Assembly (NCBI RefSeq): GCF_005405405.1
Contig: NZ_BJDZ01000007.1
Coordinates: 1 to 64,000 of the forward strand
Length of the DNA stretch: 64,000 nt
Direction: 5' to 3'
Source of the DNA: Lactiplantibacillus plajomi
Lineage (GTDB): Bacteria > Bacillota > Bacilli > Lactobacillales > Lactobacillaceae
Below, piece after piece: positions 1 to 64,000 of the stretch. The notes beneath the pieces are model-generated. The model had not been told where the DNA came from and ran no database searches. It was given only the letters and a program-made list of their open reading frames with translations. Positions within the stretch are counted from its first letter, which is position 1, and each line of letters opens with the position of its first letter. The position numbers were made by a program, and so were the translations under genes.

Positions 1-72
1 AGAAACGGCTCCACCGCGAAAGAATATCGCGATAAAGCCGCTTAAGTTACGTCCGAGAATTATATTATTTCA

Positions 73-89
73 CCTGTCAACTTGACAGG
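73..89. promoter_or_regulatory. 17-bp palindrome, possible operator
   Basis: Perfect inverted repeat CCTGTCAA-C-TTGACAGG in the intergenic stretch beyond the 3' end of guaC. Such symmetry is typical of a dimeric repressor site, probably serving a gene to the left of the window. I do not recognise the regulator. The remainder of bases 1-124 holds nothing I can assign. Confidence 0.35.
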
Positions 90-124
90 GACTAGTACAG
101 TTTTCCAGCTCGGCGCCCTTTATA

Positions 125-1102
125 TTAATCACCGTTATAAATTGAGTTTTTAACGACCACGTAGTCACATTTCGTGATGGCGGCGAGGTCGCGCCCACCC
201 GCGTAAGAGATTGAAGACTGCAGGTCTTCTTGCATTTCGTTGAGCGTGTCAGCGAGGTGACCACGGTAGGGAACCAACATTTGTTTGCCCTCGACGTTTT
301 TATGTTCGCCCTTTTGGGTTTCGCTGGCCGAACCGTAGTACTGCTTGTAAGTTTTACCGTCAATTTTTAACAGGTTACCAGGTGATTCCTGATGACCGGC
401 TAACATGGAACCAATCATGACCATTGTGGCGCCGAAGCGAATCGACTTGGCGATGTCGCCGTTAGTCCGGACGCCACCGTCCGCGATGATCGGCTTGCGG
501 GCGGCCTTGGCACACCAGCGCACGGCCGCTAATTGCCAGCCGCCGGTCCCAAAACCGGTCTTGATCTTCGTAATGCAGGCTTTCCCAGGACCAACGCCGA
601 CCTTGGTAGCATCGGCACCGGCGTTTTCCAAGTCGCGTACGGCGGCCGGGGTCGCCACGTTACCGGCAATCACGAATGTTGCTGGCAAGACGTCTTTAAT
701 GTGCTTGATCATGGCAATGACGCTATCGGCGTGGCCGTGGGCGATGTCGATCGTCACGTATTCCGGTACGACGTTATTCATTGCGAGTTCGTCGATGAAA
801 TCGTACTCGGACGGCTTTACGCCAACGGAAATCGAAGCGAATAGGTCATCGGCGTGCATCGCTTCGATGAATTGCCGCCGCGTTTGCGGTTCAAAGCGGT
901 GCATGATGTAGAAGTAGTCGTTGCTGGCGAGCCACTTAGCGAGTGGTTCGTTGATGACGGTCGCCATGTTCGCGGGGACGACCGGAATCTTGAAGCGCCG
1001 CTCACCTAGTACCACGGTGGTGTCGGCTTCGGCACGACTATTAATGACACATTTGTTTGGAATCAGTTGAATATCTTCGTAATCAAAAATCTCCATAGCC
1101 AT
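125..1102 (-). CDS. guaC: GMP reductase
   Basis: Cytosolic NADPH-dependent GMP reductase, converting GMP to IMP and ammonia in purine salvage and interconversion. The 325 residues match the Gram-positive GuaC subfamily, a TIM barrel related to IMP dehydrogenase but without CBS domains. The catalytic Cys lies in GPGKACITK (about residues 171-179), followed by the GTGGWQ segment, a phosphate-binding IADGG motif and IGSMLAG. The start is ATG with GGGG seven bases upstream; a second in-frame ATG lies two codons later. It follows purA by 17 bases, so the two are probably cotranscribed, pairing IMP-to-AMP with GMP-to-IMP conversion. The assignment is confident; it is distinguished from guaB (53.6 kb) by the GKACITK loop in place of GSICTTR. 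Confidence 0.95.
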
Positions 1103-1119
1103 GGTAAAACCCCTTTTAG

Positions 1120-2409
1120 TTAGTTCCAGATGTCGTGGTCAATGACGTTGGTTTGGTCGCGGTCGGGACCGACGGAGAAGGTGGCGATTTTGACGCCAAC
1201 GAGTTCTTCGATGCGCTTCAAGTAGTTTTGCGCGTTGACTGGTAAGTCGGCCAAGTTCTTAATGCCGGTAATGTCTTCGTCCCAACCAGGGAGTTCGTCA
1301 TAAATTGGCTTGCAAGCTTCCAATTCTTTCAAGCTAGCTGGGTAGTGGTAAATCGTTTCGCCGTTTAAGTCGTAAGCGGTACAAATCTTGATCGTTTTAA
1401 TACCAGTCAAAACGTCTAGGCAGTTCAAACTTAAGTGGGTTAGGCCGGAAACCCGCTTGGCATGGCGTAACACAACGCTATCAAACCAACCGATTCGGCG
1501 TGGCCGCTTCGTCACGGTACCGTATTCGTGGGCCGTTTCACGGATGAAATCACCGACTTCATCAAAGAGTTCGGTTGGGAACGGACCGTCACCAACACGG
1601 GACGTGTAAGCTTTAAGGACGCCAACACAGTTATCAATCTTGGAAGGGCCGACACCACTACCAATCGTTACACCACCCGCAACCGGGTTAGAGGAGGTCA
1701 CGTAAGGGTAAGTCCCCTGGTCGATATCGAGCATGACACCCTGAGCACCTTCAAAGAGGACCCGTTTACCAGCGTCCAACGCGTCGTTGATGACCACCGA
1801 CGTGTCGGTTACGAACGGCTTGAGTTGTTGGCCGTAGTTGTAGTATTCGTCAAAAATATCGTCGAATTTAAGTGGCTCTAAATCGTAAAGTTTCGTAATA
1901 ATTTGGTTCTTTTCCGCTAAGTTGCGTTTTAGGACCGCGGCAAAAGTATCCTTATCTAATAAGTCCGCGACCCGAACACCAATCCGTTCGGCTTTGTCCA
2001 TGTAGGCCGGACCAATCCCTTTGTTGGTTGTCCCGATTTTACCGCTAGCCTTAGCCTTTTCTTGCGCACCGTCGAGGACGATGTGGTAAGGCAGGATCAC
2101 GTGGGCCCGGTTAGAAATCCGCAGGTTATCCGGGTTAACGCCGTTATCACGCAAGTATTGTAATTCTTCAACTAAGGATCTCGGGTTTAATACCACACCG
2201 TTACCGATGACCGCTAACTTATCGTGGAAGAAAATCCCCGATGGAATCAGCCGTAATTTAAAAGTCTTACCATTAAATACGATGGTGTGGCCGGCGTTAT
2301 CGCCGCCTTGGTAACGTGATACCACATCTGCTTCCTGACTTAAAAAGTCCGTGATCTTTCCTTTACCTTCATCGCCCCATTGGCTACCTACTACTACGAC
2401 TGATGCCAT
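1120..2409 (-). CDS. purA: Adenylosuccinate synthetase
   Basis: Cytosolic GTP-dependent ligase joining IMP and aspartate to adenylosuccinate, the first committed step to AMP. The N-terminal [11 protein letters not shown] loop (about residues 8-18) is the GTP/IMP-binding signature; [17 protein letters not shown] and [12 protein letters not shown] are further family motifs. From the chosen ATG the protein has 429 residues, the usual length. A start five codons further upstream is possible, but the Shine-Dalgarno sequence GAGGTGG lies inside that extension, so ATG-GCA at 2409 is preferred. First gene of a purA-guaC operon with a good promoter at 2493-2521. The product feeds purB, transcribed divergently 330 bases away. 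Confidence 0.96.
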
Positions 2410-2492
2410 ATTTTTCCACCTCATTAAAAAGTTTAAATTATGAATGTTTAACAGCTGGGCGTAGGAGAATGTTCACCACGCCACCACGAAAG

Positions 2493-2521
2493 AGTATAGC
2501 AATTTTTATATTAAAACGCAA
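2493..2521 (-). promoter_or_regulatory. purA-guaC promoter
   Basis: Reading the minus strand: -35 TTGCGT (2521-2516), a 17-base spacer, and an extended -10 TGCTATACT with hexamer at 2498-2493. Transcription would start near 2486, giving a leader of about 75 bases before purA. A PurR-box-like element (2525-2538) abuts the -35 on its upstream side. Confidence 0.7.
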
Positions 2522-2678
2522 CTTAAAATCCGAATGTTCTTGTTTTGCTATCTTTTAATTGTTCATGGTTAGTGTAAGAAGGCTGAAAATAAAGCGATTA
2601 AATTATTTTTAATCTGAAAAACAATGAAAAGGCGGTCTGATTTTTCATTGTTCGTGGCTACCAATTGTTAGGCCGGTA

Positions 2679-2687
2679 TGTTATAAT
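2679..2687 (+). promoter_or_regulatory. purB extended -10 promoter
   Basis: TGTTATAAT is an extended -10 element (TG-N-TATAAT) with no convincing -35, 50 bases before the purB start. The predicted transcription start coincides with a WTGTTCGTG element at 2688, so a protein bound there would block initiation. Confidence 0.6.
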
Positions 2688-2736
2688 AATGTTCGTGTTT
2701 TGTTAGTGAATAAGTGAAAAGAAATGAGGATTAGCA

Positions 2737-4035
2737 ATGATTGATCGTTATACGCGCCCTGAAATGGGGAAAGTATGGTCGCTAGAAAATCAATATCAAG
2801 CTTGGTTGGAAGTTGAAATTGCGGCGGATGAAGCCTGGGCCGAACTCGGTAAGATTCCGGCCGCCGACGTCGCTAAGATTCGGGACAACGCTAAATTTAA
2901 CGTTGACCGCATCGCCGAAATCGAAGCCGTGACCCATCATGACGTGGTCGCCTTTACCCGGGACGTTTCCGAATCGCTCGGGGACGAACGGAAATGGGTG
3001 CACTACGGGTTAACTAGTACTGACGTGGTCGACACGGCTCAGGGGTACCGCTTGAAGCAGGCGAACGCGATCATTCGCGAAGACTTGCAAACTCTACGCA
3101 CGACGCTAGCACAACAGGCTAAAAAATATAAATACACGGTTGAAATGGGCCGGACCCACGGGGTTCACGCCGAACCGACGACCTTTGGGTTAAAGCTCGC
3201 CCGTTGGTATTCGGAAATTAACCGCAACATCGAACGCTTCGACCACGCCGCAGCCGGCGTTGAAGCGGGGAAGATCAGTGGGGCAGTCGGCACGTTCGCC
3301 AACATTCCACCGTTTGTTGAAAAATTCGTCTGTGATAAGCTTGGGATTCGCGCCCAGGAAATTTCAACGCAGGTCCTACCACGGGATTTACACGCTGAAT
3401 ACATTGCGACAATTGCTTTAATTGCCACCAGCGTGGAAGTCATTGCAACTGAAATTCGCGGCTTACAAAAATCCGAAACCCACGAAGTTGAAGAATTATT
3501 CAATAAGGGGCAAAAGGGTTCCTCGGCGATGCCGCATAAGCGTAACCCAATCGGTTCAGAAAACGTCACCGGGTTAGCCCGCGTCTTGCGCGGTCACATG
3601 ATGACGGCTTATGAAGACGTGCCACTATGGCATGAACGGGACATCTCGCATTCTTCCGCCGAACGGATCATCTTACCAGATTCGACCATTCTGATCGATT
3701 ACATCCTGACGCGGATCAACAAGATCGTTGCAACGTTAACGGTCTTCCCCGAACGGATGAAGCACAACATGGACGCCACGTACGGCTTGATTTACAGCCA
3801 ACGGGTCCTCTTGAAACTTATCGATACCGGCATGTCCCGCGAAGCGGCTTACGACCTCGTCCAACCGTTGACGGCAAAGGCTTGGGACGAACAGTTGCAC
3901 TTCAAACCGTTAGTTGAAGGCAACGCCGAAATTCGTGAGCATTTAGACCAAGCGGCCATCGACGACGCGTTCGATTACCATTACCACCTACGCCACGTTG
4001 ACGACATCTTCAAGCGCCTTGGCTTAGACGACTAA
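2737..4035 (+). CDS. purB: Adenylosuccinate lyase
   Basis: Cytosolic lyase of the fumarase/aspartase superfamily. It splits adenylosuccinate to AMP plus fumarate, and also SAICAR to AICAR plus fumarate, so it serves both AMP synthesis and the de novo pathway. The superfamily signature [14 protein letters not shown] is at about residues 262-275 and carries the flexible catalytic-serine loop; [14 protein letters not shown] and TSTDVVDTA are the other active-site segments. Length 432 is normal. Start ATG is preceded by GAAATGAGGA. Monocistronic, divergent from purA-guaC and closed by a strong terminator at 4047. Confidence 0.96.
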
Positions 4036-4046
4036 ATAAAGTAAAT

Positions 4047-4087
4047 AAAAATCTGACGACCAGTTTTGACTGATCGTCAGATTTTTT
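4047..4087. terminator. Bidirectional terminator, purB / 4103 gene
   Basis: Near-perfect stem AAAATCTGACGA / TCGTCAGATTTT with A- and T-runs on both sides, between convergent genes. Confidence 0.85.
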
Positions 4088-4102
4088 GTGCTGTTTTATG
4101 AT

Positions 4103-5437
4103 TTAAGCACGGTGCCAAGCAGCGTAACCGATTGATGGGAAGAGGCCGATTAAGCGACCGACCTGTTCACGGCTCATCTTAAATTCAATGGCGGGCAAGA
4201 GGGCGTTAACGGCATCTTCGGCCTGGTCGCTCATTTCAGTAACCCCAACTAAGTGGCCGTCCTGGTCGTGTACCTGTTTACTGTAAGCGAGCGGTTCCTT
4301 ATCGATTTGATAATACCAGTAATCCGCTAAGTCGGTTTCAGCGACCGGCAGCCCCCGTTGTTCGGCTGCTTCTACACTCACACCGGCCTGGGCGATCCGC
4401 GGGGACGTAAAGACCACCGTTGGAATGACCGGAAAATCAATCGGGGCGTCACTTTGACCGGAGAAACGCTGCATTAAATATTTTGATTCAAAGTAGGCCG
4501 CTGGGGTCACTTTGGGCTGGTCACTTTTGATTACGTCGCCGGATGCGTAAATATTGGGCACGTTAGTTTGTAAGTAGTCGTTGACGTGCACACCGGCTTC
4601 GTCGTACGCCACGCCGACTTGTTCCAAGCCGAGGCCGTCTAAGTTAGGAATCCGGCCAGTCGCGTCTAAAATCCAGTCGGTTGGTAACTGTTCGTCATCG
4701 TTGTAGTGCACGAGTAAGTTCGCACCGTCGTCTTCAAACGCCTGGACCGTCGCGTTGTAAATAAAAGTGACGCCGCGTTTTTCGAGGTCGGCGACCACCT
4801 GCTTAACGAACGGCTGGTGGAATTTCCGTAATACCTGATCGCCGCGCACGATCACCGTGACTTTGGCACCGGCCTCGTTCGCCATCGTTGCAAACTCCAT
4901 GCCGATGTAGCCGCCACCAATAATCGTCAGGTGCTTTGGTAACTGGGCTAAGTTCAAAAAGTCCTCACTATCATGGGCTAATTCCGTACCGGGAATCGCT
5001 AACCGGTGGGGCTTTAGACCGGTCGCAATCACGATATTTTCAGCCGTCACGTCGCGCTTGCCATCCACCGTCACGGTATGGGAGTTTTTAAACTGGGCGT
5101 GGCCCTTGATAATCGTGGCCCCCGCGTTTTCCAACTTCGCCGTCAAACCAGTTGGCAACGGGTCGATAATCTCCTGCTTATGCGCCACGTTAGCCGACCA
5201 ATTAATCGTTGGGTGGTGGTGCAACACCTCACCTAAGCGGGCACCCTCACGGCTCATCTTGACCGCTTCGTCCAACGTGATTTTGGCATTACAGCCACGG
5301 TTCGGACAAGTCCCACCAATCAAGCCGCTCTCAATCACACCGACCGACACCCCGGTTGCCGCTAACGGCGCCGCGCCGTCAAACGTCCCGTGTCCCGTAC
5401 CGATGTATAAAACGTCAAAATCATAATTAGTTGCCAT
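4103..5437 (-). CDS. FAD/NAD(P) disulfide-reductase-like protein
   Basis: Flavoprotein of the glutathione reductase / mercuric reductase / dihydrolipoamide dehydrogenase family, 444 residues. Seen in order: an FAD-binding GTGHGTFDGA loop (about 13-22), a redox-active disulfide GGTCPNRGCNAK (CX4C, about 41-52), the NAD(P)-binding GGGYIGMEFA (about 173-182), a second FAD motif with YASGD, and a dimerisation domain. The C-terminal HPT segment that carries the catalytic His in class I reductases is absent: that region reads LIGLFPSIGYA. It may therefore act on a different thiol or quinone, or as an oxidase; the substrate is unknown. The start has an ideal AGGAGG. Transcribed alone, convergent with purB. 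Many lactobacilli annotate relatives as glutathione reductase, which the missing His makes doubtful. Confidence 0.8.
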   Translation of the reverse strand: MATNYDFDVLYIGTGHGTFDGAAPLAATGVSVGVIESGLIGGTCPNRGCNAKITLDEAVKMSREGARLGEVLHHHPTINWSANVAHKQEIIDPLPTGLTAKLENAGATIIKGHAQFKNSHTVTVDGKRDVTAENIVIATGLKPHRLAIPGTELAHDSEDFLNLAQLPKHLTIIGGGYIGMEFATMANEAGAKVTVIVRGDQVLRKFHQPFVKQVVADLEKRGVTFIYNATVQAFEDDGANLLVHYNDDEQLPTDWILDATGRIPNLDGLGLEQVGVAYDEAGVHVNDYLQTNVPNIYASGDVIKSDQPKVTPAAYFESKYLMQRFSGQSDAPIDFPVIPTVVFTSPRIAQAGVSVEAAEQRGLPVAETDLADYWYYQIDKEPLAYSKQVHDQDGHLVGVTEMSDQAEDAVNALLPAIEFKMSREQVGRLIGLFPSIGYAAWHRA

Positions 5438-5651
5438 CTGTGGTTCCTCCTGTAAATGACTTGGTATCTAAAGCATAACGATTTTTATTTAAGCTTACAA
5501 TCGATTTGATTTGTGAATTAACTAGGCGGGGCACGATTTAAATTTCTTCGATGTGAATTGGTGTGAAAACTCGTTGCCAACAACATTAAGTCGTGTTTTA
5601 GACTTAGCGTTACTAAACCGAATAAAGATAATACTTTATTAAATAAGTCCT

Positions 5652-5856
5652 GCTCAATTCCAAGTTAGCAATACCTTGCCAGCCCTCCGGTCAGCGGGAA
5701 TCAGTCCGGAACGCGGTGTCCACGGGGTTAAGCCCGAAGTTCAGGTCTTAACCACCGGGCTTTCACTAACTCGCCAAAAGACGGCGACCAAGTGAAATTT
5801 CACCGCTAGGACCGTTCCCACTTTCCCTGCAGGCTTGAACTGGTCGTTGGCGGGCG
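5652..5856. repeat. Repeat A, copy 1 (205 bp, structured)
   Basis: Non-coding 205-bp element about 89 percent identical by eye to 55557-55761. Conserved potential stems include TCCGG...CCGGA, GGTTAAG...CTTAACC and a compound hairpin TTTCACT/AGTGAAA enclosing TCGCC/GGCGA. No open frame is shared between the copies. It lies in an 875-bp gene-free gap, upstream of repeat B copy 1, the same order and orientation as at 55.6 kb. It could be a structured RNA gene or a small non-autonomous mobile element; I do not recognise the family. Confidence 0.75.
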
Positions 5857-5912
5857 GTAGGGGATAAAAAATAAAGTACGTTTTAGCCCTCTTTTGCCTT
5901 TAAAAAAATCTA

Positions 5913-6075
5913 GGAGCGTGTTAAATAGTTTGTGTAAACGTGCCTTAGTATGATTTTTGTTTTACCCAGGCTATTCAAACATTGAATCCAGTATATCTTG
6001 GCAACTAACGAAGCCATGATGACTACGTCTGCCGTTCCGCTCGTTATAGTTTAAGCACTGTGTAACGGTAAATCG
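5913..6075. mobile_element. Possible insertion-sequence scar
   Basis: The segment at 5913-5943 (GAGCGTGTTAAATAGTTTG and onward through TGTAAACGTGCC) resembles the terminal inverted repeat of IS256-like elements, where a TTTGTGTAAA core is common. On the minus strand, just inside it, an open frame ends with NERNGRRSHHGFVSCQDILD and a stop, which looks like a transposase tail. No other end or transposase body is visible. Identification is tentative. Confidence 0.3.
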
Positions 6076-6094
6076 GGTTAACGAGTCTTCATTG

Positions 6095-6153
6095 ACAAAA
6101 CGAGAGTTCCAACATTTCTCTACTTTTGAGAAGCGTTGGAACTCTCGTTTTGT
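6095..6153. terminator. 19-bp perfect inverted repeat
   Basis: ACAAAACGAGAGTTCCAAC and its exact complement (6135-6153) flank a 21-base loop that itself contains TTCTC/GAGAA. A very stable hairpin with A/T-rich flanks, most simply a bidirectional terminator beyond the 3' end of the 6313-6645 gene. Confidence 0.6.
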
Positions 6154-6312
6154 GTTAAAGGTAACCGATAGAGAACAAAGTAATCACTCATAGCAGCTGT
6201 ATTTAGCTTGAATTTCAATCTTCGATTTATCCAGGACCAAAATACGATCAACATCCGAATTTTTAAAAAATAGCTCAAAACGATTAGAGACAAGTTATTA
6301 AAGAATGGACGC

Positions 6313-6645
6313 TTAATTTAATCCTTTTAAGAAAGAAATGACTCCGTTTATTGATTCTTCATTTAATTCCAATGCATCTAATTGATAAATCCTTTCTTGG
6401 AGAAAATTCCCCTTATAAAAGCGATGTTGTAGGCCGTTTTTTAGAATTAATGCTTGCGGATTCTGCTGCACAATATCATCGATATTTCCCGACGAGGTGT
6501 CTAGCTGTACATGCCAATCCATGGAGACTTCATCAAGTTTATTGTTCAATTTTTCTACAAACTGTTTTTCTTTTTTGTTAAAAATAACTACGGAATCAAT
6601 TATAAATGGTAACCCTTGGTAGACCAAAATACAAACTCTTTTCAT
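6313..6645 (-). CDS. Hypothetical protein, 110 aa, low GC
   Basis: Open frame of 110 codons with ATG preceded by AAAGGA ten bases upstream. I do not recognise the product. The N-terminus (KRVCILVYQGLPFIID) is hydrophobic and strand-like, and the C-terminal half is rich in Q, N, L and E and predicted helical; there is no signal peptide or clear membrane segment. Its base composition is clearly more A+T-rich than the flanking housekeeping genes, and it sits between repeats A and B near an IS-like scar, suggesting acquisition by transfer. A stable hairpin lies downstream (6095-6153), supporting a real transcription unit. Function unknown. Confidence 0.55.
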   Translation of the reverse strand: MKRVCILVYQGLPFIIDSVVIFNKKEKQFVEKLNNKLDEVSMDWHVQLDTSSGNIDDIVQQNPQALILKNGLQHRFYKGNFLQERIYQLDALELNEESINGVISFLKGLN

Positions 6646-6880
6646 ATTTAAGCATTCCTTTCGCTAACGCTCAGAGCACATTGTTATTTAGCTGTTTCTG
6701 ATAGTTCTTCCGAAAACAATTTATCTAGTCCTTTTTATGAAAGATAACAGTGGTGGAACTGTTATCTGTTAACTTCAATTGAATATGGGGTTCGTGTACT
6801 TAAAATCACCGAACCGCGTCAACAACCACGTGGCCAGTTCATTGAATCTGACGCGTTATTAGCTATGGTGCTGTAATTGA
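6646..6880. other. Gene-free stretch before repeat B
   Basis: Contains a perfect hairpin GATAACAGT-ggtgga-ACTGTTATC (6743-6766). It also holds an open but start-less reading frame on the plus strand ending TAA at 6874 (last residues ESDALLAMVL), which may be the tail of a decayed gene. Nothing else is supported. Confidence 0.3.
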
Positions 6881-7032
6881 GGTCCCGAAGCCCTTCGAAA
6901 CATGGCTGTGAAATTGTTGTTGGTCGTCGTACTTTGACGACTTACAACAAGGCCGACTTGGGAGACAATTCGGGGTGTGAATTGGCTTCCGAGCGTGCCC
7001 ACAGCCTTGCTTTCGTTCAGGCGGAGTGGACC
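6881..7032. repeat. Repeat B, copy 1 (152 bp, structured)
   Basis: About 93 percent identical by eye to 56004-56155. The ends pair (GGTCC with GGACC), an inner long-range stem GGCTGTG/CACAGCC closes a multiloop, and two hairpins sit inside. Hairpin 1 is TTGTTGT...ACAACAA with inner GTCGTC/GACGAC; hairpin 2 is GGGAG-A-CAATTC-GGGGTGT-GAATTG-G-CTTCC. Stem differences between copies are compensatory, pointing to a folded RNA. Not recognised as a named Rfam family from memory; strand of transcription unknown. Confidence 0.75.
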
Positions 7033-7119
7033 GCTCTATTAGTGATATTTTAGATGAAGCTGGTTGTAAACAAAAAGCCACTCGGTTCGGAGTGACTTGG
7101 GTAAAAATAATAGCAGGAT

Positions 7120-7578
7120 TTATTTAAGGGTTTCTTTTTGAATACGATCGGCCGGTAAGCTGCGTGGTGTGAAGGTTTCGTTGGTTTGGCCGACGGTGAG
7201 GGCGATTAATGGTTTGAAACCGGCGGGCAAGACGTCACCTGGAATTGAGCCGAGGCTGGCCATGTTATAGTTGGCACCTAAGCCGAGATCTTCGGCAGCC
7301 AGCGCCATGTTGTGGACGATGATGCCGGCAGAAACAGCTTCCATTGTGGTGGCGGCGTTTGCGGCGACGACGATGACGGTTGGCGCACCGTAAATGCCGT
7401 TAAGTTGGGCGAGGACGCTTTCCTTTTGGATGGCAACGATCCGGTAGTTTTCGAATTGGCCCATGCCAACGGCGCCGGCGTTACCAGCGTCGAAAATGGT
7501 TTGAAGTTGGTCGTCAGAAAGCTGACCAGTGTATTCACGAATTGCTTTTCGGGATTGAATCATTTTTAAAGTTTCCAT
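7120..7578 (-). CDS. Short nitroreductase-family protein
   Basis: FMN-dependent NAD(P)H oxidoreductase of the nitroreductase superfamily, 152 residues, at the short end of the family. The N-terminal SRKAIREYTG (about residues 9-18) is the FMN-phosphate-binding motif; AAEDLGLGANY (about residues 92-102) is the second cofactor segment. An upstream in-frame GTG gives five more residues, but the GGGGG ribosome-binding site lies within that extension, so ATG at 7578 is chosen. Probably monocistronic, between repeat B and the divergent glycerate kinase gene. Physiological substrate unknown; nitro compounds, quinones or flavins are usual in the family. Confidence 0.8.
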   Translation of the reverse strand: METLKMIQSRKAIREYTGQLSDDQLQTIFDAGNAGAVGMGQFENYRIVAIQKESVLAQLNGIYGAPTVIVVAANAATTMEAVSAGIIVHNMALAAEDLGLGANYNMASLGSIPGDVLPAGFKPLIALTVGQTNETFTPRSLPADRIQKETLK

Positions 7579-7723
7579 GTAAAATACCCCCACAAATTAA
7601 GATTACTTCTATGATAACGGATTTTGAATCCGTTTGCATCATCGAAATGGCGCTAATGGCGATTGTTGTTAGGTAAAGGGACGATTATACTGAACGTAAG
7701 TGAAAGTTGAAAGAGGGATTGGG

Positions 7724-8842
7724 ATGCACGCCTTAATAGCAATTGATTCATTTAAAAATTCGATGACCAGTATGCGGGCTAATCAGACGGTGGCGGACGC
7801 CTTTGCGCGGTACGGCATTACGGCGGAACGGGTAGCGATTGCTGATGGGGGTGAAGGGACGGTCGCCGCGTTTTTAGCCAACCAACCGGGTGGCCAACGA
7901 ATCAGCGTGGCAACGGTGGACCCGGCTAACCGGCCAATTCAAGCGACGTACGGTTACTTTGAACAGCAGCGGTTGGCAGTAGTCGAAGTGGCGGCGGCTT
8001 CCGGCATTCAGTTTTTATCAGCCGGCTTAACGCCCGCGCAAACCAATACTTACGGTACTGGCTTGTTAATTAAGGCGGCGGTTGAACGCGGGGCGCAAAA
8101 AATCATTGTCGGACTTGGTGGTAGTGGTACCGTGGATGGCGGTGCCGGAATTTTGCGGGCACTCGGAGTTCGTTTTTATGATCAAGCTGATCAGCAATTA
8201 GAAATGGTTGGTGGTGATTTGAATCGGGTGGTCCGGGTCGACCGAAGCCGGTTAATGCCAGCGTTACAGCGCGTTCAACTGATTAGCGCCGCGGACGTGA
8301 CGAATCCGTTAACCGGGCCACAAGGGGCCGCGGCGGTGTTCGGACCGCAAAAGGGGCTCGAACCGGCGAAAGTGGCGACTTACGATGCTGCTATGGCGAC
8401 TTACATGCGGGTTGCGAGTGGTCAAGTCCGTGCCGTGGCAGCGGACGGTGCCGCCGGCGGAATCGGTTTTGCGTTGCGCGAATTTTTAGGCGCAACGGTC
8501 CGCTCGGGGTTTGAGCTGATTGCCGAATTAAGTGGACTGGATGCCCGAATTCAGAAAGCTGACTTGGTTGTTTCCGGTGAGGGTCAAGTGGATGATCAGA
8601 GCTTCATGGGGAAAGTGCCAATTCAAATCAGTCAGCGGGCACACCGCGCGGGGAAGAATTGTTACCTGTTCGTGGGCCGACAACAAGGTCGTAGTGCCGC
8701 CTTTGCCGCTCAGGGGGTGACCGCGGTGTTGCCAATTGTAGACCAGGTGATGGACTTAACCACCGCGCTGCAACGTGGGCCGGAAAACTTAAGCCGGGCG
8801 GCGGAACGGTTGGCCCAAGTGATTACGCAACCGGTTCAGTAA
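7724..8842 (+). CDS. Glycerate kinase
   Basis: Glycerate kinase of the GlxK/GarK family, phosphorylating D-glycerate with ATP and feeding it into lower glycolysis. The 372-residue product begins MHALIAIDSFKNSM, which aligns with the family N-terminus (IAPDSFKGS type). Other conserved features are GIADGGEGT-like IADGGEGTV (about residues 46-54), GLGGSGTVDGGAG (about 134-146) and VVSGEGQVDDQS near the C-terminus. A GTG eight codons upstream is possible, but the ATG at 7724 fits both the family and the GAGGGA ribosome-binding site. Monocistronic with a strong terminator; no glycerate transporter is adjacent. Confidence 0.92.
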   Translation: MHALIAIDSFKNSMTSMRANQTVADAFARYGITAERVAIADGGEGTVAAFLANQPGGQRISVATVDPANRPIQATYGYFEQQRLAVVEVAAASGIQFLSAGLTPAQTNTYGTGLLIKAAVERGAQKIIVGLGGSGTVDGGAGILRALGVRFYDQADQQLEMVGGDLNRVVRVDRSRLMPALQRVQLISAADVTNPLTGPQGAAAVFGPQKGLEPAKVATYDAAMATYMRVASGQVRAVAADGAAGGIGFALREFLGATVRSGFELIAELSGLDARIQKADLVVSGEGQVDDQSFMGKVPIQISQRAHRAGKNCYLFVGRQQGRSAAFAAQGVTAVLPIVDQVMDLTTALQRGPENLSRAAERLAQVITQPVQ

Positions 8843-8845
8843 TCA

Positions 8846-8888
8846 AAAACGGAACGGCGACTAGTTAATTTAGTCGCCGTTCCGTTTT
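8846..8888. terminator. Bidirectional terminator
   Basis: Perfect stem AAAACGGAACGGCGACTA with its complement and a 7-base loop, flanked by T-runs on both strands, between the convergent glycerate kinase and hydrolase genes. Confidence 0.9.
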
Positions 8889-8892
8889 AATT

Positions 8893-9840
8893 TTACTTTG
8901 ATAAATATTGGTCTAAAAAGGCCGCTACGTGTTTTTGATAGTCAGCCGGGCCAATCCAGAAGCTTTCGGCGTGAGTGGCGTTAGGAACTTGCCACATCGC
9001 TTTGGGCCCGCCAGCTGCTTGGTAATTTTTCTTTAGCATCCAACTGGGGACGTAGACGTCCTTTTCACCGTGGATGAAAAAGATTGGTAGGCGGTTATGC
9101 CGCAACTGCTCAACGGAGCTGACATCGCTTAAGAAGTAGCCCATCCGGTGGCGGTTAATAAAACTAACGATCGGTACGAACGGGTATTTCGGCAAGTGGA
9201 ACTGGCGCTTTAACAAGTAGGCCAGTTCTTCTTCAATGCTCGTGTAGCCGCAGTCGGCGATAATCGCCTTAACTTGGTCGGGTAATTCTTCACCGCTCAT
9301 CATTTCCACGGTGGCGCCGCCCATGCTGACGCCGAAGAGGACGATGGTCGTGCGGGAACCGTTCTGCTTAATCACACTTTTGATCCAGCCTAGGTAGTCG
9401 CGGCGGTCCTGCCAGCCAAAGGAAATGTACTGACCGGCACTTTGACCGTGACCGCGGTCGTCGGGCAACAATACGTTATAGCCCATCTGGTTGAACATGT
9501 AGGCGTAGTTGGCCATCGTTTCGCCGTCACCCTTGTAACCGTGGGAAATGATGACGGTCCGGTCACTACTCGTTTTGGCGGGGACGTAGGTTGCCACCAA
9601 GCGGTTTTCATCATCGTTCACGTTTAAGTGCCAGGTTTGTAACGGTTGGCGGTGAAGCCAATCAACGTAGGACCAGTACGCGTCGGCGTATTTTTGTTTG
9701 TCGGCGGATGTCTCGGGGACGTAATCGACCCGTTTAAAAGCAAAGTTATACAATTTTTCGCTTGCAAGTAGCGTCGCTGAAAACAGGGCGAGTGGGGCGC
9801 CGGCAGCGGCGAGTAAGCGTCGTTTCTTCAAATCAATCAC
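8893..9840 (-). CDS. Membrane-anchored alpha/beta hydrolase
   Basis: Serine hydrolase of 315 residues in the YqkD/BEM46-like alpha/beta family. An N-terminal hydrophobic segment (about residues 8-27) looks like an uncleaved signal anchor, so the domain should face outward. The catalytic triad is visible: nucleophile Ser in FGVSMGGA (about residue 175), Asp in HGEKDVYVP (about 263), His in NATHAESFW (about 292). The oxyanion turn HGYKGDGETM is also present. The substrate is unknown; esters of lipids or peptides are usual. It is directly downstream of sRNA-1, whose terminator separates it from upstream transcription. Confidence 0.85.
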   Translation of the reverse strand: MIDLKKRRLLAAAGAPLALFSATLLASEKLYNFAFKRVDYVPETSADKQKYADAYWSYVDWLHRQPLQTWHLNVNDDENRLVATYVPAKTSSDRTVIISHGYKGDGETMANYAYMFNQMGYNVLLPDDRGHGQSAGQYISFGWQDRRDYLGWIKSVIKQNGSRTTIVLFGVSMGGATVEMMSGEELPDQVKAIIADCGYTSIEEELAYLLKRQFHLPKYPFVPIVSFINRHRMGYFLSDVSSVEQLRHNRLPIFFIHGEKDVYVPSWMLKKNYQAAGGPKAMWQVPNATHAESFWIGPADYQKHVAAFLDQYLSK

Positions 9841-9904
9841 TCCTCAAATCTTACTGGTTCATGATACGCTTTGCGCAACGGCGAATGCAAGCGCCGGTAA
9901 TTGG

Positions 9905-10043
9905 ATAAAAAAAGCCATCGCATATGCGATGGTCGGAGTAGTTCATTTCGCCAGGTGGAGAGCCTAGCAAAACTGATTTTCATTAACTTTGGAGGAGTAA
10001 ATGAAAAAGGTTTTGGTAGCCGGGTACGTTGCCTAGTTACCTT
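9905..10043 (-). ncRNA. sRNA-1 of the C-rich-loop family
   Basis: Minus-strand transcript predicted from an extended -10 TGCTACACT (hexamer 10055-10050) to an intrinsic terminator. Hairpin 1 (10007-9977) has stem TTTTCATT/AATGAAAA and a loop with ACUCCUCCAAAG. Hairpin 2 (9968-9950) is GCUAGG-CUCUCCA-CCUGGC. A linker with UACUCC precedes the terminator stem CCATCGCA/TGCGATGG and seven T. The layout matches sRNA-2, -3 and -4. The C-rich loops are complementary to Shine-Dalgarno sequences. The promoter is less certain than for sRNA-2 and -3 because the shared upstream box is missing. Confidence 0.6.
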
Positions 10044-10141
10044 AATGTTAGTGTAGCACTTTAATCGTTAAAGTTGGAGTAAATATGACCCATATTGATC
10101 AAAATCGGTTGTCCTATAACAGTAGTGTCCCCCGGTCAAAA

Positions 10142-10768
10142 TTAAAGGGCGCTGCGGGTCTTTTCTGCCAATTCGTTTTGATGGAAGACTAGCGTGATCG
10201 CTGTTTGCGGCTGGTCTTTGATCTGATTATAGGTTAAAACCTGAATGTTGCGGTGCTTGGTCGCCACGTTATTGACCGCGTTGGGTGGCCCCAGCTTCGT
10301 GACCACTTGGCTGTACGTCGTTCCCGGCTTCAACTTCGTGACCAGGTCGGTCGTCACGCGCGGGTTGGTCGCCAGCTTGGCCATCTGGTAAGACTTGGCG
10401 ACGGCTAACCCGTCATGGAAGCTAATGGTGACAGTAGCACCGGCCAAACTCTTCGTTGTATTTTCCCAAATGTAGGTTTTCAGTGGCTGCTCGTAAGACG
10501 GAAACTTGGTTTCGGTCGTGCGGGTTGCTTTGCCAAAGAGTGCTTTGACCTGGGTCAGCGTGCTAGCGTAGTCGTTCTCGGTAACGGCGAGCTGAATTCG
10601 CTCAAAGTTAGCCCGACTGACCTGCACGGCCGGTTCATTGGATGTTTTCACTTGTTTAGTTGTGGTGCTTGGTTCGCGTTGAATGGCCGGCTGCGCCGTG
10701 GATTGGGTACACGCTGCTAGTAGTAACGTCAACGTGAGCCCGACTCCGATGGTCAGCGTTCGAAACAT
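10142..10768 (-). CDS. DUF3862-like lipoprotein
   Basis: Secreted lipoprotein of 208 residues. The start at 10768 (MFRTLTIGVG) is preceded by TAGGGG and begins a typical lipoprotein signal ending in the lipobox LLAAC, so the mature protein should be lipid-anchored at Cys21 on the outer face of the membrane. The longer upstream frame lacks a signal and is rejected. After a low-complexity linker come two BLIP/SmpA-like repeats, each with a VTEN- or LKPGTTYSQVVTKLGPPN-type helix-turn segment. This arrangement is the Firmicute DUF3862 family. Molecular function unknown; such domains usually mediate protein contacts in the envelope. Lies between sRNA-1 and sRNA-2, all on one strand. Confidence 0.75.
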   Translation of the reverse strand: MFRTLTIGVGLTLTLLLAACTQSTAQPAIQREPSTTTKQVKTSNEPAVQVSRANFERIQLAVTENDYASTLTQVKALFGKATRTTETKFPSYEQPLKTYIWENTTKSLAGATVTISFHDGLAVAKSYQMAKLATNPRVTTDLVTKLKPGTTYSQVVTKLGPPNAVNNVATKHRNIQVLTYNQIKDQPQTAITLVFHQNELAEKTRSAL

Positions 10769-10865
10769 GATTAAATCCCCTAACGTATGTAAGACTGTTA
10801 TTTTTAGAGAATACCATTGATTAAGGAAAATGTACATAGGGTGCCGGTTAGTTAAGGGGGACAAC

Positions 10866-11018
10866 AAAAAACCACCGTATCGGGGAATACGGTGGAAAAA
10901 GGAGTAGGGTAGACACGTGATGGGGAGTCACGTGCCACTATGAATTTCATTACTTTGGAGGAGTAAATGAAAAATTTTAGGTTGTGTTATAGCGGATTGA
11001 GTTAACCTCAATTGCTAT
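10866..11018 (-). ncRNA. sRNA-2 of the C-rich-loop family
   Basis: About 153 nt on the minus strand. An additional 5' hairpin (ATAGC..ATTGAG/CTCAAT..GCTAT) precedes hairpin 1 (10971-10946, TTCATTTAC/GTAATGAA, loop TCCTCCAAA) and hairpin 2 (10934-10914, perfect CACGTGA-CTCCCCA-TCACGTG). The linker carries UACUCCUUUUU. The terminator CCACCGTAT-TCCCCG-ATACGGTGG plus six T ends near 10866 and shares its loop and most of its stem with sRNA-3. The promoter has -10 TATGAT (11030-11025) and a TTCACA direct repeat in place of a -35. Confidence 0.75.
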
Positions 11019-11024
11019 GATGTT

Positions 11025-11056
11025 ATCATACCGAGTGGCTGTGAAGAATGTGTGAA
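11025..11056 (-). promoter_or_regulatory. sRNA-2 promoter with TTCACA direct repeat
   Basis: On the minus strand TTCACA-N5-TTCACA (11056-11051 and 11045-11040) lies upstream of -10 TATGAT. The -35 position is non-consensus (ACACAT), as expected for an activator-dependent promoter. The 14-mer CACACATTCTTCAC is shared, apart from one W position, with the sRNA-3 promoter at the same distance from the -10. An 11-bp direct repeat is the classic layout for OmpR/PhoB-family response regulators. Confidence 0.55.
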
Positions 11057-11174
11057 TGAACTGCTCGATTGGTTTGAAAAAAAGGCTAAGGAATTCTAAA
11101 AGCCATTGATGAGTGCGTGCCCAAGGTTGGCTGACCTTGGCTGCACGTTTTGGCTATGATTGTTTGGAAACGAA

Positions 11175-11202
11175 AGGGGCCGTGACTTTTGCCACGGCCC
11201 CT
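11175..11202. terminator. Terminator after the YugP-like gene
   Basis: Stem AGGGGCCGTGRC with complement and tetraloop, 11 bases beyond the stop of the minus-strand metallopeptidase gene, followed on that strand by TTTCG. Confidence 0.75.
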
Positions 11203-11212
11203 GGGTATCGAT

Positions 11213-11911
11213 TTAATTATCGTCGCGGTTGCCACCGAATAAGATGATCAATCGGAGTAATTGTAAGAAGGTCGCTAAGGCAGCGGCAACGTAGGTCAAC
11301 GCGGCGGCGGTCAACACCTTGCGAACCATCGGTACTTCGTCGCGGGTCAGGACCTGACCGTTGGCTAAAATCTGAAGTGCGCGTCTGGAAGCGTTGAATT
11401 CGACCGGCAGCGTCACGAGTTGGAAGAGTAACGCTAATGAGAATAATAGAATCCCGATGTGAATCAGCGTTTGGTTATAACTGAGTAGCACGCCAACGAT
11501 GATGATTGGCAATGACAAGGTCGAGCCAAGGTTAGCTGCCGGAACGAGCGCCGTTCGTAAGCGCATTGGCCAGTAGTTGACGTGGTCCTGAACGGCGTGT
11601 CCGCATTCGTGGGCGGCAACGCCGATGGCCGCAACCGATGGTGAATCGGCGGTCGCTTCGGATAAGCTGAGCACCTTGGTCTGGCCATTGTAGTTATCGG
11701 TCAGATCACCGCTGATTTTTTGTACCCCAACGTTGTTAATGCCCGACTGTGCGAGAATGAAACGGGCCGCGTCACTGCCCGAATAGTTCGATTGACTTCG
11801 GTAAGCATCGTATTTTCGGAACGTGTGGTTGACGTAACCGGAAGCCGCCATTGAAATGACGATGCCGATGATGACCAAGAAATAAGTTGAATCAAAAAAT
11901 GGGTAGAACAA
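11213..11911 (-). CDS. Membrane zinc metallopeptidase, YugP family
   Basis: Integral membrane putative zinc peptidase (YugP / Peptidase_Mpr-like), 232 residues, the usual length. The zinc motif AAHECGHAVQDH (HEXXH, about residues 100-111) is followed by four or five hydrophobic helices. An N-terminal helix is also present, and EFNASRRAL (about 170-178) carries the downstream conserved Glu region. Start codon is TTG with AGGAGG nine bases upstream. Biological substrate unknown; role in membrane-protein turnover is only inferred from the family. Transcribed alone, ending in the terminator at 11175. Confidence 0.85.
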   Translation of the reverse strand: MFYPFFDSTYFLVIIGIVISMAASGYVNHTFRKYDAYRSQSNYSGSDAARFILAQSGINNVGVQKISGDLTDNYNGQTKVLSLSEATADSPSVAAIGVAAHECGHAVQDHVNYWPMRLRTALVPAANLGSTLSLPIIIVGVLLSYNQTLIHIGILLFSLALLFQLVTLPVEFNASRRALQILANGQVLTRDEVPMVRKVLTAAALTYVAAALATFLQLLRLIILFGGNRDDN

Positions 11912-12082
11912 AGCGATGCGCCTCCTACGGAAAATGATGTTAATCAGTATTTTAGCAGATTTAAGCGCAACTTACCAAGCTTGGACCGGTGGTAAGTGTT
12001 TTTTCTGTTAACTAACCAACTAGCTGTTTATAATGATGGTGTTCCAACGTCGCAGTGGTTTAAAAGTTAGGGGTAAGTAATA

Positions 12083-12250
12083 ATGGAAGAAGCTTATCAT
12101 ACAATGACTTACGGTAATATCCCGTTAAAGTTAGATACCGGTAACGGCATGGTATTTCCGAAGGGGATTGAAATTTTGGCACGGGTCAATCAAGAAACTG
12201 GGGAAGTGACATTCTTCATTGACCGCAAAAATTTGGAACAGTTGAAGTAG
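12083..12250 (+). CDS. Small conserved-looking protein, 55 aa
   Basis: Short gene encoding a 55-residue acidic, soluble peptide starting MEEAYHTMTYGN and ending FIDRKNLEQLK. It is supported by a clear ribosome-binding site (AGGGG nine bases before ATG), codon use like the neighbours and an intrinsic terminator starting three bases after the stop. The predicted fold is mostly beta (alternating hydrophobics with GNGMVFPKG turns). No family recognised; function unknown. The rest of 11912-12349 holds only promoter-like AT-rich sequence. Confidence 0.65.
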   Translation: MEEAYHTMTYGNIPLKLDTGNGMVFPKGIEILARVNQETGEVTFFIDRKNLEQLK

Positions 12251-12252
12251 CT

Positions 12253-12296
12253 AAAGAAGAAGTTGCGGCGCTAAATGGGCGTCACAACTTCTTTTG
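12253..12296 (+). terminator. Terminator of the 12083 small gene
   Basis: Stem GAAGTTG...CAACTTC followed by TTTT. Confidence 0.75.
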
Positions 12297-12349
12297 GGTT
12301 CCCGGACGATAATCGGCGAGACGGGTGCCAGCTCTTTTCATGGTTAGTT

Positions 12350-13915
12350 CTAATTAAATTCATCAGCGACGCCCTGCGTCTTGGCTGGTAGTGGGTCGTG
12401 AGCCGGAATTGGGGCTTGGGTGCTGTACTTATGGCTGATTAGGAATCGTTGCAACTTGAAGCTGGAAGCAAGTTTAAAGCAGGTTTCGGCGTCGTGCAAA
12501 TCACATCCGGTTAACTTAGTAATGTGTTTCAACCGGTTTCTCAGCGTATTAGGGTGGACGTATAGGTCCTTCGCCGATTGGGTCAGGTTGCAAGTCGCCC
12601 GTAAGTAGCCGTCCAAGGTTTTGACTAGCGCCGTATTATTTTGGGCGTCGTAGGCTGCTAGTTCACGAAGCGCCGGGTTGAGGAAAAACGGCAAGATTTC
12701 GACGTGGTTGACCCGTTCGAGCGACAGGTTAAAGAATTGATCCTCACAAAAGATGACCCGGCCGCGGAGCGTTTGTAAGCGGGCCGTGCGGTTGCAAACT
12801 AGTGAGGCGGCAAAGGTGTCCTCGGGATTGACGTAGTGCTGAGAAATAATCAGGCGGCAGTCGGCTTTTCGGGTGACTTTGCTGAGGATCCTCCTGAACT
12901 TATCGCCGTTGTAATCGGCCAGGCTGAGCGAAATCAGGGCGAAGCATTGCTGACGAAAAACCGAGACTAACACCTGCTTAAAATGGGGTGTTAGCAAGTA
13001 TTGTAGCCGTTGTTGCAAAATCATTGGCGCCTGGTCGGTCAGTGAATTGCACCGGACTAGCACCATGGCGGTCGGTAAAACGGCGTGTTGTTCGGCGAAC
13101 TGGGCGGCAAAAGTTGAACTTTGGCGCTCGGTCAGTAGCATGTTAAGTAGTTCGTCACGTTGGGACTCGGTGGTCGGCATGATTTGATTTTTGACGACCG
13201 AGCCGGCAATGACTTGACCAATCGGATTGATCAGGCGGGCGTGTACGTCGTTAAGCGGTGTTTTGAGTGCGGCCATGACGAGGTAGCCGATTGGTTCTTG
13301 GCCGTTAGCTAGCGGTGTAATCAGCATTGGTTCGGCGGACAGGTTGTCCTTGGCGATGTAAACCTGGGTCAAGAAGTTGGGGTTATCGGGTGCAAAGCCG
13401 TGGTCGAGCAGCCAGCGGGCAATCTTATTGGTTTCGACCGCGGCGTGAATGCTGGCCCCGTTAATATCGGTGGTGTGTGACCGCGAAAGAATCTGGCCGT
13501 TTAAGTCGATAATCGCCATCGGGTTTTGGAGTAAGCTGACCGCGGCGGCTAAAGTTGTATCGAAATCGGCGGTAATCGCGTTAATGGCCAACGTGTTAAC
13601 GGCCTGGAGTTGACCGGCCGGATTTAGGAGCGTTCCCAGGGTGGTTAATAGTTTGAGCAGTTGGTTTTGAACGGCAATCGTTGTGGCGAGGTGGTCGCCT
13701 AAGTTGACCGTCGCCACCGCTTGGTACTGGTGTTCCCAATAACTCAGGCGCACGTGGTGGTCGGTCGTAGTTAGGTACAGTTGGTGCGGTTGCGGGTCGA
13801 AGCTTGGACAGGCAAACACCGCGCGGGTGATGGTTGGGTCGCTGGTCAGTGCGGCTGGTGTCTTAGTCACGGCAAAACTCGCGGTTAGGTTCGTAAGTAA
13901 TTGTGATAATTTCAT
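12350..13915 (-). CDS. PucR-type transcriptional regulator
   Basis: Regulator of 521 residues with the PucR/CdaR layout: a long N-terminal sensory region (about 1-430; GAF-like stretch around 130-240) and a C-terminal PucR helix-turn-helix at about 445-505 (TLDGYLRATCNLTQSAKDLY, then VHPNTLRNRLKHI). Ligand unknown. Five extra codons upstream (TTG start) are rejected because the GGGGGA ribosome-binding site lies within them, eight bases before ATG. It is transcribed in the same direction as, and downstream of, the SDR-ADC-nitroreductase operon, separated by that operon's terminator; control of that operon is a reasonable guess. The mRNA start UUGGGGGA is perfectly complementary to UCCCCCAA in sRNA-3 and sRNA-4. 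Confidence 0.8.
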   Translation of the reverse strand: MKLSQLLTNLTASFAVTKTPAALTSDPTITRAVFACPSFDPQPHQLYLTTTDHHVRLSYWEHQYQAVATVNLGDHLATTIAVQNQLLKLLTTLGTLLNPAGQLQAVNTLAINAITADFDTTLAAAVSLLQNPMAIIDLNGQILSRSHTTDINGASIHAAVETNKIARWLLDHGFAPDNPNFLTQVYIAKDNLSAEPMLITPLANGQEPIGYLVMAALKTPLNDVHARLINPIGQVIAGSVVKNQIMPTTESQRDELLNMLLTERQSSTFAAQFAEQHAVLPTAMVLVRCNSLTDQAPMILQQRLQYLLTPHFKQVLVSVFRQQCFALISLSLADYNGDKFRRILSKVTRKADCRLIISQHYVNPEDTFAASLVCNRTARLQTLRGRVIFCEDQFFNLSLERVNHVEILPFFLNPALRELAAYDAQNNTALVKTLDGYLRATCNLTQSAKDLYVHPNTLRNRLKHITKLTGCDLHDAETCFKLASSFKLQRFLISHKYSTQAPIPAHDPLPAKTQGVADEFN

Positions 13916-13963
13916 ATAAGCATCCCCCAATACTTAATTCTGGTCCACCTCGATAATAGAAAA

Positions 13964-13977
13964 TGTAAGCGCTTTTG
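13964..13977. promoter_or_regulatory. cre-like site upstream of the pucR-like gene
   Basis: TGTAAGCGCTTTTG fits 12 or more of 14 positions of the catabolite-responsive element TGWAARCGYTWNCW, with the symmetric core AAGCGCTT. It lies about 50 bases before the regulator gene. Its first ten bases recur at 16636, upstream of the adjacent SDR operon. Confidence 0.5.
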
Positions 13978-13993
13978 TAAAGTGGCTTTAGCC

Positions 13994-14034
13994 GAAAAAA
14001 TCCCCGGAATCGTGACTGATCGGTTCCGGGGATT
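13994..14034 (-). terminator. Terminator of the SDR-ADC-nitroreductase operon
   Basis: Stem AATCCCCGGAA/TTCCGGGGATT followed on the minus strand by a run of six T, 22 bases beyond the last operon gene. Confidence 0.85.
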
Positions 14035-14056
14035 AAGGGTTAGTCGTGACGACTAC

Positions 14057-14707
14057 CTAGAGAAATTCAGTTTGGGTTTTCGCATCGTAACGGGTGGTGT
14101 GAAGTGGTTCTTCATCAGCTTTCCCGATGGCGACGCCCATGATTGGCACGTAGCGCTTTGGGTCTAAGCCCAGGGTTGGAATCATGTGTTCGAAGTCGAT
14201 ACCGGAGAAGGCGTTGGCGTCGTAACCGTGAGCCCGCGCCATCAGTAATAGTTGCATGCCAACGATTGAGCAGTCGATGGTGGCGTCTAGGCGTAGGAAG
14301 TCCGGCGTTGCGTTTTCGTAAAGCGGTAAGAAGGTTCCTAAAATTTGGTCTAAGCGTTCCTTGGTAATGTTACCGGCTTTATAAACCTTGTTCCAAACGT
14401 CGCGGTAAACCAGGTGTGACTGGGTATCGCCGGCGATGAAGACGATGGCCGAAGCACTGTCTACTTGCGGATAGTTGAACTTCATAACGGCCTTCTTAAA
14501 CTTTTCCTTGGCCTCGGGCGTATCAATCACCACGAAGTGCCAGGATTGCAAGTTGCAAGCTGACGGGGCGGTGGTGGCCTCGGCAATCATCGTTTGTAAC
14601 TCGTCGCGCGAAATTTTAACGGATGGGTCGAACTTACGGACCGAGTGGCGGTTAAAGACGATATCGGAAAAATCATTGTTAACTAATTTTTTAGTGGTTT
14701 CTGACAT
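14057..14707 (-). CDS. Nitroreductase-family protein
   Basis: FMN-dependent oxidoreductase of 216 residues. FNRHSVRKFDPS (about 18-29) is the N-terminal FMN-phosphate site; EATTAPSACNLQSWHFVV (about 43-60) is the conserved FMN-binding loop; a dimer-interface helix follows. Start ATG is well spaced from AAGGAAGG. Last gene of a three-gene minus-strand operon with an acetoacetate decarboxylase-like protein (29-base gap) and an SDR dehydrogenase. The company suggests the three act on one carbonyl or aromatic compound, perhaps reducing it with NAD(P)H, but the substrate is not evident. Confidence 0.85.
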   Translation of the reverse strand: MSETTKKLVNNDFSDIVFNRHSVRKFDPSVKISRDELQTMIAEATTAPSACNLQSWHFVVIDTPEAKEKFKKAVMKFNYPQVDSASAIVFIAGDTQSHLVYRDVWNKVYKAGNITKERLDQILGTFLPLYENATPDFLRLDATIDCSIVGMQLLLMARAHGYDANAFSGIDFEHMIPTLGLDPKRYVPIMGVAIGKADEEPLHTTRYDAKTQTEFL

Positions 14708-14736
14708 AGTGCAGCCTTCCTTTCAAAAGTGAGTGG

Positions 14737-15582
14737 TTAGATTTTGTAAGCCGTGTCCTTCGGGTTGAAGAAACTGCGGTCGTAGCGGCCGGTCAGTAAT
14801 TTTGGCATCGTGGCCGCCGTGTCAACGGTTTCGAGCTTTAAGGTATTGAACATGACCGACGTATCGAAGTGGAACCAAGCTGCGCCCAACGGCTTCAAGA
14901 CTTTTAATTCGCCGAACGGATCGTCCGGCGTCGAATTCATTTCGATAGTCAACTTCCCGGGTTCAACTTGGTCGGCTAACGAACGCAACTGGGTCGCAAC
15001 CAGTTGAACGTTGTTGAAGTGGTTGGTGCCGTCGTCGTGTTGATCAATATCGTATTTGTAGAAGAAACTGTTCATTTCGGCTTCTTTACCGAGTGCAAGT
15101 TGCCCAGCGAACTGTTTCATAATCGACGGGTCGTTTAGTTCGCCCTTTTCCCAGGAAACGTTCATCAGGGTTGCACCGTGACGAACCACCGTGGCGGTGG
15201 CGGTGTCATCGGTCCGGCGGAGGTCGATGCTGTCAGCAAGTTTCTTTGGAATCCCAGCACCTTCACGGCCGGCAATCACACCACTTTCAGCGCCAGGGCC
15301 GTGTAACAACAGGGTGATTGGGTAAGCACCCATCATTTTATCCTTATAGCTAACCAATGCGAAGATGCTTTGTTCGAGGTAGGGACCGCCAAAAGTTGGT
15401 TTGCCCATGTGGACGACGTAGCCACAAACCACTGGTGCCATTAACTTTAATGGTGCCGGAATCAAGCGTGCTAAGGCTTCCTGGTCGGTGGCGTAGGCGA
15501 AGCCGATCCCTTCTTGGTCGTTCATACTTGGAGAAGTTAAAAAGTTTTTAACGTCGTCGTTACTTACTACAAAACTAGCCAT
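14737..15582 (-). CDS. Acetoacetate decarboxylase-like protein
   Basis: Member of the acetoacetate decarboxylase (ADC) superfamily, 281 residues. The Schiff-base lysine motif is intact: GREGAGIPKKLAD (about residues 104-116), where the tandem Lys corresponds to Lys115-Lys116 of the clostridial enzyme. The upstream sheet GKPTFGGPYLEQSIF and the hydrophobic cavity regions also fit. Family members include true decarboxylases and enzymes using the same Schiff base for other aldol or decarboxylation chemistry, so the reaction is not certain. Middle gene of the operon; neither thiolase nor CoA-transferase is nearby, so solventogenic acetone production is unlikely. Confidence 0.82.
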   Translation of the reverse strand: MASFVVSNDDVKNFLTSPSMNDQEGIGFAYATDQEALARLIPAPLKLMAPVVCGYVVHMGKPTFGGPYLEQSIFALVSYKDKMMGAYPITLLLHGPGAESGVIAGREGAGIPKKLADSIDLRRTDDTATATVVRHGATLMNVSWEKGELNDPSIMKQFAGQLALGKEAEMNSFFYKYDIDQHDDGTNHFNNVQLVATQLRSLADQVEPGKLTIEMNSTPDDPFGELKVLKPLGAAWFHFDTSVMFNTLKLETVDTAATMPKLLTGRYDRSFFNPKDTAYKI

Positions 15583-15612
15583 GATTGAACACTCCTTTTT
15601 TATGTTAAGTGA

Positions 15613-16473
15613 CTACATGATCCCGTCCATGATGTGAACATCCGGCTTGCCGTCGGTGACAATCCGGTGAACCCGGTCCTGAATCAAGTTGTTGAATTCT
15701 GGGTGGGTCAGGATGTAGAAACGGTTGTCTTCCAACGCCTTAAAGACGGTGTCGGCAATTGTGTCGATCGGCATCCCGTTGGTGATTACGTACTTCGCGA
15801 ATTGTTGACCCTTCAAGTAAGCTTCACTTTGATAGTACGGGTCGCTAGTATCGGTGTACTGCTTTGGCCGGTGGTTTTCAGTATGGTATAAGTCGGTTTG
15901 AACGAAGCCTGGGCACATGACGTGCATGTCGATGTCAGCGCCGGCCCGTTGTAAGTCGTAGGCGGTCGCTTCGGTCATGCCGACCGAGGCAAACTTGCTG
16001 GCGTGGTATGACGGCATCCCGGGGGTGTCGACCAGGCCGGCAATTGAAGCGACGTTCAAGATGTCGCCGTGGGTCTTTTGCTTCATCATAATTGGAATGA
16101 CCCGTTTGATGGCGTAAACTTGGCTCATCAAGTTAATGTGCATGATCCATTCCCAGTCCCGGGTTGGTAATTCCCAAATCCGGCCGGGCAGTGCAATTCC
16201 GGCGTTATTGATCAGTAAATCGATGCGCCCGAACTTTGCAATGGTTTGGTCGATGGCGTCGTCGACGTTTTGCTCGACCGTGACGTCGGCCGTAATTTGC
16301 AGGGCTTCAACCCCGGCATCGGTTACTACCTGGTACGTCTTTTCCAACGCTGGTCCGTCGATGTCGACCATCGCAACTTTCATGCCGCGCTTAGCCGCGC
16401 CCTCAGCGATAACTTGACCGAAGCCGTGTGCGGCCCCGGTAATAAACATGACCTTATCTTTAAAATCTTTCAT
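15613..16473 (-). CDS. Short-chain dehydrogenase/reductase
   Basis: Classical SDR oxidoreductase, 286 residues. Rossmann cofactor motif TGAAHGFGQ (about 11-19), acidic VDID at the end of beta-2 (favours NAD(H) over NADP(H)), NNAG (about 88-91), catalytic Ser in NVASIAG (about 141) and YHASK (about 154-158). A start six codons further upstream is rejected because the GGGAGG ribosome-binding site lies inside it. First gene of the operon with the ADC-like and nitroreductase genes. A cre-like site lies about 165 bases upstream. The substrate is unknown; an alcohol/ketone pair is usual. Confidence 0.88.
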   Translation of the reverse strand: MKDFKDKVMFITGAAHGFGQVIAEGAAKRGMKVAMVDIDGPALEKTYQVVTDAGVEALQITADVTVEQNVDDAIDQTIAKFGRIDLLINNAGIALPGRIWELPTRDWEWIMHINLMSQVYAIKRVIPIMMKQKTHGDILNVASIAGLVDTPGMPSYHASKFASVGMTEATAYDLQRAGADIDMHVMCPGFVQTDLYHTENHRPKQYTDTSDPYYQSEAYLKGQQFAKYVITNGMPIDTIADTVFKALEDNRFYILTHPEFNNLIQDRVHRIVTDGKPDVHIMDGIM

Positions 16474-16635
16474 GATCCAACAACCTCCCATAAAAATAAT
16501 GATGATAGATTGAGTTTTCTAAAAGATGTAACCGCTATCAACACCGCTTATGGTAAAGGTTGCGGCGTGGATTGGGAACTGGCAAAAGCTCCAATTTTGG
16601 ACCCGTTGATTTGGAGGTTTTCCACATGGTCGTGG

Positions 16636-16649
16636 TGTAAGCGCTGCGC
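16636..16649. promoter_or_regulatory. cre-like site upstream of the SDR operon
   Basis: TGTAAGCGCTGCGC shares its first ten bases with the site at 13964 upstream of the pucR-like gene and matches 11 of 14 cre positions. Either CcpA or the PucR-type regulator could be the binder. Confidence 0.4.
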
Positions 16650-16670
16650 TAGAATAGTCTTTCCGGTATC

Positions 16671-16797
16671 AAAAAAACCTCCGTATCGGGGAATACGAAG
16701 GAAAAGGAAAGTAGATATTAGGAGTTGCACAACGCTCAACGTTTGGGGGAGTGAACGGGTGCAAACATTAAGGCTTGGGGGTTCCTTAATGTTGATG
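16671..16797 (-). ncRNA. sRNA-3 of the C-rich-loop family
   Basis: About 127 nt on the minus strand. Hairpin 1 (16793-16764) is a perfect 10-bp stem AACATTAAGG/CCTTAATGTT with loop AACCCCCAAG. Hairpin 2 has outer stem TTGCAC/GTGCAA (to 16725) and inner CGTT/AACG with loop CACTCCCCCA. A linker containing AACUCC precedes the terminator CCTTCGTAT-TCCCCG-ATACGGAGG plus seven T. The promoter has -10 TATACT (16808-16803) and the upstream box shared with sRNA-2. It is the most compact and best-formed member of the family. It lies upstream of, and on the same strand as, the SDR operon. Confidence 0.75.
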
Positions 16798-16802
16798 ACC
16801 CT

Positions 16803-16871
16803 AGTATAACGGCCGGGCGTGAAGAAAGTGTGCCGAGAATGTCTTAAAAGTGCGTGGTTGCCGTGAAGAAA
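16803..16871 (-). promoter_or_regulatory. sRNA-3 promoter and repeated TTTCTTCACG box
   Basis: On the minus strand: GGCACA-N5-TTCACG (16834-16829, 16823-16818), nine bases of spacer, then -10 TATACT. Spacing is identical to the sRNA-2 promoter, and CACACWTTCTTCAC is shared between them. A further copy of TTTCTTCACG lies at 16871-16862, exactly 44 bp (four turns of 11 bp) upstream. Confidence 0.5.
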
Positions 16872-17017
16872 CCACTGGCGGTTATAAAGTTTATAATGAA
16901 TTGTTCACTGGGTTAACTGGTTGTTAAGTTGAAAACGTTGGTTTGGCGGGCGTCAGCCCGTTTTAATTTGAGACGATGCTATAATTATTGCCAAAATAAG
17001 TGAAAGCGGGATTTTTT

Positions 17018-17857
17018 ATGGCAATTAAAATTGTGACGGATTCGGCGGTTCAACTGACCGCGACGGAAATTGAACGGTATGACATTCACGTGGTACCGCT
17101 GATGGTTGGCTTTGCCGGTGGATTGACGGCCGATACCCAAGTTGACCGGGCGGATTTCGCGCGGCAAATGACGGCAAGTGCCACGCTACCAACGACTAGC
17201 CAGCCCCCAATCGGTGACTTTGTTGCGATGTACGATACGCTCACTAAGGATGGCAGCCAGGTCTTGTCGCTGCACTTAACGGAGACCCTGAGTGGGACGG
17301 TTAATGCGGCTCGCCAAGCGGCTAAGTTGACCCAGGGCGACGTTACCGTCATCGATACCCAGGTGGCCGACCGCGGGATGGCGTTTCAAGTTTTGACCGC
17401 TGCGCGAATGGCGCGTTCCGGTGCGGCCATGGACGCAATTTTAGCTAAGCTCGCGGTGATTCGCGACCATACCAAAACGTATTTATTCGTGGATACGCTG
17501 GATAACCTCGTGAAGGGCGGTCGGGTCCCGAAGATTGCCGGCGTCGTCACGAACTTGATCAAATTGAAGTTTGTGTTTGAGTTGGTTGACGGTAAGTTGA
17601 AGTTTTACACCCGCGGGCGTGGTAAGAAGGCCTTGATCAAAGCCCAAGCCAAGATTTTAGCGGAACTGAGTGATGCCACCCGGGTCGAAGCGGCGGGGAT
17701 TTCGTACGTGGGTGACCCGAGCGTTGCCGCCGAACCGGAAGCCCTATTACGCAAAGTGACGCCGCAAGCCGACGTACTCGTCGAGCGGACCAGCGCGGTC
17801 ATCGCGACCCATGCCGGCATTGGCGCGTACGCACTGATGTTTTATACCGTTGATTAA
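17018..17857 (+). CDS. DegV family fatty-acid-binding protein (FakB-like)
   Basis: Cytosolic DegV/FakB protein, 279 residues. The family binds a single fatty acid and presents it to the kinase FakA for phosphorylation before phospholipid synthesis. N-terminal IKIVTDSAVQL, then TTSQPPIGDF (about 63-72, the TSQPS-type loop), HLTETLSGTVNAA (about 86-98) and a C-terminal GGRVPKIAGVV segment are diagnostic. A GTG six codons upstream is possible, but ATG at 17018, six or seven bases after GCGGGA, gives the canonical N-terminus. Monocistronic; fakA is not in the window. Confidence 0.88.
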   Translation: MAIKIVTDSAVQLTATEIERYDIHVVPLMVGFAGGLTADTQVDRADFARQMTASATLPTTSQPPIGDFVAMYDTLTKDGSQVLSLHLTETLSGTVNAARQAAKLTQGDVTVIDTQVADRGMAFQVLTAARMARSGAAMDAILAKLAVIRDHTKTYLFVDTLDNLVKGGRVPKIAGVVTNLIKLKFVFELVDGKLKFYTRGRGKKALIKAQAKILAELSDATRVEAAGISYVGDPSVAAEPEALLRKVTPQADVLVERTSAVIATHAGIGAYALMFYTVD

Positions 17858-17899
17858 GTTAACAGTAAATTAGTACTATTAAAAATAGCTTAGACATGT

Positions 17900-17997
17900 T
17901 ATAATTAATAAGTAATATATTAGAGTCGTGTTGGCGCACTGTTCTGAGCCTAACCACCATGTAAATGATGACTAGACCCGGATGGGGCGTCTTTTTT
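17900..17997 (+). promoter_or_regulatory. Promoter and structured leader of lrgBA
   Basis: Extended -10 TGTTATAAT (hexamer 17900-17905) starts a leader of about 120 nt before lrgB. The leader has possible pairing AGAC...GTCT across CCCGGATGGGGC followed by six T at 17992-17997, resembling an imperfect terminator. Attenuation or a small trapped RNA is possible; I do not recognise a riboswitch class. Confidence 0.4.
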
Positions 17998-18033
17998 GTT
18001 ACCCTGAATGATTAAAAGAAAGTAGGAAACCGT

Positions 18034-18762
18034 TTGACTTATTTAGTAAATAACCCGTTTTTCGGGATCGGCCTGTCCGTCTTCGTGTACGGTATCGGCG
18101 AATACCTCTACCACAAAACGAAGCGTTTCGTCCTGTTTCAGCCGTTGTTTTTCGGTATGCTACTGGGGATGGGACTAATCGTGGTGATTGCTGCGGTGTT
18201 AAAGGCGCCGATTCAAAAAGTTTACGAGGCGTACCAAGTGGGTGGCGACTGGTTATTCTGGTTTGTCGCGCCGGCCACCGTGTCGTTTGCCGTTCCGTTA
18301 TATAAACGCAATGATATTTTTAAAAAGCACTGGGACGTTATCTTAGTGGCATTATTTTTGGGGTTGCTGGTTTCATTGTTCGGTATTTACGCCGTGTCAC
18401 AATTACTCGGGTTAACCGACGCCGCTTTAGGTGCCATGCTGGTGCAGGCCGCCACGACGGCCATCGCCTTACCAGTAGCGGAATCGGTCGGTGGCGACCA
18501 GGCGATTGCAGCCTTCGCCGTCATCCTGAACTCGGTGCTGATTTACGCCCTGGGGGACCACTTTATTCGCTGGTTCAAGTTGCATAAGAATCCGTTGGGT
18601 GCTGGACTGGGCTTCGGGATTGCCGGTAACGCCGTTGGGGCTACTAAAGCGATTGAAGTCGGCGAAGCCGCCGGTGCGACTGGCGCCATCGCCTTCGTTG
18701 TGGCCGGGATCCTAGTTAACTTTATGGTACCGGGCTTTGCAAGTTTGATTGGATTAGGTTAG
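18034..18762 (+). CDS. lrgB: LrgB family membrane protein
   Basis: Integral membrane protein of the LrgB/CidB family, 242 residues, about seven or eight hydrophobic helices. The family, with LrgA/CidA, is thought to form holin/antiholin-like or small-metabolite (pyruvate, glycolate) transport complexes linked to autolysis and overflow metabolism. The conserved core ATTAIALPVAESVGG (about residues 150-164) and GIAGNAVGATKAIEVGE (about 206-222) are clear. Start codon TTG with GTAGGA upstream. It precedes lrgA by nine bases, the reverse of the usual lrgA-lrgB order. Confidence 0.9.
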   Translation: MTYLVNNPFFGIGLSVFVYGIGEYLYHKTKRFVLFQPLFFGMLLGMGLIVVIAAVLKAPIQKVYEAYQVGGDWLFWFVAPATVSFAVPLYKRNDIFKKHWDVILVALFLGLLVSLFGIYAVSQLLGLTDAALGAMLVQAATTAIALPVAESVGGDQAIAAFAVILNSVLIYALGDHFIRWFKLHKNPLGAGLGFGIAGNAVGATKAIEVGEAAGATGAIAFVVAGILVNFMVPGFASLIGLG

Positions 18763-18771
18763 GAGGAACTA

Positions 18772-19167
18772 ATGAAAAAAGCGACGTTTGTGAAACAAAT
18801 TATGATTTACGGGTTGATTCTATTTGCCAGTAGCTTGATTGCCCACTTGTCGGCCCAGCTTTTCCCGGCGTTTCCAATGCCGACAGCGCTGATTGGGATG
18901 GTTATGCTATACCTACTACTGACGTTTAAGGTGGTCAAGTTGGAGCAGGTTGAAGGGGTCAGTAACTTCTTCGTTCAGATTATGAGTTTGGTCTTCATCC
19001 CGTCTGGCGTGGCGTTGGTGACCAAGTTAGACGTATTGAAATCCGAGGGGCTGCAAATCATTCTGGTCGTTATGATCTCAACGCTGATGTTGTTGCTCGT
19101 GACGGCGGGCTTTGCGTGGGTACTGATTCAAGTGAAGGAATGGGTCGGTCGAAAAGCGACGCGTTAA
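18772..19167 (+). CDS. lrgA: LrgA/CidA family membrane protein
   Basis: Small integral membrane protein of 131 residues, four hydrophobic helices, LrgA/CidA (holin-like) family. Conserved FPMPTALIGMVMLYLLL (about 35-51) is the family core, followed by FVQIMSLVFIPSGVALV. AGGAGG sits seven bases before the ATG. Partner of LrgB; together presumably an envelope complex in autolysis or pyruvate handling. Ends in a terminator at 19232. No LytSR regulator pair is nearby. Confidence 0.9.
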   Translation: MKKATFVKQIMIYGLILFASSLIAHLSAQLFPAFPMPTALIGMVMLYLLLTFKVVKLEQVEGVSNFFVQIMSLVFIPSGVALVTKLDVLKSEGLQIILVVMISTLMLLLVTAGFAWVLIQVKEWVGRKATR

Positions 19168-19231
19168 AACGTGCTGGCGTTCTAGCTACTAGTGGGTAGC
19201 GGGCATGCCAGTCTGCTTTAACTCGGATGGT

Positions 19232-19266
19232 GCACCGGTCTGCTAAGTGGCGGGCCGGTGCGTTTT
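19232..19266 (+). terminator. Terminator of lrgBA
   Basis: GCACCGG stem, 16-base loop, CCGGTGC and a run of five T. Confidence 0.75.
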
Positions 19267-19278
19267 TGGACGGGAAAT

Positions 19279-19486
19279 AAAAAAAGCCACCACATCAGCG
19301 GATGTAGTGGTCAAGGAGTAGGAAACACCAAAGTGGGGGCTTTGATGATCCCCATTCATAAGACTTGGGGGAGCCTATGAATGAAATAATTGTTAAATGA
19401 CGTTATGGCAGCAACGCCACCAACAATCGTTAAAAACTAAAGAATATTAAGGACTGACAGCGAGTTCATCGCTTACTATCAATCTG
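19279..19486 (-). ncRNA. sRNA-4 of the C-rich-loop family
   Basis: About 205 nt on the minus strand from a strong promoter at 19520-19492. After a 5' extension, hairpin 1 (19383-19353) has stem CATTCATA/TATGAATG with loop GGCTCCCCCAAGTCT. Hairpin 2 (19347-19326) is CATCAAAG-CCCCCA-CTTTGGTG. The linker carries CCUACUCCUUG; the terminator CCACTACATC-CGCT-GATGTGGTGG has seven T. The 3' half is clearly of the same family as sRNA-1 to -3; the 5' 100 nt are not shared. Confidence 0.7.
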
Positions 19487-19491
19487 GGTCT

Positions 19492-19520
19492 ATTATAATT
19501 TTAAACACAACGGGCTGCAA
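19492..19520 (-). promoter_or_regulatory. sRNA-4 promoter
   Basis: Minus strand -35 TTGCAG (19520-19515), 17-base spacer, -10 TATAAT (19497-19492), just beyond the stop of the upstream GNAT gene. Close to sigma-A consensus and lacking the TTCACA box. Confidence 0.65.
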
Positions 19521-19537
19521 CTAATTGAGCTGATTAA

Positions 19538-20089
19538 TTATCTTAAAGTGACCCGTGGTTGGAAGTCGGCGGCAAATAATCCCATGTGGTAGAGGTCGTA
19601 CCGTTGCCCGTCACGCTTGACGGCAAGCTTATTGGTACCCTCAAATTCGAAGCCGCTATTTTGGTAAACGGCGATGGCACTCTGGTTTGTTGCGATGACG
19701 TCCAAACAGACTTTGAACAGGTTTAACTCGTTAAAAGCGTAGTTTAAAATTAAGGCCAACGCTTCGGTCCCAAACCCGCGGCCCCGTTCTTCGGGGTCAC
19801 CGATGGCGAGTGCTAATTGGGCCACCTGATTGGTCCACTCCACGTTATATAACGTGACGAATCCAAGTAAGCGGTCGTCTTCGTTGGCGTGCACGTGGAA
19901 GTAGTATTCCGTACTGCGGTCAAGGTTGCGGTAGGTGCGTTCGAGGTCTTCACCGGAAAGTGGGCGCGCTGGTGCGGTATCTAATTTACGGACAAAGTCG
20001 GCGTCGACGTACCAGTCGCTGATTTCATCGAAGTCTTCGGGTTGGGGCACGGCTAAGTTGACGTTGGGCCCCACAAAAATATTTTTCAA
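19538..20089 (-). CDS. GNAT acetyltransferase, RimJ/RimL type
   Basis: Acetyl-CoA-dependent N-acetyltransferase of 183 residues, in the group containing RimJ/RimL and spermidine acetyltransferases. The acetyl-CoA pyrophosphate loop appears as EERGRGFGTEAL (about residues 98-109); the C-terminal AIAVYQNSGFEFEG is the last conserved GNAT motif. Start is TTG preceded by GAGGGATG. Substrate cannot be told from sequence; a protein N-terminus, polyamine or small amine is typical. sRNA-4 starts right after its stop. Confidence 0.8.
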   Translation of the reverse strand: MKNIFVGPNVNLAVPQPEDFDEISDWYVDADFVRKLDTAPARPLSGEDLERTYRNLDRSTEYYFHVHANEDDRLLGFVTLYNVEWTNQVAQLALAIGDPEERGRGFGTEALALILNYAFNELNLFKVCLDVIATNQSAIAVYQNSGFEFEGTNKLAVKRDGQRYDLYHMGLFAADFQPRVTLR

Positions 20090-20331
20090 TCTACATCCCT
20101 CGTTTATAAGTCGTTAGTCCTATCATAAGCCACAATTGGCTTATCGTCACGATATCTTTACGCTGACTTAACGGTGCGGGCGGGTTCGAACGGTCAGCAG
20201 CGGAATTAGTTTGGTGAGTTATTGATGAGAAATTTACATTTACTTTATACGATACGTTGGTGAATCTTTACGTTCAGCAAGTATATTAAGGGTAGCCACT
20301 TGGTGAATTCTTAGGTAGAGAAGTGATTAGG

Positions 20332-21177
20332 ATGCAGCGATTGCACGTCATTCAAATTTCTGATCCACATTTGACCGCGCGGGGACACGCCCCGGCGCAT
20401 CATCAGCAGATTGATCCGTGGGTCAAGTTAACAACGATTATTAACGATATTCGGCAGTTGCCGTACCGTCCCGACTTAATCGTGTTTACCGGCGACCTGG
20501 TGCATGACGGGGCGGCGGAAGATTATCAGCGGTTCCACGAGGTGGTTCACACGATGAAGCGGACGTTTGATTGTCACGTCCGCGTGATTTTGGGCAACCA
20601 CGATAACCGCGAAGCGTTTTACACCGGCTACCTGCCAGCTGATCCGGGACCGTACTATGCGAACCGAATGCGAATCGGCAATAATGATTTTTATTTCCTT
20701 GACTCCAAGGTTGCGAATTACGAGGCCGGCTGGCTGGCGCCCGGACAGTTACAGTGGTTGGGCAAGCACTTACGGCAGGCGCCAACCAAGCGGGCGTTCT
20801 TGTTCTTACACCACCCGCTGGATGGCCCCACGATGCAGACGATGCACTATGCCATTTTACAAAATACGCCGGCGTTATTGTCGGCACTCCGGGGGCATAA
20901 CGTGGGCGGTGTCTTTACCGGTCACGTTCATTACCCGACCAGTTACGTGATTGGTGATCACGTGTTGAACGTGGTCGCGGGCTCGGCAGCTTACGACATT
21001 AATTGCCGTGATCCGCACGAACACTTGGTCCGCGAAAGTAGCTGTTACCAAATCATCACGATTGACCACGGTCAGGTCGGCGTCGTGACCCGGACACTGC
21101 TACAACGGCCCGCCGTGATTGACGCAATCCAAGTTGGTAGCACCCGCTTTTTAAGCAAAAAACCGGCCGGTTACTGA
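20332..21177 (+). CDS. Calcineurin-like metallophosphoesterase
   Basis: Cytosolic two-metal phosphoesterase of 281 residues, closest in layout to the CpdA/class III cyclic nucleotide phosphodiesterase group. All metal ligands are visible in order: SDPH (D-X-H, about 10-13), TGDLVHDG (about 47-54), GNHD (about 86-89), HHP (about 161-163), and GHVHY (about 199-203). Known members hydrolyse cyclic nucleotides or other phosphodiesters; the substrate here is not known. Start ATG 20332 is preferred over a GTG three codons upstream. Monocistronic. Confidence 0.82.
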   Translation: MQRLHVIQISDPHLTARGHAPAHHQQIDPWVKLTTIINDIRQLPYRPDLIVFTGDLVHDGAAEDYQRFHEVVHTMKRTFDCHVRVILGNHDNREAFYTGYLPADPGPYYANRMRIGNNDFYFLDSKVANYEAGWLAPGQLQWLGKHLRQAPTKRAFLFLHHPLDGPTMQTMHYAILQNTPALLSALRGHNVGGVFTGHVHYPTSYVIGDHVLNVVAGSAAYDINCRDPHEHLVRESSCYQIITIDHGQVGVVTRTLLQRPAVIDAIQVGSTRFLSKKPAGY

Positions 21178-21180
21178 ATT

Positions 21181-21194
21181 CGATAGCGCTTACA
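21181..21194. promoter_or_regulatory. cre-like site
   Basis: On the minus strand TGTAAGCGCTATCG matches 13 of 14 positions of the cre consensus. It lies four bases after the metallophosphoesterase stop and about 40 bases before the small membrane protein gene at 21235, whose promoter it could cover. Confidence 0.45.
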
Positions 21195-21234
21195 CTTTCG
21201 CTGGCTTATACTGGTTAAAAAGGGGGCTGACGCT

Positions 21235-21459
21235 ATGTTAAAAAAATGTCGAAACCAGCACCACCAACCACAGTCACGCCACGTTCGCCAACGACTGTTA
21301 CCAATTGCTGCCATGGAAATCACGGCGACAACGATCGTCGTTGGGGACATTTTACGGGCAAAGTCCGTTCGCCGCGGACATAAACTAGGTTGGTTATTAC
21401 TAGCCTTCGTGCAACCGATTGGGCCGTGGTTGTACTTTGCGTTTGGTCAGGAACGATAA
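21235..21459 (+). CDS. Small PLD_N-like membrane protein
   Basis: 74-residue membrane protein. After a basic, His-rich N-terminus (KKCRNQHHQPQSRH) it has two hydrophobic segments (about 22-38 and 50-70) ending in the pattern GWLLLAFVQPIGPWLYFAFG. That pattern is typical of the phospholipase-D-nuclease N-terminal (PLDc_N) module, found alone as a small protein in many Firmicutes. AAAGGGGG upstream of ATG. Terminator follows directly. Function unknown; the stand-alone module is often near ABC export genes, which are absent here. Confidence 0.65.
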   Translation: MLKKCRNQHHQPQSRHVRQRLLPIAAMEITATTIVVGDILRAKSVRRGHKLGWLLLAFVQPIGPWLYFAFGQER

Positions 21460-21467
21460 AAAAAGCG

Positions 21468-21493
21468 TGCACTCATTATGGGTGCACGCTTTT
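21468..21493. terminator. Bidirectional terminator
   Basis: Stem AAAAGCGTGCAC/GTGCACGCTTTT between the convergent small membrane protein and perR genes. Confidence 0.85.
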
Positions 21494-21498
21494 AAGCT

Positions 21499-21984
21499 TT
21501 AGGCCTGATCGTGAGATAATTTTAAGCGCTTTAAATCGGTCGTTTTAGTGACCTGCAACAGTTTTTGGCAGTCTGGACATAACCCGTAAACTTCCATGTT
21601 GTGGCCAGTGACCAGGTAGCCGGAAAGTTCGGCGGCTCTTTGTTCAACGGTGGATAGATCGGGTTCAAAAACGTCGGTGATCTTCCCACAGTTTTCACAA
21701 ACTACGTGGTAGTGCGGCCGACCAAAGAAATCGTAGTGGGTGCCGGCATCGCCGTTTTGCAGCTCAATCACGATTCCCAAGTCCACGAACAGCTTTAGGG
21801 TATTATAAACCGTCGCCAAGCTCAGGTTGGGTAATTGGCTATCGAGCTCCCGGTAAATCGTTTCCACCGACGGGTGATTATGATGGGTGACGAGGTAAGT
21901 TAGAATAATCTGCCGCTGGGGTGTGACCCGAATCTTATGGTCCTTTAGTTGTTGAACGGCCTGCGTTAACATATCTTGTGCCAT
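21499..21984 (-). CDS. perR: Peroxide-responsive Fur-family regulator PerR
   Basis: Fur-superfamily metalloregulator, 161 residues, resembling PerR more than Fur or Zur. Winged-helix N-terminus RVTPQRQIILTYL; DNA-contact helix LSLATVYNTLKLF. The segment THYDFFGRPHYHVVC aligns with PerR, including the Asp that distinguishes PerR metal site ligands (Asp85 of Bacillus PerR) and the HXH. Structural zinc is held by CENC (about 96-99) and CPDC. Start 21984 has an ideal AAAGGAGG; the longer frame is rejected. Expected to repress peroxide-defence and metal genes until Fe-catalysed His oxidation. No obvious Per box is seen at its own promoter. Confidence 0.85.
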   Translation of the reverse strand: MAQDMLTQAVQQLKDHKIRVTPQRQIILTYLVTHHNHPSVETIYRELDSQLPNLSLATVYNTLKLFVDLGIVIELQNGDAGTHYDFFGRPHYHVVCENCGKITDVFEPDLSTVEQRAAELSGYLVTGHNMEVYGLCPDCQKLLQVTKTTDLKRLKLSHDQA

Positions 21985-22181
21985 GACGCGGTTCCTCCTT
22001 TTAGATTCACCCTTATTAAACCACACTTTTTAGAAGGATTCCAATTTAGGAACGTTACTAAATGCAATTGGTGACAAAAGATTATAACGAAATGTTGACC
22101 GGTGGTTTACGGTTTTGGTTTAGCTCGCTAAACTAGGTTTGAAAACAGGTTGTTGCTTAATTGTGACGGGAGGGGATTCTG

Positions 22182-22775
22182 ATGAAACGACAAATTGTAC
22201 CGGCCTTACCGACTGAACGGGCGCAGTATGAACGGTGGTACCGGTTAGGATTAGCGGCCATGACCGCGGTCAGTGCCCGGTTACGTGCGGAACAGCGGGC
22301 AACCGGTAGTGAAACGGTTAGTTGGTTTCCTCAGTTCGTGGTTCGTTGCAGTGCGGTCCACGCGGATGCCCGGATAACGACCGTTGAAACCGTTGTTCAC
22401 AGCCTACCCGTCCAACCGACTGCGGTGCGGGTTGCGCCGAACTGGGTCGAATTGACCTTTGAGCTCAGCCAATATGCGGACGTACCGGCTTGGCGAGCTA
22501 GTGACGGGGCGTTGTGGCGCCTGTATGACGGGCTGTTAACTAGTCTGATTGGAACGGCTTTTGAACCGCTGACTCAAATTCGGGTCGGGTTAACTTGGTA
22601 TGGTGATGGCCAGGCGGGGGCGCGCGAAGTTATGCGCCCCAAGTTCAACTTGTATGATGCACGGCAGACGCGTGTGACGATGGTGCCGAATGTTCAAGGA
22701 CCGCGTCTAACTGTATCTCCCGGTGGTCGTTGGCAGCGGCAAACCAAGATTGGTGCCGTTGTTAAGAAATCGTGA
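22182..22775 (+). CDS. Hypothetical protein, 197 aa
   Basis: Open frame with a good ribosome-binding site (GGGAGGGG) and codon use like its neighbours, so very probably a gene, but I do not recognise the family. The protein is soluble, basic (many Arg) and Trp/Tyr-rich, with helix ERAQYERWYRLGLAAMTAV near the start and alternating beta-like segments such as FVVRCSAVHADARITTVETV. No signal peptide, no membrane helix, no obvious catalytic motif. Monocistronic, divergent from perR, ending in a terminator at 22922. A perR-linked role is possible by position only. Confidence 0.6.
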   Translation: MKRQIVPALPTERAQYERWYRLGLAAMTAVSARLRAEQRATGSETVSWFPQFVVRCSAVHADARITTVETVVHSLPVQPTAVRVAPNWVELTFELSQYADVPAWRASDGALWRLYDGLLTSLIGTAFEPLTQIRVGLTWYGDGQAGAREVMRPKFNLYDARQTRVTMVPNVQGPRLTVSPGGRWQRQTKIGAVVKKS

Positions 22776-22921
22776 CAACGGTAGTGGGAGGCCGTTCGCG
22801 GATACGTTGCTAATTTTTACAAGGGTGTGCTTGAATTGATTTGAGAATTATTTAAAAGTGATTTTAGACTATTCATTGTTTGTGCAGGCTTAAAAACAAG
22901 TGAACACTTCGGTGCAACGTA

Positions 22922-22970
22922 AATAAACCGGCCATTAGTAAGGCAAACACCTACTGATAGCCGGTTTATT
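22922..22970 (+). terminator. Terminator-like inverted repeat
   Basis: AATAAACCGGC/GCCGGTTTATT with a further internal TAGTA/TACTGA pairing, between the 22182 gene and the convergent toxin gene. Confidence 0.7.
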
Positions 22971-23055
22971 ATGGTCATGGTTGTTGATGGATTATAGCTG
23001 GTACCGGGTTGGTTTTATTCAATCACCTGTTGGCAGTTCCTAACTGGCGTGCAGA

Positions 23056-23402
23056 TTAGAATGGAAAGTCAAAATTATAGTATACAGTTTGTGCAACGCG
23101 ATAAAAATCTTCATCGCGCATGGTTTCAATGTATGTGATATTCCGACCGGCGTTTTGCGTTGCGTCAAACGAATAAACTTGCGCCGCAACAATTTGTCCA
23201 TGAGTATCGTAACCATGGAGACTAAAGTAGCCGGGTAAATCCCGCACCGTAGATGTAATTGGCGAAACAATGACAAACCCGGTGTTCTGGATATAGAGAT
23301 TGCTACTAAGAATTAGCGCTGGTCGGCGCTTTTTATTTTCGCGACCACGTTGGAAATCAAAATTGATCCAGATGATGTCTTTTTGCTAGGAGAATAAGCC
23401 AT
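23056..23402 (-). pseudogene. MazF/PemK-type toxin gene, frameshifted near its start
   Basis: The reading frame ending at 23056 encodes a MazF/PemK endoribonuclease toxin: DIIWINFDFQRGRENKKRRP, LILSS, FVIVSPITS, and AQVYSFDA with YIETM near the C-terminus. Its start ATG (23402-23400) overlaps the antitoxin stop as TAATG. From that ATG the frame reads MAYSPSKK and then leaves the toxin frame at a run of five A (23384-23380), ending after about 30 codons. One more A would restore MAYSPSKKDIIWINFD, the expected N-terminus. So it is either inactivated by a one-base deletion, misassembled, or expressed by -1 frameshifting at AAA-AAG. About 115 residues if restored. Confidence 0.8.
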
Positions 23403-23617
23403 TATTCAACCTCATTCCAATCAACGTCGTTCCATGCTTCGGTCATGGGCTGTTTTGGTTTGGGACCGGCATAGGGATTCTTCATACGTGGTACGAGTGT
23501 GTATGATTCGCCATCGCTTGCGGGAATAAGCAACCACCGCTGTCCCTTCTTGAATCGTCCGTTTTTAGGTAGACTCAACGCTAACGAATTACCACGGCTA
23601 ACGGTTTTTACTTCCAT
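23402..23617 (-). CDS. MazE/PemI-type antitoxin
   Basis: 71-residue antitoxin partner of the adjacent MazF-like toxin. The N-terminal AbrB/SpoVT-like DNA-binding half is visible (VKTVSRGNSLALSLPKNGRF), and the acidic C-terminal tail (TEAWNDVDWNEVE) is the part that typically wraps the toxin. The start at 23617 has AGGAGG ten bases upstream; the longer frame lacks support. Its stop overlaps the toxin ATG (TAATG), implying translational coupling. It should both neutralise the toxin and autorepress the operon. With the toxin frame disrupted it may persist only as a regulator. Confidence 0.8.
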   Translation of the reverse strand: MEVKTVSRGNSLALSLPKNGRFKKGQRWLLIPASDGESYTLVPRMKNPYAGPKPKQPMTEAWNDVDWNEVE

Positions 23618-23865
23618 TATGCTAAGCCCTCCTCGGTTAGTAAGCATATTTTTGTGATTTAAATGTAACGCACAATGCCAATTAATACACCTAATACAAC
23701 CGCAATAACTTGGTGATGAGTTCATGAATACCCTGCAATTTACTTAAATCGGTCTGTCAGCTATTTTTTGATTCGTTAACTTTTAGCGGACTAGGGTAAG
23801 GGCGTTTAAACCAAGTCTATTTATTTTTGAAATTCACGCGTTCAATAAAGCGTTCAAACAGTACT

Positions 23866-24867
23866 TCAGTGTTCCGTGTTAATTAGATTATTTAGTTCCT
23901 TTATGAAATCAGGATCAAGTGAAACTGGTTTTTCAGTTGAATTGTGAGTTGTAGTAGAAGCAGGTTCATAGAGCGTTGTTTTGTCGGGCGTGATGGGTTC
24001 ATTATTGAAATGTCTTTTACCGCCAATCATTGTTTTACTGACCACTGTACCGGTCGTGATGTTAGCAACTTCGGCCTTGTGGTTAATTTTCAACAGCGTA
24101 TTAACACTCGTGTATCCAGCAGTTGGATAGCCGATAATTTTAGTATTTTTGTTGTTTTTCAATGCGATAATCGCGAATTCTGCTGCACTGGCAGTTTTTT
24201 CGTTTGTAATGACATAAATTTTGGGAGAAGAAAGTTGTTTGTTGACAGGTAATTCAGTTGTTTCATGAGATTTACTATCATAGATCCGATGTTTGTTTTT
24301 AATAAAATTATATTTATGCCCATTCTGAGCAATTTTGGTAAAGAGTGTTCCATCAGGAATTAGGGTAGCCAGTCCAGCAATCATAGCTTGTGGATCACCA
24401 CCACGATTATTCGCAAAGTTGAGGATGATGTGGTCCTTATTCTTAAGCAGTTTAATTTGACGGTGCAATAACGTCCGATACTTTTTAACCGCTACCTTAT
24501 TTTCGGAAGAAAAAGTCGGAACATTAATGATTCGCAGATTACCGTATTTCGATGTAGTGGGATAGTTAACGACGTCGTATGATTTGGCTGACTTTGCCGC
24601 GGATGAGTGTTTATTTCCTTGGTGCAAAATGTTGTTTAGTTCTTTGACGCTCTGGATTGACCTACAATTACCAGTTTGATGAACCAGTTGGTGCCATTTC
24701 TGTTTGTTTTCAATGATTCCTTGATTGGACATGTATGCAATGACTTTCTGGTAACCATAGTTGCTTTGATGACCCGTATATTGTCTGTTTTCGCTAGGCA
24801 ATAAAACGATAAGCGTTAGGAATAGTAGTAAAATAGTAATTTTCAATTGACGATTTCTAAATTTCAT
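23866..24867 (-). CDS. Secreted S41-family peptidase, low GC
   Basis: Membrane-anchored or secreted protein of 333 residues with one N-terminal hydrophobic segment (about 9-25). The C-terminal part is an S41 (tail-specific protease-like) domain: ILNFANNRGGDPQAM corresponds to the LRGNGGG region, ITNEKTASAAEF carries the nucleophile Ser, and KIIGYPTAGYTS the following conserved loop; a Lys about 20 residues on could be the general base. No PDZ domain is evident. Base composition is markedly AT-rich and Lys/Asn-rich compared with neighbours, suggesting transfer. Possible roles: processing of a signal peptide or bacteriocin, or envelope protein degradation; unproven. Confidence 0.7.
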   Translation of the reverse strand: MKFRNRQLKITILLLFLTLIVLLPSENRQYTGHQSNYGYQKVIAYMSNQGIIENKQKWHQLVHQTGNCRSIQSVKELNNILHQGNKHSSAAKSAKSYDVVNYPTTSKYGNLRIINVPTFSSENKVAVKKYRTLLHRQIKLLKNKDHIILNFANNRGGDPQAMIAGLATLIPDGTLFTKIAQNGHKYNFIKNKHRIYDSKSHETTELPVNKQLSSPKIYVITNEKTASAAEFAIIALKNNKNTKIIGYPTAGYTSVNTLLKINHKAEVANITTGTVVSKTMIGGKRHFNNEPITPDKTTLYEPASTTTHNSTEKPVSLDPDFIKELNNLINTEH

Positions 24868-24955
24868 GAATCCACCTAATTATGATTTTGAGGATAAAAC
24901 AAGCGTATCTTGTTAGTTACTGGTATGATATCACGAAAGCGATTGCAAAATTTTT

Positions 24956-24997
24956 AGAGCACCTTAAAGTCGAGTAAACTCGGTTTTAAGGTGCTCT
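24956..24997. terminator. Bidirectional terminator-like palindrome
   Basis: AGAGCACCTTAAA and its complement around an inner CGAG-taaa-CTCG hairpin. The rest of 24868-25123 holds only AT-rich sequence without a supported gene. Confidence 0.75.
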
Positions 24998-25123
24998 TGA
25001 TTAGGCTGATTCTTTTGTTCTTGGTTCTGCCCAGTGATCAAAGACCGGATGAAGTTAGTCGTTTGAACTCTTCTTGGCAAACAGAATTCCCTTAGAAAAG
25101 GTATAAAGCGCAACTTTTGAAGT

Positions 25124-26362
25124 TTACGGGGCGACCGTCTTCGTCTCCGCCGGTAACGGCGTTTGTGACCAAACCAATAACTGGGCCTGAATGTTTTCCA
25201 AAATTTTCATGGCGAGCTGGTAATCGCGTTCGGAGCCGCTACTGTTAAAGCTGAGCGTGCACGTGCCGGCAAAGGTGCTGGCCGCAATTTCCATTTCTGG
25301 CGACGTTCGGAAAGCGCCGGAGAAGACGCAGTTGACGACCGTTGTCCCGTGGAATTTAAGCTGTTGCTGATCAATAACGCCAAAGTTCGTGTAGGTCAGT
25401 GGCCGCTTTCCCAACCAGCGCCGCGTCATTTTACGCATTAGGCTGATTGGCATCGTGTGGTTCATCTTTTGTAAGCTGGTGACCCGGTAAAGGAAGGCCG
25501 CCCGTTTGCGTTCCTTGGTCAACGAGTCGTGGACTTGTTGAACCAATTCACTGAACGGCGCGTCCGCGTCGACTTTAATGGTTAGGAAGACGTTACCGGT
25601 CAAATTCGCGACCCGGGTCGTATTTTCCGCGGCGGGGGCCATTTTGCGAAAGTCAACCGGGTACGGTAAAGTGATCGTCGTGTGGCGGGTTAGAACTTGC
25701 AACGCCTTGGCGTAAGCGGCTAAGATGGCTTCGCTGATGCCGACGTCCTGGGCCTTGGCGACCCGCCGCACCCGCATGAATTGCTTGCTGCTCAACATGA
25801 CGTGCCCGCCGTGGTTGAGGTTGATGCCCTGATAGTGGGGCAGTTTGATACTAGTCATCGTGAAATCGGGGTGGGCCGGCCGCGAGAATTGACGCTGTAA
25901 GGCGGCAATGACCGGTCGTAAGCGCCGTTCGTTTTGCAATTGGCTCAAATCATTGTGGTTATAAGCTTGGGATAATAAGTAGAGGTATTCCTTGAAACCA
26001 AAACTGTCGGTGAGAAGCCGACTCATGTAAGCTTGGAGCACGTCGTACTGGTCGTGGTGCAAAATGAAGAGTTGTAACTGGGGCCCGTCGATGAAGTCGA
26101 AAGCTTGATTTTCGGGCGTGTACGGGCTTTGGACCTCGTGCACGATGTCGTTGACCGGCTGGGACTCAACCACGAACCGGTTCCGATCTGCTTGGTAGTG
26201 CGCGAAAATTTCGGGGACGATTTGGGCCGAAGCAAGGACAGCGGCTTTTAAGCGTTCAACGTCGAGCTTACTAGCGAAGACCACCCGCGAGCGCATTAAC
26301 GGCGCAACGTCGTCAGTTAATAACATGTTTAAAAAATCGAGTGCTTCACCACGATAATACAA
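25124..26362 (-). CDS. Condensation-domain / acyltransferase-like protein
   Basis: 412-residue protein of the CoA-dependent acyltransferase superfamily (condensation domain, PapA, alcohol acetyltransferase fold), recognised by PYPVDFRKM at about residues 230-240 (the PVDLR-type channel motif) and the two-lobed pattern. The usual HHXXXDG catalytic motif is not intact: the corresponding stretch appears as MSRLLTDSFGF, keeping Asp but not the His pair. Activity may therefore be altered or lost. Start is taken as TTG at 26362, seven bases after GGGGG; a TTG six codons upstream is possible. It stands alone with no NRPS, carrier protein or polyketide genes nearby. Function unknown. Confidence 0.6.
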   Translation of the reverse strand: MYYRGEALDFLNMLLTDDVAPLMRSRVVFASKLDVERLKAAVLASAQIVPEIFAHYQADRNRFVVESQPVNDIVHEVQSPYTPENQAFDFIDGPQLQLFILHHDQYDVLQAYMSRLLTDSFGFKEYLYLLSQAYNHNDLSQLQNERRLRPVIAALQRQFSRPAHPDFTMTSIKLPHYQGINLNHGGHVMLSSKQFMRVRRVAKAQDVGISEAILAAYAKALQVLTRHTTITLPYPVDFRKMAPAAENTTRVANLTGNVFLTIKVDADAPFSELVQQVHDSLTKERKRAAFLYRVTSLQKMNHTMPISLMRKMTRRWLGKRPLTYTNFGVIDQQQLKFHGTTVVNCVFSGAFRTSPEMEIAASTFAGTCTLSFNSSGSERDYQLAMKILENIQAQLLVWSQTPLPAETKTVAP

Positions 26363-26604
26363 GTCGTAACCCCCATTCAATTAATCTACAAATTAGTATA
26401 ACAGACTCCATTCTGCGGGGTGGGTCGAGTGACCGTTTTTTGAAAAAAGTTAATAAACCGGCCGGGCTAGCCGTTGGTTTGGTCAAGTCCTAAAGTAAGA
26501 AGTTGGTGACAGCGGTTGCGCCAAAAAGGGGTATACTAAAAGTAGCCCGTTAGCTGGTCGCGACTAATTTGGCGGTAATTTTTTACAGTAAGGGGTTTTT
26601 TCGG

Positions 26605-26862
26605 ATGAACAAGGAACGTAAGTTGATTTACGTCATTTTAAATGATGAAGACGTTGAGTATGACCTAGAAGAGTTACCACAAGAATACGTCGTCTATATT
26701 CGACAACAAACCGGTGATCGTCGTGAGTTGCCGTTAGTGAATACTGAAATTCAAAATTTATTTAAGGATGCCGGCTTAAACTTTGAAGAAAAGGTCAAGC
26801 CGGAAAATCACCCGGCCGACATCGTGTTATCCGTTAAGCGGACAACCGTCGCCGACGACTAA
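26605..26862 (+). CDS. Small acidic hypothetical protein, 85 aa
   Basis: Soluble 85-residue protein (MNKERKLIYVILNDEDVEYD...), acidic, with two short predicted strands followed by a helix and ending in VLSVKRTTVADD. The chosen ATG has AAGGGG eight bases upstream; a 12-codon N-terminal extension overlaps this site and is rejected. No family recognised. Followed after about 60 bases by a DNA-glycosylase-like gene on the same strand, so the two may be cotranscribed. Confidence 0.6.
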   Translation: MNKERKLIYVILNDEDVEYDLEELPQEYVVYIRQQTGDRRELPLVNTEIQNLFKDAGLNFEEKVKPENHPADIVLSVKRTTVADD

Positions 26863-26922
26863 TTTAGAAACTAGGAACGGTGTTGCGGGGACTAACGCGC
26901 GGCACCGTTTTTTGATGTAAGG

Positions 26923-27588
26923 ATGATGATGGCGATGACGATTGAACAGCTGTACCAACGACTGATGGCGGAGATGGGCCCCCGTCACTGGTTAGAAACG
27001 GGCGTGCCGCCCGCCGAGACCCCCTGGGAAGTGTTGTGGGGCGGCATCTTGGTTCAAAATACGAACTGGCGCAACGTGGATTACGCGTTGGCGAATTTAA
27101 AAGCGGCCACTGGTTTTGAACCGCAGCGACTGTTGGCTTTAACCACGGCCGAATTGACTACCTTAGTTCGACCGGCGGGCTTTTACCGGCGGAAGGTGCC
27201 GACCTTGCAAGCCCTAGCAACGTGGTGTCGCCGCTACCAGTTCGACTTAACGACGATGCGTCAACTCCCAGCTGCACAACTCAGGCGCGAGCTACTGGCT
27301 ATCCACGGCATCGGCGACGAGACCGCCGATTACTTTAGTATGTACGTTTTTAATCAGCCAACGCTGATCGTAGATACTTACCTGCGACGCTTACTGACTT
27401 GGTTAGGCCAACCGTTGCCGAAAACCTACTTGGCGGCCCAGCGGCTATTGCAGGCTAACTGGACGTATGACTTGGCCAAGGCTTGGGAATGGCACGCGTT
27501 AGTGGTTGATTTTGGCAAACAGGTGAAGACCCCCGCGGACTTTGATGGGTCCTTTCTGGCTGGGCAGCAAGTCCACTTAATTCAATAG
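26923..27588 (+). CDS. HhH-GPD DNA glycosylase (endonuclease III-like)
   Basis: Base-excision repair glycosylase of the HhH-GPD superfamily, about 221 residues. The helix-hairpin-helix is LLAIHGIGDETADYF (about 124-138) and the catalytic Asp lies in LIVDTYLRRL (about 147-156), giving the GPD pattern. QNTNWRNVDYAL (about 44-55) matches the QQT/QNT substrate-pocket helix. The C-terminal 4Fe-4S cysteine cluster of endonuclease III is absent, placing it in the cluster-less clade often called 3-methyladenine-type or Mjug-like. Several ATGs cluster at the start (26923, 26926, 26929, 26935) behind TAAGGA; the exact start is uncertain. Confidence 0.8.
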   Translation: MMMAMTIEQLYQRLMAEMGPRHWLETGVPPAETPWEVLWGGILVQNTNWRNVDYALANLKAATGFEPQRLLALTTAELTTLVRPAGFYRRKVPTLQALATWCRRYQFDLTTMRQLPAAQLRRELLAIHGIGDETADYFSMYVFNQPTLIVDTYLRRLLTWLGQPLPKTYLAAQRLLQANWTYDLAKAWEWHALVVDFGKQVKTPADFDGSFLAGQQVHLIQ

Positions 27589-27595
27589 GTTAGCG

Positions 27596-27656
27596 AACTA
27601 ATAAAACTGATTAACGCATTGGTTGATAATCAGGGTTATTAGTTTTATTTTTTTTG
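27596..27656 (+). terminator. Terminator after the glycosylase gene
   Basis: ACTAATAA...TTATTAGT with inner TGATTA/TGATAATCA pairing, followed by TTTTATTTTTTTT. Confidence 0.75.
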
Positions 27657-27694
27657 ACCGAATAGTGACCCAGCCGGTATGCTGATGGTAGCTA

Positions 27695-27745
27695 ATGAAA
27701 GCGTTTTTTTGAATAACGCTATATTACCGCTATGACCGTATAGCG
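27695..27745. promoter_or_regulatory. cre-like site and inverted repeat upstream of the PTS gene
   Basis: ATGAAAGCGTTTTTT (27695-27709) fits cre at 13 of 14 core positions. Twenty bases on, CGCTATA-N15-TATAGCG (27717-27723 and 27739-27745) is an inverted repeat lying 40 bases before the start codon, a possible repressor operator. Carbon catabolite control of the permease is the obvious reading. Confidence 0.5.
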
Positions 27746-27785
27746 GATGCCTGTCAAGAAAATAACGCAAAGGGGGAGCAACGTT

Positions 27786-29771
27786 ATGAAGCAAGTGCAA
27801 TTATTTACACCGGTCGCGGGTCAGTTAATTCCGTTAAGTGCGATTCAGGACCCGGTCTTTTCACAGGGCATGATGGGGAAGGGGTTTGGAATTGAACCCT
27901 CGACCGCCACGCTACTGGCGCCGGTCGGTGGTCGGGTCACGATGGTGGCGGATACGCTGCACGCTATCGAGTTTACCGCCGATAACGGTCTGGAAGTGTT
28001 AGTTCACCTTGGCATCGATACGGTTGAACTCGGTGATCAGCCACCGTTTAAGATTACCGTTCAGCCGGATGACCAAGTGGAAGCGGGTGACCCAATCGGG
28101 ACGATGGACCGGGAAGCCATCGTTGCGGCTGGCAAGCAACCGACCGTGATTGTAGCGGTCACAAATACGATGGATAAGGTGGCGCAACTCACACCACAAT
28201 TGGGGACCGTCAATGCCGGTATGGTCGGGGCGGTGGTTGACTTAAAGTGCGACGTCCAACCGGTCGCGGGTAAGCCGCAAACTGGTAAGTACGCCACGTT
28301 AGCCAGTGAAATTATTACTAACGTGGGTGGCGCGGCCAACGTTAAGAGTGTCATCCACTGTATCACCCGGGTGCGGTTCTACCTAAAAGATGAGGCCCAG
28401 GCGGATGATACCGCAATTCGTAATTTGAACGGCGTGATCGACGTGGCAAAGGCCGGTGGGCAGTACCAGGTGGTGATTGGGCCCGCCGTCAACGACGTGT
28501 ACGACGCGATTGTGAGTCAACTTGGTCCGGGCTTTGGTGATGCCGAAGCGTCGACCGCCGCGATGGAAAAGGAAGCGCGCCAGGCCGCTTGGCAGAAAAT
28601 GTCCGCCTGGCAAAAGGTTAAGCACGCACTCAGTAGTCTGATTGGTGTGATTACCGGCTCGATGATTCCGGTAATCGGGTTATTGGCAGCTTCCGGGATT
28701 TTAAAGGGAGTGTTAGCCCTACTGACGACCTTTAACGTTGTATCGGACAAGGCGACCACCTACGTCATCATTAATGCGATGGGTGATTCGGTCTTTTATT
28801 TCCTACCGATCTTCGTGGGCTTTACCGCCGCCAAGAAGCTGGGAGCCGACCCGGTCATCATGGGAATCGTCGGTGGGGTGCTAACTTATCCGAGCATCGT
28901 AGCGCTGGCGGGTGGTAAGGCCACGGGCCAGTTACTGGGTATGGCAATCAACGCCGATTTCTTCGGCTTGCCGGTGCACGTGGCGTCGTACACTTACTCG
29001 ATTTTTCCAATGATTGCCGGTGCCTGGCTAGCCAGTAAGTTGGAGCCGTGGCTAAAGCGGGTGATTCCGACGGTGTTGCGGATGATTTTTGTCCCGTTGA
29101 TCGAAGTGGTCCTGATTTCCGGCGCAATTGTGTTGGTGGTCGGACCGATTATTACCGCCTTCTCCGGGGCGTTAGCTACTGGTATTATGGCCATTTACGC
29201 GCTTAGTCCGGCGATTTCCGGGTTGGTTATCGGGGGCTTTTACCAGGTGCTGGTTATTTTTGGCCTGCACTGGGCGATTATTCCAATCGTGGTCAACGAT
29301 ATTACGACGACCGGTCACAGCTACCTTAACGCGATCGTTTCTGCCACCATGGTTGCGCAGGGGGGCGCGGTACTGGCAATTGCGCTGAAGTCCAAGGTCG
29401 CCAGTGTGAAAGAATTAGCATGGCCGGCCACGATTTCCGCGTTTTGTGGGGTCACCGAGCCCGCGATGTACGGAATCAACTTGAAATATGGACGTGCGTT
29501 CGTTACGGCTAGCATTGGTGGTGCGGTCGGTGGGTTCCTGACTGGATTGCTGGACGTGAATATGTGGGGCTTTGCCGGTTCACTGATTGGTGTGACCTCG
29601 TTCATCAATCCGCAGGGCTTGGACTTTAGTTTGTACGGGTTCCTGTTGGCTTCGGCCGCGACCATCGTCGTGTCCTTCACGTTGACTTACCTATTCGGCT
29701 TCTCGGACGCGGACGTCCAACACGTGAAAGTGGCGCCGAAGAAGAAACGTTTAGGTGAAGAAGTCGCTTAA
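27786..29771 (+). CDS. PTS permease, glucose/beta-glucoside superfamily, domain order IIA-IIB-IIC
   Basis: Sugar phosphotransferase permease of 661 residues, fused in order A-B-C. IIA (about 1-140) has the crr-type fold with phospho-His in VLVHLGIDTVEL. IIB (about 170-250) has phospho-Cys in HCITRVRFYLKD. IIC (about 285-640) has about ten membrane helices, with GVTEPAMYGINL near the end as sugar-site motif. Start 27786 follows AAAGGGGGAG; the earlier frame start is rejected. Bgl-type permeases usually run B-C-A, so this order is unusual. No phospho-glycosidase or antiterminator is adjacent; the substrate (trehalose, sucrose or a beta-glucoside) cannot be fixed. Repeat C follows the stop by 16 bases. 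Confidence 0.88.
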   Translation: MKQVQLFTPVAGQLIPLSAIQDPVFSQGMMGKGFGIEPSTATLLAPVGGRVTMVADTLHAIEFTADNGLEVLVHLGIDTVELGDQPPFKITVQPDDQVEAGDPIGTMDREAIVAAGKQPTVIVAVTNTMDKVAQLTPQLGTVNAGMVGAVVDLKCDVQPVAGKPQTGKYATLASEIITNVGGAANVKSVIHCITRVRFYLKDEAQADDTAIRNLNGVIDVAKAGGQYQVVIGPAVNDVYDAIVSQLGPGFGDAEASTAAMEKEARQAAWQKMSAWQKVKHALSSLIGVITGSMIPVIGLLAASGILKGVLALLTTFNVVSDKATTYVIINAMGDSVFYFLPIFVGFTAAKKLGADPVIMGIVGGVLTYPSIVALAGGKATGQLLGMAINADFFGLPVHVASYTYSIFPMIAGAWLASKLEPWLKRVIPTVLRMIFVPLIEVVLISGAIVLVVGPIITAFSGALATGIMAIYALSPAISGLVIGGFYQVLVIFGLHWAIIPIVVNDITTTGHSYLNAIVSATMVAQGGAVLAIALKSKVASVKELAWPATISAFCGVTEPAMYGINLKYGRAFVTASIGGAVGGFLTGLLDVNMWGFAGSLIGVTSFINPQGLDFSLYGFLLASAATIVVSFTLTYLFGFSDADVQHVKVAPKKKRLGEEVA

Positions 29772-29787
29772 CTCTAAATCTCAAACA

Positions 29788-29905
29788 GAGTGTGACAAAA
29801 GTCGGTTAGCTGGTGAGCATAACGGCGTAAGGCGAATAATCCTGGGCTTGGATTGTTGGACTTACGGGGTTAAGCGGAGCCGGCTGACTTTTGGCGCACG
29901 TTTCG
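29788..29905 (+). repeat. Repeat C, copy 1 (118 bp, structured, 3' UTR)
   Basis: About 90 percent identical to 44681-44799. Folds as one long interrupted hairpin: AAAAGTC/GACTTTT, AGCTGG/CCGGCT, GTAAG/CTTAC and AATAATCC-tgggctt-GGATTGTT. Differences between the two copies preserve pairing. Lies in the 3' region of the PTS gene and is followed by a terminator hairpin at 29929. A short open frame inside (RIILGLDCWTYGVKR) is judged spurious. Confidence 0.75.
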
Positions 29906-29928
29906 ACTATCAATATTCGGAGAAACAC

Positions 29929-29959
29929 AAGGGACCGTGACAAAAGTCACGGTCCCTTT
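29929..29959. terminator. Bidirectional terminator-like hairpin
   Basis: AAGGGACCGTGA-CAAAAG-TCACGGTCCCTT, between the plus-strand PTS/repeat C unit and the minus-strand gene at 29970. Confidence 0.8.
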
Positions 29960-29969
29960 AGATTAAAAA

Positions 29970-30509
29970 TTAATGGTGGTGAACAACGCTTAAGCGGGCG
30001 ACCATTGCGCGGACCTTTTTAGCGGCGTGGTCTTGGCGTAACTGTGCCAAGATTTGATCAGTGCTGACGGTTGCGGTTTGGTCCTGACGGAAGCTGTGGA
30101 CGGTGAAACTGTCGTAGGTGACTTGGCCGCTAGCGGTAATCGTGAACCAATTTGGTTGTAGCTGTTTGGCGTCCGCCTGAATGTGTGCGTCCGGCCAGAC
30201 AAGGTACTTAGGGTGCCCGTCATTCGGGTAGATTTCAACTTGCCACCCTAGCTCAAAGTCGGAAACTTCTTGCCAGCGCTGAATTTTCAAGTGGTGTACC
30301 GCGTAATAAATAATGCTGGCATACTTTAGCTTGGGTTGTTTAGCCCAAGCGGACTTGGTGATCGGGGCCACCGTTTTAGCAGAAGGTTGCCGGGCCGATG
30401 TGCTGGACTTGGGGTTGGTGGGCGTGGACCGAAAAAGACCAATATCCGCAATGCCGATGATTAAAACTAAGGTGAGCAGGCCGGCCATCCAATAACGGGA
30501 CTTTTTCAA
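29970..30509 (-). CDS. Secreted or membrane-anchored hypothetical protein
   Basis: 179-residue protein with an N-terminal hydrophobic segment (about 8-27, WMAGLLTLVLIIGIADIGLF) and a Ser/Thr/Pro-rich linker (about 29-55), typical of lactobacillar extracellular proteins. The remaining domain (about 60-179) is predicted mixed alpha/beta with conserved-looking YASIIYYAVHH and GWQVEIYPNDGHP. No catalytic motif recognised. No cell-wall sorting signal or lipobox. Function unknown; monocistronic. Confidence 0.65.
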   Translation of the reverse strand: MKKSRYWMAGLLTLVLIIGIADIGLFRSTPTNPKSSTSARQPSAKTVAPITKSAWAKQPKLKYASIIYYAVHHLKIQRWQEVSDFELGWQVEIYPNDGHPKYLVWPDAHIQADAKQLQPNWFTITASGQVTYDSFTVHSFRQDQTATVSTDQILAQLRQDHAAKKVRAMVARLSVVHHH

Positions 30510-30755
30510 GGCGGGTGCCTTCTTTCCGGGAAGAATGGTTTGGATTAGTTAGTACTAAATATAACACGGTGATGTTAACCCCGTGGAAAGAAGTGACTAT
30601 TTGAGCCTGACTTTCGGGGTGTTAGACGAACTTGTATTATGTGGTTAACGGGGTAAGTGGATTGGATAGTGATACGTTTACGAGTGTAGGTGTAGGAGGC
30701 ACACTTTGAGAAACGCTACGTTACGTAGATTAAAATGAAATAACTAACGTATTAA

Positions 30756-30802
30756 TTGACAACGGTGTCCAAATCAGTTTTAATGTAACTAATAAAGTTA
30801 CA
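30756..30802 (+). promoter_or_regulatory. Promoter with palindromic operator
   Basis: -35 TTGACA (30756-30761), 17-base spacer, -10 TTTAAT (30779-30784), overlapped by TGTAACT-aataa-AGTTACA (30784-30802). A repressor bound here would cover the transcription start of the 30821 gene. This short GTAAC palindrome resembles HxlR/MarR-type operators, but no regulator is adjacent upstream. The rest of 30510-30755 shows nothing further. Confidence 0.55.
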
Positions 30803-30820
30803 GAAAAGCGGGAATTCAAA

Positions 30821-31690
30821 ATGCAATATACGATTACCGGTGCCACCGGCCACTTAGGCCAACGAATTGTTAACGCGCTGGCCAAGTTAGTCCCGGCCAG
30901 CACGTTAAATTTGGGCGTCCACACACCAAGTAAGGCCGCGGCGTTTCAAGCGCGTGACATGACGATCAAGGCCGTTGATTATCACGACGCGGCGAGTTTG
31001 ACCGCGGCGCTAGCTGGCAGTGACGTCTTCATTTACGTACCGAGTAAAAGTCACGACAGCTTTAGCCGTGTCAGTGAATTTGAGAACGTCGTCGGCGCTG
31101 CCGAAGCTGCCCAGGTGGGTCATATTTTAGTCATGGGTTTCATTGCGGACCAGGTTAATAATCCGTTCGCGTTAGCCGCGTTTTACGGTTACATGCCATG
31201 CCGGTTAGCGGCGAGTTCGCTACATTACACGATTATTCGCAACGCGTTATACGCCGACCCGTTGGTGCCGTACTTACTAGAATTGATTGAGCGCCAAAAC
31301 GTGATCTACCCGATGGCGGACCAGGCGCTGAGCTTTATTAGTCAGTCGGACAGTGCCGCGGCGTTTGCGAAGGTGGCGACGACACCGGCGTTACTTAAAA
31401 CCGGCCGGATTTACACGCTGACCCAGAACCGGGCGTACACGATGCCCGCGCTGGCTAAGGTGTTAAGTGCCGTCAGTGGTGCGCCGATTGGTTACCAACC
31501 AGTTAGTTTGGCCGAATTCAGCGCCCTTTATAATCAGGGCAACGAAGGTCACATGTTGGCGTCGATGTACGCTGGCGGTGCGCGTGGCCTGCTAGATACG
31601 GTCAGCGATGATTATCAGTTGATCATGGGACGCCCGGCCCAAACGTTACCGGACTTCTTAGCTGAACACTATCGTCCAGCCACTCGCTAA
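30821..31690 (+). CDS. NAD(P)-binding NmrA/QorB-like reductase
   Basis: 289-residue atypical SDR of the NmrA / quinone oxidoreductase 2 (QorB) group. N-terminal Rossmann motif TGATGHLGQRIV (about 5-16) and an extended substrate domain. The classical YXXXK is not conserved, as in other NmrA-like proteins. Expected to bind NADPH and either reduce quinones or act as a redox sensor. The strong promoter with a palindromic operator overlapping the start suggests induction by a small electrophile or oxidant. Monocistronic; followed by a MerR regulator. Confidence 0.8.
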   Translation: MQYTITGATGHLGQRIVNALAKLVPASTLNLGVHTPSKAAAFQARDMTIKAVDYHDAASLTAALAGSDVFIYVPSKSHDSFSRVSEFENVVGAAEAAQVGHILVMGFIADQVNNPFALAAFYGYMPCRLAASSLHYTIIRNALYADPLVPYLLELIERQNVIYPMADQALSFISQSDSAAAFAKVATTPALLKTGRIYTLTQNRAYTMPALAKVLSAVSGAPIGYQPVSLAEFSALYNQGNEGHMLASMYAGGARGLLDTVSDDYQLIMGRPAQTLPDFLAEHYRPATR

Positions 31691-31759
31691 AAGCGGTTCG
31701 GTCCGAGCGGATTCCATGCTATAATACGGGGGTAAACTTAAGCGAAAGGGGGCACTAGA

Positions 31760-32203
31760 ATGGCGAACGGAACGCGCGCTGACCTCGTCGGCTTATTCCA
31801 TAAGGACCAGTTGACGATCGGCATTAGCGAGCTGAGCCGAATGACTGGTGTCTCACCACGCCAACTCCGGTATTGGCAGAAGAAGGGGTACATTATTCCT
31901 AAAAATGAGGATGAACCGGGTAAGCCACGCATTTATACCATGCGGATGGTTATTAAGGCGGCCGCGATGAGTAACCTGTTACAGACGGGCTACACGTTAA
32001 AGGCGGCCGCGGCGCAGGTCGATGAACGGATGCGCCCGGCTCAGACGATGTACCACGTCATTTTTGACCGCTACGAAGGGTTTGAGGTCACCGATGACGG
32101 TGAACTGTTAGTGAATTTAGGAACGTTTGATCCGGATCCCAGCCAGCAATTATTTGCCAAAATGGTCAACGGTGAGGTCAAGTTTGAGATCAAGCATAAA
32201 TAG
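31760..32203 (+). CDS. MerR-family transcriptional regulator
   Basis: 147-residue regulator with an N-terminal MerR winged helix: ISELSRMTGVSPRQLRYWQK (about 25-44), KKGYIIPK and a short helical segment after it. The C-terminal effector region is short and has no Cys metal ligands, so metal sensing is unlikely. AAAGGGGG precedes the ATG. A HAD phosphatase gene follows after 20 bases, so they are probably cotranscribed. Target genes unknown; the NmrA-like gene just upstream is a candidate. Confidence 0.85.
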   Translation: MANGTRADLVGLFHKDQLTIGISELSRMTGVSPRQLRYWQKKGYIIPKNEDEPGKPRIYTMRMVIKAAAMSNLLQTGYTLKAAAAQVDERMRPAQTMYHVIFDRYEGFEVTDDGELLVNLGTFDPDPSQQLFAKMVNGEVKFEIKHK

Positions 32204-32223
32204 GATGAAGGTGGGGACGCGAC

Positions 32224-33039
32224 ATGACGGCCATTCAATTAATCGTAAGTGATATCGACGGGACGCTGGTAGACAGCACGGGTCAACTACTACCGGCCAC
32301 CGTGAGCGGGGTGCAACGGGCGGTTGAACACGGGGCCACGATGGTGTTGGCTTCCGCCCGGCCACCTAAAGGCATGCGGACCATCGCGCAACAACTGGGT
32401 ATCGACACCACGATGATTGCCTACAACGGTGCTTTGACGGCCAAGACCGACGCTAATGATCGGTTGACGGTCGTTGAACAACAACCGGTTCCGCTGGCAT
32501 TGGCACGGCGGGTCAACCAATTGGTCGCAACTAACTGGTCGACCGCTTCAGTCAATATTTATAGTAATAATGACTGGGTGGTTGCCCGGATGACCGCCTG
32601 GGAACGCCAGGAAGCTGATGGCATCGGCTTTGAACCACGGGTGACCGATTTGGGCCAGTGGTTGACGACCGCGACGGCCCCGGTGCATAAGATGATGATC
32701 ATGGCGGACGCGGCCATCATCACGGCGGTGGAGCAAGCCTTAACGGCAACTGATTTTAACGGTCTGACGGTTTACCGTTCCAAGGATACTTACTTGGAAA
32801 TTGTCGCTGCCGGGGTGTCGAAAGCCAGTGCGTTAACGACTTTGTTGGCGGATGACCAGCTGTCACCCGCGGCCGCGTTAGCGTTTGGCGATAATTACAA
32901 CGACGTGGCAATGCTCAAAACGGCCGGCATCGGTGTCGCAATGGGTAACGCTCCCGCCGACGTTCAAGCGGCGGCCGACCGCGTCACGACCGACAATAAC
33001 CATCCTGGTATCCAACAAATTTTAGCGGAATACTTTTAA
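32224..33039 (+). CDS. Cof-type HAD phosphatase
   Basis: 271-residue HAD-superfamily hydrolase, Cof/YbjI class (type IIB cap). Motif I SDIDGTLVDS (about 9-18) carries the nucleophile Asp; motif II is LASARP; motif III Lys lies near VSKASAL (about 199-205); motif IV FGDNYNDVAML (about 220-230). Such enzymes dephosphorylate sugar phosphates, nucleotides or cofactors such as FMN and PLP; specificity cannot be assigned. Cotranscribed with the MerR regulator, ending in a strong terminator. Confidence 0.9.
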   Translation: MTAIQLIVSDIDGTLVDSTGQLLPATVSGVQRAVEHGATMVLASARPPKGMRTIAQQLGIDTTMIAYNGALTAKTDANDRLTVVEQQPVPLALARRVNQLVATNWSTASVNIYSNNDWVVARMTAWERQEADGIGFEPRVTDLGQWLTTATAPVHKMMIMADAAIITAVEQALTATDFNGLTVYRSKDTYLEIVAAGVSKASALTTLLADDQLSPAAALAFGDNYNDVAMLKTAGIGVAMGNAPADVQAAADRVTTDNNHPGIQQILAEYF

Positions 33040-33040
33040 T

Positions 33041-33089
33041 AAAAAATACGGGATTACTGATTTCATAAATCAGTAATTCCGTATTTTTT
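33041..33089. terminator. Bidirectional terminator
   Basis: AAAAAATACGG-ATTACTGATTT with its near-perfect complement and T-runs on both strands, between convergent genes. Confidence 0.9.
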
Positions 33090-33540
33090 AGGCTTTAGGG
33101 TCGGCAGCCAACGCCGTCAAAATCCGTTGGGCGGTTCGACCGTCGAAGTCGTTGCGTTGTAGTCGTTCGAAGACGTCCTGCATGATGTGGGTCAGCTGGT
33201 CATCGGTTAAGCCCTGTGCGGACAAGGAGTTCAGCATAACTCGCAGTAGGTCCAGTGGTAGGACCGGCCGCATGGTGGGGTGCGCCACGAAGTATTCGTG
33301 GACCGCCTGATCATGCAATTTCCAGTAAATCGGGTTACGGACGTCGTCAAAAATCGTTTTCAGTTGTGAAAGTGCCGGCGTAACCGGAATGTTTTTCGCG
33401 ACGAGCGTGGTCAACACCCCGTCCCTGGCCGGCAATCGCACGTCGGCGTTGTAATCCTTAAGCAGTAAAAAGTTCGTTTTAAACGGTGGCCGCAGCGTAA
33501 AGGTCATCGTTAGTGAAATGTGACTATCGAATTGTGCCAT
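33088..33540 (-). CDS. Hypothetical protein, 150 aa
   Basis: Soluble protein of 150 residues; start ATG with AAGGGAAG eight bases upstream. Its N-terminal third is beta-like (SHISLTMTFTLRP) and the C-terminal third helical (TDDQLTHIMQDVFERLQRND). No motif recognised. It lies 27 bases downstream of the rRNA methyltransferase gene on the same strand, so the two are probably an operon. Confidence 0.65.
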   Translation of the reverse strand: MAQFDSHISLTMTFTLRPPFKTNFLLLKDYNADVRLPARDGVLTTLVAKNIPVTPALSQLKTIFDDVRNPIYWKLHDQAVHEYFVAHPTMRPVLPLDLLRVMLNSLSAQGLTDDQLTHIMQDVFERLQRNDFDGRTAQRILTALAADPKA

Positions 33541-33567
33541 TGGAAGACTTCCCTTCGATATTAGTAA

Positions 33568-35019
33568 TTAGTGGCGCTTGGTGAAACGGACGACCGCTTC
33601 ACAGCGGGCCGTTTGTGGGAACATGTCGATTGATTGAATGTAATCGACTTGGTAACCACGGGTCAGCTCGCGTAAGTCCTGGGCCAAGGTTGACGGGTTG
33701 CAAGAAATGTAAACCAACTTTTCGGGCGCACTTTGTAAAATGGCGTCAATCAGGACTTGATCCAACCCGGTTCGCGGTGGGTCAACGACCATGGCGTCCG
33801 GGGCAAAGCCGCTAGCCAACCATTGTGGTAGTAAGACTTCGGCTTCGCCGACTTCGTAATGGGCGTTGGTGATGTTATTCAGCTTGGCGTTATCGTTAGC
33901 ATCGGCGACCGCGGCCGGAATCGTATCCATTCCGCGCACTTCCTTGGCCACGTCGGCAAGCGAAAGTCCAATCGTACCGACCCCGGAATAAGCGTCGACT
34001 AACGTTTCGTTGGGGGCCAGGTCGAGGGCTTCGCGCGCTAAACGGTAGAGTTTCTTGGTTTGTTGCGGGTTGAGTTGGAAAAAGGCGCGGGCGGACAAGT
34101 TGAACGCTAAGCCGTCGAGTTCTTCCGTAATTGTCGTCTTCCCCGCTAACAACGTCGTCTGGTCGCCCCAGATCAACGACGTTTTACCAACGTTAACGTT
34201 TTGCATGACCGAAACGACCATCGGTAACTTTTCGGCGATTTTCATGAGTAACTGGTGTTTTTTCGGTAACTTCGGTGTGTTGGTAATCAGTACCAGTTGA
34301 ACTTCGCCGGTTGCGGCGGCTGCCCGGACCACCACCGTTTTAACGATGCCCGAATTATGGGCCTCGTCATAAATTGGTACTTGTAACGCTTCTAGCCAGG
34401 CAACCACTTGGCGCATGACCTCCATGGTGACCGGCATCTGGACCGAACAGGTGGGTAAGTCAACCAGGTCGTGGCTGTTTTCTTTATAAAGTCCGGCGGC
34501 GACGTGGCCATCCAGCATGCGGACTTGGAACTGGGCCTTATTCCGGTACTCGTACGGGTCGGCCATGCCGATGGTTGGGCGCAGATCGTAATGACGGTAG
34601 CCGGCGGGTCGGTACTTTTCGAGTGCTTGACGAACCACGTCCTGCTTGAACTTCAGTTGGGCCGGGTAATCCAAGTGTTCCAATTCAAAGCCGCCGACCT
34701 CACCAGCGTAGTCGTCACGCGGGTCGACCCGGTCAGGACTGGGTCTGCGGAGCGTTCGCAAGCTGGCTTCCAAGTAGCGTGGGTGGACCGCGGTGACTTC
34801 CGCCACGACAACCTCACCGGGCAAGGCGCCCTTGACGAAGGTAATGACGTGCTTATAGTAGCCGATACCTTCGCCGTTAATGCCGAGGTGCTTAATGGTC
34901 AACGGGAAGCGTTGGCCGATACTGACCGACGCTTGAACACGTTCCGCCGGTTGGCTGGGCCGCCGGCGTTGATTATGATGGGGGCGCTGGCCGTTGGAAT
35001 GGGAATAGTTTGATTTCAT
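33568..35019 (-). CDS. 23S rRNA (uracil-5-)-methyltransferase, RlmCD type
   Basis: SAM-dependent RNA m5U methyltransferase of the RumA/RlmD/TrmA family, 483 residues. After a basic N-terminal tail comes a TRAM domain (about 35-95), then the linker and catalytic domain: DAYSGVGTIGLSL (about 340-352, SAM site), VVDPPRTGLD (about 412-421) and catalytic Cys in YISCNPSTLAQDL (about 438-450). The 4Fe-4S cysteines of E. coli RlmD are missing: the GGCXLQHL position reads GGFELEHLDY. Low-GC relatives modify both U747 and U1939 of 23S rRNA, hence RlmCD, but family paralogues make this assignment provisional. Confidence 0.85.
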   Translation of the reverse strand: MKSNYSHSNGQRPHHNQRRRPSQPAERVQASVSIGQRFPLTIKHLGINGEGIGYYKHVITFVKGALPGEVVVAEVTAVHPRYLEASLRTLRRPSPDRVDPRDDYAGEVGGFELEHLDYPAQLKFKQDVVRQALEKYRPAGYRHYDLRPTIGMADPYEYRNKAQFQVRMLDGHVAAGLYKENSHDLVDLPTCSVQMPVTMEVMRQVVAWLEALQVPIYDEAHNSGIVKTVVVRAAAATGEVQLVLITNTPKLPKKHQLLMKIAEKLPMVVSVMQNVNVGKTSLIWGDQTTLLAGKTTITEELDGLAFNLSARAFFQLNPQQTKKLYRLAREALDLAPNETLVDAYSGVGTIGLSLADVAKEVRGMDTIPAAVADANDNAKLNNITNAHYEVGEAEVLLPQWLASGFAPDAMVVDPPRTGLDQVLIDAILQSAPEKLVYISCNPSTLAQDLRELTRGYQVDYIQSIDMFPQTARCEAVVRFTKRH

Positions 35020-35187
35020 ACTAATTATTTTGACCTCGTTTTCTGTAGTAACTTCTCAGTCATTATAGCATGTTCGGCGGGCGGGACTAAAGCGCGGCGC
35101 AACCGCTAATCAAAAACGTTGAAGGTGATTAGCCCAATCGGGTACAATAACGCTAAGCTAATTACTATATCAGTGGGGGAATGTTTG

Positions 35188-35838
35188 ATGCAAGCCATTA
35201 TGACCTTGAAGCAAGTCAATTATCAAGCCGAAAACAAGCATATTTTGCATGATATTAATTGGGCCATTCCAGTTGGTGCCCAGGTGACCCTGACCGGCCC
35301 GTCCGGCAGTGGGAAGAGTACCTTGTTAAGAATCATGGCCGCGATGATTAGTAAAACTAGCGGTGAGTTGGTCTTCGATGGTCAGCCGATTGAAAGCTAT
35401 GACCCGGTCTTGTACCGCCGGCAAGTCTCGTACTGTTTCCAGCAGCCAACCCTGTTCGGTGAAACGGTTGCCGATAACGTGACTTTTCCGTACCGGATCC
35501 GTAAGCAACCGGTCGATCACGACCACATTTTAGCGGCACTCGAATACGTTGGCTTGGGTGAACAAACGTTGACCCAGCCAATCGTGGACCTATCCGGTGG
35601 TGAACGCCAACGGGTCGCGTTGATTCGCAATATTTTATTCTTACCGCGAATCCTATTATTGGACGAAGTCACGGCCGGTCTGGATGAACAGAATCGCGAG
35701 ATCATTCACCGCTGGTTACGCCACTTAAACGTCGATCGTGGGGTCACGACCATTATGATTACCCACGATGCGCAGGAAATTGCTGCGGCGTCAACGTTGG
35801 CCAAGGTGGTTGCGGGTCGTTTGGAGGTGCAAGCATGA
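35188..35838 (+). CDS. fetA: ABC transporter ATP-binding protein, FetA type
   Basis: Cytosolic ATPase of 216 residues that pairs with the FetB membrane protein downstream, a system that in E. coli (FetAB/YbbLM) exports iron and protects from peroxide. Walker A GPSGSGKST (about 36-44), Q-loop CFQQPTLFGE, signature LSGGERQRV (about 136-144), Walker B ILLLDEVTAG (about 156-165), switch His in MITHDAQE. Start 35188 is seven bases after GTGGGGGA; a longer frame is rejected. Stop overlaps fetB by four bases. Confidence 0.85.
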   Translation: MQAIMTLKQVNYQAENKHILHDINWAIPVGAQVTLTGPSGSGKSTLLRIMAAMISKTSGELVFDGQPIESYDPVLYRRQVSYCFQQPTLFGETVADNVTFPYRIRKQPVDHDHILAALEYVGLGEQTLTQPIVDLSGGERQRVALIRNILFLPRILLLDEVTAGLDEQNREIIHRWLRHLNVDRGVTTIMITHDAQEIAAASTLAKVVAGRLEVQA

Positions 35839-36590
35839 ATTTAGCTGTTAATAATACGTCGTTATTCTTTGCCGCAATGTTGGTGCTGGTTGCGCTGGGA
35901 ATTAGTTTGTGGCAAAAGTTGGGTTTGGACAAGGACATTATTGTGGGCGTGGTGCGCGCCATCGTCCAGCTCTTTACTGTCGGTTACCTGTTAAAGTACA
36001 TTTTCCGGGTCGATAACGTTTGGCTAACACTGGCAATGATGGGCTTCATTATTTTTAACGCGGCCTGGAACGCGAAAAAACGTGGTGCCGGCATTGCCAA
36101 CGCCTTTCCGATTGCACTCCTAGCCATCTTTATTAGTACCGGGGTCACGCTGGGAGTTCTGATTTTGTCGGGCGCGATTCGGCTGATTCCATCGCAGATC
36201 ATTCCAATTTCGGGGATGATCGCCTCTAACTCGATGGTGGCAATCGGGCTGGCCTTTCGTAGCTTGAACAGCCAGTTTCATGACCAACGGCAGGGGGTGT
36301 TGGAGCGGCTAGCATTGGGGTCGGACTTGTTGGACGCTTCGATTGCAATCGTGCGGGAAGCGATTCGAACCGGGATGGCCCCGACGATCGATTCCGCTAA
36401 AACGGTTGGTTTAGTGAGCTTGCCAGGAATGATGTCCGGGTTGATTTTTGCCGGGGTCGACCCCGTCCACGCCATTAAGTATCAGATCATGGTCACCTTC
36501 ATGCTCTTGTCAGCCACCAGCTTGGGGTCGATCATTGCCTGTTACTTAGCGTACCGGAGCTTCTACAACGCCCAGAAACAGCTTAAGTAG
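35835..36590 (+). CDS. fetB: FetB-like iron export permease (UPF0014)
   Basis: Integral membrane protein of 251 residues, about seven helices, UPF0014/FetB family. The conserved motifs ISGMIASNSMVAIGL (about 131-145) and SLPGMMSGLIFAGVDP (about 196-211) are diagnostic. ATGA overlap with fetA indicates translational coupling. Together they probably form a metal (iron) exporter. Not near perR, though functionally related to peroxide stress. Confidence 0.88.
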   Translation: MNLAVNNTSLFFAAMLVLVALGISLWQKLGLDKDIIVGVVRAIVQLFTVGYLLKYIFRVDNVWLTLAMMGFIIFNAAWNAKKRGAGIANAFPIALLAIFISTGVTLGVLILSGAIRLIPSQIIPISGMIASNSMVAIGLAFRSLNSQFHDQRQGVLERLALGSDLLDASIAIVREAIRTGMAPTIDSAKTVGLVSLPGMMSGLIFAGVDPVHAIKYQIMVTFMLLSATSLGSIIACYLAYRSFYNAQKQLK

Positions 36591-36662
36591 TGCGAGCGTT
36601 ACCAATCCCGTTCGTTAGTTGACTTATGCTATCATGAAAGCGGAATCTAATGATGGGATGTG

Positions 36663-37754
36663 ATGGACGTGGATAGTGCGAGTGTTTGGGTGCCGATTCC
36701 GGCCGTGGCGTACTGGGCGTGGGCGGTACCGGCGCTATTCGGAGTGATTTTTGGTTGGCGCTATCGCCGTGACAAGGCTCGGCTCAGCAATGGTATTTGG
36801 TTTTCGCTATTTTTCTATTCTTTTTTAGCCGTGCTGGCCATGACGATTTTGGGAACCAACAATCACCCGCTAATTATTGTTTGTATTGGTATCTTTGTTT
36901 TGTTTTTAATGCTACTGGGTGCGCTGTTTATTATGCAGGCCTTTCTCCTATTATGGAACGCGTGGATCGTCTGGCGGCGCGAATCACATACGTTGGCCAA
37001 CATGCTGACACTGATTTTGGGGCTCGCAATTTTGATCTTACCGGTCCTCAGTAATGCGATTACGACGCGGGTGCCTAGGCCGCTTAGCTATTGGATGAAC
37101 CTCTTTCCTAACATGGTGATTATCTACGTCGCCTTTTGGTTTTACAATTACCTGACGATGTTGGTCATTTACCAGTTCAACTGGCCGCGCCTACGTCAGG
37201 ACTACATTATCGTGTTAGGGGCGGGCCTGCTAAACGGCGACCAGGTCTCACCGCTGCTGGCCCAACGAATCATGCGGGGGTTGAAATTTTATCAGCGGCA
37301 ACAAAGGAAGACTGGCCACCCCGCCAAAATGATCTTTTCGGGTGGTCAGGGCGCCGACGAAACGGTGCCGGAAGGGCGAGCGATGCTGGCTTACGCCGTG
37401 CAACACGGCTTGCCGGCTGCGGACGGCCTAGCCGAGACCCGCTCCAAAACGACCTTTCAAAATATGCAGTACAGTAAGGTATTGGTCGATCAAGGCGGAC
37501 TGAAACGGCCGCGGGTCATTTTTGTGACTAATAATTACCATACGTTTCGGGCTGCAATGTTTGCTAAGCAGGCCGGTTTAAAGGCGGATGGCATCGGTGC
37601 CCGTACCGCCCGTTTTTTCTTACCGGATGCCATTTTACGCGAATATATCGCCATTTTTGCGCACCATAAATGGTGGCACGCGGTGGCGATTGGCCTGATG
37701 TTTATTTTGTCGCTGCTGATGGTCTGGTTGGACGTCTATAACGGGCAGTTTTAA
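36663..37754 (+). CDS. YdcF/SanA-like DUF218 membrane protein
   Basis: 363-residue membrane protein. Five or six N-terminal helices (to about residue 180) precede a cytoplasmic or extracytoplasmic DUF218 domain: DYIIVLGAGLLNGDQVSPLL (about 180-199), MIFSGGQGADE, EGRAMLAYA, SKTTFQNMQYS and TNNYHTFRA. This is the YdcF/ElyC/SanA family, linked to envelope integrity and peptidoglycan or lipid-carrier metabolism; exact chemistry unknown. A final C-terminal helix is present. Start ATG 36663; the ribosome-binding site (GATGGGATG) is weak. Confidence 0.8.
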   Translation: MDVDSASVWVPIPAVAYWAWAVPALFGVIFGWRYRRDKARLSNGIWFSLFFYSFLAVLAMTILGTNNHPLIIVCIGIFVLFLMLLGALFIMQAFLLLWNAWIVWRRESHTLANMLTLILGLAILILPVLSNAITTRVPRPLSYWMNLFPNMVIIYVAFWFYNYLTMLVIYQFNWPRLRQDYIIVLGAGLLNGDQVSPLLAQRIMRGLKFYQRQQRKTGHPAKMIFSGGQGADETVPEGRAMLAYAVQHGLPAADGLAETRSKTTFQNMQYSKVLVDQGGLKRPRVIFVTNNYHTFRAAMFAKQAGLKADGIGARTARFFLPDAILREYIAIFAHHKWWHAVAIGLMFILSLLMVWLDVYNGQF

Positions 37755-37771
37755 ATTGTGCTGAAATAGTT

Positions 37772-37812
37772 AAAACGTTCCTATCTCAAGTGAGATAAGA
37801 GCGCTTTTTTAG
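37772..37812. terminator. Bidirectional terminator
   Basis: CTATCTC-aagt-GAGATAAG hairpin with extended imperfect AAAACG/CGCTTTTTT pairing, between convergent genes. Confidence 0.7.
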
Positions 37813-38744
37813 TTACTTGCAATCACCGAAATATCACCATCGGTGGTTGTCAGATGGTACTGTTGTTTCGCTTTCTTATTGGCTTGGTAGTGGTGTTGGT
37901 CGTCACTATGCCAACCGAAGATCGACAAATCGCCGTCCTGGTTATCAGCGGTCACGCCGACGTGTTTCGGGGCGGTTAAGCTAATGTCACCGTCGTGGGT
38001 GGTGGCAATCAGCTGACCCTTCAGGTGGTTTTCGCCCAGGTCAATGTCGCCGTCGGTCGTTTGTAACTGCAGGTTTTTGAAGGTGGATTGTTGGACGCTA
38101 ACGTCGCCGTCGTTGACCGTGAATTTTGAACTGGCCGCTTTAAATTCGCTTGCGCTGATAATCAGGTCACCGGTCTTGGCCGTAATGCTAGGTGCCTTCA
38201 CGTTTTTGAGCGTTAAGTCCCCGGTTTGAAGGTTGAGCGCCTCACTCGCGATAACGTTGTTGAAGCTGACATCGATATCGGCGAGCGCGCTAGTACTGAG
38301 GTCCAACTGCTTCACGCTGAGGTCCTCAAAGGATAAATCACCGACTTGATCGGAAGTCGCGACAATTTTTTTGAGCTGCTGTTTTGGCACGGTCACCACC
38401 ACTTGGTCGGTACCGTAATCATTGACGAAAAAGCCGGCTTCGTGGGCGTAATTTGATTGGCCACGGACCGTAACGTGCCCGTCATCGGCTTTCACGACCG
38501 GGGCATTGCGGTGGCTGGTTACTTCAACGGAAGCCTGGGTACCTTCTTTAACCGTCACGTTGGCACTGGTTGCAAGTGTTAAGGACTTGATTGACTTTAA
38601 GTGCGTTGTTTTGTGGGTCTGGCGGCTGATTTTAAAGCCGTTTTCCCAGTAAACGGCCTTAAGACCGTTATTAGCAATCCCGAACATCGTCAAGCCGAGC
38701 CCTAATATGAGTAAAATAATTCCAATTTTAATGCTTTTGCGCAT
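37809..38744 (-). CDS. DUF4097 putative surface protein
   Basis: 311-residue membrane-anchored protein. A single N-terminal helix (about 6-24) is followed by a DUF4097 (toast-rack-like) beta-helical domain with repeated GD-rich rungs: SADVTVKEG-like SANVTVKEGT, TGDLTLKN, TGDLIIS, DGDVSVQQS, DGDIDLGEN, DGDISL, DGDLSIFG, DGDISVIA. Third gene of a PadR-DUF1700-DUF4097 operon; its ATG overlaps the end of the DUF1700 gene and has AGGGGG upstream. Such operons respond to envelope stress in Firmicutes. Molecular role unknown. Confidence 0.82.
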   Translation of the reverse strand: MRKSIKIGIILLILGLGLTMFGIANNGLKAVYWENGFKISRQTHKTTHLKSIKSLTLATSANVTVKEGTQASVEVTSHRNAPVVKADDGHVTVRGQSNYAHEAGFFVNDYGTDQVVVTVPKQQLKKIVATSDQVGDLSFEDLSVKQLDLSTSALADIDVSFNNVIASEALNLQTGDLTLKNVKAPSITAKTGDLIISASEFKAASSKFTVNDGDVSVQQSTFKNLQLQTTDGDIDLGENHLKGQLIATTHDGDISLTAPKHVGVTADNQDGDLSIFGWHSDDQHHYQANKKAKQQYHLTTTDGDISVIASN

Positions 38745-39366
38745 TGTGGCGGCCCCCTCTCTCAGCACGGTTTTGTTTGACGAAACGGTGGTATAGCCGT
38801 TGGGTCAGCACGGTGGTTCCTTGAATAATCAGGTTCAGTAACCAGATGATGAGTGGGGCAATTAAGAACTCGCCCCCCAGTAATATCAGGCCGCAGCCGA
38901 GGTAGAAGCAGGCGACCCAGATCGACTGACTGAAAACGCCGATGCTGGCGGTAATCAGTGCCAGTGCGAGGAGGGTACAACCGATAATAAGGGCAATGAC
39001 GGTAAAGAAAATACTGATGACGACCACGGCAATTGCAAAGAGCGTGGCCAGGACGACGAGGAGCGCCGGAATCGTGATTGGTGTGGACAGCAGCGCTAGC
39101 ACGATCAACCAGATTGTGCGGACGCTAGTTTGGGACCGCTGTTTTTTGGACGTTTCAGCGGTTAAGTTCTCGTTCAGCCGAATTGAATAGTCGGCTAAAA
39201 CCTTGCGGGCTAACTGTCGCGGCGTTCCCAACTCGGCGACACAGTCATCGTAGCTAGCAATCCCCGCGTCCAATAAGTATTCACGGTAGAAGCCGACAAC
39301 CTCATCGCGTTCGTCATCGGTCAGCTGAGCGAGTAGCGCGGTGAACTTGTCTAAGTAGTTATCCAT
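38728..39366 (-). CDS. DUF1700/HAAS membrane protein
   Basis: 212-residue protein with an N-terminal cytosolic HAAS domain (DNYLDKFTALLAQL, DDERDEVVGFYREYL, then LGTPRQLARKVLADY) and four or five C-terminal helices (about 90-195). HAAS proteins sit between a PadR regulator and a DUF4097 protein and are thought to be part of the same envelope-stress circuit. Start 39366 has AGGAGGTG; three upstream codons are rejected. Overlaps padR by eight bases. Confidence 0.82.
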   Translation of the reverse strand: MDNYLDKFTALLAQLTDDERDEVVGFYREYLLDAGIASYDDCVAELGTPRQLARKVLADYSIRLNENLTAETSKKQRSQTSVRTIWLIVLALLSTPITIPALLVVLATLFAIAVVVISIFFTVIALIIGCTLLALALITASIGVFSQSIWVACFYLGCGLILLGGEFLIAPLIIWLLNLIIQGTTVLTQRLYHRFVKQNRAERGGRHNAQKH

Positions 39367-39679
39367 TCGAGGCACCTCCTAAAAGTAATTGGTTGATTGC
39401 TTGGTAGTAGCTGGCCCATTCAGTTTGAATGGTGCACAATTGGGTTTGACCGGTTGCCGTGATTTGGTAGTAACGACGGTTACGCCCTTGGTAGGCCTGG
39501 TCGTAAGTGGTGACCCAGCCGTTTTTCTTCAACCGGCGAAGGACCGGGTACAGGGTCGACTCGGAAACGGATACCGAGGCTTGGAGCCGCTGCGTTAGCG
39601 CGTAACCGTAAAAGTCTTCGGTCTCAAGTAGCGCCAAGACGCAGCCGTCGAGTAGTTCTGAGCTGATTTGAATGGCCAT
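39359..39679 (-). CDS. PadR-family transcriptional regulator
   Basis: 106-residue PadR-type winged-helix repressor: LLDGCVLALLETEDFYGYAL (about 7-26), SESTLYPVLRRLKKNGW (recognition helix and wing start, about 38-54) and a C-terminal dimerisation helix. Start 39679 follows AGGAGGA. First gene of the operon with DUF1700 and DUF4097 genes. A palindromic AT-rich site just upstream suggests autorepression, the usual mode for this subgroup. Confidence 0.9.
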   Translation of the reverse strand: MAIQISSELLDGCVLALLETEDFYGYALTQRLQASVSVSESTLYPVLRRLKKNGWVTTYDQAYQGRNRRYYQITATGQTQLCTIQTEWASYYQAINQLLLGGASNG

Positions 39680-39697
39680 CACTATTCCTCCTGTCAT

Positions 39698-39716
39698 ATT
39701 ATATATCGTATAGTAT
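39698..39716 (-). promoter_or_regulatory. Candidate PadR operator
   Basis: ATACTATACGATATATAAT on the minus strand, a partly symmetric TATACGATATA core about 20 bases before the padR start. PadR-like proteins of this type bind AT-rich palindromes at their own promoters. Confidence 0.45.
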
Positions 39717-39773
39717 TATTCAACTAATAGTATAAAAGAAGTGGGTGGGGGAGTCAAGCTAATTGAAGGCGTC

Positions 39774-39804
39774 AAAAAACCCCGTTTCCAGCGGGAAAAC
39801 GGGG
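39774..39804 (-). terminator. Terminator of the amino-acid ABC operon
   Basis: Minus strand CCCCGTTTTCCCGCTGGAAA... pairs as CCCCGTTT/AAACGGGG and ends in six T. Confidence 0.8.
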
Positions 39805-39813
39805 CTAACTTAC

Positions 39814-40572
39814 TTATTTAGCTTTATCTGAAATGGTGGTGAAGGTCATCGCCGCTAAGAAGTCGGCGATGCGTTGAGTCGGTTGTTTGAAAAATTCACT
39901 CGGTGTACCGTCGAACAAGATTTTACCGTCTTCAACGAAAAGGATCTTGTCGGCCACGGCGCGGGCAAATTCCATGTTGTGGGTGACGATGATCATCGAA
40001 TCGTCTTCCTTGGCAAGTGCCAGTAACACGCGCAAGACGCCGGCTTCGAGCTCGGGATCCAACGCGCTGGTTGGCTCGTCCAACAGGATGTATTCGGGAT
40101 TCATCGCCAGCGAACGCGCGATGGCGACCCGTTGTTGCTGACCACCGGACAGTTGCCCAGGGTAGGCGTCGGCTTTATCGGCCAGACCGACTTTATCCAG
40201 CAAGTCGAGTGCGGTTTGCTTAGCGGCGTCCGGTTTTTGGTTAAGCACTTGGATCGGCCCTTCCATCACGTTTTTAACGACGCTGAGGTGTGGGAACAAG
40301 TTGTAATCCTGAAAGACCATTCCCGTTTTACGCCGAACGTTCAAAATCGTCTTACTACTGAGCGGCTTGGCAAAGTCGATGTTATCGTCATTGAAGTGAT
40401 AAATTCCGCTTTCCGGTCGTTCTAGTAGGTTGAGTGACCGCAACAATGTTGACTTACCCGAACCGGAAGGACCGACAATGACGGTCGTTTCGTGGGCGTT
40501 AAAGGTCGTATTGATGTCGGTTAGGGCTTGGTGGTTACCAAACGTTTTGTTGAGATGTTCTAAGCTAATCAT
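39814..40572 (-). CDS. Amino-acid ABC transporter ATP-binding protein
   Basis: 252-residue ATPase of the polar amino-acid uptake (PAAT/GlnQ) class. Walker A GPSGSGKST (about 35-43), FQDYNLFPHLSV Q-loop segment, signature LSGGQQQRVAIARSL (about 143-157), Walker B ILLDEPTSALDPEL, switch His in IVTHNMEFA. Third gene of a binding protein-permease-ATPase operon read right to left (41354, 40585, 39814). Substrate class is polar or sulfur amino acids; see the binding protein. Confidence 0.93.
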   Translation of the reverse strand: MISLEHLNKTFGNHQALTDINTTFNAHETTVIVGPSGSGKSTLLRSLNLLERPESGIYHFNDDNIDFAKPLSSKTILNVRRKTGMVFQDYNLFPHLSVVKNVMEGPIQVLNQKPDAAKQTALDLLDKVGLADKADAYPGQLSGGQQQRVAIARSLAMNPEYILLDEPTSALDPELEAGVLRVLLALAKEDDSMIIVTHNMEFARAVADKILFVEDGKILFDGTPSEFFKQPTQRIADFLAAMTFTTISDKAK

Positions 40573-40584
40573 GTGGGCCCCCCC

Positions 40585-41292
40585 TTAGTTTAATGGCCGC
40601 AAGTAACGCGACGTCCGTTTTTCCAAGTAACCTTGGCCCCAACTAAGGACGGTACACATGACCGCGTAAAAGGCGGCGACTAACGTGTACATGACCAGTG
40701 GTTGGTAATTTTCAGCGGCAATTTGTTGGCTGACTTCAAACATTTCGATAATCGTAATTGAAGCGGCTAACGAGGTATCCTTGACGAGGCTAATGAAACT
40801 GTTGGACAACGGCGGTAAGGAAACACGGGCCGCCTGCGGTAAAATGATTCGTTTTAAGACTTGCGGCTTGGTCATCCCAATCGAGTAGGCGGCTTCCCAC
40901 TGGCCTTGCGGGATCGATAAAATGGCTGCCCGGATGGTTTCGGCACAGTAGGCCCCGGTATTCAGGGAAAAGGTCGCGATTCCGGCCGTCCACGGATCAA
41001 GCTGGATACCGTTGGGCCACAGTCCCTGAATCTTTAAATACGGTAAGCCGAAGTAGACGATGAACAGTTGAACTAGCAGTGGCGTACTCCGGAAAAGCCA
41101 GACGTAGAAGTAGGCGATGGCCTTTAAAATCGAGAACCAGCCGCGCTTAGGTGATAATTTTACCAGCGCGGTGAGAATGGCTAAAATTAATCCAATAATA
41201 AATGAAATAATGGCGATTGGAATCGTGTACTTTAAACCGGCCGCGGCGATTTGTGGCGCGGAACTAACAATGATGTGCCAAATTGACTCCAT
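40585..41292 (-). CDS. Amino-acid ABC transporter permease
   Basis: 235-residue membrane permease of the HisM/GlnP class with about five helices. The EAA loop appears as EAAYSIGMTKPQVLKRIILPQA (about 133-154; key residues EAA...G...ILPQA), and FRSTPLLVQLF (about 68-78) is the other conserved part. Located 12 bases before the ATPase gene and after the binding-protein gene. Likely homodimeric in the transporter. Confidence 0.92.
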   Translation of the reverse strand: MESIWHIIVSSAPQIAAAGLKYTIPIAIISFIIGLILAILTALVKLSPKRGWFSILKAIAYFYVWLFRSTPLLVQLFIVYFGLPYLKIQGLWPNGIQLDPWTAGIATFSLNTGAYCAETIRAAILSIPQGQWEAAYSIGMTKPQVLKRIILPQAARVSLPPLSNSFISLVKDTSLAASITIIEMFEVSQQIAAENYQPLVMYTLVAAFYAVMCTVLSWGQGYLEKRTSRYLRPLN

Positions 41293-41353
41293 GAAGGGCC
41301 TCCTAGGTTAAGATTATGGTGCTATGTAGCCGCCGGTCGCCCGACGGAAGTGG

Positions 41354-42157
41354 TTACTTATCAGTGACGTTACCACCGAAATACTTGTTGGAAAGTTTCT
41401 TTAAAGTACCGTCCTTACGTAGTTCTTGTACGGCCTTTGAAACTTGCTTTTGTAACTTAGTATGTTTTTTAGAAATCATTGGCGCGATTTCTTGGGCGTC
41501 GATTTGATCACTCGCATCGATCAGTTTAACGTTGGCTTTCGGCTTTTGCTTCAAGTAGGCGTAAAAGGCTTCCCGGGAGTTGATCGTTCCGACGGCGCGG
41601 CCCTGGGTCACCAGGTCGATCGATTGCTGGAAGCCATCGGTTGGCGTAATGGTGGCGCCTAAGCGCTTGGCGTCGGCGGCGTTGTTACTGGTGGTCGTTT
41701 GGGCCACCTTTTTACCCTTGATGTCGGTAATCTTCTTAATGCTGGAATCTTTTTTAACGGCTAACTGGGCCTTGGAATAGATGTATGGCGTGGAAAACAG
41801 GTACTTCTTCTTCCGTTGACTGTTGATCGCCATGTTATTTAAAATCACGTCGTACTTGTCAACGTTTAAGCCGGCAATTAGTGAATCGAACTTAGTCGGT
41901 ACGAATTTCGCTTTTAAGTCCATCTTCTTAGCGATTGCTTTGCCTAATTCAACTTCAAAGCCCGTAAGTTTACCGTCCTTACGATAACTGTACGGTTGGA
42001 AAGTCCCCTCGAGCCCGATCGTAAGGGTCCCCGGTTTTTGCAAACTTAACTCGTTACTCCCATTACTGCTAGTCGATTTACTCCCGCACGCGGTCAGCGT
42101 CACGGCTAAAATTAAACCAAAGGCAGCGAGTCCAAGCTTTTTCACCCATGTTTTCAT
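41354..42157 (-). CDS. Amino-acid ABC transporter substrate-binding lipoprotein
   Basis: 267-residue lipoprotein: signal MKTWVKKLGLAAFGLIL with lipobox LTAC. The mature protein is a family 3 solute-binding protein: GTFQPYSYRKDGKLTGFEVE (about 49-68) and DVILNNMAINSQRKKKYLFS (about 98-117) are typical of cystine/polar amino-acid binding proteins. Start 42157 has AGGAGG; the longer frame is rejected. First gene of the operon. Cystine or a polar amino acid is the likely ligand, but this is inference. Confidence 0.9.
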   Translation of the reverse strand: MKTWVKKLGLAAFGLILAVTLTACGSKSTSSNGSNELSLQKPGTLTIGLEGTFQPYSYRKDGKLTGFEVELGKAIAKKMDLKAKFVPTKFDSLIAGLNVDKYDVILNNMAINSQRKKKYLFSTPYIYSKAQLAVKKDSSIKKITDIKGKKVAQTTTSNNAADAKRLGATITPTDGFQQSIDLVTQGRAVGTINSREAFYAYLKQKPKANVKLIDASDQIDAQEIAPMISKKHTKLQKQVSKAVQELRKDGTLKKLSNKYFGGNVTDK

Positions 42158-42370
42158 GAAAGAATTCCTCCTACACTTTTTTGCAACGTTACCTAGTTTA
42201 TCCGAAATTCGAATTGTTAACAAAAAATAAGTACTATTGATTAGAAGTTACTGTGGCTAGCGTAAGTTTAGCGAACGGCTGGCGGGCTGTCAAACGCGGT
42301 GATTCCGCGATATTAGTCGATTTATACAAAGTTAACGCCTTTTTAACGGTGAGGTTCAGTTCTAATCACC

Positions 42371-42409
42371 AAAAAACCAGCCAAACGGAAGAAAATCCGT
42401 TTGGCTGGC
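42371..42409 (-). terminator. Terminator of the aminotransferase gene
   Basis: CCAGCCAAACGGA/TCCGTTTGGCTGG with a six-base loop, and six T on the minus strand. Confidence 0.9.
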
Positions 42410-42420
42410 CATTGAGTACG

Positions 42421-43647
42421 TCAGAATTGGAAAGAAAGTTTCGGCTGAGGTGCAACTGCTAGTTGCGTTTGTAAAATCCGGCCGAGCCGTTGGACACCCG
42501 AAGTAATATCGGCGGTGGATAAGCTGGTGTAATTCAACCGGAACCCGTTCTTGACTTGTCGGCTCGCAAACTGGCAAGACGCCGGCACGTACGCCACGTG
42601 GGCTTGTGGTAAGACCACGTCGCGTAAAAGGGCCTGCGCGTCTATGCCCGCCGGTAAGGTGACCCAGATGAAGAAGCCACCGGCCGGCCGCGTGTAGTTA
42701 ACGGTACTTGGAAAGTAGCGGTCGAGCGCCCGTAACATGGCGTCGCGCTTGACGCGGTACTGCTGATTGATGGTCGCAATGTGGGCGTCGATGTCGTTAG
42801 TAGCCAGGTACTGGTCGATCGCGGCCAGGGTGACGTTAGGTGACTGCACGTCAATCGCGGACTTTAATCCGACGAGTGCGTCCATTACCGGCGTTGCGGC
42901 CACAATCCAGCCAGTCCGCAGTGCGGGTGATAAGATTTTGGAAAAGCTTGAAATGAAGATGACCCGGCCCTCGGTATCGTAGTGCTTGATGGCCGGAACG
43001 GCTTTCCCGCTATAACGTAAGTCGCGGTAAGGGCTGTCTTCCAAAATCATGACGTTGTACTGGTTGGCCAAGGCGACTAAAGTTTGCCGCCGCTTGGCAC
43101 TCATCGTCGTCCCGGTTGGATTATGAAAATCAGGGACGGTATAGATCAGTTTGATTTCGGGGTGGGCCGCTAAGGTTGTCCGTAAGCGGTCGGTGTCCAT
43201 TCCGTGCTTATCGACCGGGACTTCGTAGTAAGTCGGTTCGTAAGTATCGAAAGCGGCTAGGGCGCCCATGTAAGTTGGTCCTTCAACGACCATCGCGTCG
43301 CTGCGGTTCAAGAAGAGCTTGGCGACCAGGTCAATGGCTTGCTGGCCACCCTGCGTCAGCATGACGTTAGCTGCGGTCGCCTGAACACCGGCGTGCGTCG
43401 CCATCCGGTCCGCAATTTTTTGCCGCAAGCTGAGTAGGCCCTGGGTTGAAGCGTATTGAAAGATTGCGGGTCCGGCTTGGTCGATTGCTCGAGCGTAAGC
43501 CGCTTTCAGGGCTTGAGTTGGAAATAGCTGCTTGTCCGGAAAACCGCCAGCAAAGGAAATGTTTTCCGGATTACGACTGTTTTTAAAAATTTCATTTAAG
43601 TCGGAAGTATCGTTTCTTAAGACGCGTTCAGCAAAAAGATTCTTCAT
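42421..43647 (-). CDS. PLP-dependent aminotransferase (LysN/2-aminoadipate type)
   Basis: Fold-type I aminotransferase of 408 residues, in the group of LysN, ARO8-like and MocR-related enzymes without the DNA-binding domain. The PLP lysine is in SSFSKILSPALRTGW (about residues 244-258); SFAGGFPDKQLFP (about 31-43), PDFHNPTGTTMS and GGFFIWVTLP are further conserved segments. Start 43647 is preceded by GTGGGGGAAG; a longer frame extends through the divergent promoter and is rejected. Substrate likely an aromatic, branched or 2-aminoadipate-like amino acid. Divergent from a LysR regulator that probably controls it. Confidence 0.88.
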   Translation of the reverse strand: MKNLFAERVLRNDTSDLNEIFKNSRNPENISFAGGFPDKQLFPTQALKAAYARAIDQAGPAIFQYASTQGLLSLRQKIADRMATHAGVQATAANVMLTQGGQQAIDLVAKLFLNRSDAMVVEGPTYMGALAAFDTYEPTYYEVPVDKHGMDTDRLRTTLAAHPEIKLIYTVPDFHNPTGTTMSAKRRQTLVALANQYNVMILEDSPYRDLRYSGKAVPAIKHYDTEGRVIFISSFSKILSPALRTGWIVAATPVMDALVGLKSAIDVQSPNVTLAAIDQYLATNDIDAHIATINQQYRVKRDAMLRALDRYFPSTVNYTRPAGGFFIWVTLPAGIDAQALLRDVVLPQAHVAYVPASCQFASRQVKNGFRLNYTSLSTADITSGVQRLGRILQTQLAVAPQPKLSFQF

Positions 43648-43783
43648 GTTTGCTTCCCCCACTGGTTTGTTTAAATTCTTTGGTTCATTGATTATGACTA
43701 TGATAGAATGAGAACTGAAATTAGTAAAACTCAACTTTTTCAGTATTAAGTGATGATAATTCATCTAACGGGAGGGATTTAAG

Positions 43784-44680
43784 GTGGCTAATTTTTCTTA
43801 CGAGGTCTTTGCGACGGTGGTTGCCAAGCACACGTTTTATCAGGCGGCGGCAACGCTGAACGTCACGCCCAGTGCGGTCAGTCATTCCATTAACCAGTTG
43901 GAAAAGGAACTGGGATTCCCGGTCTTTATCCGCAATCGTTCGGGGGTCGAATTGACCAGTGACGGCCGGCAAATTTTGCCGTACGTTCAGGAAATTTTGA
44001 ATACGGAAAGTAACCTAAGACAGGTGGCTGATAACATCCAGGGGCTCCATTCGGGGTCGGTCCGAATCGGCGGTTTTAGTAGTGTTTGCATCAACTGGCT
44101 GCCACAAATTATCCGTCAATTTAATCATCAATATCCGGATATTAAAATATCGGTCGTTCAGGGTAACTTTAATGAAATAACCAATTGGGCCAAAATCGGG
44201 ACGATCGATATCGGTTTTACCTCGATGCCGGTCAGTGAGAATTTGTTAGTCCACCCGCTGATTAACGACCCGATCTACTGCGTCACGCCGGCAGATTTTG
44301 TGCCGGAAAACGGCGACTTCATTACGACCGACGACGTAGCGGACAAAAACTTCATTTTGCAACAAAGTGACTACGACCGGGATACCAAGCTCGCGCTGGA
44401 CCATTACCACGTCACGAATAACTACTTACACTTCTCAATCGATGACCAGTCAATTATTTCAATGGTAGAATCTGGTCTCGGAATGGGAATTTTACCGCAG
44501 TTGGCGCTCCGTAAACTGACGGGTGACGTTAACACCTACGCGTTCGCGGAACCGTATAACCGTGAGATTGCGCTGGTGGCAAATAAGACCCAGGCGACCG
44601 CGCCGTCGACCGCCGTCATGATTCGCGCCATCAAGCAATTTTTGACCACGGCGTACCCTGATAGGATGTTGTGGAATTGA
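43784..44680 (+). CDS. LysR-family transcriptional regulator
   Basis: 298-residue LTTR. N-terminal winged helix-turn-helix FYQAAATLNVTPSAVSHSIN (about 24-43) with KELGFPVFIRNRSGVELT after it; C-terminal periplasmic-binding-like effector domain. AACGGGAGGG precedes the start, which appears to be GTG. Transcribed divergently from the aminotransferase with only about 135 bases between, so it probably regulates that gene and perhaps the adjacent amino-acid ABC operon. Repeat C copy 2 begins right after the stop codon. Confidence 0.9.
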   Translation: MANFSYEVFATVVAKHTFYQAAATLNVTPSAVSHSINQLEKELGFPVFIRNRSGVELTSDGRQILPYVQEILNTESNLRQVADNIQGLHSGSVRIGGFSSVCINWLPQIIRQFNHQYPDIKISVVQGNFNEITNWAKIGTIDIGFTSMPVSENLLVHPLINDPIYCVTPADFVPENGDFITTDDVADKNFILQQSDYDRDTKLALDHYHVTNNYLHFSIDDQSIISMVESGLGMGILPQLALRKLTGDVNTYAFAEPYNREIALVANKTQATAPSTAVMIRAIKQFLTTAYPDRMLWN

Positions 44681-44799
44681 GAGTGGGACAAAAGTCGGGT
44701 AGTTGGTGAGCATTAACGGCGTGAGGCGAATAATCCTGGGCTTGGATTATTGGACTTACGGGGTTAAGCGGAGCCAGCTGACTTTTGGCGCACGTTTCG
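44681..44799 (+). repeat. Repeat C, copy 2 (119 bp, structured, 3' UTR)
   Basis: Second copy of the element at 29788. It starts immediately after the LysR stop codon and is followed by an intrinsic terminator at 44824, so it forms the 3' UTR of the regulator mRNA. Relative to copy 1, stem pairs change from C-G plus U-G to U-G plus U-A (AGTTGG/CCAGCT) and from U-G to U-A (AATAATCC/GGATTATT), preserving the fold. Confidence 0.75.
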
Positions 44800-44823
44800 G
44801 CTCAATTACCAACAACACGTACC

Positions 44824-44878
44824 AAAAAAATACGGAAGATTGCTCGAAAACTTGTTTGAGTAATCTTCCGTATTTTTT
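44824..44878. terminator. Bidirectional terminator
   Basis: AAAAAATACGGAAGATT with complement around an inner CTCGAAAACTTGTTTGAG hairpin; between the repeat C copy and the convergent DUF915 gene. Confidence 0.9.
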
Positions 44879-44900
44879 GGTTCAGCAGGCTTGATACGCC

Positions 44901-45749
44901 TTAATTAATAAAGCCGTGGATAAAGTTACCGAGTTTCCAGCTTTCAAGGATACCGGTGTGGTTAATTTTGTAGCCCTGGATAACGTGTTGTTGGTAAGTC
45001 GTGACGGTTGGTTTGAAAATACTTTGGGCGGCCAACGCACTTTGAAGTGGTACGACGCCGTCACCGTTAGTGCTACCGCGGTGCTTACCAGCGATGACCA
45101 GGACCCGCACCTTGGCGTTGATGGCCCGCCGGTTTTTGATCAGTTCACTGAGTTCGGCGTTGCGTTGATGACGGGTGACCGCAGTCTTTTTCTGGGAGTT
45201 GTTGGTCGTACTAGTACCATTAAAGGCGGTCGCGATGGCAACGAAGTTCCGTGGTGCCAAGCTAGTCGGGGCACTTTCGAGAAAGTGGGTCGCGAGTAGA
45301 CCACCTTCACCGTAGCCAATCAGGTTATAGTGGGTGAAATGCAGCTGCTTTTTGGCCACGGTCAGCGTCTGCTTAATCAAGCGGACCTTTTCAGCGGTAC
45401 TTGCCTGCGCCGGTAGCTGGAGTTTTAAGTATGGGCGAGTATCCGCATCGCGGAGTTGACCACTGAAACGAATCGTACCGGAACTGAGGGCCTCGATGAT
45501 TAGCGTTGACTGGGTACCGATATTGCGCTGCATGGTGGCAATCAACTGACGCTGTTGATCCTGACTGAGGTGCGAATCGAGAATCAATAGCGAGGGCACC
45601 CGTTCCGTTGAGGACACCGTAATACTGCTACTCATGCTGTGGCGCGGTTTGAGTACCTGGTGTTGCCAGAGAATCGTGCCACCAATCACGGCGAGCAAAA
45701 TGGCGAACCAGGCAATCCCGGTCAAAATTTGTTTTGTCGTGGATTTCAT
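44901..45749 (-). CDS. DUF915 alpha/beta hydrolase-like protein lacking the nucleophile Ser
   Basis: 282-residue protein with an N-terminal membrane anchor (about 8-27) and an extracellular DUF915 alpha/beta-hydrolase domain. The expected GHSMGG nucleophile elbow reads GYGEGG at about residues 150-155, so the catalytic Ser is replaced by Gly. A candidate Asp (STNGDGVVP) and His (YKINHTGILES) remain. It may have lost hydrolase activity or use another residue. Start 45749 is preferred over the TTG frame nine codons upstream. A small RNA gene lies about 120 bases upstream on the same strand. Confidence 0.75.
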   Translation of the reverse strand: MKSTTKQILTGIAWFAILLAVIGGTILWQHQVLKPRHSMSSSITVSSTERVPSLLILDSHLSQDQQRQLIATMQRNIGTQSTLIIEALSSGTIRFSGQLRDADTRPYLKLQLPAQASTAEKVRLIKQTLTVAKKQLHFTHYNLIGYGEGGLLATHFLESAPTSLAPRNFVAIATAFNGTSTTNNSQKKTAVTRHQRNAELSELIKNRRAINAKVRVLVIAGKHRGSTNGDGVVPLQSALAAQSIFKPTVTTYQQHVIQGYKINHTGILESWKLGNFIHGFIN

Positions 45750-45870
45750 AATCTTTAGCCTATCTTTCTTCAAGCGTTCACTCTAAAAATAGCGTAGTCG
45801 CTCAGAACTTGCAACCGCTCTAGCAAAAATCAACTCCTACTAATAATGGTAAGGGTGGGCTAATGGCAAT

Positions 45871-45955
45871 AAAAAAACGGCCGTCACTGACGACCGCCCA
45901 ACCCCACAATCGGGTTGCAGTACACCGGCAACTGAGCCGGGTGCCCCTGCCAAGG
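45871..45955 (-). ncRNA. Putative small RNA or attenuator leader
   Basis: Predicted 85-nt minus-strand RNA from an extended -10 TGGTATGAT (hexamer 45967-45962) to a terminator CGGTCGTC-AGT-GACGGCCG with seven T. It contains two more hairpins, CACCCGGC...GCCGGTG (45943-45923) and CAACCC...GGGGTTG (45917-45899). It does not share the C-rich loops of sRNA-1 to -4. The DUF915 gene starts about 120 bases downstream, so this could be an independent sRNA or a transcription-attenuating leader; I recognise no riboswitch class. Confidence 0.55.
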
Positions 45956-45997
45956 AAGTCTATCATACCACGTTTGTGATTTTTCCGAACCAATTAG

Positions 45998-46159
45998 TTG
46001 ACGTTGGTTCAAAATGGGGTTAAAGTACGGGCAAATAACGAAAGGGGGTGATGCTTTTTGAGTACCACATCGAATCTTAAAGCATCAGTCTCTGCCCTGT
46101 TCGGAGCACAAGACTGATACCTTTAAGGAGACCCGGCCAAATCATTGGTCGGGTCTTTT
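45998..46159 (+). ncRNA. Promoter and structured leader ending in a terminator, upstream of nupC
   Basis: -35 TTGACG (45998-46003), 17 bases, -10 TAAAGT. The RNA has GATGCTTT/AAAGCATC (46050-46086), ATCAGTCT/AGACTGAT (46084-46118, sharing three bases with the first stem so the two exclude each other) and a terminator GACCCGGCCAA/TTGGTCGGGTC plus T4 (46130-46159). A nine-codon frame (MLFEYHIES, 46051-46080) overlaps the first stem, but its SD spacing is too short to be convincing. It could be a leader controlling nupC 230 bases on, or a separate sRNA. Confidence 0.5.
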
Positions 46160-46392
46160 GTTATCTAAACAATTAGTTTTTATTTATGAAAATACCGTAC
46201 TAAAATTATCACTATTTTCATAAATCGTGAACCCCCTTTGGATGGCGCCATTACAACAATTGGAACGGTCTAATCGGTGTACTTAATATTTTCTTAAAAA
46301 ATGCCCCACAACCACCTTCAAACATGGTAAATTAGTAAAGGTAGTTTTTATCATTTTTGATTTATCACTTATAGGGAAGAGGGATTATTCAC

Positions 46393-47673
46393 ATGGTCTT
46401 TAACTTGGTGGTTAATATTATCGGGATCGTGGTTTTCATTGCGATCGCCTACTTATTCTCCAAGCAAAAGCACGCCATTAATTGGCGTTCAGTCGGTATC
46501 ATGTTGGTATTAGAAGTATTATTAGCATGGTTCTTGACGGGTTCACAAGTCGGGGTCAACGCGGTCAAAGCCGCTGCCGACGGATTCACTTGGCTCGTTA
46601 ACGTGTCGTATGATGGGATCTCATTTGCATTGGCTAGTTGGGTCAACGTTAAGCAAATGGACTTCGTCACAAGCTCGTTATTACCAATCTTATTGATTGT
46701 GCCATTGTTTGATATTCTGACTTATATCGGCGTTTTACCATGGATTATTAAATGGGTCGGCCGGGGCTTGGCTTACATTACGGGTCAACCAAAGTTCGAA
46801 TCGTTCTTCGTTGTTGAAATGATGTTCTTGGGGAACACGGAAGCCTTAGCCGTTTCCCAATTGCAATTGAAACAAATGAAGGCGCAACGGAACTTAACGA
46901 TCGCCATGATGTCGATGAGTTGTGTGACGGCGTCAATATTAGGGGCATATATTAAGATGATGCCCGGGCAATTTATTTTAACGGCGGTACCGATGAACGT
47001 GTTGAACGCGGCCATCATCGCAGCCATCTTAAATCCGGTCGACGTTAAGCCGGAAGAAGATACGATTGCCAAGATTTCTGGTAGTGCGGCCGTTGAAGAA
47101 ACAACGGCAACGACTGAAAGTGGTTCAGAAGACTTAGCGAACGAACAAGTTAAGCAGGCTAAACCAGCCCGCGAACCATTCTTCTCCTTCTTAGGTGATT
47201 CAATTTTAGGCGCCGGACGCCTGATCTTAATTATCGCCGCGAACGTTATTGCCTTCGTGGCCTTAGCGAAGTTGATCGATAAGCTGTTAGGCTTAATCAA
47301 CAGTAACTTGTCATTGGAAAATATTTTCGGGGTCATCATGTTCCCGTTTGCTTGGTTACTCGGATTCAACCCGAGCGACGCCTTCCAAATGGCTTCGTAC
47401 ATGGGAACTAAGCTGGTGACAAACGAATTCGTTGTCATGGGTGAAGTTTCAAGTAAGGTCAACGACTTTACACCGCATTTCCGCGCCGTCTTAACGGTCT
47501 TCTTAACGTCCTTTGCGAACTTCTCAACCATTGGGATGATCATCGGGGCGTTCAAGGGAATCGTTGACCGCGAAAAGAACGATTTAATTTCACGGAACGT
47601 TGGCTACATGTTAATTTCCGGGATCCTGGTTTCACTGTTATCCGCCGGAGTCGTTGGGTTGTTCGTTTGGTAA
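46393..47673 (+). CDS. nupC: CNT-family nucleoside transporter
   Basis: Concentrative nucleoside transporter of 426 residues with about nine or ten membrane helices. The N-terminal lobe, GNTEALAVSQLQLK (about 154-167, equivalent of the GXTEA motif) and the C-terminal LVTNEFVVMGE (about 342-352, equivalent of NEFVA) are the substrate-site hairpin motifs. An acidic, Thr-rich cytoplasmic loop (about 222-258) is longer than usual. Imports nucleosides with H+ or Na+, consistent with the salvage genes purA, guaC and guaB in the window. ATG 46393 after AAGAGGG. Confidence 0.88.
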   Translation: MVFNLVVNIIGIVVFIAIAYLFSKQKHAINWRSVGIMLVLEVLLAWFLTGSQVGVNAVKAAADGFTWLVNVSYDGISFALASWVNVKQMDFVTSSLLPILLIVPLFDILTYIGVLPWIIKWVGRGLAYITGQPKFESFFVVEMMFLGNTEALAVSQLQLKQMKAQRNLTIAMMSMSCVTASILGAYIKMMPGQFILTAVPMNVLNAAIIAAILNPVDVKPEEDTIAKISGSAAVEETTATTESGSEDLANEQVKQAKPAREPFFSFLGDSILGAGRLILIIAANVIAFVALAKLIDKLLGLINSNLSLENIFGVIMFPFAWLLGFNPSDAFQMASYMGTKLVTNEFVVMGEVSSKVNDFTPHFRAVLTVFLTSFANFSTIGMIIGAFKGIVDREKNDLISRNVGYMLISGILVSLLSAGVVGLFVW

Positions 47674-47701
47674 TGCCAATTACGAATTAAAAGGATCTAT
47701 T

Positions 47702-47750
47702 AAAAATACGGGAGTTGTCGCGAGAATCAGCGCGGGAACTGCCGTATTTT
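47702..47750 (+). terminator. Terminator of nupC
   Basis: AAAAATACGG-AGTT...AACTG-CCGTATTTT with inner CGCG pairing. Confidence 0.85.
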
Positions 47751-47895
47751 ATTGCGTTGGAGGCGAAAAAAATTACGCTTAGTTGAATCGGAATAGGCGA
47801 CCGTAATCCCAGTACGTTCAAGGGGTCGCGCTGGCTTGGCCAACAAGCGCACGCATTGATTTTAAGCCGTATTTAAGTTAAAGTTATGAGGTGAC

Positions 47896-47918
47896 GTGAA
47901 ACATTCGGTTTGTTTCAC
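47896..47918. promoter_or_regulatory. Everted parS-like half sites
   Basis: GTGAAACA-ttcggtt-TGTTTCAC. Each arm is an exact half of the ParB site parS (TGTTTCAC|GTGAAACA), but the halves are in swapped order, separated by seven bases. It lies about 40 bases upstream of rsmG, at the head of the noc-soj-spo0J block. A canonical parS was not seen in the window. Confidence 0.4.
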
Positions 47919-47959
47919 AAGTGTAAGGTAAACGCGACCTTAATTAAGGAGCTTTCAAG

Positions 47960-48694
47960 ATGAATCCAGAAGAATTTAAACGGGCGTTGGCGGGGCACGG
48001 CATCGTGCTGACGACTGAACAGTTAGCCCAATTTGCAACCTACTTTAAGTTGCTGGTCGAGACGAACCGGCAGTTTAACTTAACGACGATTACCGCCGAA
48101 CCGGAAGTGTATTTAAAGCACTTCTTCGATTCAATCACCCCGGCATTTTACGTTCCGGCCATTCGTGAAGCCCCGTTAACGGTTTGTGACGTGGGTGCGG
48201 GGGCCGGGTTTCCGTCGATCCCGTTGAAAATCGTTTTTCCCCAGTTAAAAGTGACAATCGTCGACTCGCTCAACAAGCGCATTAACTTTTTGCAACGGTT
48301 AGTCGATGAACTGGGGCTGACGGACGTGACGCTGTACCACGACCGCGCCGAAACCTTTGCCGGTAAACGGTCACCGCACCGTGAAAGCTATGACCTGGTG
48401 ACGGCCCGCGCGGTTGCCCGCCTGTCAGTTTTGAGCGAACTGTGCTTACCGTTAGTTAAGGTCGGTGGGCAGATGGTGGCGCTAAAGGCCGCCAATGCCC
48501 GGGCCGAAACGGCTGAGGGGACGTACGCCGTCAAAGTGTTGGGCGGCAAAATCAGTGCGGACGAAGCCTTTGAACTGCCCGAAACTGGTGACCCGCGGCA
48601 CATTATCGTCATCGCTAAGCAACAACCGACGCCAAAGCGGTATCCCCGCAAGCCGGGAACGCCGGCTAAACAGCCGTTAACGGCTAAAGCATAA
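47960..48694 (+). CDS. rsmG: 16S rRNA (guanine527-N7)-methyltransferase
   Basis: SAM-dependent m7G527 methyltransferase (RsmG/GidB), 244 residues. Motifs: [20 protein letters not shown] (about 37-56), [15 protein letters not shown] (about 75-89, SAM site), [19 protein letters not shown] (about 147-165). C-terminal tail is Lys/Pro-rich. AAGGAG eight bases before ATG. It heads the conserved block rsmG-noc-soj-spo0J found near oriC. Confidence 0.95.
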
Positions 48695-48711
48695 TTTGGG
48701 AGGGGTATGAA

Positions 48712-49560
48712 ATGGCATTTAAGTTGTTTGGTTCGAACCGTGATAAGCACAAAACGACCGACGCGCCAACTCACAACCAACAAATCGTGCGCGTGCCGGT
48801 GACCGCCATTATTCCGAACCGTTTCCAACCCCGCCAAGTTTTTGATCCTGCGGGCATTACGGAACTAGCGGAGACGATTGCGGCCCACGGCTTGTTGCAG
48901 CCAATCGTATTACGGGAATACGAACCTAAAAAATACGAAATCATCGCCGGCGAACGCCGTTTTCGTGCCATTACGACGCTTCACTGGAAGGATATCCCGG
49001 CTATCATTCAAGAAATGGATGATAATGAGACCGCCTCGATGGCTCTGATTGAAAACTTGCAGCGGCAAGACTTAACGGCCATTGAAGAGGCGAGCGCCTA
49101 CCACGAATTAATGCAACTTAACCAGTTGACTCAAGCGGCGCTGGCGCAAGAGTTAGGCAAGAGCCAGTCGTTTGTGGCTAATAAGTTACGGTTATTAAAA
49201 TTGGCGAAGCCGGTTCAACAAGCGTTACTAAAACGAGAAATCAGCGAACGGCACGGCCGGGCACTCTTAAATTTACCGGTCGACCAACAGCCGGCCGTCC
49301 TCGAGACGGTGGTCGCAAAGCAGTTGACCGTTAAGGAGACCGAGCAGCTGATCACTAAAACTGCAAGACCGGCAAAGCCGAAAAAGCAACGTCGACGCGG
49401 CCTTAGTGGCGATACCCGGATCGCGGTCAACACCATTAAAAAATCAATTCAGATGGTCAACGATGCCGGCTTAACCGTGAAAACTCACGAGGAAGAAACA
49501 GAAACCGGTTACCGCATCACCATTGATATTCCAAAAAATCAACCAAGGGGTGGTAAGTAA
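48712..49560 (+). CDS. noc: Nucleoid occlusion ParB-like protein
   Basis: 282-residue ParB/Noc family protein. ParB N-terminal motif with EIIAGERRFRAITTL (about 82-96) and NLQRQDLTAIEEASAY, then the HTH ELGKSQSFVANKLRLLKL (about 149-166). It differs from the Spo0J paralogue 1.6 kb downstream, and its position between rsmG and soj is the one held by noc. Noc binds DNA and membrane and blocks division over the nucleoid. GGGAGGGG precedes ATG. Two bases separate it from soj. Confidence 0.88.
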   Translation: MAFKLFGSNRDKHKTTDAPTHNQQIVRVPVTAIIPNRFQPRQVFDPAGITELAETIAAHGLLQPIVLREYEPKKYEIIAGERRFRAITTLHWKDIPAIIQEMDDNETASMALIENLQRQDLTAIEEASAYHELMQLNQLTQAALAQELGKSQSFVANKLRLLKLAKPVQQALLKREISERHGRALLNLPVDQQPAVLETVVAKQLTVKETEQLITKTARPAKPKKQRRRGLSGDTRIAVNTIKKSIQMVNDAGLTVKTHEEETETGYRITIDIPKNQPRGGK

Positions 49561-49562
49561 TC

Positions 49563-50330
49563 ATGGGAACCGTAATTGCACTCGCTAACCAGAAAGGTGG
49601 CGTTGGCAAGACCACGACGAGCATCAACTTAGGTGCGAGCCTCGTGGAACTTGGCCAAAAAGTATTATTGATCGACACGGATGCTCAGGGGAACGCAACT
49701 AGCGGCCTGGGGATTCAAAAATCAACGATCGAACATGAAATTTACGACGTGCTGATCAACGACGTTCCCATTAAAGAGACGATCTTACCGACGAGTCATC
49801 CGGGGTTAGACATTGTACCGGCAACCATTCAGTTGTCCGGTGCGGAAATCGAACTTACGCCGATGATGGCCCGCGAGACCCGTCTACGAGACGCCATTGA
49901 CGAGGTGAAGGCCGACTACGACTTCGTACTGATCGACTGCCCACCGTCGTTAGGACTACTGACGATCAACGCGTTTACGGCTTGTGACTCGATTCTGATT
50001 CCGGTTCAAAGTGAATACTACGCTTTGGAAGGCCTCAGTCAGTTACTGAACACCGTTAAGCTCGTTCAAAAGCACTTTAATAAGCAGCTGAAAATTGAAG
50101 GCGTGCTGTTGACGATGTACGACGCCCGTACCAATTTGGGCGCGCAGGTTAACGAAGAAGTTCGCAAGTATTTTCAGGATGCCGTTTATCATACGATTAT
50201 CCCGCGCAACGTGCGGTTATCAGAAGCGCCGAGCCACGGGCTGTCAATTATTGATTACGATGCCCGCTCGAAGGGTGCGCAAGTATACTTAGCTTTAGCA
50301 AAGGAAGTGTTGGCTGCCCATGGCAAGTAA
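49563..50330 (+). CDS. soj: Chromosome partitioning ATPase ParA/Soj
   Basis: 255-residue ParA/MinD-type ATPase. Deviant Walker A with signature Lys NQKGGVGKTTT (about 9-19), switch I DTDAQGNATSGLG (about 39-51), Walker B FVLIDCPPSLG (about 121-131). Dynamic DNA-binding dimer working with Spo0J in origin segregation and in control of DnaA. Coupled with noc (2 bases) and spo0J (11-base overlap). Confidence 0.95.
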   Translation: MGTVIALANQKGGVGKTTTSINLGASLVELGQKVLLIDTDAQGNATSGLGIQKSTIEHEIYDVLINDVPIKETILPTSHPGLDIVPATIQLSGAEIELTPMMARETRLRDAIDEVKADYDFVLIDCPPSLGLLTINAFTACDSILIPVQSEYYALEGLSQLLNTVKLVQKHFNKQLKIEGVLLTMYDARTNLGAQVNEEVRKYFQDAVYHTIIPRNVRLSEAPSHGLSIIDYDARSKGAQVYLALAKEVLAAHGK

Positions 50331-51207
50331 GGATAAGAATAAGGCGCTGGGACGCGGCATCGGGGCGCTGTTTGCCGACGTTGACGAACCGACCAGCGAA
50401 GAAACCGTTGTTGACTTGGAACTGACCGCCGTTCGTGCTAACCCGTACCAGCCACGGCGCAAGTTCGATCAGACCGCGCTAAAGGAACTGGCGAGTTCGA
50501 TTGCGAAGTCCGGCGTCTTCCAACCAATCATCGTTCGCCAACCGGACCAGGCCGTCAAGACCTACGAGATCATTGCCGGCGAACGACGCTTCCGGGCGTC
50601 GAAGCTCGCTAACCAGACGACGATTCCGGCCATCGTACGCGACATGTCGGAAGAACAGATGATGGAAGTTGCCGTCTTGGAAAACTTGCAGCGTGAAGAT
50701 TTAACGCCGCTGGAAGAAGCCGAAGCTTACGAATCGTTAATGAAGAAGCTGAAGTTGACCCAGGCCGAAGTATCTAAGCGGCTGGGCAAGAGTCGCCCAT
50801 ACATCGCCAACTACTTACGGTTATTAGGGTTACCGACCGAAGTTAAGCAACTGATTCAAAAGGGCCAGTTAGCGATGGGGCAGGCCCGGACGTTGTTGTC
50901 GTTAAAAGACAAGACCAAGGTCACGCCGCTCGCTAAACGCGCCGTTAAGGACCATTTGACGGTTCGGCAACTTGAGCAAATCGTTGCCCGCTATAACGGT
51001 GACGCGACCAAGCCCGCCAAACCGGTGAAGGTGAAAAAGTCGCCGTATATTCGGGCTAGTGAAGAACAGTTGCAAGAGAAATTCGGCACGGTGGTTTCAA
51101 TTCAAGCCAAGGCCAATAAGAAGGACCAGGGTAAAATTGAAATTCCGTACTTATCAAACGATGATTTGACCCGGATTTTAGAATTGTTGGATATCAATTT
51201 AAATTAA
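50320..51207 (+). CDS. spo0J: Chromosome partitioning protein ParB/Spo0J
   Basis: 295-residue ParB CTPase. N-terminal LGRGIGALFAD, ParB domain with GERRFRASKLA (CTP-binding box II, about 87-97) and ENLQREDLTPLEEAEAY, HTH SKRLGKSRPYIANYLRLLGL (about 152-171) and a C-terminal dimerisation domain. Binds parS sites near oriC and loads SMC. Starts inside the end of soj. Confidence 0.95.
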   Translation: MASKDKNKALGRGIGALFADVDEPTSEETVVDLELTAVRANPYQPRRKFDQTALKELASSIAKSGVFQPIIVRQPDQAVKTYEIIAGERRFRASKLANQTTIPAIVRDMSEEQMMEVAVLENLQREDLTPLEEAEAYESLMKKLKLTQAEVSKRLGKSRPYIANYLRLLGLPTEVKQLIQKGQLAMGQARTLLSLKDKTKVTPLAKRAVKDHLTVRQLEQIVARYNGDATKPAKPVKVKKSPYIRASEEQLQEKFGTVVSIQAKANKKDQGKIEIPYLSNDDLTRILELLDINLN

Positions 51208-51231
51208 TTATTTTATGAAGGGGCGTTGCGC

Positions 51232-51423
51232 ATGTATGATTTAGGTGATATTGTCGAAATGAAGAAAGCCCATCCATGCGGGGTCAACCGCTGGGAGATT
51301 ACCCGGATGGGGGCCGACATTAAGATCAAATGTACCGGGTGCGGTCACGTGGTCATGATGCCGCGCCGCGAGTTCAATAAGAAGTTAAAGAAAGTTTTGG
51401 AAAAGAAAGCTGACCAAGCTTAA
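51232..51423 (+). CDS. DUF951 small zinc-ribbon-like protein
   Basis: 63-residue protein of the DUF951 family. DLGDIVEMKKAHPCG (about 3-17) and KCTGCGHVVMMPR (about 33-45) are the family core; three cysteines (C16, C34, C37) suggest metal binding, with a basic C-terminal tail. Usually found between spo0J and ychF in Firmicutes, as here, and presumed to bind RNA or DNA. ATG 51232 follows AAGGGG; a TTG two codons upstream is rejected. Confidence 0.9.
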   Translation: MYDLGDIVEMKKAHPCGVNRWEITRMGADIKIKCTGCGHVVMMPRREFNKKLKKVLEKKADQA

Positions 51424-51452
51424 TTATTTTAAAGGAAGAGTGAATAACCGAT

Positions 51453-52553
51453 ATGGCACTTACAGCAGGTATCGTTGGGTTACCAAACGTTGGTAAATCC
51501 ACATTGTTTAACGCAATTACGAAGGCGGGCGCCGAAATGGCCAACTACCCATTCGCGACGATCGACCCGAACGTTGGGATGGTTGAGGTTCCGGACAGCC
51601 GCTTGGATCGGATTCAAGAAATTATTCCGGCTAAAAAAGTCGTACCAACGACCTTTGAATTTACCGATATCGCCGGGATCGTTAAGGGTGCCAGCAAGGG
51701 TGAAGGTTTAGGGAATAAGTTCTTGGAGAACATTCGCCAAGTTGACGCCATCGTCCACGTTGTGCGGGCCTTTGACGACGATAACATTACCCACGTCACT
51801 GGTAAGGTCGATCCGCAAGACGACATTGAAACCATTAACTTGGAACTCAGTCTCGCCGACCTGGAAGCCGTTGACAAGCGGTTGGCAAAGGTACAACGCG
51901 CTGCCAAGGGGAGCGATAAGGAAGCTAAGGCTGAACTGGCCGTCTTACAAAAGATCAAGCCAGCCCTCGAAGCCGGTAAGCCAGTACGCTCACTGGACTT
52001 TAGCGATGACGAACAACCAATCGTGAAGGGGTTATTTTTACTGACTTCGAAACCGGTACTCTACGTGGCGAACATTGCTGAAGACGACATGGCCGACCCA
52101 GAAAGTTCGAAATACTTCCCAGTGGTCGAAAACTATGCCAAGCAGGAAGGCGCCCAAGCGATTGGCGTCGCTGCGGAAGCCGAAGAAGAAATTGCCGAGT
52201 TAGATGACGCGGACAAAGCCGACTTCTTGGCTGCTGAAGGGGTTGACGAACCCGGATTGAATAAGCTGATTCGGGCTTCTTACAAGCTCTTAGGGCTCGA
52301 AACCTTCTTCACGGCTGGTGGCAAGGAAACCCGTGCCTGGACCTTTAGACGCGGGACTAAGGCCCCTCAAGCTGCCGGGATTATTCACTCCGATTTTGAA
52401 CGCGGGTTCATTCGTGCGGAAGTGATGTCGTTCGATGCGTTGGACGAAGCTGGTTCGGAAGCTAAAGTTAAGGAAAACGGGAAGCTACGGTTGGAAGGTA
52501 AAGACTACGTCATGCAAGACGGTGACATCGTCGAATTCCGCTTCAACGTTTAA
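51453..52553 (+). CDS. ychF: Ribosome-binding ATPase YchF
   Basis: Obg-family YchF/OLA1, 366 residues, which prefers ATP. G1 GLPNVGKST (about 8-16), G3 DIAGIVKGAS (about 70-79), the altered G4 (NIAE in place of NKXD), coiled-coil insert (about 130-165) and C-terminal TGS domain with FFTAGGKETRAWT. Associates with ribosomes and modulates stress responses. AAGGAAG upstream; cotranscribed with DUF951 and DUF1129 genes. Confidence 0.95.
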   Translation: MALTAGIVGLPNVGKSTLFNAITKAGAEMANYPFATIDPNVGMVEVPDSRLDRIQEIIPAKKVVPTTFEFTDIAGIVKGASKGEGLGNKFLENIRQVDAIVHVVRAFDDDNITHVTGKVDPQDDIETINLELSLADLEAVDKRLAKVQRAAKGSDKEAKAELAVLQKIKPALEAGKPVRSLDFSDDEQPIVKGLFLLTSKPVLYVANIAEDDMADPESSKYFPVVENYAKQEGAQAIGVAAEAEEEIAELDDADKADFLAAEGVDEPGLNKLIRASYKLLGLETFFTAGGKETRAWTFRRGTKAPQAAGIIHSDFERGFIRAEVMSFDALDEAGSEAKVKENGKLRLEGKDYVMQDGDIVEFRFNV

Positions 52554-52574
52554 GGCTGAAAGGAGAATTAACTC

Positions 52575-53300
52575 GTGAGTGAAAGTGAAACCCCAAAACA
52601 ACCGCGTAACGCTGCGGCTGGTGCTAAGCAAATCAAGGCGGCTGAACGGCCGATTCGCGAAGCGACCGAATTGACCAAGCGTAACGAGGAATACATGCGC
52701 CAAATGCGCAAGTCGTTGAACGCGACCGACTTAAGCGGTGAAAAAAAGAAGGCCGTCCTAGATGAAATGACGACCACTTTATTAGCTGAACAGGGTCGTG
52801 GTACGACCGCCCGCCAACTTTACGGGACGGTCCAAGAACGCACTGAAGAAATTCTGCACCCGAAAAAGACGCCGGTTGAGCAACAAAAGGCCAATTACTG
52901 GATTTCTTCGTTAGATAACGGACTAATGCTCTTCATGATCTTCTGCTTAATGTACGGGATCATGGGCTTAATCGGTGCCGATACTGACAAGAATTCACAG
53001 GGCGCGATGGGCTTGACTGCGATTATCTTAACGTCGGCCGTTGGTGGGCTTGGTGTGACCAAGTTATTCCAATACTTGGCACCAACCAAGGGGCAACCAA
53101 AAGTTTCCCTGTGGAAAAAGATTGGCTGGTCCGTATTGGCGGTCGTTGCCTGGATGTTCGTCTTTACCACCGTTTCCTTAGTTAAGGGACCTTGGAACCC
53201 GATCCTTTCCGGTGTCGCCTACCTGATCATCGCGGTCGTCGTCTTCTTCTTACGGATGTGGCTCAAGCGGCGTTACAACATTACGACCAGTATGTTTTAA
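52575..53300 (+). CDS. DUF1129 membrane protein
   Basis: 241-residue membrane protein of the DUF1129 family, common next to ychF in lactobacilli. The cytosolic N-terminal half (to about residue 110) is charged and helical (KRNEEYMRQMRKSLNATDLS, HAAS-like); four membrane helices follow (about 115-235). GTG start behind AAAGGAGA. Function unknown. Confidence 0.85.
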   Translation: MSESETPKQPRNAAAGAKQIKAAERPIREATELTKRNEEYMRQMRKSLNATDLSGEKKKAVLDEMTTTLLAEQGRGTTARQLYGTVQERTEEILHPKKTPVEQQKANYWISSLDNGLMLFMIFCLMYGIMGLIGADTDKNSQGAMGLTAIILTSAVGGLGVTKLFQYLAPTKGQPKVSLWKKIGWSVLAVVAWMFVFTTVSLVKGPWNPILSGVAYLIIAVVVFFLRMWLKRRYNITTSMF

Positions 53301-53329
53301 GCTTGTGGCGACGCAAATAAATTAAATCA

Positions 53330-53377
53330 TTATAAGTCCTTAGTAGTTACGGTTGCGCCGTGAGTGCTAGGGATTTT
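53330..53377 (+). terminator. Terminator of the rsmG-DUF1129 block
   Basis: AGTCC-TTAG...CTAG-GGATT imperfect stem enclosing ACGG-ttgcg-CCGT, then six T. Confidence 0.75.
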
Positions 53378-53553
53378 TTAGTTATACAAAAGTGGTGAGC
53401 GCTGTTTTTTTAACCTGGTCAGGTTAGCGGCGTAAATCCACGTAAACCAAGGGACTACGTTAATAAGAAAACGCTGAAATTTTAGCGTGACACTTGCATT
53501 TAACGGCAGTATTTGGTACCTTTACAGATAAAAATAAAACCATAAGGAGCTAA

Positions 53554-54711
<1,158 letters not shown>

Positions 54712-54725
54712 TTTAAGTTAAATGT

Positions 54726-54762
54726 AAAACGTGTTTAGACCAAGCGCCTAAACGCGTTTTTT
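54726..54762 (+). terminator. Terminator of guaB
   Basis: AAAACGTGTTTAG/CTAAACGCGTTTT with T-run. Confidence 0.9.
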
Positions 54763-54885
54763 GTTGCGTGCCAAATGCGCGCGGATACTAAAGTCAGTAC
54801 CGCAACGGTCCGTTGCGTCCCGGTTTAACGGCGATGCAACGAATCGTTGCGGGCTAAAGGCTGTTATTTTCAACGGGGGCGACGT

Positions 54886-55461
54886 ATGGTGAAAGTACCA
54901 ATTGGATCACAAATAAAACGACTGCGGGAGCAACGGCCTTGGTCACAACAAGAACTTGCTGATCAACTAAACGTTACCCGTCAAACGATTTCCAAGTGGG
55001 AACGGGGGAAAAGCTACCCCGACCTGGAAAGTTTGGTCACGTTAACCGGACTATTCGGCGTTTCAGCCGATGAACTATTAGGGCTGGCCCAGCCGGTCAA
55101 GTCACGGTCACGGTTAACGTGGTGGTTACACCGAGGGGGATCTTCAAAAGTGTCAACGTTCAATAATACCAAATCTACCAAGTGGTACAGTACCGGCCAC
55201 GACCGCGTCATAGTCGCTACCGGCCTCATGCTCGACGTCGTTAAAGACTTAGACCCAGTCAAAGACGCCCCGTTTCGCGCCTTAATCAAACGTTACTACG
55301 ACGAACTCATTCGTAATGAGTCCGGCCGCCCGGACTACGTTTTCATGCGTTTCGGTATCGAAGCCTCAAAATGTCTCCGCGAAAACGGCATCGTCCTATC
55401 CAAAGAGAATTCCAAACGGGTCAACGACATCATTAAACTTGCCACAGTCCGTTACATCTAA
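54886..55461 (+). CDS. XRE-type HTH protein with immunity-like C-terminal domain
   Basis: 191-residue protein. N-terminal XRE helix-turn-helix: IKRLREQRPWSQQELADQLN (about 8-27), VTRQTISKWERGKSYPDLES (28-47) and SADELLGL. After a basic linker (about 72-100) comes a helical C-terminal domain (about 110-190) resembling enterocin-A-type bacteriocin immunity proteins, with FRALIKRYYDELIRNESGRP and a final KENSKRVNDIIKLA helix. The fusion suggests either a regulator that also protects or a repurposed immunity fold. No bacteriocin structural gene is adjacent. ATG 54886 after GGGGG. The next 800 bp hold repeats A and B. Confidence 0.7.
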   Translation: MVKVPIGSQIKRLREQRPWSQQELADQLNVTRQTISKWERGKSYPDLESLVTLTGLFGVSADELLGLAQPVKSRSRLTWWLHRGGSSKVSTFNNTKSTKWYSTGHDRVIVATGLMLDVVKDLDPVKDAPFRALIKRYYDELIRNESGRPDYVFMRFGIEASKCLRENGIVLSKENSKRVNDIIKLATVRYI

Positions 55462-55473
55462 AACTAAAACTTC

Positions 55474-55508
55474 AAAAACGGCACCCGGTCTCTGGGGTGC
55501 CGTTTTTT
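55474..55508 (+). terminator. Terminator of the XRE gene
   Basis: AAAACGGCACC-cggtctctg-GGGTGCCGTTTT with six T. Confidence 0.9.
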
Positions 55509-55556
55509 GGTATTTTACTGACCAGAAGAAAAGCGTCCTTTAATTTGTTCATCTTA

Positions 55557-55761
55557 GCTCGATTCCAAGCTAGCGTTTCCTTGCCAGTCCTCCGGTCAGC
55601 GGAAATCAGTCCGGAACGCGGTGGTCACGGGGTTAAGCCCGAAGTGCGGATCTTAACCGCCGGGCGTTCACTAACTCGCCAAAGGACGGCGACCAAGTGA
55701 AACTTCACCGCTGGGACTGTTCCCGCTTTCCCTCCAGGCTTGAACTAGTCGTTGGCGGGCG
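55557..55761. repeat. Repeat A, copy 2 (205 bp, structured)
   Basis: Second copy of the element at 5652, about 89 percent identical and collinear over its whole length. Same potential stems TCCGG/CCGGA, GGTTAAG/CTTAACC, TTCACT/AGTGAA and TCGCC/GGCGA. Followed 242 bases later by repeat B copy 2; that AT-rich gap (55762-56003) shows no gene. Confidence 0.75.
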
Positions 55762-56003
55762 TTAACGCGTTAATTTATATGAATGGATTGAATCAGTCTG
55801 GTGATTGATTACTGAATGGTGGTCACTACTTCGAAAATCAAGAATTTTAAGATCTATTCATCCATAATTACTAATTCAAGTTATCTATTAGTGGAATCCA
55901 AATTGATATGATTTTAGGATGCTAAGGATTAGTGAACGGCATCGTCAACCACGCTACTAGTTTATTAAATCTAACAAGTTATTAGTTAACGAGACGTAAC
56001 CGA

Positions 56004-56155
56004 GGTCCCGGAGCCCTTCGAAACATGGCTGTGAAATTGTTGTTGGTCGCCGTTGTTTGGCGACTTACAACAAGGCCGACTTGGAAGACAATTTGGGGTG
56101 TGAATTGGCTTCCATGCGTGCCCACAGCCTTGCTTTCGTGTAGGCGGAGCGGACC
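56004..56155. repeat. Repeat B, copy 2 (152 bp, structured)
   Basis: Second copy of the element at 6881. Compared with copy 1, GTCGTC/GACGAC becomes GTCGCC/GGCGAC (compensatory) and GGGAG/CTTCC becomes GGAAG/CTTCC (wobble to Watson-Crick), while CAATTC/GAATTG becomes CAATTT/GAATTG (wobble). The fold is therefore conserved. Confidence 0.75.
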
Positions 56156-56275
56156 GGTGTGTTGACCGTATTTCTAGAAGTTTTTGAATTTTTTAAAATA
56201 TAAGTGGTTGTTAATTAGCGTCAATTGAAAAAACGAACTTACCACGGTCGTGGCAAGTTCGCTAAAATAATGGCA

Positions 56276-57037
56276 TTAACGTTTTTTGTAGCTGAGGTAG
56301 TAGAGCCCACCGACTAGGCCGGCACCGCCGAGGACGTTGCCGAGGTAGACGGGGATGATGTTCATGAAGAACTGGCCCCAGGTGGCGCCACCTTCGAAGA
56401 TGGCGGCGGGAATCAAGAAGCAGTTGGCGACACTATGTTGGAAACCGATGGCAACGAAGGCCATGATGGGGAACCAGATGCCGAGAATCTTGCCGGCGCC
56501 GTCTTTGGCGGAGGCGGCTAACCAAACGGCGATGCCGACGAGCCAGTTACAGCCGATGCCGGAAACAAGGCTGGGCCAAAATGACATGGCGATTTTACCC
56601 TGGGCCATGGTGATGAGGGTGGTGCGAAAGGCGCCGGTGTGGGTTAAGCCGGTAAAGTGGCCGAGGAAGAACGCGACTCAGACAGCGCCAACGAAGTTCA
56701 TCAGGCTGATTTCTAATAAGTTGAGTAGGAATGAGCGTAGTTTAATTTTGCGGTCGTAGGTGGCTAAGCTGACGACCATCATGTTACCGGTGACGAGTTC
56801 GCCACCCATGAGTAAGATGACAATCAGACCGAGCGGGAAGACCCCCGCGCCGAGAATCGTCGCGAAGCCGCCGAAACTAGCGGGGAGCGCGCCGGCAACC
56901 CGGACGTCGGCTAAGAAACCGAGTGCGATCAAGGCACCACCGAAAAAACCGAGAATTAATTTTGAAAGTAGCGGTAATTGGACTTTAGCAACCCCTTTAG
57001 CAATGCTATTGGGTAAAACTTCTTGTGGACTATACAT
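56276..57037 (-). pseudogene. Formate/nitrite channel (FNT) gene with internal stop
   Basis: One frame, 253 codons, encodes an FNT-family channel (FocA/NirC-like) of six membrane helices. It is interrupted by an in-frame TGA at 56680-56678 (after NFVGAV, before VAFFLGHFTG). The flanking halves are otherwise intact: LPLLSKLILGFFGGALIALG, MGGELVTGNMMVV (omega-loop region) in the first, FWPSLVSGIGCNWLVGIAVW and QHSVANCFLIP in the second. TGG to TGA (Trp to stop) is the simplest cause. A truncated first part (119 residues) could not form the pentameric channel. Family length is about 260-280, so nothing else seems missing. Confidence 0.85.
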
Positions 57038-57318
57038 CCGATCACTTCCTCATTGATTAATACCCTTATTATACTAAGGATTAGTCAATTTAGTAGGTTT
57101 ATTTGAGAAATATTTCACAATAATTTTTGTTATATTTAGTATGCTTGACCAGGCCCGGCGTTGGGTGCCGAATTATTTTGGAAAGTGCGGTATGATAGAG
57201 ACAGACGAATCGGTTTGAAACGGGACTTTTAAGCTTTCCCTAAAAAGGTTAACGAATGACCAAGAATGCTGAACTTTTTGATAAAATAAAACCAGAATTA
57301 ACTAAGGAGAATAATTTT

Positions 57319-58008
57319 ATGAAGATTTTAGTAGTCGATGACGACAAAGAAATTGCGCAACTATTAGAAATTTACATTAAAAATGAAGGTTACGAACCAA
57401 TCAGTGCCTACAATGGTCGCGAAGCCATTACGAAATTAAATACTAACCCGGACATTGCCCTAATGATTTTGGATATTATGATGCCCGAAATGGACGGGAT
57501 TGAAGTGATCAAGGAAGTGCGGAAAGACTCCCAATTGCCAATTTTGGTACTGTCTGCCAAAACTGGCGATATGGATAAGATTCAGGGGTTGATCACTGGT
57601 GCTGACGACTACGTCACTAAGCCGTTTAACCCGCTGGAAATCATGGCGCGGGTCAAGTCGCTGCTGCGGCGGTCGGAGAATAACGTGACCAGCAACGAAC
57701 CGGACGTTTTAGATATCGGCCCGTTGACCATTAATAAGGATTCACACGAAGTTAAGACGTTAACTGGTAAGGATATTCAGTTGACGGCGTTGGAGTTCGG
57801 GATCCTTTACCTGTTGGCAAGTCACCCGAACCGGGTCTTTTCCGCGGATGATATTTTTGAGCGGGTTTGGCAACAGGAAAGTATCGTATCGGCGAAGACG
57901 GTCATGGTGCACGTGAGCCACTTGCGCGATAAAATTGAAGAAGCAACTGACGGCGAAAAGGTGATTCAAACCGTTTGGGGCGTCGGTTATAAAATCGAAG
58001 CACGTTAA
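57319..58008 (+). CDS. OmpR-family response regulator, VanR-like
   Basis: 229-residue response regulator. Receiver domain LVVDDDKEIA (about 4-13, acidic pair), phospho-Asp in MILDIMMPEMDG (about 51-62), Thr/Ser and Lys (VLSAKTG, YVTKPF). OmpR winged-helix output with SAKTVMVHVSHLRDKIEE and VIQTVWGVGYKIE. Start 57319 follows AAGGAG; 21 upstream codons are rejected. Operon with a VanS-like kinase and a DacA carboxypeptidase, indicating cell-wall homeostasis. OmpR-type regulators bind 11-bp direct repeats such as those at the sRNA-2 and -3 promoters, though no link is shown. Confidence 0.9.
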   Translation: MKILVVDDDKEIAQLLEIYIKNEGYEPISAYNGREAITKLNTNPDIALMILDIMMPEMDGIEVIKEVRKDSQLPILVLSAKTGDMDKIQGLITGADDYVTKPFNPLEIMARVKSLLRRSENNVTSNEPDVLDIGPLTINKDSHEVKTLTGKDIQLTALEFGILYLLASHPNRVFSADDIFERVWQQESIVSAKTVMVHVSHLRDKIEEATDGEKVIQTVWGVGYKIEAR

Positions 58009-58023
58009 TAGTGGGGTCAGATT

Positions 58024-59178
58024 TTGAAATTAACAGGACGCGAAAAAAGTGAATTGTTCTTTGAAGGGGTAGTAACGGTAATTTTGCTACTCCTTTTAAA
58101 CTTGTCGATCGTGGTACTGATTAACAGCGCGATTGCGAATAACCCCGGTCTACAAAGCGGGATTTTTCAAATTAAACGCTCCATCAAACTGGGACCAACC
58201 AACTTGCAACTCTGGAGTTATGAGAACCTGTTTATTGCGTTAATGCTGGTGGCAGATGGTTTCGTGGTATATTGGCGCTTGATTCGGCGCTACAAGCAGA
58301 TGCAGTTACGCCACATTATTAGTGAACTGCACTACATTGCGGCCGGCCACTTTGATCACCGTATTGCCTTCAACCTGACCGGTGATACGCAGCGGGTCGT
58401 TGAAAGTGTCAACGCACTGGTTGATTCGGCCATCCACTCGATGGACGAGGAACGTGAGATCGAACGCTCGAAGGACGCGTTGATTACGAACGTTAGTCAT
58501 GATATTCGAACGCCGTTGACCTCGATTATCGGCTACCTTGGTTTGATTGAAAATAAGCAGTACCAATCCGAAGACGACCTGGTGAAGTACGCCCATATCG
58601 CGTATTTGAAGGCGACCCAGATGAAGTCGTTGGTGGAAGACCTGTTCGAGTACACCAAGGTCCGGCAGACGGAAACCTCGCTCAATATTAGCAAGTTGAA
58701 CTTAACGGCCATGCTGGAACAATTGGCGGCCAGCTTTGAATTGGAAGCTAATAAAAAGCACCTGACGATTGAAGTTGAGAGTGGACCGGAACCGATTTAC
58801 TTGGAAGCCGACGCTGAAAAACTAGGGCGGGTGTTCAATAATCTGATCACTAACGCGTTTAAGTATGGCGACGGGGCGCACCGGTTGGTTTTGCAAGCCG
58901 AACAACGTGACCAGGAAGTCGTTATTCACGTCACCAACGACGGAAAACGGATTCCGGCGGCGTCATTAGGCCGATTATTCGAACGGTTTTACCGCGTTGA
59001 GGAGTCCCGTTCTAAGGCGACCGGCGGCTCCGGGTTGGGGTTGGCAATCGCGCAAAGTATCGTCGAACACCACGGCGGTTACATTTTTGCGCAGAGTGAC
59101 GATGAGCAGACGAGTTTCGTTATTCACTTACCAATCAAACATGACCATCCGTTAACAAAAAATGACCAGAATGTGTAA
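58024..59178 (+). CDS. Sensor histidine kinase, VanS-like
   Basis: 384-residue membrane kinase with two membrane helices (about 16-39 and 65-85) and a short extracellular loop, then HAMP-like linker. H-box NVSHDIRTPLTSIIGYL (about 157-173), N-box NLITNAFKYG, F-box-like LFERFYRVEESRSKATGGSG, G-box GLGLAIAQSIVEHHGG. TTG start with GTGGGG upstream. Sixteen bases after the response regulator gene. The small sensor loop suggests sensing within the membrane or through partners. Confidence 0.9.
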   Translation: MKLTGREKSELFFEGVVTVILLLLLNLSIVVLINSAIANNPGLQSGIFQIKRSIKLGPTNLQLWSYENLFIALMLVADGFVVYWRLIRRYKQMQLRHIISELHYIAAGHFDHRIAFNLTGDTQRVVESVNALVDSAIHSMDEEREIERSKDALITNVSHDIRTPLTSIIGYLGLIENKQYQSEDDLVKYAHIAYLKATQMKSLVEDLFEYTKVRQTETSLNISKLNLTAMLEQLAASFELEANKKHLTIEVESGPEPIYLEADAEKLGRVFNNLITNAFKYGDGAHRLVLQAEQRDQEVVIHVTNDGKRIPAASLGRLFERFYRVEESRSKATGGSGLGLAIAQSIVEHHGGYIFAQSDDEQTSFVIHLPIKHDHPLTKNDQNV

Positions 59179-59247
59179 AATTAGCTTGTCTACACAATGC
59201 AATTTATTTAAACTTAATTTAGCACTCAGGAAAGGGATAATTGAGAA

Positions 59248-60582
59248 ATGAGAATTGCGGGAAAGATCAAAAAAACGCTGATCGCCTTAGTGGCGGCAGT
59301 AACGTTTAGCACCACTGGACTGGGCATTGCCGGGGCCGACCTTCAGGCTAAGGCGGCCAGTGAACCGTCGATTTCGGCAAAGGCTGCGATTGCGGTTGAT
59401 GCCGACACCGGCCAGATTTTGTACGACAAGAATAGTACCAAACCGATGGCGATTGCGTCGATGACGAAGATGTTAAGTACCTACTTGGTCTTACAAGCAA
59501 TTCATCAGGGTAAGCTCAAGTGGGATCAGAAAATCAGTGTCAGCAAATCCGTTGCGAAGATGAGCCAGAATAAGGACTACGCGAACGTGCCGTTGTTATC
59601 AACGAAGACTTATTCGGTTCGGCAACTTTATAACGCAACTGAGATTTATTCCGCTAACGCGGCGATTACCGCGTTAGGGGATGCGGTTGCCGGTAGCCCG
59701 CATAAGTTCGTGACGCTGATGCGGAAAACCGCTAAGTCGTGGGGCATTACCGACGCCACTATCATCAACGCCAGTGGGTTGACCAACAAGGAAGTTGGGA
59801 ACGACATTGGGTACAGTGACGTTGCCACTAGCGAAGAAAACATGATGTCGGCGCAAGACGTGGCCACGGTCGCGCAAAAACTATTATCCGATTATCCCGA
59901 AGTCCTCAAGACGTCCAGCATTGCTCACGCCTGGTTCGCTAAGGGCACTAGCTCAGCTACTAAGATGGATAACCGTAACTACATGTTAAAAGGGTTGGTT
60001 AAACATTATAGTGCCTTGCCGGTTGATGGCTTGAAGACTGGAACGTCCGAAAAGGCTGGGAACGCCTTTACCGGGACGGTTAAGTTCAAGAATGGGAACC
60101 GGATCATTACTGTCGTGATGCACGCGGGCGCTGCCAGCACCAACGGCGTCGAACGCTTTAGCCAAACGGCGCAGATCATGTCCTACGTTTACCACAACTA
60201 CACGACGACGAACATTGCTAAGAAGGCCACTGTTAAAGGTGTTAAGGCCGCTGATGTGAAGGACGGGAAGGCGTTGACCGCCAAACTGGTTTCGAATAAC
60301 GCCACGACCAAGGTTTACTTGCCGACCGGAACGGATGCGAGCGCGGTTACCGGGAAAGTTAGCCTGGATAAGAAGGCGACGACCGATGGTAAGTTGCAAG
60401 CACCAATCAAGAGCGGTAAAACCGTTGGTACAGCCACTTTGAACTTGAATAAGAAGGCCATTAAAGTGGTTAACGGGACGACCAGCAGCACGTTGAAAGT
60501 GAACGTGACCCCTAAACAATCGATTGAAAAAGCCAATATTTTTGTGCGTTTATGGCGCAACATTCAAAGTTGGTTTAACTAG
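59248..60582 (+). CDS. dacA: Serine-type D-Ala-D-Ala carboxypeptidase (PBP5-like)
   Basis: 444-residue penicillin-binding protein 5 type DD-carboxypeptidase that trims the terminal D-Ala of peptidoglycan stem peptides. Signal peptide (about 1-35), SXXK in IASMTKM (nucleophile Ser about residue 71), SXN in YSANAA (about 134), KTG in GLKTGTSEKAGN (about 271). Then a PBP5_C beta domain and an amphipathic C-terminal helix (KANIFVRLWRNIQSWFN) for membrane anchoring. Follows the VanRS-like genes by 69 bases and is closed by a terminator, so it is a likely member of their regulon. Confidence 0.93.
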   Translation: MRIAGKIKKTLIALVAAVTFSTTGLGIAGADLQAKAASEPSISAKAAIAVDADTGQILYDKNSTKPMAIASMTKMLSTYLVLQAIHQGKLKWDQKISVSKSVAKMSQNKDYANVPLLSTKTYSVRQLYNATEIYSANAAITALGDAVAGSPHKFVTLMRKTAKSWGITDATIINASGLTNKEVGNDIGYSDVATSEENMMSAQDVATVAQKLLSDYPEVLKTSSIAHAWFAKGTSSATKMDNRNYMLKGLVKHYSALPVDGLKTGTSEKAGNAFTGTVKFKNGNRIITVVMHAGAASTNGVERFSQTAQIMSYVYHNYTTTNIAKKATVKGVKAADVKDGKALTAKLVSNNATTKVYLPTGTDASAVTGKVSLDKKATTDGKLQAPIKSGKTVGTATLNLNKKAIKVVNGTTSSTLKVNVTPKQSIEKANIFVRLWRNIQSWFN

Positions 60583-60595
60583 AAACGAGAAAATA

Positions 60596-60629
60596 AAGCT
60601 CATCGGATGCGATTCCGGTGGGCTTTTTT
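60596..60629 (+). terminator. Terminator of dacA
   Basis: AAAGCTCATCGGA/TTCCGGTGGGCTTT hairpin with six T. Confidence 0.85.
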
Positions 60630-60717
60630 GATTGGGTCAATGGCGGTGAAAGTTTCTGTCATCCGTTTCAAAAAAACACGGTATAATGAAGGGGATTGTA
60701 AGCATGGAGGGGTTCAG

Positions 60718-61218
60718 ATGGACGTGACGTTACGACCGGCAACGATGTCGGATTTACCAATTATTGTGGATATTTATAACCAAACGATTCCAAGCCACCA
60801 AGTGACCGCGGATTTGAAACCAGTGACGGTCAACGAGCGGCGGGCGTGGTTTCTAGCGCATACGCCGGAGCACTACCCAATGTGGGTGGTCGAAACCACG
60901 GAACGGCTAGTGGTCGGTTGGCTGAGCTTTTCACCATTCTATGGGCGGGCCGCCTACGCGAAGACGACGGAAATTTCGTTGTACTTAGACCGCAGTGTTC
61001 AGGGAAAGGGAATTGGGAGTCAGGTTTTAGCGTTGGTACCAACCCGCTTAGCCACCGTGGGGTTAACGGCGGTGGTGGCCTATATTTTCTCTAGTAATAT
61101 TCCAAGTATCAAATTATTTAAAAAGTTCGGTTATCAACAGTGGGGTTTCTTGCCGGGGGTCGCGGAACTGGCTGGTCGCAGTAATGATTTGGTCATTATG
61201 GGTCAGCGTTTTGATTAA
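60718..61218 (+). CDS. GNAT N-acetyltransferase, phosphinothricin-type
   Basis: 166-residue acetyltransferase of the PAT/YwnH group: LRPATMSDLPIIVDIYNQTI (about 5-24), acetyl-CoA loop VQGKGIGSQVL (about 100-110), and SSNIPSIKLFKKFGYQQWGF (about 124-143). Members acetylate the amino group of phosphinothricin, methionine sulfone or similar amino-acid analogues; substrate here unknown. Start 60718 has GGAGGGG; the long upstream extension is rejected. -10 TATAAT at 60682. Monocistronic. Confidence 0.85.
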   Translation: MDVTLRPATMSDLPIIVDIYNQTIPSHQVTADLKPVTVNERRAWFLAHTPEHYPMWVVETTERLVVGWLSFSPFYGRAAYAKTTEISLYLDRSVQGKGIGSQVLALVPTRLATVGLTAVVAYIFSSNIPSIKLFKKFGYQQWGFLPGVAELAGRSNDLVIMGQRFD

Positions 61219-61306
61219 AATATGCTAATGAAAGGGTTTTCAAACGGCCGGATTACGAACAATCTATCTTTAGGAGGTAGGATTGCTATAAAAAACATGT
61301 TAAAAT

Positions 61307-61335
61307 TATAATCGAATGTCTATGAAATTAGACAT
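61307..61335 (+). promoter_or_regulatory. azlC promoter with palindrome
   Basis: -10 TATAAT (61307-61312) with ATGTCTA-tgaaat-TAGACAT (61316-61335) over the predicted transcription start, a probable operator. The binder is unknown. Confidence 0.5.
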
Positions 61336-61386
61336 CAATGCATGTTGCTTGGATTCTTTGCTGGTATGGTACTGGAGGCATTCTTG

Positions 61387-62139
61387 GTGAAAAAGAACGA
61401 GCCAAATTGGTTAATGGTATTACGAACGGTAATGCCACTCGGACTCAGCTATATCCCAATTGGATTAGCTTGTGGGGTCCTACTACACGCGGCCGGGTTC
61501 AACCATCTACTGACGGGATTAATTTCAGTGATGGTCTTTTCCGGCGGCGCTCAATTTTTGATTGCATCGATGTTAACAATCAACGCACCGATGACGACGA
61601 TTATTTTGATGATGTTTTTCTTGGAATTACGGTACGCATTACTAGGTTCGAGCTTGTCCCGTTATTTGAAAGGGCAGCCGTTGCCGTTTATCTTAGGGTT
61701 CGCATTCTCAATGAATGACGAAAACTACGCCGTGAACTATTTGAAGTTCGCGACTGATAAACATTGGAAACCGAAACAGGCGTTACTTGTTGAACATTAC
61801 TCGTTACTGTTTTGGACGGTCAGCAACATTATCGGTAGTTTGATCGGTAGTGCGCTGACGATTGATTTGAAAGTCGTGGACTTTGCGCTAACGGCCCTCT
61901 TTATTTATATGGCCATTATGCAAACTAAGAGTCGCTTAATCATTCTGGTTGCGACGTTATCCGGAGTTTTAACGATTTTCTTCTTAGTTTTGATGAAGAG
62001 CACGCTGGGGCTAGTGGTTGCCACTTTAATCGCCTCGCTGTGCGGGTACTTCATCGAACGTCATTTAGTAGAACATAAGCCAGAAAGTCATTTGCTTTAC
62101 AAGATTCACGATCCAACGCGACCGTTGGATGATAAGTAG
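61387..62139 (+). CDS. azlC: Branched-chain amino-acid exporter large subunit AzlC
   Basis: AzlC-family permease of about 250 residues with seven or eight helices; with AzlD it exports branched-chain amino acids or analogues. MPLGLSYIPIGLACGVLLHA (about 16-35) and SGGAQFLIASML (about 51-62) and ELRYALLGSSLSRYLKG (about 79-95) are diagnostic. GTG 61387 lies eight bases after TGGAGG and gives VKKNEP..., preferred over the upstream ATG. Followed by azlD after 19 bases. Confidence 0.88.
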   Translation: MKKNEPNWLMVLRTVMPLGLSYIPIGLACGVLLHAAGFNHLLTGLISVMVFSGGAQFLIASMLTINAPMTTIILMMFFLELRYALLGSSLSRYLKGQPLPFILGFAFSMNDENYAVNYLKFATDKHWKPKQALLVEHYSLLFWTVSNIIGSLIGSALTIDLKVVDFALTALFIYMAIMQTKSRLIILVATLSGVLTIFFLVLMKSTLGLVVATLIASLCGYFIERHLVEHKPESHLLYKIHDPTRPLDDK

Positions 62140-62158
62140 GGTGTAGAGGAGTTTTCTT

Positions 62159-62509
62159 ATGCAATCTGTCAGTTCGATGAGTAGTATTGAACACTTTTGG
62201 TTAGTCATCTTCTGTGCGATCGTGGCGTTCATCCCACGGTTCTTCCCGCTCCTGTTCTTTACGAAGCGGGCTATTCCGGAGTGGTTTAACGAGTGGATGC
62301 GGTTCGTGCCGGTCTCACTGTTCACCGCGTTGGTGGTCAAAAGTGTCTTCATCGATAGCAAGTATCACATTATGACGTCTGGCAACCTCGGGATGATCAT
62401 TTCGGCCATCCTAGTTGGTTTCGTCGCTTACCGAACCCGATCAATGACCCTTTCGGTGGTTATCGGCCTGGTTTCAGTGATGATATTCGTCTTGCTGTTT
62501 CACATATAA
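62159..62509 (+). CDS. azlD: AzlD-like small permease subunit
   Basis: 116-residue membrane protein with three or four helices, AzlD family, partner of AzlC. FIPRFFPLLFFTKRAIPEWF (about 23-42) and RFVPVSLFTALVVKSVF match the family. GAGGAG nine bases before ATG. Confidence 0.88.
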   Translation: MQSVSSMSSIEHFWLVIFCAIVAFIPRFFPLLFFTKRAIPEWFNEWMRFVPVSLFTALVVKSVFIDSKYHIMTSGNLGMIISAILVGFVAYRTRSMTLSVVIGLVSVMIFVLLFHI

Positions 62510-62582
62510 ACGTAACTGTAAGGGACTGGAACAATTACCGGTTCTTTTTTTGTATCTTGGTCCGTAAAAGGGAGGCGCGAAA

Positions 62583-63302
62583 ATGGCGTGGGTATTGGTC
62601 TTATTACCGGCTGCTTTGGCCGGCTTGGTACAGGGATTAACGGGATTTGGTGCGGCGATTATTATGATGATTTTCTTACCACAACTGATGCCGATTGCCC
62701 AGGGCGCGGGGGTTGCCGGCGTGGCGATGCTGGCAGTTGTTGGCCCGATGGCGTGGCGGTATCGACGCGCGGTCAGGTGGCGCCGTATCCTAGTGCCGTT
62801 CGTGATTTATGCCAGTGTGGCCATTTGGGCGGTCCACTTGGGCAAAACGCTGGATGTGCAACTGTTGCGACGACTGCTCGGGGGATTGTTGTGTGTGTTG
62901 GCGGTTTACTTTACGTTCAATAAACGCGCGAGTCACCAGCACTATCCGTGGCCGGTTGCCGGCGCGTTTATGATGATTTCCGGCTTTTTCAACGGGTTGT
63001 TTGGTATCGGTGGGCCGTTGATGGCGCTGTATTCTCTATCCTTATCCGATGACGATCCGGCGGCCTACTTGGGCAACTTGCAGGCGTTCTTTTTCATCGA
63101 CGTGATTGGAATTACCCTAGTACGAATTGGAAACGGTATCTTAACGCCGACCCAGCTACCGGCAATCGGCTTGGGCCTACTCGGTGCCTTTAGTGGGGCG
63201 TGGCTGGCGGCCCGTATCTTGCCGAAATTACCCATGGCGGTCGTCCGCCAGGGAATTTACCTGTTTATTGGGTTAAGTGGGATTTATTATTTATTCTTTT
63301 AG
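62583..63302 (+). CDS. TSUP-family (TauE/SafE) membrane permease
   Basis: 239-residue protein of the TauE/SafE (DUF81, TSUP) family, seven or eight helices in two repeats: GLVQGLTGFGAAIIMMIFLP (about 13-32) and ISGFFNGLFGIGGPLMALYS (about 136-155) are the paired GXXXGXXG(F/I)G motifs. The family is thought to export or import sulfonates, sulfite or other small organic anions. Start ATG with GGGAGG nine bases upstream. Possibly read through from azlCD, but a 73-base gap separates them. Confidence 0.87.
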   Translation: MAWVLVLLPAALAGLVQGLTGFGAAIIMMIFLPQLMPIAQGAGVAGVAMLAVVGPMAWRYRRAVRWRRILVPFVIYASVAIWAVHLGKTLDVQLLRRLLGGLLCVLAVYFTFNKRASHQHYPWPVAGAFMMISGFFNGLFGIGGPLMALYSLSLSDDDPAAYLGNLQAFFFIDVIGITLVRIGNGILTPTQLPAIGLGLLGAFSGAWLAARILPKLPMAVVRQGIYLFIGLSGIYYLFF

Positions 63303-63309
63303 GACAAAT

Positions 63310-63353
63310 AAAAATGGCGATTTACCGCGGTGAGGTGGTAAATTGCCATTTTT
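63310..63353. terminator. Bidirectional terminator
   Basis: AAAAATGGC-TTTACC/GGTAAA-GCCATTTTT with T-runs on both strands, between convergent genes. Confidence 0.9.
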
Positions 63354-63368
63354 GAGTTGAATTGTTTT

Positions 63369-64000
63369 TTAGTTAGCTGCGGCTTGTTGACCAGCTAAGC
63401 GGCCGAACGTTTGCGCGTGACTAGCAGCTAAACCGGGAACCCGGTCCGGATAACTGCCGAAGAAGAAGCCACCACTATCGTTACCCGCGGCGTACAAGTG
63501 ACCGATGGGATCGTATTGATCATTCAGCACCTCCATCTGCTTATTGACGCGTAGGCCGTCAAACGTGCAGAGAATCCGGCCACCGAGAATGCAGCCGTAG
63601 TAAGGCTTTTTATCGATTGGCGTTAGGCGGAACGGCTCCTTACCGAAGTCCTTATCGAAGTTATTAACGACTTGTTGATTATTATGAGCAACTGATTGCT
63701 TAACGTTTTCAACGGGTAAGTGTAACTTTTCTGCTAATTCTTCAATTGTATCGGCTTTCACGACCAACCCTTTTTTGACGTACTGTTCAGTATCTTCACG
63801 TAATTTTTGTGCGCTGGCCATGTAACCAGGGAACCCAACCCGGGCGCAACCAAGCATGTGGAATTGCTTGGCGTATTCATCAAAATTATCGTCCCAAATC
63901 ATGCTGTATAAGTAACCTGGTTGTTTGCTAGCAGCGTTAACAATGAACTGGTAAGGGACGGATTCGTTGGCGAAGCGTTCACCGCGCATGTTCAACTTGA
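63369..64000 (-). CDS. FAD-dependent fumarate reductase-like protein, partial
   Basis: C-terminal about 210 residues of a flavocytochrome c / fumarate or urocanate reductase-like flavoprotein; the N-terminal part with the FAD-binding Rossmann motif lies beyond the window edge. Seen here: RGERFANESVPYQF (conserved active-site region with the substrate-binding Arg), DGLRVN, and AAGNDSGGFFFGSYPDRVPG with the C-terminal FAD-contact segment. In lactobacilli such cytosolic enzymes reduce fumarate with FMNH2 or NADH, or reduce related enoates. Ends in a terminator shared with the TSUP gene. Confidence 0.85.
   Translation of the reverse strand, partial: KLNMRGERFANESVPYQFIVNAASKQPGYLYSMIWDDNFDEYAKQFHMLGCARVGFPGYMASAQKLREDTEQYVKKGLVVKADTIEELAEKLHLPVENVKQSVAHNNQQVVNNFDKDFGKEPFRLTPIDKKPYYGCILGGRILCTFDGLRVNKQMEVLNDQYDPIGHLYAAGNDSGGFFFGSYPDRVPGLAASHAQTFGRLAGQQAAAN

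Follow-up and report, generated by a model that had tools for sequence, protein, structure and literature searches.

The locus studied here raises the question of why two repeats, a 205-bp element (A) and a 152-bp element (B), should lie side by side, in equal order and orientation, at two distant sites of a 64,000-nucleotide window of the Lactiplantibacillus plajomi genome (the whole stretch of DNA that was analyzed). The initial annotation had read them as two independent repeats linked in one composite element, either a mobile unit with variable cargo or a paired RNA locus. The placement that it gave, at 5652/6881 and 55557/56004, was confirmed; the two copies of A are 90% identical and those of B 92%. 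The features are listed below, with scores of a covariance model built from A on its minus strand alone.

5652-5856, minus strand: repeat A of site 1, a structured unit (model match 5679-5837, 160.5 bits, E 3.5e-46, this copy being a member of the model's own seed alignment, A1)
6881-7032, plus strand: repeat B of site 1, a structured unit (match to the A-only model at 6905-7008, covering the junction core only, 57.4 bits, E 4.7e-15)
55557-55761, minus strand: repeat A of site 2, a structured unit (model match 55584-55742, 148.6 bits, E 1.4e-42, this copy likewise lying within the seed)
55762-56003, no strand: AT-rich spacer of site 2, separating the divergent units and conserved at other single A-B sites
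56004-56155, plus strand: repeat B of site 2, a structured unit (match to the A-only model at 55999-56165, 64.8 bits, E 2.9e-17)

Open reading frames that run across B in the window were dismissed as chance frames without coding function. The element at 55.6 kb has a terminator-like hairpin on either side, one belonging to the left gene and one preceding the right gene. Beside it, a formate/nitrite-transporter-like gene (56276-57037, minus strand; named from reading the sequence) contains an in-frame stop and is therefore read as two ORFs, 56678-57037 and 56276-56608, which points to a broken gene or a sequencing error.

When the L. plajomi genome (2.76 Mb, 77 contigs) was searched for both repeats, 18 full-length copies of A and 14 of B were recovered, besides shorter fragments, at about 12 sites. 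They form AB, AAB, AABB and AABBB arrays, with A first every time and one to three copies of each, tandem A copies starting ~327 bp apart and tandem B copies ~255-275 bp apart. Linkage of A and B within one composite element was therefore upheld. Full-length B without A was found nowhere in the genome, and copies of A without a full B nearby, far from being the majority, are confined to two sites, one at a contig end (C29) and another (C33) where a gene cluster separates A-A from a partial B.

The supposed independence of the two repeats did not stand, since they are homologs of each other, placed in opposite orientation. Part of A, when reverse-complemented, resembles part of B, and the covariance model from A(-) alone recovers every full B(+) in the L. 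plajomi genome (E 1e-11 to 1e-17). Similarly, a profile of A(-) that consists almost entirely of L. plantarum-group copies, plus one window copy, recovers the B(+) of that group, with E values mostly around 1e-10 to 1e-15. When 66 A cores and 53 B cores were aligned, A(-) and B(+) showed the same architecture, composed of a basal stem, a 3' bulge, and a three-way junction with two hairpins; the unit measures ~160 nt, and its fold is a 46-pair, ~130-nt three-way junction.

Folding is better on the A-minus and B-plus strands, where G-T cells outnumber C-A cells by 121:4 in the A cores and 298:13 in the B cores. Among 26 diverse A(-) units, two-sided compensatory changes were detected at 28 of 46 pairs, and 95.4% of cells are paired, compared with 77.6% after shuffling, with the signal being lost when partners were slid. 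Independent folding of 19 B(+) units gave the same junction, with 24/39 pairs compensated. A conserved, covarying fold on one strand, as expected of a small non-coding RNA, is thus present in both units, and the fold is under selection, RNA being the form that we infer to be selected. A G-T bias on one side only is evidence against a double-stranded cruciform and does not tell RNA from single-stranded DNA. No Rfam 15 family matches A or B at the gathering cut-off, the weak matches lying elsewhere. A protein-coding element was ruled out by the absence of a conserved long reading frame in the L. plantarum-group copies.

Regarding the DNA between the repeats, the initial annotation had described it as different at the two window sites. 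This holds for the 5.7 kb site, which has its own ~0.9 kb; the 55.6 kb spacer is not unique, since the four single A-B sites besides the 5.7 kb one have a common, alignable AT-rich spacer of ~240 bp. The features of the exceptional segment are the following.

5869-6760, no strand: segment of ~0.9 kb replacing the usual spacer at site 1 (coverage by other copies ends at 5868 and restarts at 6761)
6095-6153, no strand: hairpin within this segment, a near-perfect 26-bp inverted repeat
6313-6645, minus strand: orphan open reading frame of 110 amino acids within this segment

Apart from one weak match of ~59 bp at the hairpin, the segment has no counterpart at the other sites. For the orphan ORF, no Pfam or PHROGs family scored above cut-off and no viral relative was found in the search for one, while a 50% identical homologue lies on a Latilactobacillus curvatus plasmid. 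It was rejected as an element-encoded protein, being present at one site only and having this plasmid homologue, and is probably an insertion, not a component of the element. Genes in the spacer occur at only two of the ~12 sites, this one and C33, so that "variable cargo" is a weak description; they look like insertions into a tolerant spacer. At C33 (L031, 2700-7490), the genes between A-A and the partial B were read from their sequences as encoding a flavoprotein (fumarate-reductase-like), a transporter, and a LysR-type regulator.

Beyond L. plajomi, a covariance model search showed that 88 of the 301 Lactobacillaceae genomes, from 14 of 40 genera, carry the unit, and in a set of 398 Lactobacillales genomes matches were confined to this family, bar one marginal match (E 1.1e-4). 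Among the named records, it is present in L. plantarum EGD-AQ4, L. nangangensis, L. songbeiensis, L. dongliensis, and L. garii, as well as Levilactobacillus zymae, Companilactobacillus kimchiensis, and Secundilactobacillus similis. A-like sequence makes up the left part of the ~0.8-1 kb unit seen in the L. plantarum group, with about 30 A-like sites in one genome (G005) and at least 40 in an L. pentosus-like genome (G019), a lower bound because all 40 places scored were matched. Divergent pairs recur throughout Lactiplantibacillus and in two or more further genera; among opposite-strand units within ~1.2 kb of each other, read by eye, all are divergent and no convergent case was seen. Single units occur in Secundilactobacillus similis. 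In another genome, three same-strand tandem units, ~20-25 bp apart, were observed (G138:C4:201748-202227, minus strand), unlike the divergent pairs. Outside these records, a DNA pattern matched once in Niameybacter massiliensis (L204), probably by chance, as the covariance model finds no unit in that locus.

Genes around the elements are oriented nearly at random (13 tandem, 9 convergent, and 6 divergent in G019; 9, 7, and 4, respectively, in G005). Regulation of particular neighbors was rejected, considering that neighbors vary by site and are oriented as around ordinary intergenic DNA, and so was a marker of evenly spaced chromosome domains, since spacing in G005 is random. A phage origin was likewise discarded, as phage records gave no match when an L. 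plantarum-group A unit was used as query.

Clear terminal inverted repeats were sought in the L. plajomi copies and not found; consequently, the evidence on inversion comes from relatives. Inverted repeats of ~20-45 bp bound the ~0.8-1 kb unit in the L. plantarum group; in the consensus of 23 G019 elements the inverted repeats at the ends reach up to ~50 bp and center on a box like CATGATTAAAACGTGCCA. The end boxes of one element resemble each other more than those of different elements, both in G005 (95.7% identity within versus 87.3% between elements; 0/2000 shuffles) and in G019 (86.2% versus 82.2%; p 0.02). G019 and the sister genome G015 have the element at nearly all of their common sites, where the flanks are mostly 83-98% identical; at 7 of 11 comparable sites it is inverted between intact flanks, the alignments overlapping in the end repeats; between G003 and G005, one of five sites is inverted. 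Furthermore, interiors at several sites are 82-94% identical to other copies in their own genome, against 75-80% to the same site of the sister. On L. plantarum plasmids, examined for inversion at the strain level, one half only was seen, in a single orientation. Both orientations were seen between species only, in comparisons that covered one genome per species. What these comparisons show is inversion and exchange over evolutionary time.

Empty sites were also identified. The site corresponding to one G005 element is empty in G003, the interval of site 1 measures 146 bp in L. garii and 1,683 bp in L. plajomi, and the interval of the C3 site is likewise short in L. garii, in which the unit is absent from all four resolved intervals (0/4) and present elsewhere in the genome. 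The only empty site read, that of G003, has a junction too diverged for a target duplication to be recognized. On plasmids, copies are mostly halves, full-length ones being nearly absent. In plasmid pSF118-44 of Ligilactobacillus salivarius UCC118 (L122, 437-5422), ABC-transporter and oxidoreductase genes have a B-half on one side and an A-half on the other, as would result if the plasmid had acquired a chromosomal stretch that lay between two elements; similar halves occur in other L. salivarius plasmids. Linkage to a transposase was not supported, as none was found among the C33 spacer genes or, in ORFs read by eye, beside the units of Secundilactobacillus similis, Levilactobacillus zymae, and Companilactobacillus kimchiensis. 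Positions therefore turn over, and recent transposition seems to be rare, given that plasmid copies are mostly halves and that no transposase lies beside the units examined. In this context, the "mobile unit" of the initial annotation is partly sustained by the differences in occupied sites between species, the empty sites, the inversion in place, and the exchange of interiors, its variable cargo being the weak part.

The reading that we favor, with a probability of roughly 0.6, is that of an outward-facing pair of structured RNA genes, maintained and slowly spreading as an intergenic element that flips and recombines at its end boxes. Each A-B site is one composite intergenic element, with two homologous ~160-nt units placed inverted and facing outward around an AT-rich spacer. 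From this spacer, A on the minus strand and B on the plus strand would be transcribed outward as small structured RNAs, whose fold would be what selection keeps. The element may persist and slowly spread in the non-autonomous manner of a BIME or MITE, while recombination, or template switching between inverted repeats, at the end boxes would flip it and swap interiors among copies; the symmetric twin layout would leave its function unchanged by flipping. The paired RNA locus is hence the best-fitting of the alternatives offered by the initial annotation, since A(-) and B(+) have a common covarying fold, RNA itself being its predicted form. Points against twin RNAs are the spacer, where a noisy promoter search gave no convincing promoter, the modest G-T bias in the alignment of diverse A units (A1; 64 G-T versus 21 A-C), a bias that in any case fits single-stranded DNA too, the want of clear terminal inverted repeats in the L. 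plajomi copies, and the single or same-strand tandem units of some genera.

The main rival, which we consider clearly less probable while still deserving attention, is an element acting at the DNA level, in the form of a non-autonomous transposon or a REP/BIME- or MITE-like repeat whose folded single strands are recognized by a transposase, a recombinase or a nucleoid protein, any RNA being incidental. Terminal inverted repeats, empty sites, in-place inversion, ordinary intergenic placement, and random spacing are all typical of such elements, and G-T is tolerated over C-A in hairpins of single-stranded DNA too. However, conservation is far higher in the 160-nt junction than at the ends, the part that a transposon should preserve, no associated transposase was seen beside the units examined, and the near lack of full-length copies on plasmids, where fragments occur, argues against frequent transposition.

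A cis-acting bidirectional terminator or insulator between genes, with the fold working in read-through transcripts, would agree with the intergenic location and with the two terminator-like hairpins around the 55.6 kb element. Nevertheless, it is improbable, since the folding strands are those leading out of the element, neighbor orientation is close to random and includes divergent gene pairs, and sites are empty in relatives that have the same genes. The notion of chance linkage, or of a large duplication of one A-B locus within the genome, could arise from the window, where just two sites are visible; it is refuted by the ~12 genome sites in constant order, the twin layout in other species and genera, and the homology of A and B.

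Several known systems resemble the favored pair of outward-facing RNA genes in part. REP units are simple hairpins of 20-40 nt, and BIME/REP elements are enterobacterial and intergenic, with palindromic units often paired in inverted orientation and in mosaic arrays, and are associated with RAYT or bound by gyrase, IHF or Pol I. The lactobacillar element is similar to them in its many intergenic copies, its units in opposite-orientation pairs, and its strand-specific folds, and differs in that its unit is a three-way junction of ~160 nt instead of a 20-40 nt hairpin, and in its terminal inverted repeats and in-place inversion. Bacterial MITEs are non-coding and present in many copies, with terminal inverted repeats and empty sites. 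The element has all these features, the terminal repeats being those of the L. plantarum group and not evident in the L. plajomi genome; unlike MITEs, its conservation peaks in the interior folds and not at the ends, and no parent transposase lies beside the loci examined. Invertons are segments that lie between inverted repeats and take both orientations, within one culture or strain, by means of a dedicated recombinase. The lactobacillar element is also bounded by inverted repeats and occurs in both orientations at the same site, with the differences that orientation varies between species only, no recombinase is linked, and the content is symmetric, because of which there is no obvious on/off switch.

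Among low-GC Gram-positive hosts, the BOX and RUP repeats of Streptococcus pneumoniae are comparable as modular, structured intergenic repeats in variable number. BOX modules (boxA, boxB, and boxC) are short and are not known to be homologous inverted twins. The BOX family of this species is named in PMC3049150. Moreover, GOLLD and ROOL are large structured bacterial RNAs of unknown function, the former named for its occurrence in Lactobacillales (PMC12286853). The lactobacillar units are likewise conserved and structured, and differ in measuring ~160 nt, in having many twin copies per genome, and in matching no Rfam 15 family. The open-access literature searched also contained no description of this element, and it appears to be a previously uncatalogued structured RNA. 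We advance only tentatively, as a possibility that we hold to be rather unlikely, that it represents an element class of its own: homologous twin RNAs, structured and divergently transcribed, with inverted repeats at their borders and tens of copies per genome, which would invert in place, recombine among copies, and be indifferent to inversion by symmetry, with the RNA itself aiding maintenance or movement.

In brief, Lactiplantibacillus plantarum and its relatives, which are heavily used in foods and as probiotics, have genomes in which a fold with strong covariation recurs tens of times. If transcribed, these copies would make up a structured-RNA family of unusual size in an organism amenable to experiment, and the combination of in-place inversion and interior exchange offers a natural system for learning how long inverted repeats flip and homogenize.

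Follow-up and report, generated by a model that had tools for sequence, protein, structure and literature searches.

The LhrC sRNAs of Listeria bind Shine-Dalgarno (SD) sites through UCCC/CU-rich loops (PMC4132741, PMC13350326). Similarly, the C-rich loops of RsaE/RoxS and RNAIII-type UCCC-motif sRNAs of staphylococci and bacilli pair with SD sites (PMC4132741). The streptococcal csRNAs contain SD-complementary stretches and belong to the CiaR regulon, whose box TTTAAG-N5-TTTAAG is located ~10 nt before the -10 element; CiaH is absent from Lactobacillus (PMC3091779).

We analyzed a 64,000-nt stretch of the Lactiplantibacillus plajomi genome (the window), in which an earlier note had placed four minus-strand RNA loci, here termed s1 to s4. 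Positions and strand were confirmed for all four. With good confidence we regard them as members of a multicopy, trans-acting anti-SD sRNA family of the LhrC/csRNA type, with an s2/s3-type subgroup under one OmpR-type regulator. The open-access literature that we searched describes no multicopy trans-acting sRNA family for Lactiplantibacillus plantarum or its relatives, and no family match was found among the sequences listed for vesicle sRNAs of L. plantarum WCFS1 (PMC9436029).

Architecture of the four loci

The first locus, s1 (9907–10043, minus strand, predicted transcript ~137 nt), is assigned from its fold, a match to covariance model R1 and its orthologues. It comprises hairpin 1 with the loop CCUCCAA, hairpin 2 with the loop CUCUCCA, a linker CUACUCC and a terminator hairpin (9915–9932). 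In s2 (10866–11018, minus strand, predicted ~153 nt; assigned from fold, alignment, pair counts and a score of 119.9 bits with model R2) hairpin 1 carries the loop CCUCCAA and hairpin 2 the loop CUCCCCA, followed by the linker CCCUACUCCUUUUU and a terminator (10872–10895) with the loop UUCCCC. The third locus, s3 (16671–16797, minus strand, predicted ~127 nt; fold, R1, R2 and tandem paralogues), has an extra 5' hairpin with the loop AACCCCCAAG, a hairpin with the loop ACUCCCCCAAA, the linker ACUCC and a terminator (16678–16701), again with the loop UUCCCC. The longest locus, s4 (19279–19486, minus strand, predicted ~208 nt; fold, R1, R2 and conservation), begins with a 5' extension containing two additional hairpins. 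Hairpins 1 and 2 with CCCCCA loops, the linker CCUACUCC and a terminator (19287–19310) complete it. The sequence of s4 is 84–90% conserved across ~220 nt in 8 species.

The succession of hairpin 1, hairpin 2, CUCC linker and terminator was reproduced in folds of the minus-strand RNA, with z-scores of -3.6, -6.8, -4.1 and -4.8 for s1 to s4 relative to dinucleotide shuffles. A terminator scan recovered all four intrinsic terminators, which are likewise on the minus strand. The proposal of one common architecture holds for s1, s2 and s4 and fails in part for s3, where the second hairpin (ACUCCCCCAAA loop) is the equivalent of hairpin 1 and an additional C-loop hairpin precedes it.

No plausible gene overlaps any of the four loci, as previously claimed. 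The plus strand does present a perfect SD sequence with a start codon at s1 and s2 (GGAGG-N5-ATGAAA), which could be read as the ribosome binding site (RBS) of a small peptide (MKKVLVAGYVA at s1, MKNFRLCYSG... at s2). It is nevertheless extremely unlikely that function resides in the plus strand. Promoter, box and T-runs all belong to the minus strand, the two peptides are unrelated, and conservation concerns the C content of the loops, not codons. Moreover, an anti-SD RNA must show an SD look-alike on its complement. The s2 peptide was discarded because an additional A disrupts its frame in orthologue L031 from L. modestisalitolerans (ATG AAA AAA TTT TAG).

Homology, covariation and loop conservation

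When s1, s2 and s4 were aligned together, hairpin 2 was misregistered. We therefore trained R1 on locus-2 (s2) orthologues only and extended it via cmsearch. R1 detected s1 with 60 bits (E = 6e-11), s4 with 38 bits (E = 6e-6) and s3 with 36 bits (E = 1e-5; at most 1.3e-5). Since a model built from s2 orthologues alone finds the other three loci, the four form one homologous family. R2 scored s3 at 50.8 bits and s4 at 72 bits.

Across 71 distinct family sequences, 96.6% of the pair cells are able to pair, compared with 77.4% after shuffling, and the covariation score is 0.377, compared with 0.127 for shuffled and at most 0.073 for slid alignments. Both sides have changed at 27 of 28 pairs, and covariation is present in all three helices; in the s2 orthologue alignment, hairpin 2 alone shows compensatory change at 6 of its 9 pairs. 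Selection on a folded RNA, as suggested earlier, and common ancestry of the loci are hence established computationally.

The expectation that stems vary freely while remaining paired is borne out by hairpin 2 and the terminator of the s1/s2 orthologues, where sequence turns over and pairing is retained. It does not apply to hairpin 1 of s1, s2 and their orthologues, whose loop and 5' strand (TTTTTCATTTACTCCTCCAAAG) hardly vary across the genus. Loops remain C-rich, as predicted: a CUCC/CCCC-type core is kept in 68 of the 71 hairpin-1 loops, which contain 62% C (stems: 15%). Homologues lacking C-rich loops had been named as an outcome that would speak against the idea, and the conservation found here favors it.

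Copy number and genomic context

The L. plajomi genome (2.76 Mb) contains six family copies, i.e. the four loci and two outside the window. Between 6 and 12 copies were found in each of the 21 Lactiplantibacillus genomes searched, and at least one copy in 37 of 66 sampled genera of the Lactobacillales. Copies also occur in tandem arrays, and s3 has tandem paralogues. Their neighbors are unrelated: DegV, lrgAB, an acetyltransferase gene, an IS remnant and a LytTR two-component system.

Being intergenic and terminator-ended, the loci could in principle be cis elements of adjacent genes (3' UTR terminators, attenuators or riboswitch-like leaders), and s1 does follow the end of a minus-strand lipoprotein gene. 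We consider this very unlikely, because a promoter of its own separates each sRNA from the upstream gene, the neighboring genes are unrelated, tandem arrays occur, and no common gene arrangement follows the terminators.

Promoters and the TTCACA box

The predicted 5' ends lie ~6–7 nt past -10 elements. At s2 the -10 element TATGAT (11025–11030) is preceded at a distance of 9 nt by the box TTCACA-CATTC-TTCACA (11040–11056, minus strand), and at s3 the element TATACT (16803–16808) is preceded at the same distance by GGCACA-CTTTC-TTCACG (16818–16834, minus strand). Both copies outside the window also carry a TTCACA-N5-TTCACA box exactly 9 nt before the -10 element. This spacing is kept in all 57 boxed members from the Lactobacillaceae and other families of the order. 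The box is absent from s1 (-10 element TACACT, 10050–10055, minus strand; best box match 10/17) and s4 (TTGCAG-N17-TATAAT, 19492–19518, minus strand; best box match 9/17), as well as from Ref84-like members. Orthologues of s1 have an ordinary promoter, TTTAAC-N17/18-TATACT.

The box core CACANWTTCTTCA occurs four times in the 2.76 Mb, always at family promoters, and its reversed control does not occur at all. In the Lactobacillaceae we counted 90 exact TCACANTTTCTTCA sites. A family member lies 30–107 nt downstream of 26 of the 54 sites outside long ORFs, compared with none of the 36 inside ORFs. Copy number and promoter box are likewise established by computation.

Six OmpR-type regulator genes are present in the L. 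plajomi genome, and the box geometry makes these six the candidates for the controlling two-component system. Boxes upstream of the six genes were weak or not conserved and singled out no response regulator. One candidate, L145, is preceded by ATCACG-TTTCT-ATCATA-N9-TATAAT; it was rejected because this architecture is not conserved in 19 orthologues. Transcription of LhrC requires LisR, and a gene that we take to be LisR-like, G000:C1:1788-2465, is present.

Possible pairing with Shine-Dalgarno regions

The conserved s1/s2 strand has no full 16-nt mRNA complement in the genome, and exact GGAGGAGTAAATGAAA sites occur only in three of the sRNA genes themselves. A single target with long complementarity to this strand is thereby ruled out. 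Calculated duplex energies for 45 start regions of the window favor SD regions over coding sequence. Composition explains part of this preference, since two of the nine segments, s3 hairpin B and the s2 linker, pair no better than a shuffled segment. The linker CUACUCCUUUUU is unpaired and SD-like, but the longest stretch complementary to an RBS together with its AUG lies in hairpin 1.

The lack of a long mRNA complement would also suit a sponge, which would act mainly by titrating, through its repeated C-rich loops, either an RNA-binding protein with a preference for C or a component of the ribosome, and less through specific mRNAs. The several near-identical loops per molecule, the many copies per genome and the near invariance, throughout the genus, of loop and 5' strand in hairpin 1 of s1 and s2 point in the same direction. 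However, the loop core matches the anti-SD sequence (CCUCC, CUCCUUUU), loop variants between copies look like target diversification, and binding to SD sites of mRNAs has been demonstrated for LhrC, the relatives at profile level (PMC4132741, PMC13350326). We therefore judge a sponge to be improbable.

Proposed mechanism

Based on the folds, the conserved C-rich loops, the promoters and the SD binding of LhrC we propose the following mechanism for an anti-SD sRNA family. Each copy would be transcribed from its own promoter to its intrinsic terminator. The predicted fold would expose several C-rich segments, namely the hairpin loops, the single-stranded ACUCC linker and often the terminator loop. 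They are similar to the 3' end of 16S rRNA and should pair with the SD region of target mRNAs. Such pairing would block ribosome binding and repress translation. Together with both copies outside the window, s2 and s3 are very likely co-activated by one OmpR-type response regulator, for which TTCACA-N5-TTCACA would serve as the binding site where a -35 box would otherwise stand. The ordinary promoters of s1 and s4 may supply a basal or differently timed sRNA pool.

With 6–12 copies per genome and a common promoter box, the family offers a directly testable regulon in major food and gut bacteria, and its covariance models can be used to annotate many genomes. Lactobacilli of food and gut probably possess a Listeria-type layer of control as well.

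Comparison with known sRNA families

Rfam models were scanned against the whole window at the gathering threshold and against 9.5–20 kb at E 5. LhrC (RF00616) gave no match in the window at its gathering score (110 bits) and none up to E 5 in 9.5–20 kb. RsaE/RoxS and RNAIII-type sRNAs had no Rfam match in the window. Sub-threshold matches to OmrA-B (E 0.014), BjrC68 and rli32, far below their gathering cut-offs, were judged to be chance.

The csRNAs resemble the window family in that several sRNA genes are placed under one OmpR-type direct repeat with a 5-nt spacer, directly upstream of the -10 element. They differ in the box, TTTAAG-N5-TTTAAG instead of TTCACA-N5-TTCACA-N9, so that the family has no CiaR box, and probably in the placing of the SD-complementary part, which in csRNAs is mainly between two stem-loops. 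R2 had no match listed in the sampled genomes presumed to be Streptococcus.

Ref84 (RF02846, Enterococcus) has a UUUUUCAUUUUACUCC hairpin, a UUACUCCUUUUUCC linker and a terminator as in the window family. R2 matches Ref84 genes at the same places (E 2e-5 to 3e-3), more weakly than LhrC. Ref84 differs in lacking the TTCACA box, in its hairpin-1 loop, which is not CCUCCAA, and in occurring in one to three copies. At the Rfam gathering score (52 bits) it has no match in the window or in any Lactiplantibacillus genome listed, and the literature searched describes no function for it.

LhrC1-5/Rli22/Rli33-1 of Listeria and the window family are both multicopy, roughly 100–150 nt long, with a promoter for each copy. 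They share the element order: an AACAA stretch, rich in A and C, on the 5' side, then stem-loop A, which starts UUUUCAUU and has a C-rich loop, a single-stranded ACUCC(C)UUUU linker (ACUCCYUUUU) and a terminator with a C-rich loop. Stem-loop A, single-stranded stretch and terminator, with CU-rich motifs in all three, are the hallmarks of LhrC, as are several copies per genome (6 here, 6–12 in 21 congeners). The window members possess all of these and, unlike LhrC, an additional C-loop hairpin. Several LhrC copies also have a regulator-type promoter element containing TTCACA, located at about -55 to -75, whereas the box of the window family overlaps -35.

The earlier note had seen a likeness of layout to LhrC and csRNAs, which is supported by the three-helix covariation, the loop conservation and the broad distribution. 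Its remark that the sequences are not recognisably the same was too cautious, as the relationship is recognizable at profile level: for most copies of the Listeria LhrC genes, R2 gives E-values of 3e-7 to 1e-3. Convergence of LhrC and Ref84 with the family on a simple plan (a hairpin with UUUUCAUU, a CU-rich loop and a terminator), which is compatible with an anti-SD mechanism, is nonetheless a possibility to be taken seriously, if a somewhat doubtful one. The elements are short and under functional constraint, the promoter element of LhrC is farther upstream than a box replacing -35, and the Rfam LhrC model misses the window loci even at E 5. Against it stand the R2 E-values on LhrC genes, the shared element order from the AACAA stretch to the terminator, and an intermediate, Carnobacteriaceae-like locus matched by both Rfam LhrC and R2.

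Common descent would probably link LhrC and Ref84, so far isolated Rfam families, into one superfamily. The wider reading, to which we give slightly less than an even chance, is an ancient, order-wide superfamily of anti-SD sRNAs (LhrC, Ref84 and the lactobacillar RNAs) with an sRNA-dedicated regulator in Lactobacillaceae and Carnobacteriaceae-like bacteria. It would imply a two-component system with sRNA as its main output, whose best genomic sites are almost only sRNA promoters.

Fold and conservation of the four loci

Four minus-strand loci, s1 (9907–10043), s2 (10866–11018), s3 (16671–16797) and s4 (19279–19486), belong to a new family of putative sRNAs, of a known kind, with a new promoter signature. 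The window covers bases 1–64000 of contig 7 in a Lactiplantibacillus genome of 2.76 Mb. When the minus-strand RNA was folded, each locus formed two hairpins whose loops are rich in C, a single-stranded linker with CUCC, and a terminator; minimum energies lay 3.6 to 6.8 standard deviations under those of dinucleotide shuffles. A terminator scan placed the terminator hairpins, all on the minus strand, at 9915–9932 (s1), 10872–10895 (s2), 16678–16701 (s3) and 19287–19310 (s4). Counted from predicted starts 6–7 nt downstream of the −10 elements, the RNAs would be 137, 153, 127 and 208 nt long, respectively. These results confirm the structured loci described in an earlier note, and its statement that no plausible gene overlaps them was borne out. 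In s3 the hairpin equivalent to hairpin 1 stands second, behind an additional C-loop hairpin. The 5' extension of s4 (19385–19486, minus strand) contains two additional hairpins; about 220 nt are conserved at 84–90% across eight species.

Orthologues of all four loci are present in named Lactiplantibacillus species including L. plantarum. Twelve s2 orthologues served to build a covariance model (R1). Searched against 381 kb of related loci, it matched s1 (60 bits), s4 (38 bits), s3 (36 bits) and many paralogues. Since R1 was trained on s2 alone, this recovery is independent evidence for common descent. The family alignment derived from the R1 matches (76 sequences, 71 distinct rows) is biased in favor of the structure to which it was fitted; it shows compensatory change in 27 of 28 pairs and 96.6% paired cells versus 77.4% after shuffling, and a one-column slide of the partner cuts pairing to about 36%. 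The s2-only alignment, which was not fitted, has both-side changes in seven pairs, a number reached by none of 500 shuffles. By computation, the RNA fold is under selection and s1–s4 are of common ancestry.

In the family alignment the C content is 62% for hairpin-1 loops versus 15% for stems. The loop conservation claimed earlier is evident from a CUCC/CCCC-type core in 68 of 71 hairpin-1 loops (and in 62 of 71 linkers), and the reading as an sRNA family with C-rich loops is supported and extended. Free variation of the stems, also claimed, is borne out for hairpin 2 and for the terminator. It does not hold for s1 and s2 in hairpin 1, where the sequence of 5' strand and loop, TTTTTCATTTACTCCTCCAAAG, hardly changes. 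This segment is complementary to an ideal ribosome-binding site including the start codon (GGAGGAGTAAATGAAA). On the plus strand, 10956–10985 looks like a perfect SD followed by ATGAAA and might mislead gene callers. A gene at this position was rejected: its frame is broken in the comparison locus L031, so the signal mirrors the anti-SD sequence.

Copy number and distribution

Both copy number and promoter box were established computationally. The genome contains six members, namely s1–s4, C1:109582–109688 and C6:509–658. Close to the fifth copy (C1) are the genes of a LytTR response regulator/histidine kinase pair and of a CPBP-type membrane protease. The sixth (C6) adjoins an IS/transposase remnant; as the end with the terminator appears changed, this copy may have moved or be in decay. 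All 21 Lactiplantibacillus genomes searched carry 6 to 12 copies. At E ≤ 0.1 the model search gave at least one match in 71 of 121 genomes and 37 of 66 genera; two genera outside Lactobacillaceae have 4 to 8 copies per genome. L. fabifermentans carries a tandem array of four s3-type copies between DegV and zinc-peptidase genes, and L. daowaiensis several such tandem copies. Genomes of genus g30 in family f9 (L088–L091, 5–8 copies each) have a compact single-hairpin version with the variant box TTCATA-N5-TTCATA-N9-TATTAT.

Promoter box

An upstream motif is common to s2 and s3. As CACANWTTCTTCA it occurs at exactly four sites genome-wide, one in each of the s2 and s3 promoters and one in front of each of the two members that lie outside the window, and its reversed control at none. 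One of these outside members was first detected via a stricter form of the motif, ahead of any model search. The box is present in 57 members, drawn from Lactobacillaceae and further families of the order. It reads KTCAYA-N5-TTCAYR, allowing for some variation, and exactly 9 nt separate it from the −10 element. A motif matrix, partly trained on the s2 and s3 boxes, scored above 15 in the window at these two only, and in 640 kb of random sequence no score exceeded 18. Across 121 Lactobacillaceae genomes, about 104 sites match the exact 13-base motif versus about 23 for the control. Among 90 sites inspected, a family member follows 30–107 nt downstream at 26 of 54 outside long ORFs versus 0 of 36 inside; several of the remaining sites precede C-rich RNAs missed by the model. 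The box is absent from s1, s4 and the RNAs resembling Ref84 (Enterococcus sRNA family RF02846).

In genus g4 (L152, L154, L181) the box stands before a short C-rich RNA of another kind, not found by the model, with AUCCCCCC, AAUCCCC and the terminator loop CCCUCCCC; a second TTCACA motif lies directly downstream of the first. In genus g14 (L173, L190) it lies ahead of a protein gene (168 aa, MKKFDLADA...), which is a rare protein-coding candidate for the regulon.

As an 11-bp direct repeat in place of the −35 element, the box has the form used by response regulators of the OmpR family, CiaR for example (PMC3091779). No regulator for the box was pinned down among the OmpR-type regulator genes of this genome. 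An OmpR-type response regulator/kinase gene pair at 57325–57999 (plus strand) has a single TTCACA half-site upstream.

Proposed mechanism

We propose that the RNAs are transcribed, the boxed copies being activated by a response regulator, and that their C-rich segments would pair with SD sites and lower translation. Pairing and repression are carried over from LhrC (Listeria sRNA family RF00616), where loop A no longer binds the SD of fri mRNA once its CCC is mutated and where LhrC binding in general keeps translation from starting (PMC13350326). By computed duplex energy, C-rich segments favor 45 start regions of the window over coding sequence, and 7 of 9 outdo most of their shuffled versions, composition explaining a good part. 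No perfect long target was found, exact 16-nt complements being family sRNA genes only; several short contacts per RNA are therefore likely.

Relation to LhrC and Ref84

The window contains no Rfam match at the gathering threshold, and a cutoff as loose as E 5 brings up no match to LhrC either. In the opposite direction, the earlier note's view that the sequences are not recognisably the same is too cautious: R2, the later family model extended via cmsearch, matches the LhrC genes found by RF00616 in Listeria-like loci, most copies at E 3e-7 to 1e-3. A Carnobacteriaceae-like locus (L130) scored 38.9 bits with the LhrC model and 37.6 bits with R2, and R2 also matches Ref84 sites in Enterococcaceae-like genomes (E 2e-5 to 3e-3). 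One locus (L119, G060:C23:58000-72000) has two tandem Ref84 copies about 5 kb from an orthologue of the zinc peptidase flanking s2; this nearness is probably a coincidence, synteny being otherwise lost.

The family, LhrC and Ref84 have the same order of elements: an A/C-rich 5' stretch, the UUUUCAUU stem, a C-rich loop, ACUCC(C)UUUU and a terminator. Convergence is the alternative to a shared origin of these RNAs. Judged from the model matches and this shared order, common descent is probable, and the present family would then link LhrC with Ref84.

Follow-up and report, generated by a model that had tools for sequence, protein, structure and literature searches.

Introduction

The unit of a REPIN or BIME is a short hairpin, some tens of nucleotides long. 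The Efa-1 element of Enterococcus faecalis is reportedly identical to EFAR, which a 2007 FEMS abstract is said to describe as an element of ~170 bp that is composed of many sequence types and inserts at stem-loops. REPINs are characterized, in the sections of the paper drawn on here, as inverted pairs that are extragenic, present in high copy number and found both as singlets and in tandem clusters (PMC3116915). For Efa-1, the corresponding excerpt gives a length of 163 bp, 65 copies and paired adjacent stem-loops (PMC2267715), while YPAL/RU-2 of Yersinia is introduced in the excerpted text as a mobile intergenic element of ~168 bp (PMC2229807).

In the present work, we examine a related repeat in a stretch of 64,000 nucleotides from Lactiplantibacillus plajomi, called the window below. 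The repeat, B, had been assigned in a first-pass annotation to a conserved three-way-junction RNA. We will argue that it is probably one arm, the right one, of a miniature mobile element of structured DNA in the Lactobacillales, which would be REPIN/EFAR-like, non-autonomous and moved in trans, a reading that we favor over all others combined, and that builds on the homology and inverted layout of the arms, their covariation, their dispersal, their lineage-specific sites and the gain or loss of arm units.

Each of the known systems matches the locus in part. As in the REPINs and BIMEs of the cited excerpt, two palindromic units are inverted within one dispersed extragenic unit that occurs as singlets and tandem clusters; unlike there, the present arms are three-way junctions of 100-150 nt, separated by a spacer of mostly 100-700 bp, and no RAYT dependence is seen. 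Efa-1/EFAR is likewise intergenic, dispersed and foldable, and belongs to an order in which another family also has weak homologues of the arms, but the excerpt describes two adjacent stem-loops instead of a three-way junction, the comparison being one of descriptions only. With YPAL/RU-2 the locus shares inverted repeats that are internal rather than terminal, and targets at or beside dyad symmetry; what sets it apart, again by description, are the other hosts and the inverted two-arm layout, which the consulted part of that paper does not describe (PMC2229807). In a literature search that was thin on subscription papers, no account of the arm family was found.

Results and Discussion

Repeat B occupies positions 56002-56157, with its canonical polarity on the plus strand. 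The end pairing GGTCC/GGACC and the GGCTGTG/CACAGCC stem around two hairpins, which the first-pass annotation had reported, are present in the window sequence, the first forming the outer stem, with middle stems between the two. It is important to point out that the interval annotated originally, 56004-56155, leaves out the other half of the element. Upstream of B lies repeat A (55557-55764), delimited by DNA similarity and matched 20 times in the genome, 18 times over nearly its full length. It is a homologue of B on the opposite strand, and each of the two matches the other's model on the opposite strand. The left arm core inside A (55593-55734, minus strand) forms the same three-way junction as B and carries the canonical CGTTCC motif. 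The whole first element, whose outer edges are approximate, spans 55557-56163 and consists of the left arm, an AT-rich spacer at ~55765-55885 and the right arm.

Two models were used to score the arms. R1 was built from the window's own genome (G000) and a second species (G006), and R3 from the arms of other genomes, collected and aligned with R1. With R3, repeat B scores 124.5 bits and the left arm 70 bits (55597-55729; 49.5 bits for the core with R1). R3 also recovers a second element at 5652-7040, with its right arm, the other copy of B in the window, at 6879-7033 (plus strand, 125.6 bits) and its left arm at 5687-5830 (minus strand, 80.2 bits), both A copies being found on the strand opposite to the B copies. 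Here the arms are separated by ~780 bp of extra DNA (about 5860-6760), in which there is a 110-aa ORF (6313-6645, minus strand) without a Pfam match.

The same layout is found elsewhere. Arms were detected by nhmmer at 116 of the 119 listed pattern loci (the exceptions are L156, L158 and L230), 246 arms in total. Among 100 neighboring pairs less than 1500 bp apart in these loci, several of which come from the same genomes, 87 have a minus-strand arm followed by a plus-strand arm, none has the reverse order and 13 are on the same strand. Full-length arm matches are mostly three-way junctions of 130-160 nt, and the spacer contains no recognized gene. An internal ORF of at least 100 aa occurs in 3 of 106 clusters in the listed loci, after setting aside 40 clusters at locus edges and all ORFs overlapping an arm. 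In the own genome, where ten clusters contain both arm types, with left arms first and sometimes multiplied (for example A-A-B-B-B on contig 6), such an ORF lies inside three of the ten, and two of these ORFs run through arms. In one further cluster (C29) a left arm lies where the contig ends, and in another (C33, L047 about 5630-11290) 4.8 kb of genes are enclosed by two left arms and what remains of a right arm (52 bp), which we read as a broken element. By eye, these genes are metabolic (a transporter, a flavoprotein and a LysR-type regulator), as if an operon had entered the element. An autonomous element with a transposase between the arms was considered as well, and was rejected, as no minus-plus pair more than 1500 bp apart is found in the 119 listed loci.

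We now turn to the fold. Two changes between the copies had been put forward as preserving the pairing. The first, GTCGTC/GACGAC versus GTCGCC/GGCGAC, is present, the partner copy being that at 6879-7033. In the second, GGGAG/CTTCC versus GGAAG/CTTCC, the pairing is indeed kept, but the change is one-sided, from G-U to A-U, and not a double one. In an alignment of 21 copies from the two species, with single BLAST matches of 71-87% identity, 65 two-sided cells are obtained, compared to 18.9 in shuffled alignments (0 of 500 shuffles as high), and the measure called further pair types is not significant in these 21 copies (69 of 500 shuffles as high). One G006 copy (C73) was excluded from alignment A3 because it diverges beyond the first hairpin.

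The signal is considerably larger in other lactobacilli. An alignment of 150 arms (A6; the best 150 of 191 matches, from 94 of the 119 listed pattern loci) yields 2051 two-sided cells versus 574.7 in the shuffles, with 0 of 500 as high (32 of 500 for further pair types). In this alignment 94.2% of the cells are paired, a value that drops to 35-46% when the partners are slid by 1-3 columns. Since the alignment was fitted to the structure, 79 diverse arms were realigned without it. The unguided combination of MAFFT and RNAalifold returned the same stem and two hairpins, with 41 pairs, 94.6% paired cells and 817 two-sided cells (shuffled mean 236, maximum 274 in 200 shuffles). A conserved three-way junction with compensatory changes, as originally suggested, is confirmed on further copies, with a strong signal in structure-fitted and structure-free alignments alike. 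The unpaired core positions are conserved like the stems (1.14 and 1.04 bits, respectively).

As for the folding energies, the repeat B piece has a z-score of -5.9 as RNA (-74.5 kcal/mol) and of -7.2 as DNA, none of 200 shuffles being as good in either case. For the left arm including flanks (195 bases), the DNA z-score is -2.6 and 2 of 200 shuffles are as good, a modest folding that we count against the mobile structured-DNA reading.

The arms are numerous and widely dispersed. In the own genome, repeat B has 18 BLAST matches, and the final model finds 36 arms, 14 of them B-like, 18 A-like and 4 of another subtype. At least 150 arms are present in one genome (G150, assigned by inference to Lapidilactobacillus achengensis), in which all 150 scored candidates match; five other genomes have 55, 28, 27, 25 and 9. 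R1 matches at least 98 of 397 Lactobacillaceae genomes, distributed over 11 of 40 genera, a lower bound given that the model comes from two species and that the seven best candidates were scored in each genome. R3, applied to 395 genomes of the order, matches 26, and 24 of these are Lactobacillaceae. The named carriers belong to Lactiplantibacillus, Lapidilactobacillus, Levilactobacillus, Companilactobacillus, Lacticaseibacillus, Schleiferilactobacillus, Limosilactobacillus (a metagenome bin) and Pediococcus. A BLAST search for the window's own subfamily detects it in 2 of 21 Lactiplantibacillus genomes, the own one included. In a second family of the order, R3 gives weak matches of 24.6-32.7 bits in 3 of 6 genomes of one genus (g62); in the alignments listed, several of the unpaired motifs can still be recognized, and a partly complementary inverted partner lies near one of the copies. 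With regard to a plasmid or phage origin, repeat B has no match in plasmids or phages, and neither a copy from the second family (L291) nor a whole G150 element has a match in plasmids. The arm family is abundant in food and gut lactobacilli and patchy between sister species, with at least 150 structured sites in a single genome.

The sites differ between related genomes. We compared 21 Lactiplantibacillus guaB loci, with up to 1.5 kb on each side and one of them truncated where its contig stops. Five have arms by nhmmer: in the own genome at the window's site, in G007 downstream of guaB, and in G017, G005 and G009 (upstream of guaB). Among these loci, the window's site is occupied in the own genome only. 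G008 has the helix-turn-helix gene and the response-regulator side as well, without an arm between them. The pair of arms just downstream of guaB in G007, by inference Lactiplantibacillus herbarum, is missing from the 10 congeners compared.

A closer comparison is provided by L. achengensis and L. luobeiensis, whose matching stretches are 89-95% identical. One orthologous locus has an arm unit (net 273 bp) in the former but not in the latter, with an end hairpin left over. At a second locus, the spacers of the two species differ by a hairpin unit of a second type, 121-125 bp long. These differences are direct comparative evidence for the gain or loss of modules. The modular assembly that is reported for EFAR has its counterpart here in these two units, the arm unit and the second hairpin, by which the sister species differ. 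EFAR is also said to insert at stem-loops. Some of the present copies abut terminators, but a clean empty site for a whole element was not recovered. The search for such sites compared 256 flank pairs, many of them redundant, with 316 loci, and among these no whole two-arm element had a clean pair of filled and empty sites that would define a target duplication. The usable comparisons give presence or absence and module differences, not the exact edges of a whole element. Fifteen aligned G150 stretches (13 of 727-742 bp and two longer) for the most part, in the rows listed, share edges and arms but not flanks; in these rows neither terminal inverted repeats nor a clear target-site duplication is evident, and the left edge is degenerate. 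We count this outcome and that of the search for filled and empty sites against the mobile-DNA reading.

The second hairpin unit is a miniature structured element in its own right. It has the ends ACCCAGAGTG...CACGTTT and a possible 4-bp CAAC duplication, and it is cleanly inserted in a type-1 spacer of L. achengensis (L191 about 2987-3110), while L. luobeiensis does not have it (L140 about 718-724). By eye, it also interrupts a left arm in L133, and is seen near guaB in another Lactiplantibacillus; the loci noted for it include L127 and L268.

The proposal that the fold is a functional ncRNA or a ribozyme-like mobile RNA is retained as far as the mobility is concerned. The RNA part is unlikely, although it fares better than the other alternatives. 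According to this scenario, the arms would be transcribed outward and the fold would act in the RNA. The very strong covariation and the conserved unpaired motifs are what such an RNA would display, and the RNA fold of -74.5 kcal/mol points the same way. The base pairs do not: in 102 arms less than 88% identical to each other, there are 4638 Watson-Crick, 188 G-U and 58 A-C pairs, and 60 of the 188 G-U fall in a single column pair whose bases do not really pair. G-U amounts to 109 of 3025 standard pairs in the unguided alignment, and its share of the pairs is about 3-4%. RNA helices usually hold clearly more G-U.

G-U nevertheless exceeds A-C in the arms' own polarity, with ratios of 82:25 for left arms and 106:33 for right arms; for the arms of the own genome and G006 they are 36:9 for A, half of the 36 being at one column pair, and 70:21 for B. 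Such an excess is also expected from RNA, and we count it against the mobile-DNA reading. However, the same bias in the canonical polarity of both arms means that the folding strand is opposite between them, and homologous arms on opposite strands with the same bias are not expected from a single transcript. A single long RNA spanning A and B is disfavored on the same ground, each arm keeping its canonical polarity on its own strand.

Signs of transcription were sought around 231 arms. Promoter-like sites at the start side of the arm transcripts number 17, versus 27.0 in mononucleotide shuffles, and T-runs at the transcript end are found at 38 of 231 arms, versus 30 of 240 on the inner side, so neither is enriched. 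The window's own region does have 4 promoter-like sites versus 1.3 expected, counted against the mobile-DNA reading, and one of them (55948-55919, minus strand, 9 of 12), located in the spacer, points toward the left arm, as the RNA scenario would have it. Rfam 15 has no match in the window; a search with 841 bases gave five hits below the gathering score, the best with an E-value of 2.4, and in 18 arm-bearing loci (141 kb) the sole match is SRP RNA, away from the arms. The patchy distribution over the family genomes speaks against the RNA scenario as well. From the low G-U content, the opposite-strand polarity and the lack of promoter and T-run enrichment, we infer folded DNA, in which the position of an arm is near the 3' side of the strand that carries it. 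Covariation is usually taken as strong evidence for a functional RNA. As it is accompanied here by few G-U pairs and by mirror-image arms on opposite strands, which point to folded DNA, ncRNA surveys may take the family as a warning, and methods for telling structured RNA from structured DNA can be tried out on it.

In the mobile structured-DNA mechanism, the active form of the arms would be folded DNA, either single-stranded or cruciform, with each arm on the 3' side of the strand to which it belongs. A putative trans-acting enzyme, not simply a RAYT, would recognize the folded arms, which would explain the spread of the element. Effects on adjacent genes, such as on 3' ends or termination, would be side effects. 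More tentatively, and with less confidence than in the mobile element as such, we suggest that this could be an undescribed, order-wide class of mobile DNA, gene-less and growing by arm modules, in which a putative non-Y1 enzyme recognizes, at each of the two ends and on opposite strands, a folded DNA three-way junction whose unpaired motifs are fixed. Such an enzyme, once found, would open up the biology of the element and perhaps provide a tool.

Another option is that the copies are kept for a host function at gene ends, as terminators, mRNA stabilizers or sites for nucleoid proteins, which we regard as quite improbable. The arms are indeed intergenic: in the listed loci, ORFs of at least 200 aa are overlapped by more than 60 bases by 6 of 246 arms, compared to 334 of 476 random intervals. 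With ORFs of at least 100 aa the numbers are 58 of 246 and 388 of 476; these 58 arms, covered by ORFs of a size expected by chance, are counted against the mobile-DNA reading, as are the ORFs inside three of the ten own clusters. The intergenic location rests on this overlap count, since the count of 3 of 106 clusters and the distances to gene ends both disregard any ORF that shares more than 60 bases with an arm. In the listed loci, gene 3' ends are somewhat nearer to the arms, with a median of 139 bp (n=116) versus 188 bp (n=102), and some G150 copies lie very close to such ends: L122 and L125 begin on a terminator T-run or a few bases from it, and L120, L121 and L127 end 7-9 bp from the stop codon of a convergent gene. 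A gene-end function does not agree, on the other hand, with the absence of an orientation preference relative to unfilled intergenic regions (p 0.47, listed loci), with the lineage-specific sites, or with the first window element being flanked by two intact terminator-like hairpins. An insertion preference for convergent genes was also considered; it was dropped, as 5 of the 9 own clusters with both flanking genes known are convergent and 4 co-directional, with no bias in the 119 listed loci.

Membership in the REPIN/BIME class, that is, palindromic units in inverted pairs mobilized by a RAYT (Y1) transposase, is highly improbable. The inverted extragenic pairs, the high copy number, the singlets and the tandem clusters fit what the quoted sections report (PMC3116915), but neither a RAYT association nor a short hairpin is found, the arms being junctions of 100-150 nt. 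A Y1_Tnp domain is present in 9 of 16 arm-bearing Lactiplantibacillus genomes and in 4 of 5 in which no arm was found, where arms may still be present, seven candidates per genome having been scored; it is absent from 5 of 8 arm-bearing Lapidilactobacillus genomes. The distribution of the Y1/RAYT transposase does not track the arms. By eye, no transposase is seen among the 25 largest groups of the 1007 ORFs near arms. That no enzyme was found in these comparisons counts against the mobile-DNA reading.

It is very unlikely, finally, that there is no structural selection and that template-switch correction and gene conversion maintain the perfect palindromes of an old repeat. The almost exclusive Watson-Crick pairing and the presence of alternative stem alleles in one genome would fit, but the unpaired core is conserved like the stems, internal mismatches are retained across genera, and the stems differ between genera while the shape is constant. 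Concerted evolution or quasi-palindrome correction could still add to the compensatory changes, which we count against the mobile-DNA reading.

Two further features of the window may be mentioned. Beside the first element, at 56276-57037 on the minus strand, a formate/nitrite transporter gene is split into two frames, each matching PF01226, which is either an interrupted gene or an assembly error. A separate dispersed repeat of 89 nt is found at 29820-29908 and 44714-44802, the copies being 96% identical.
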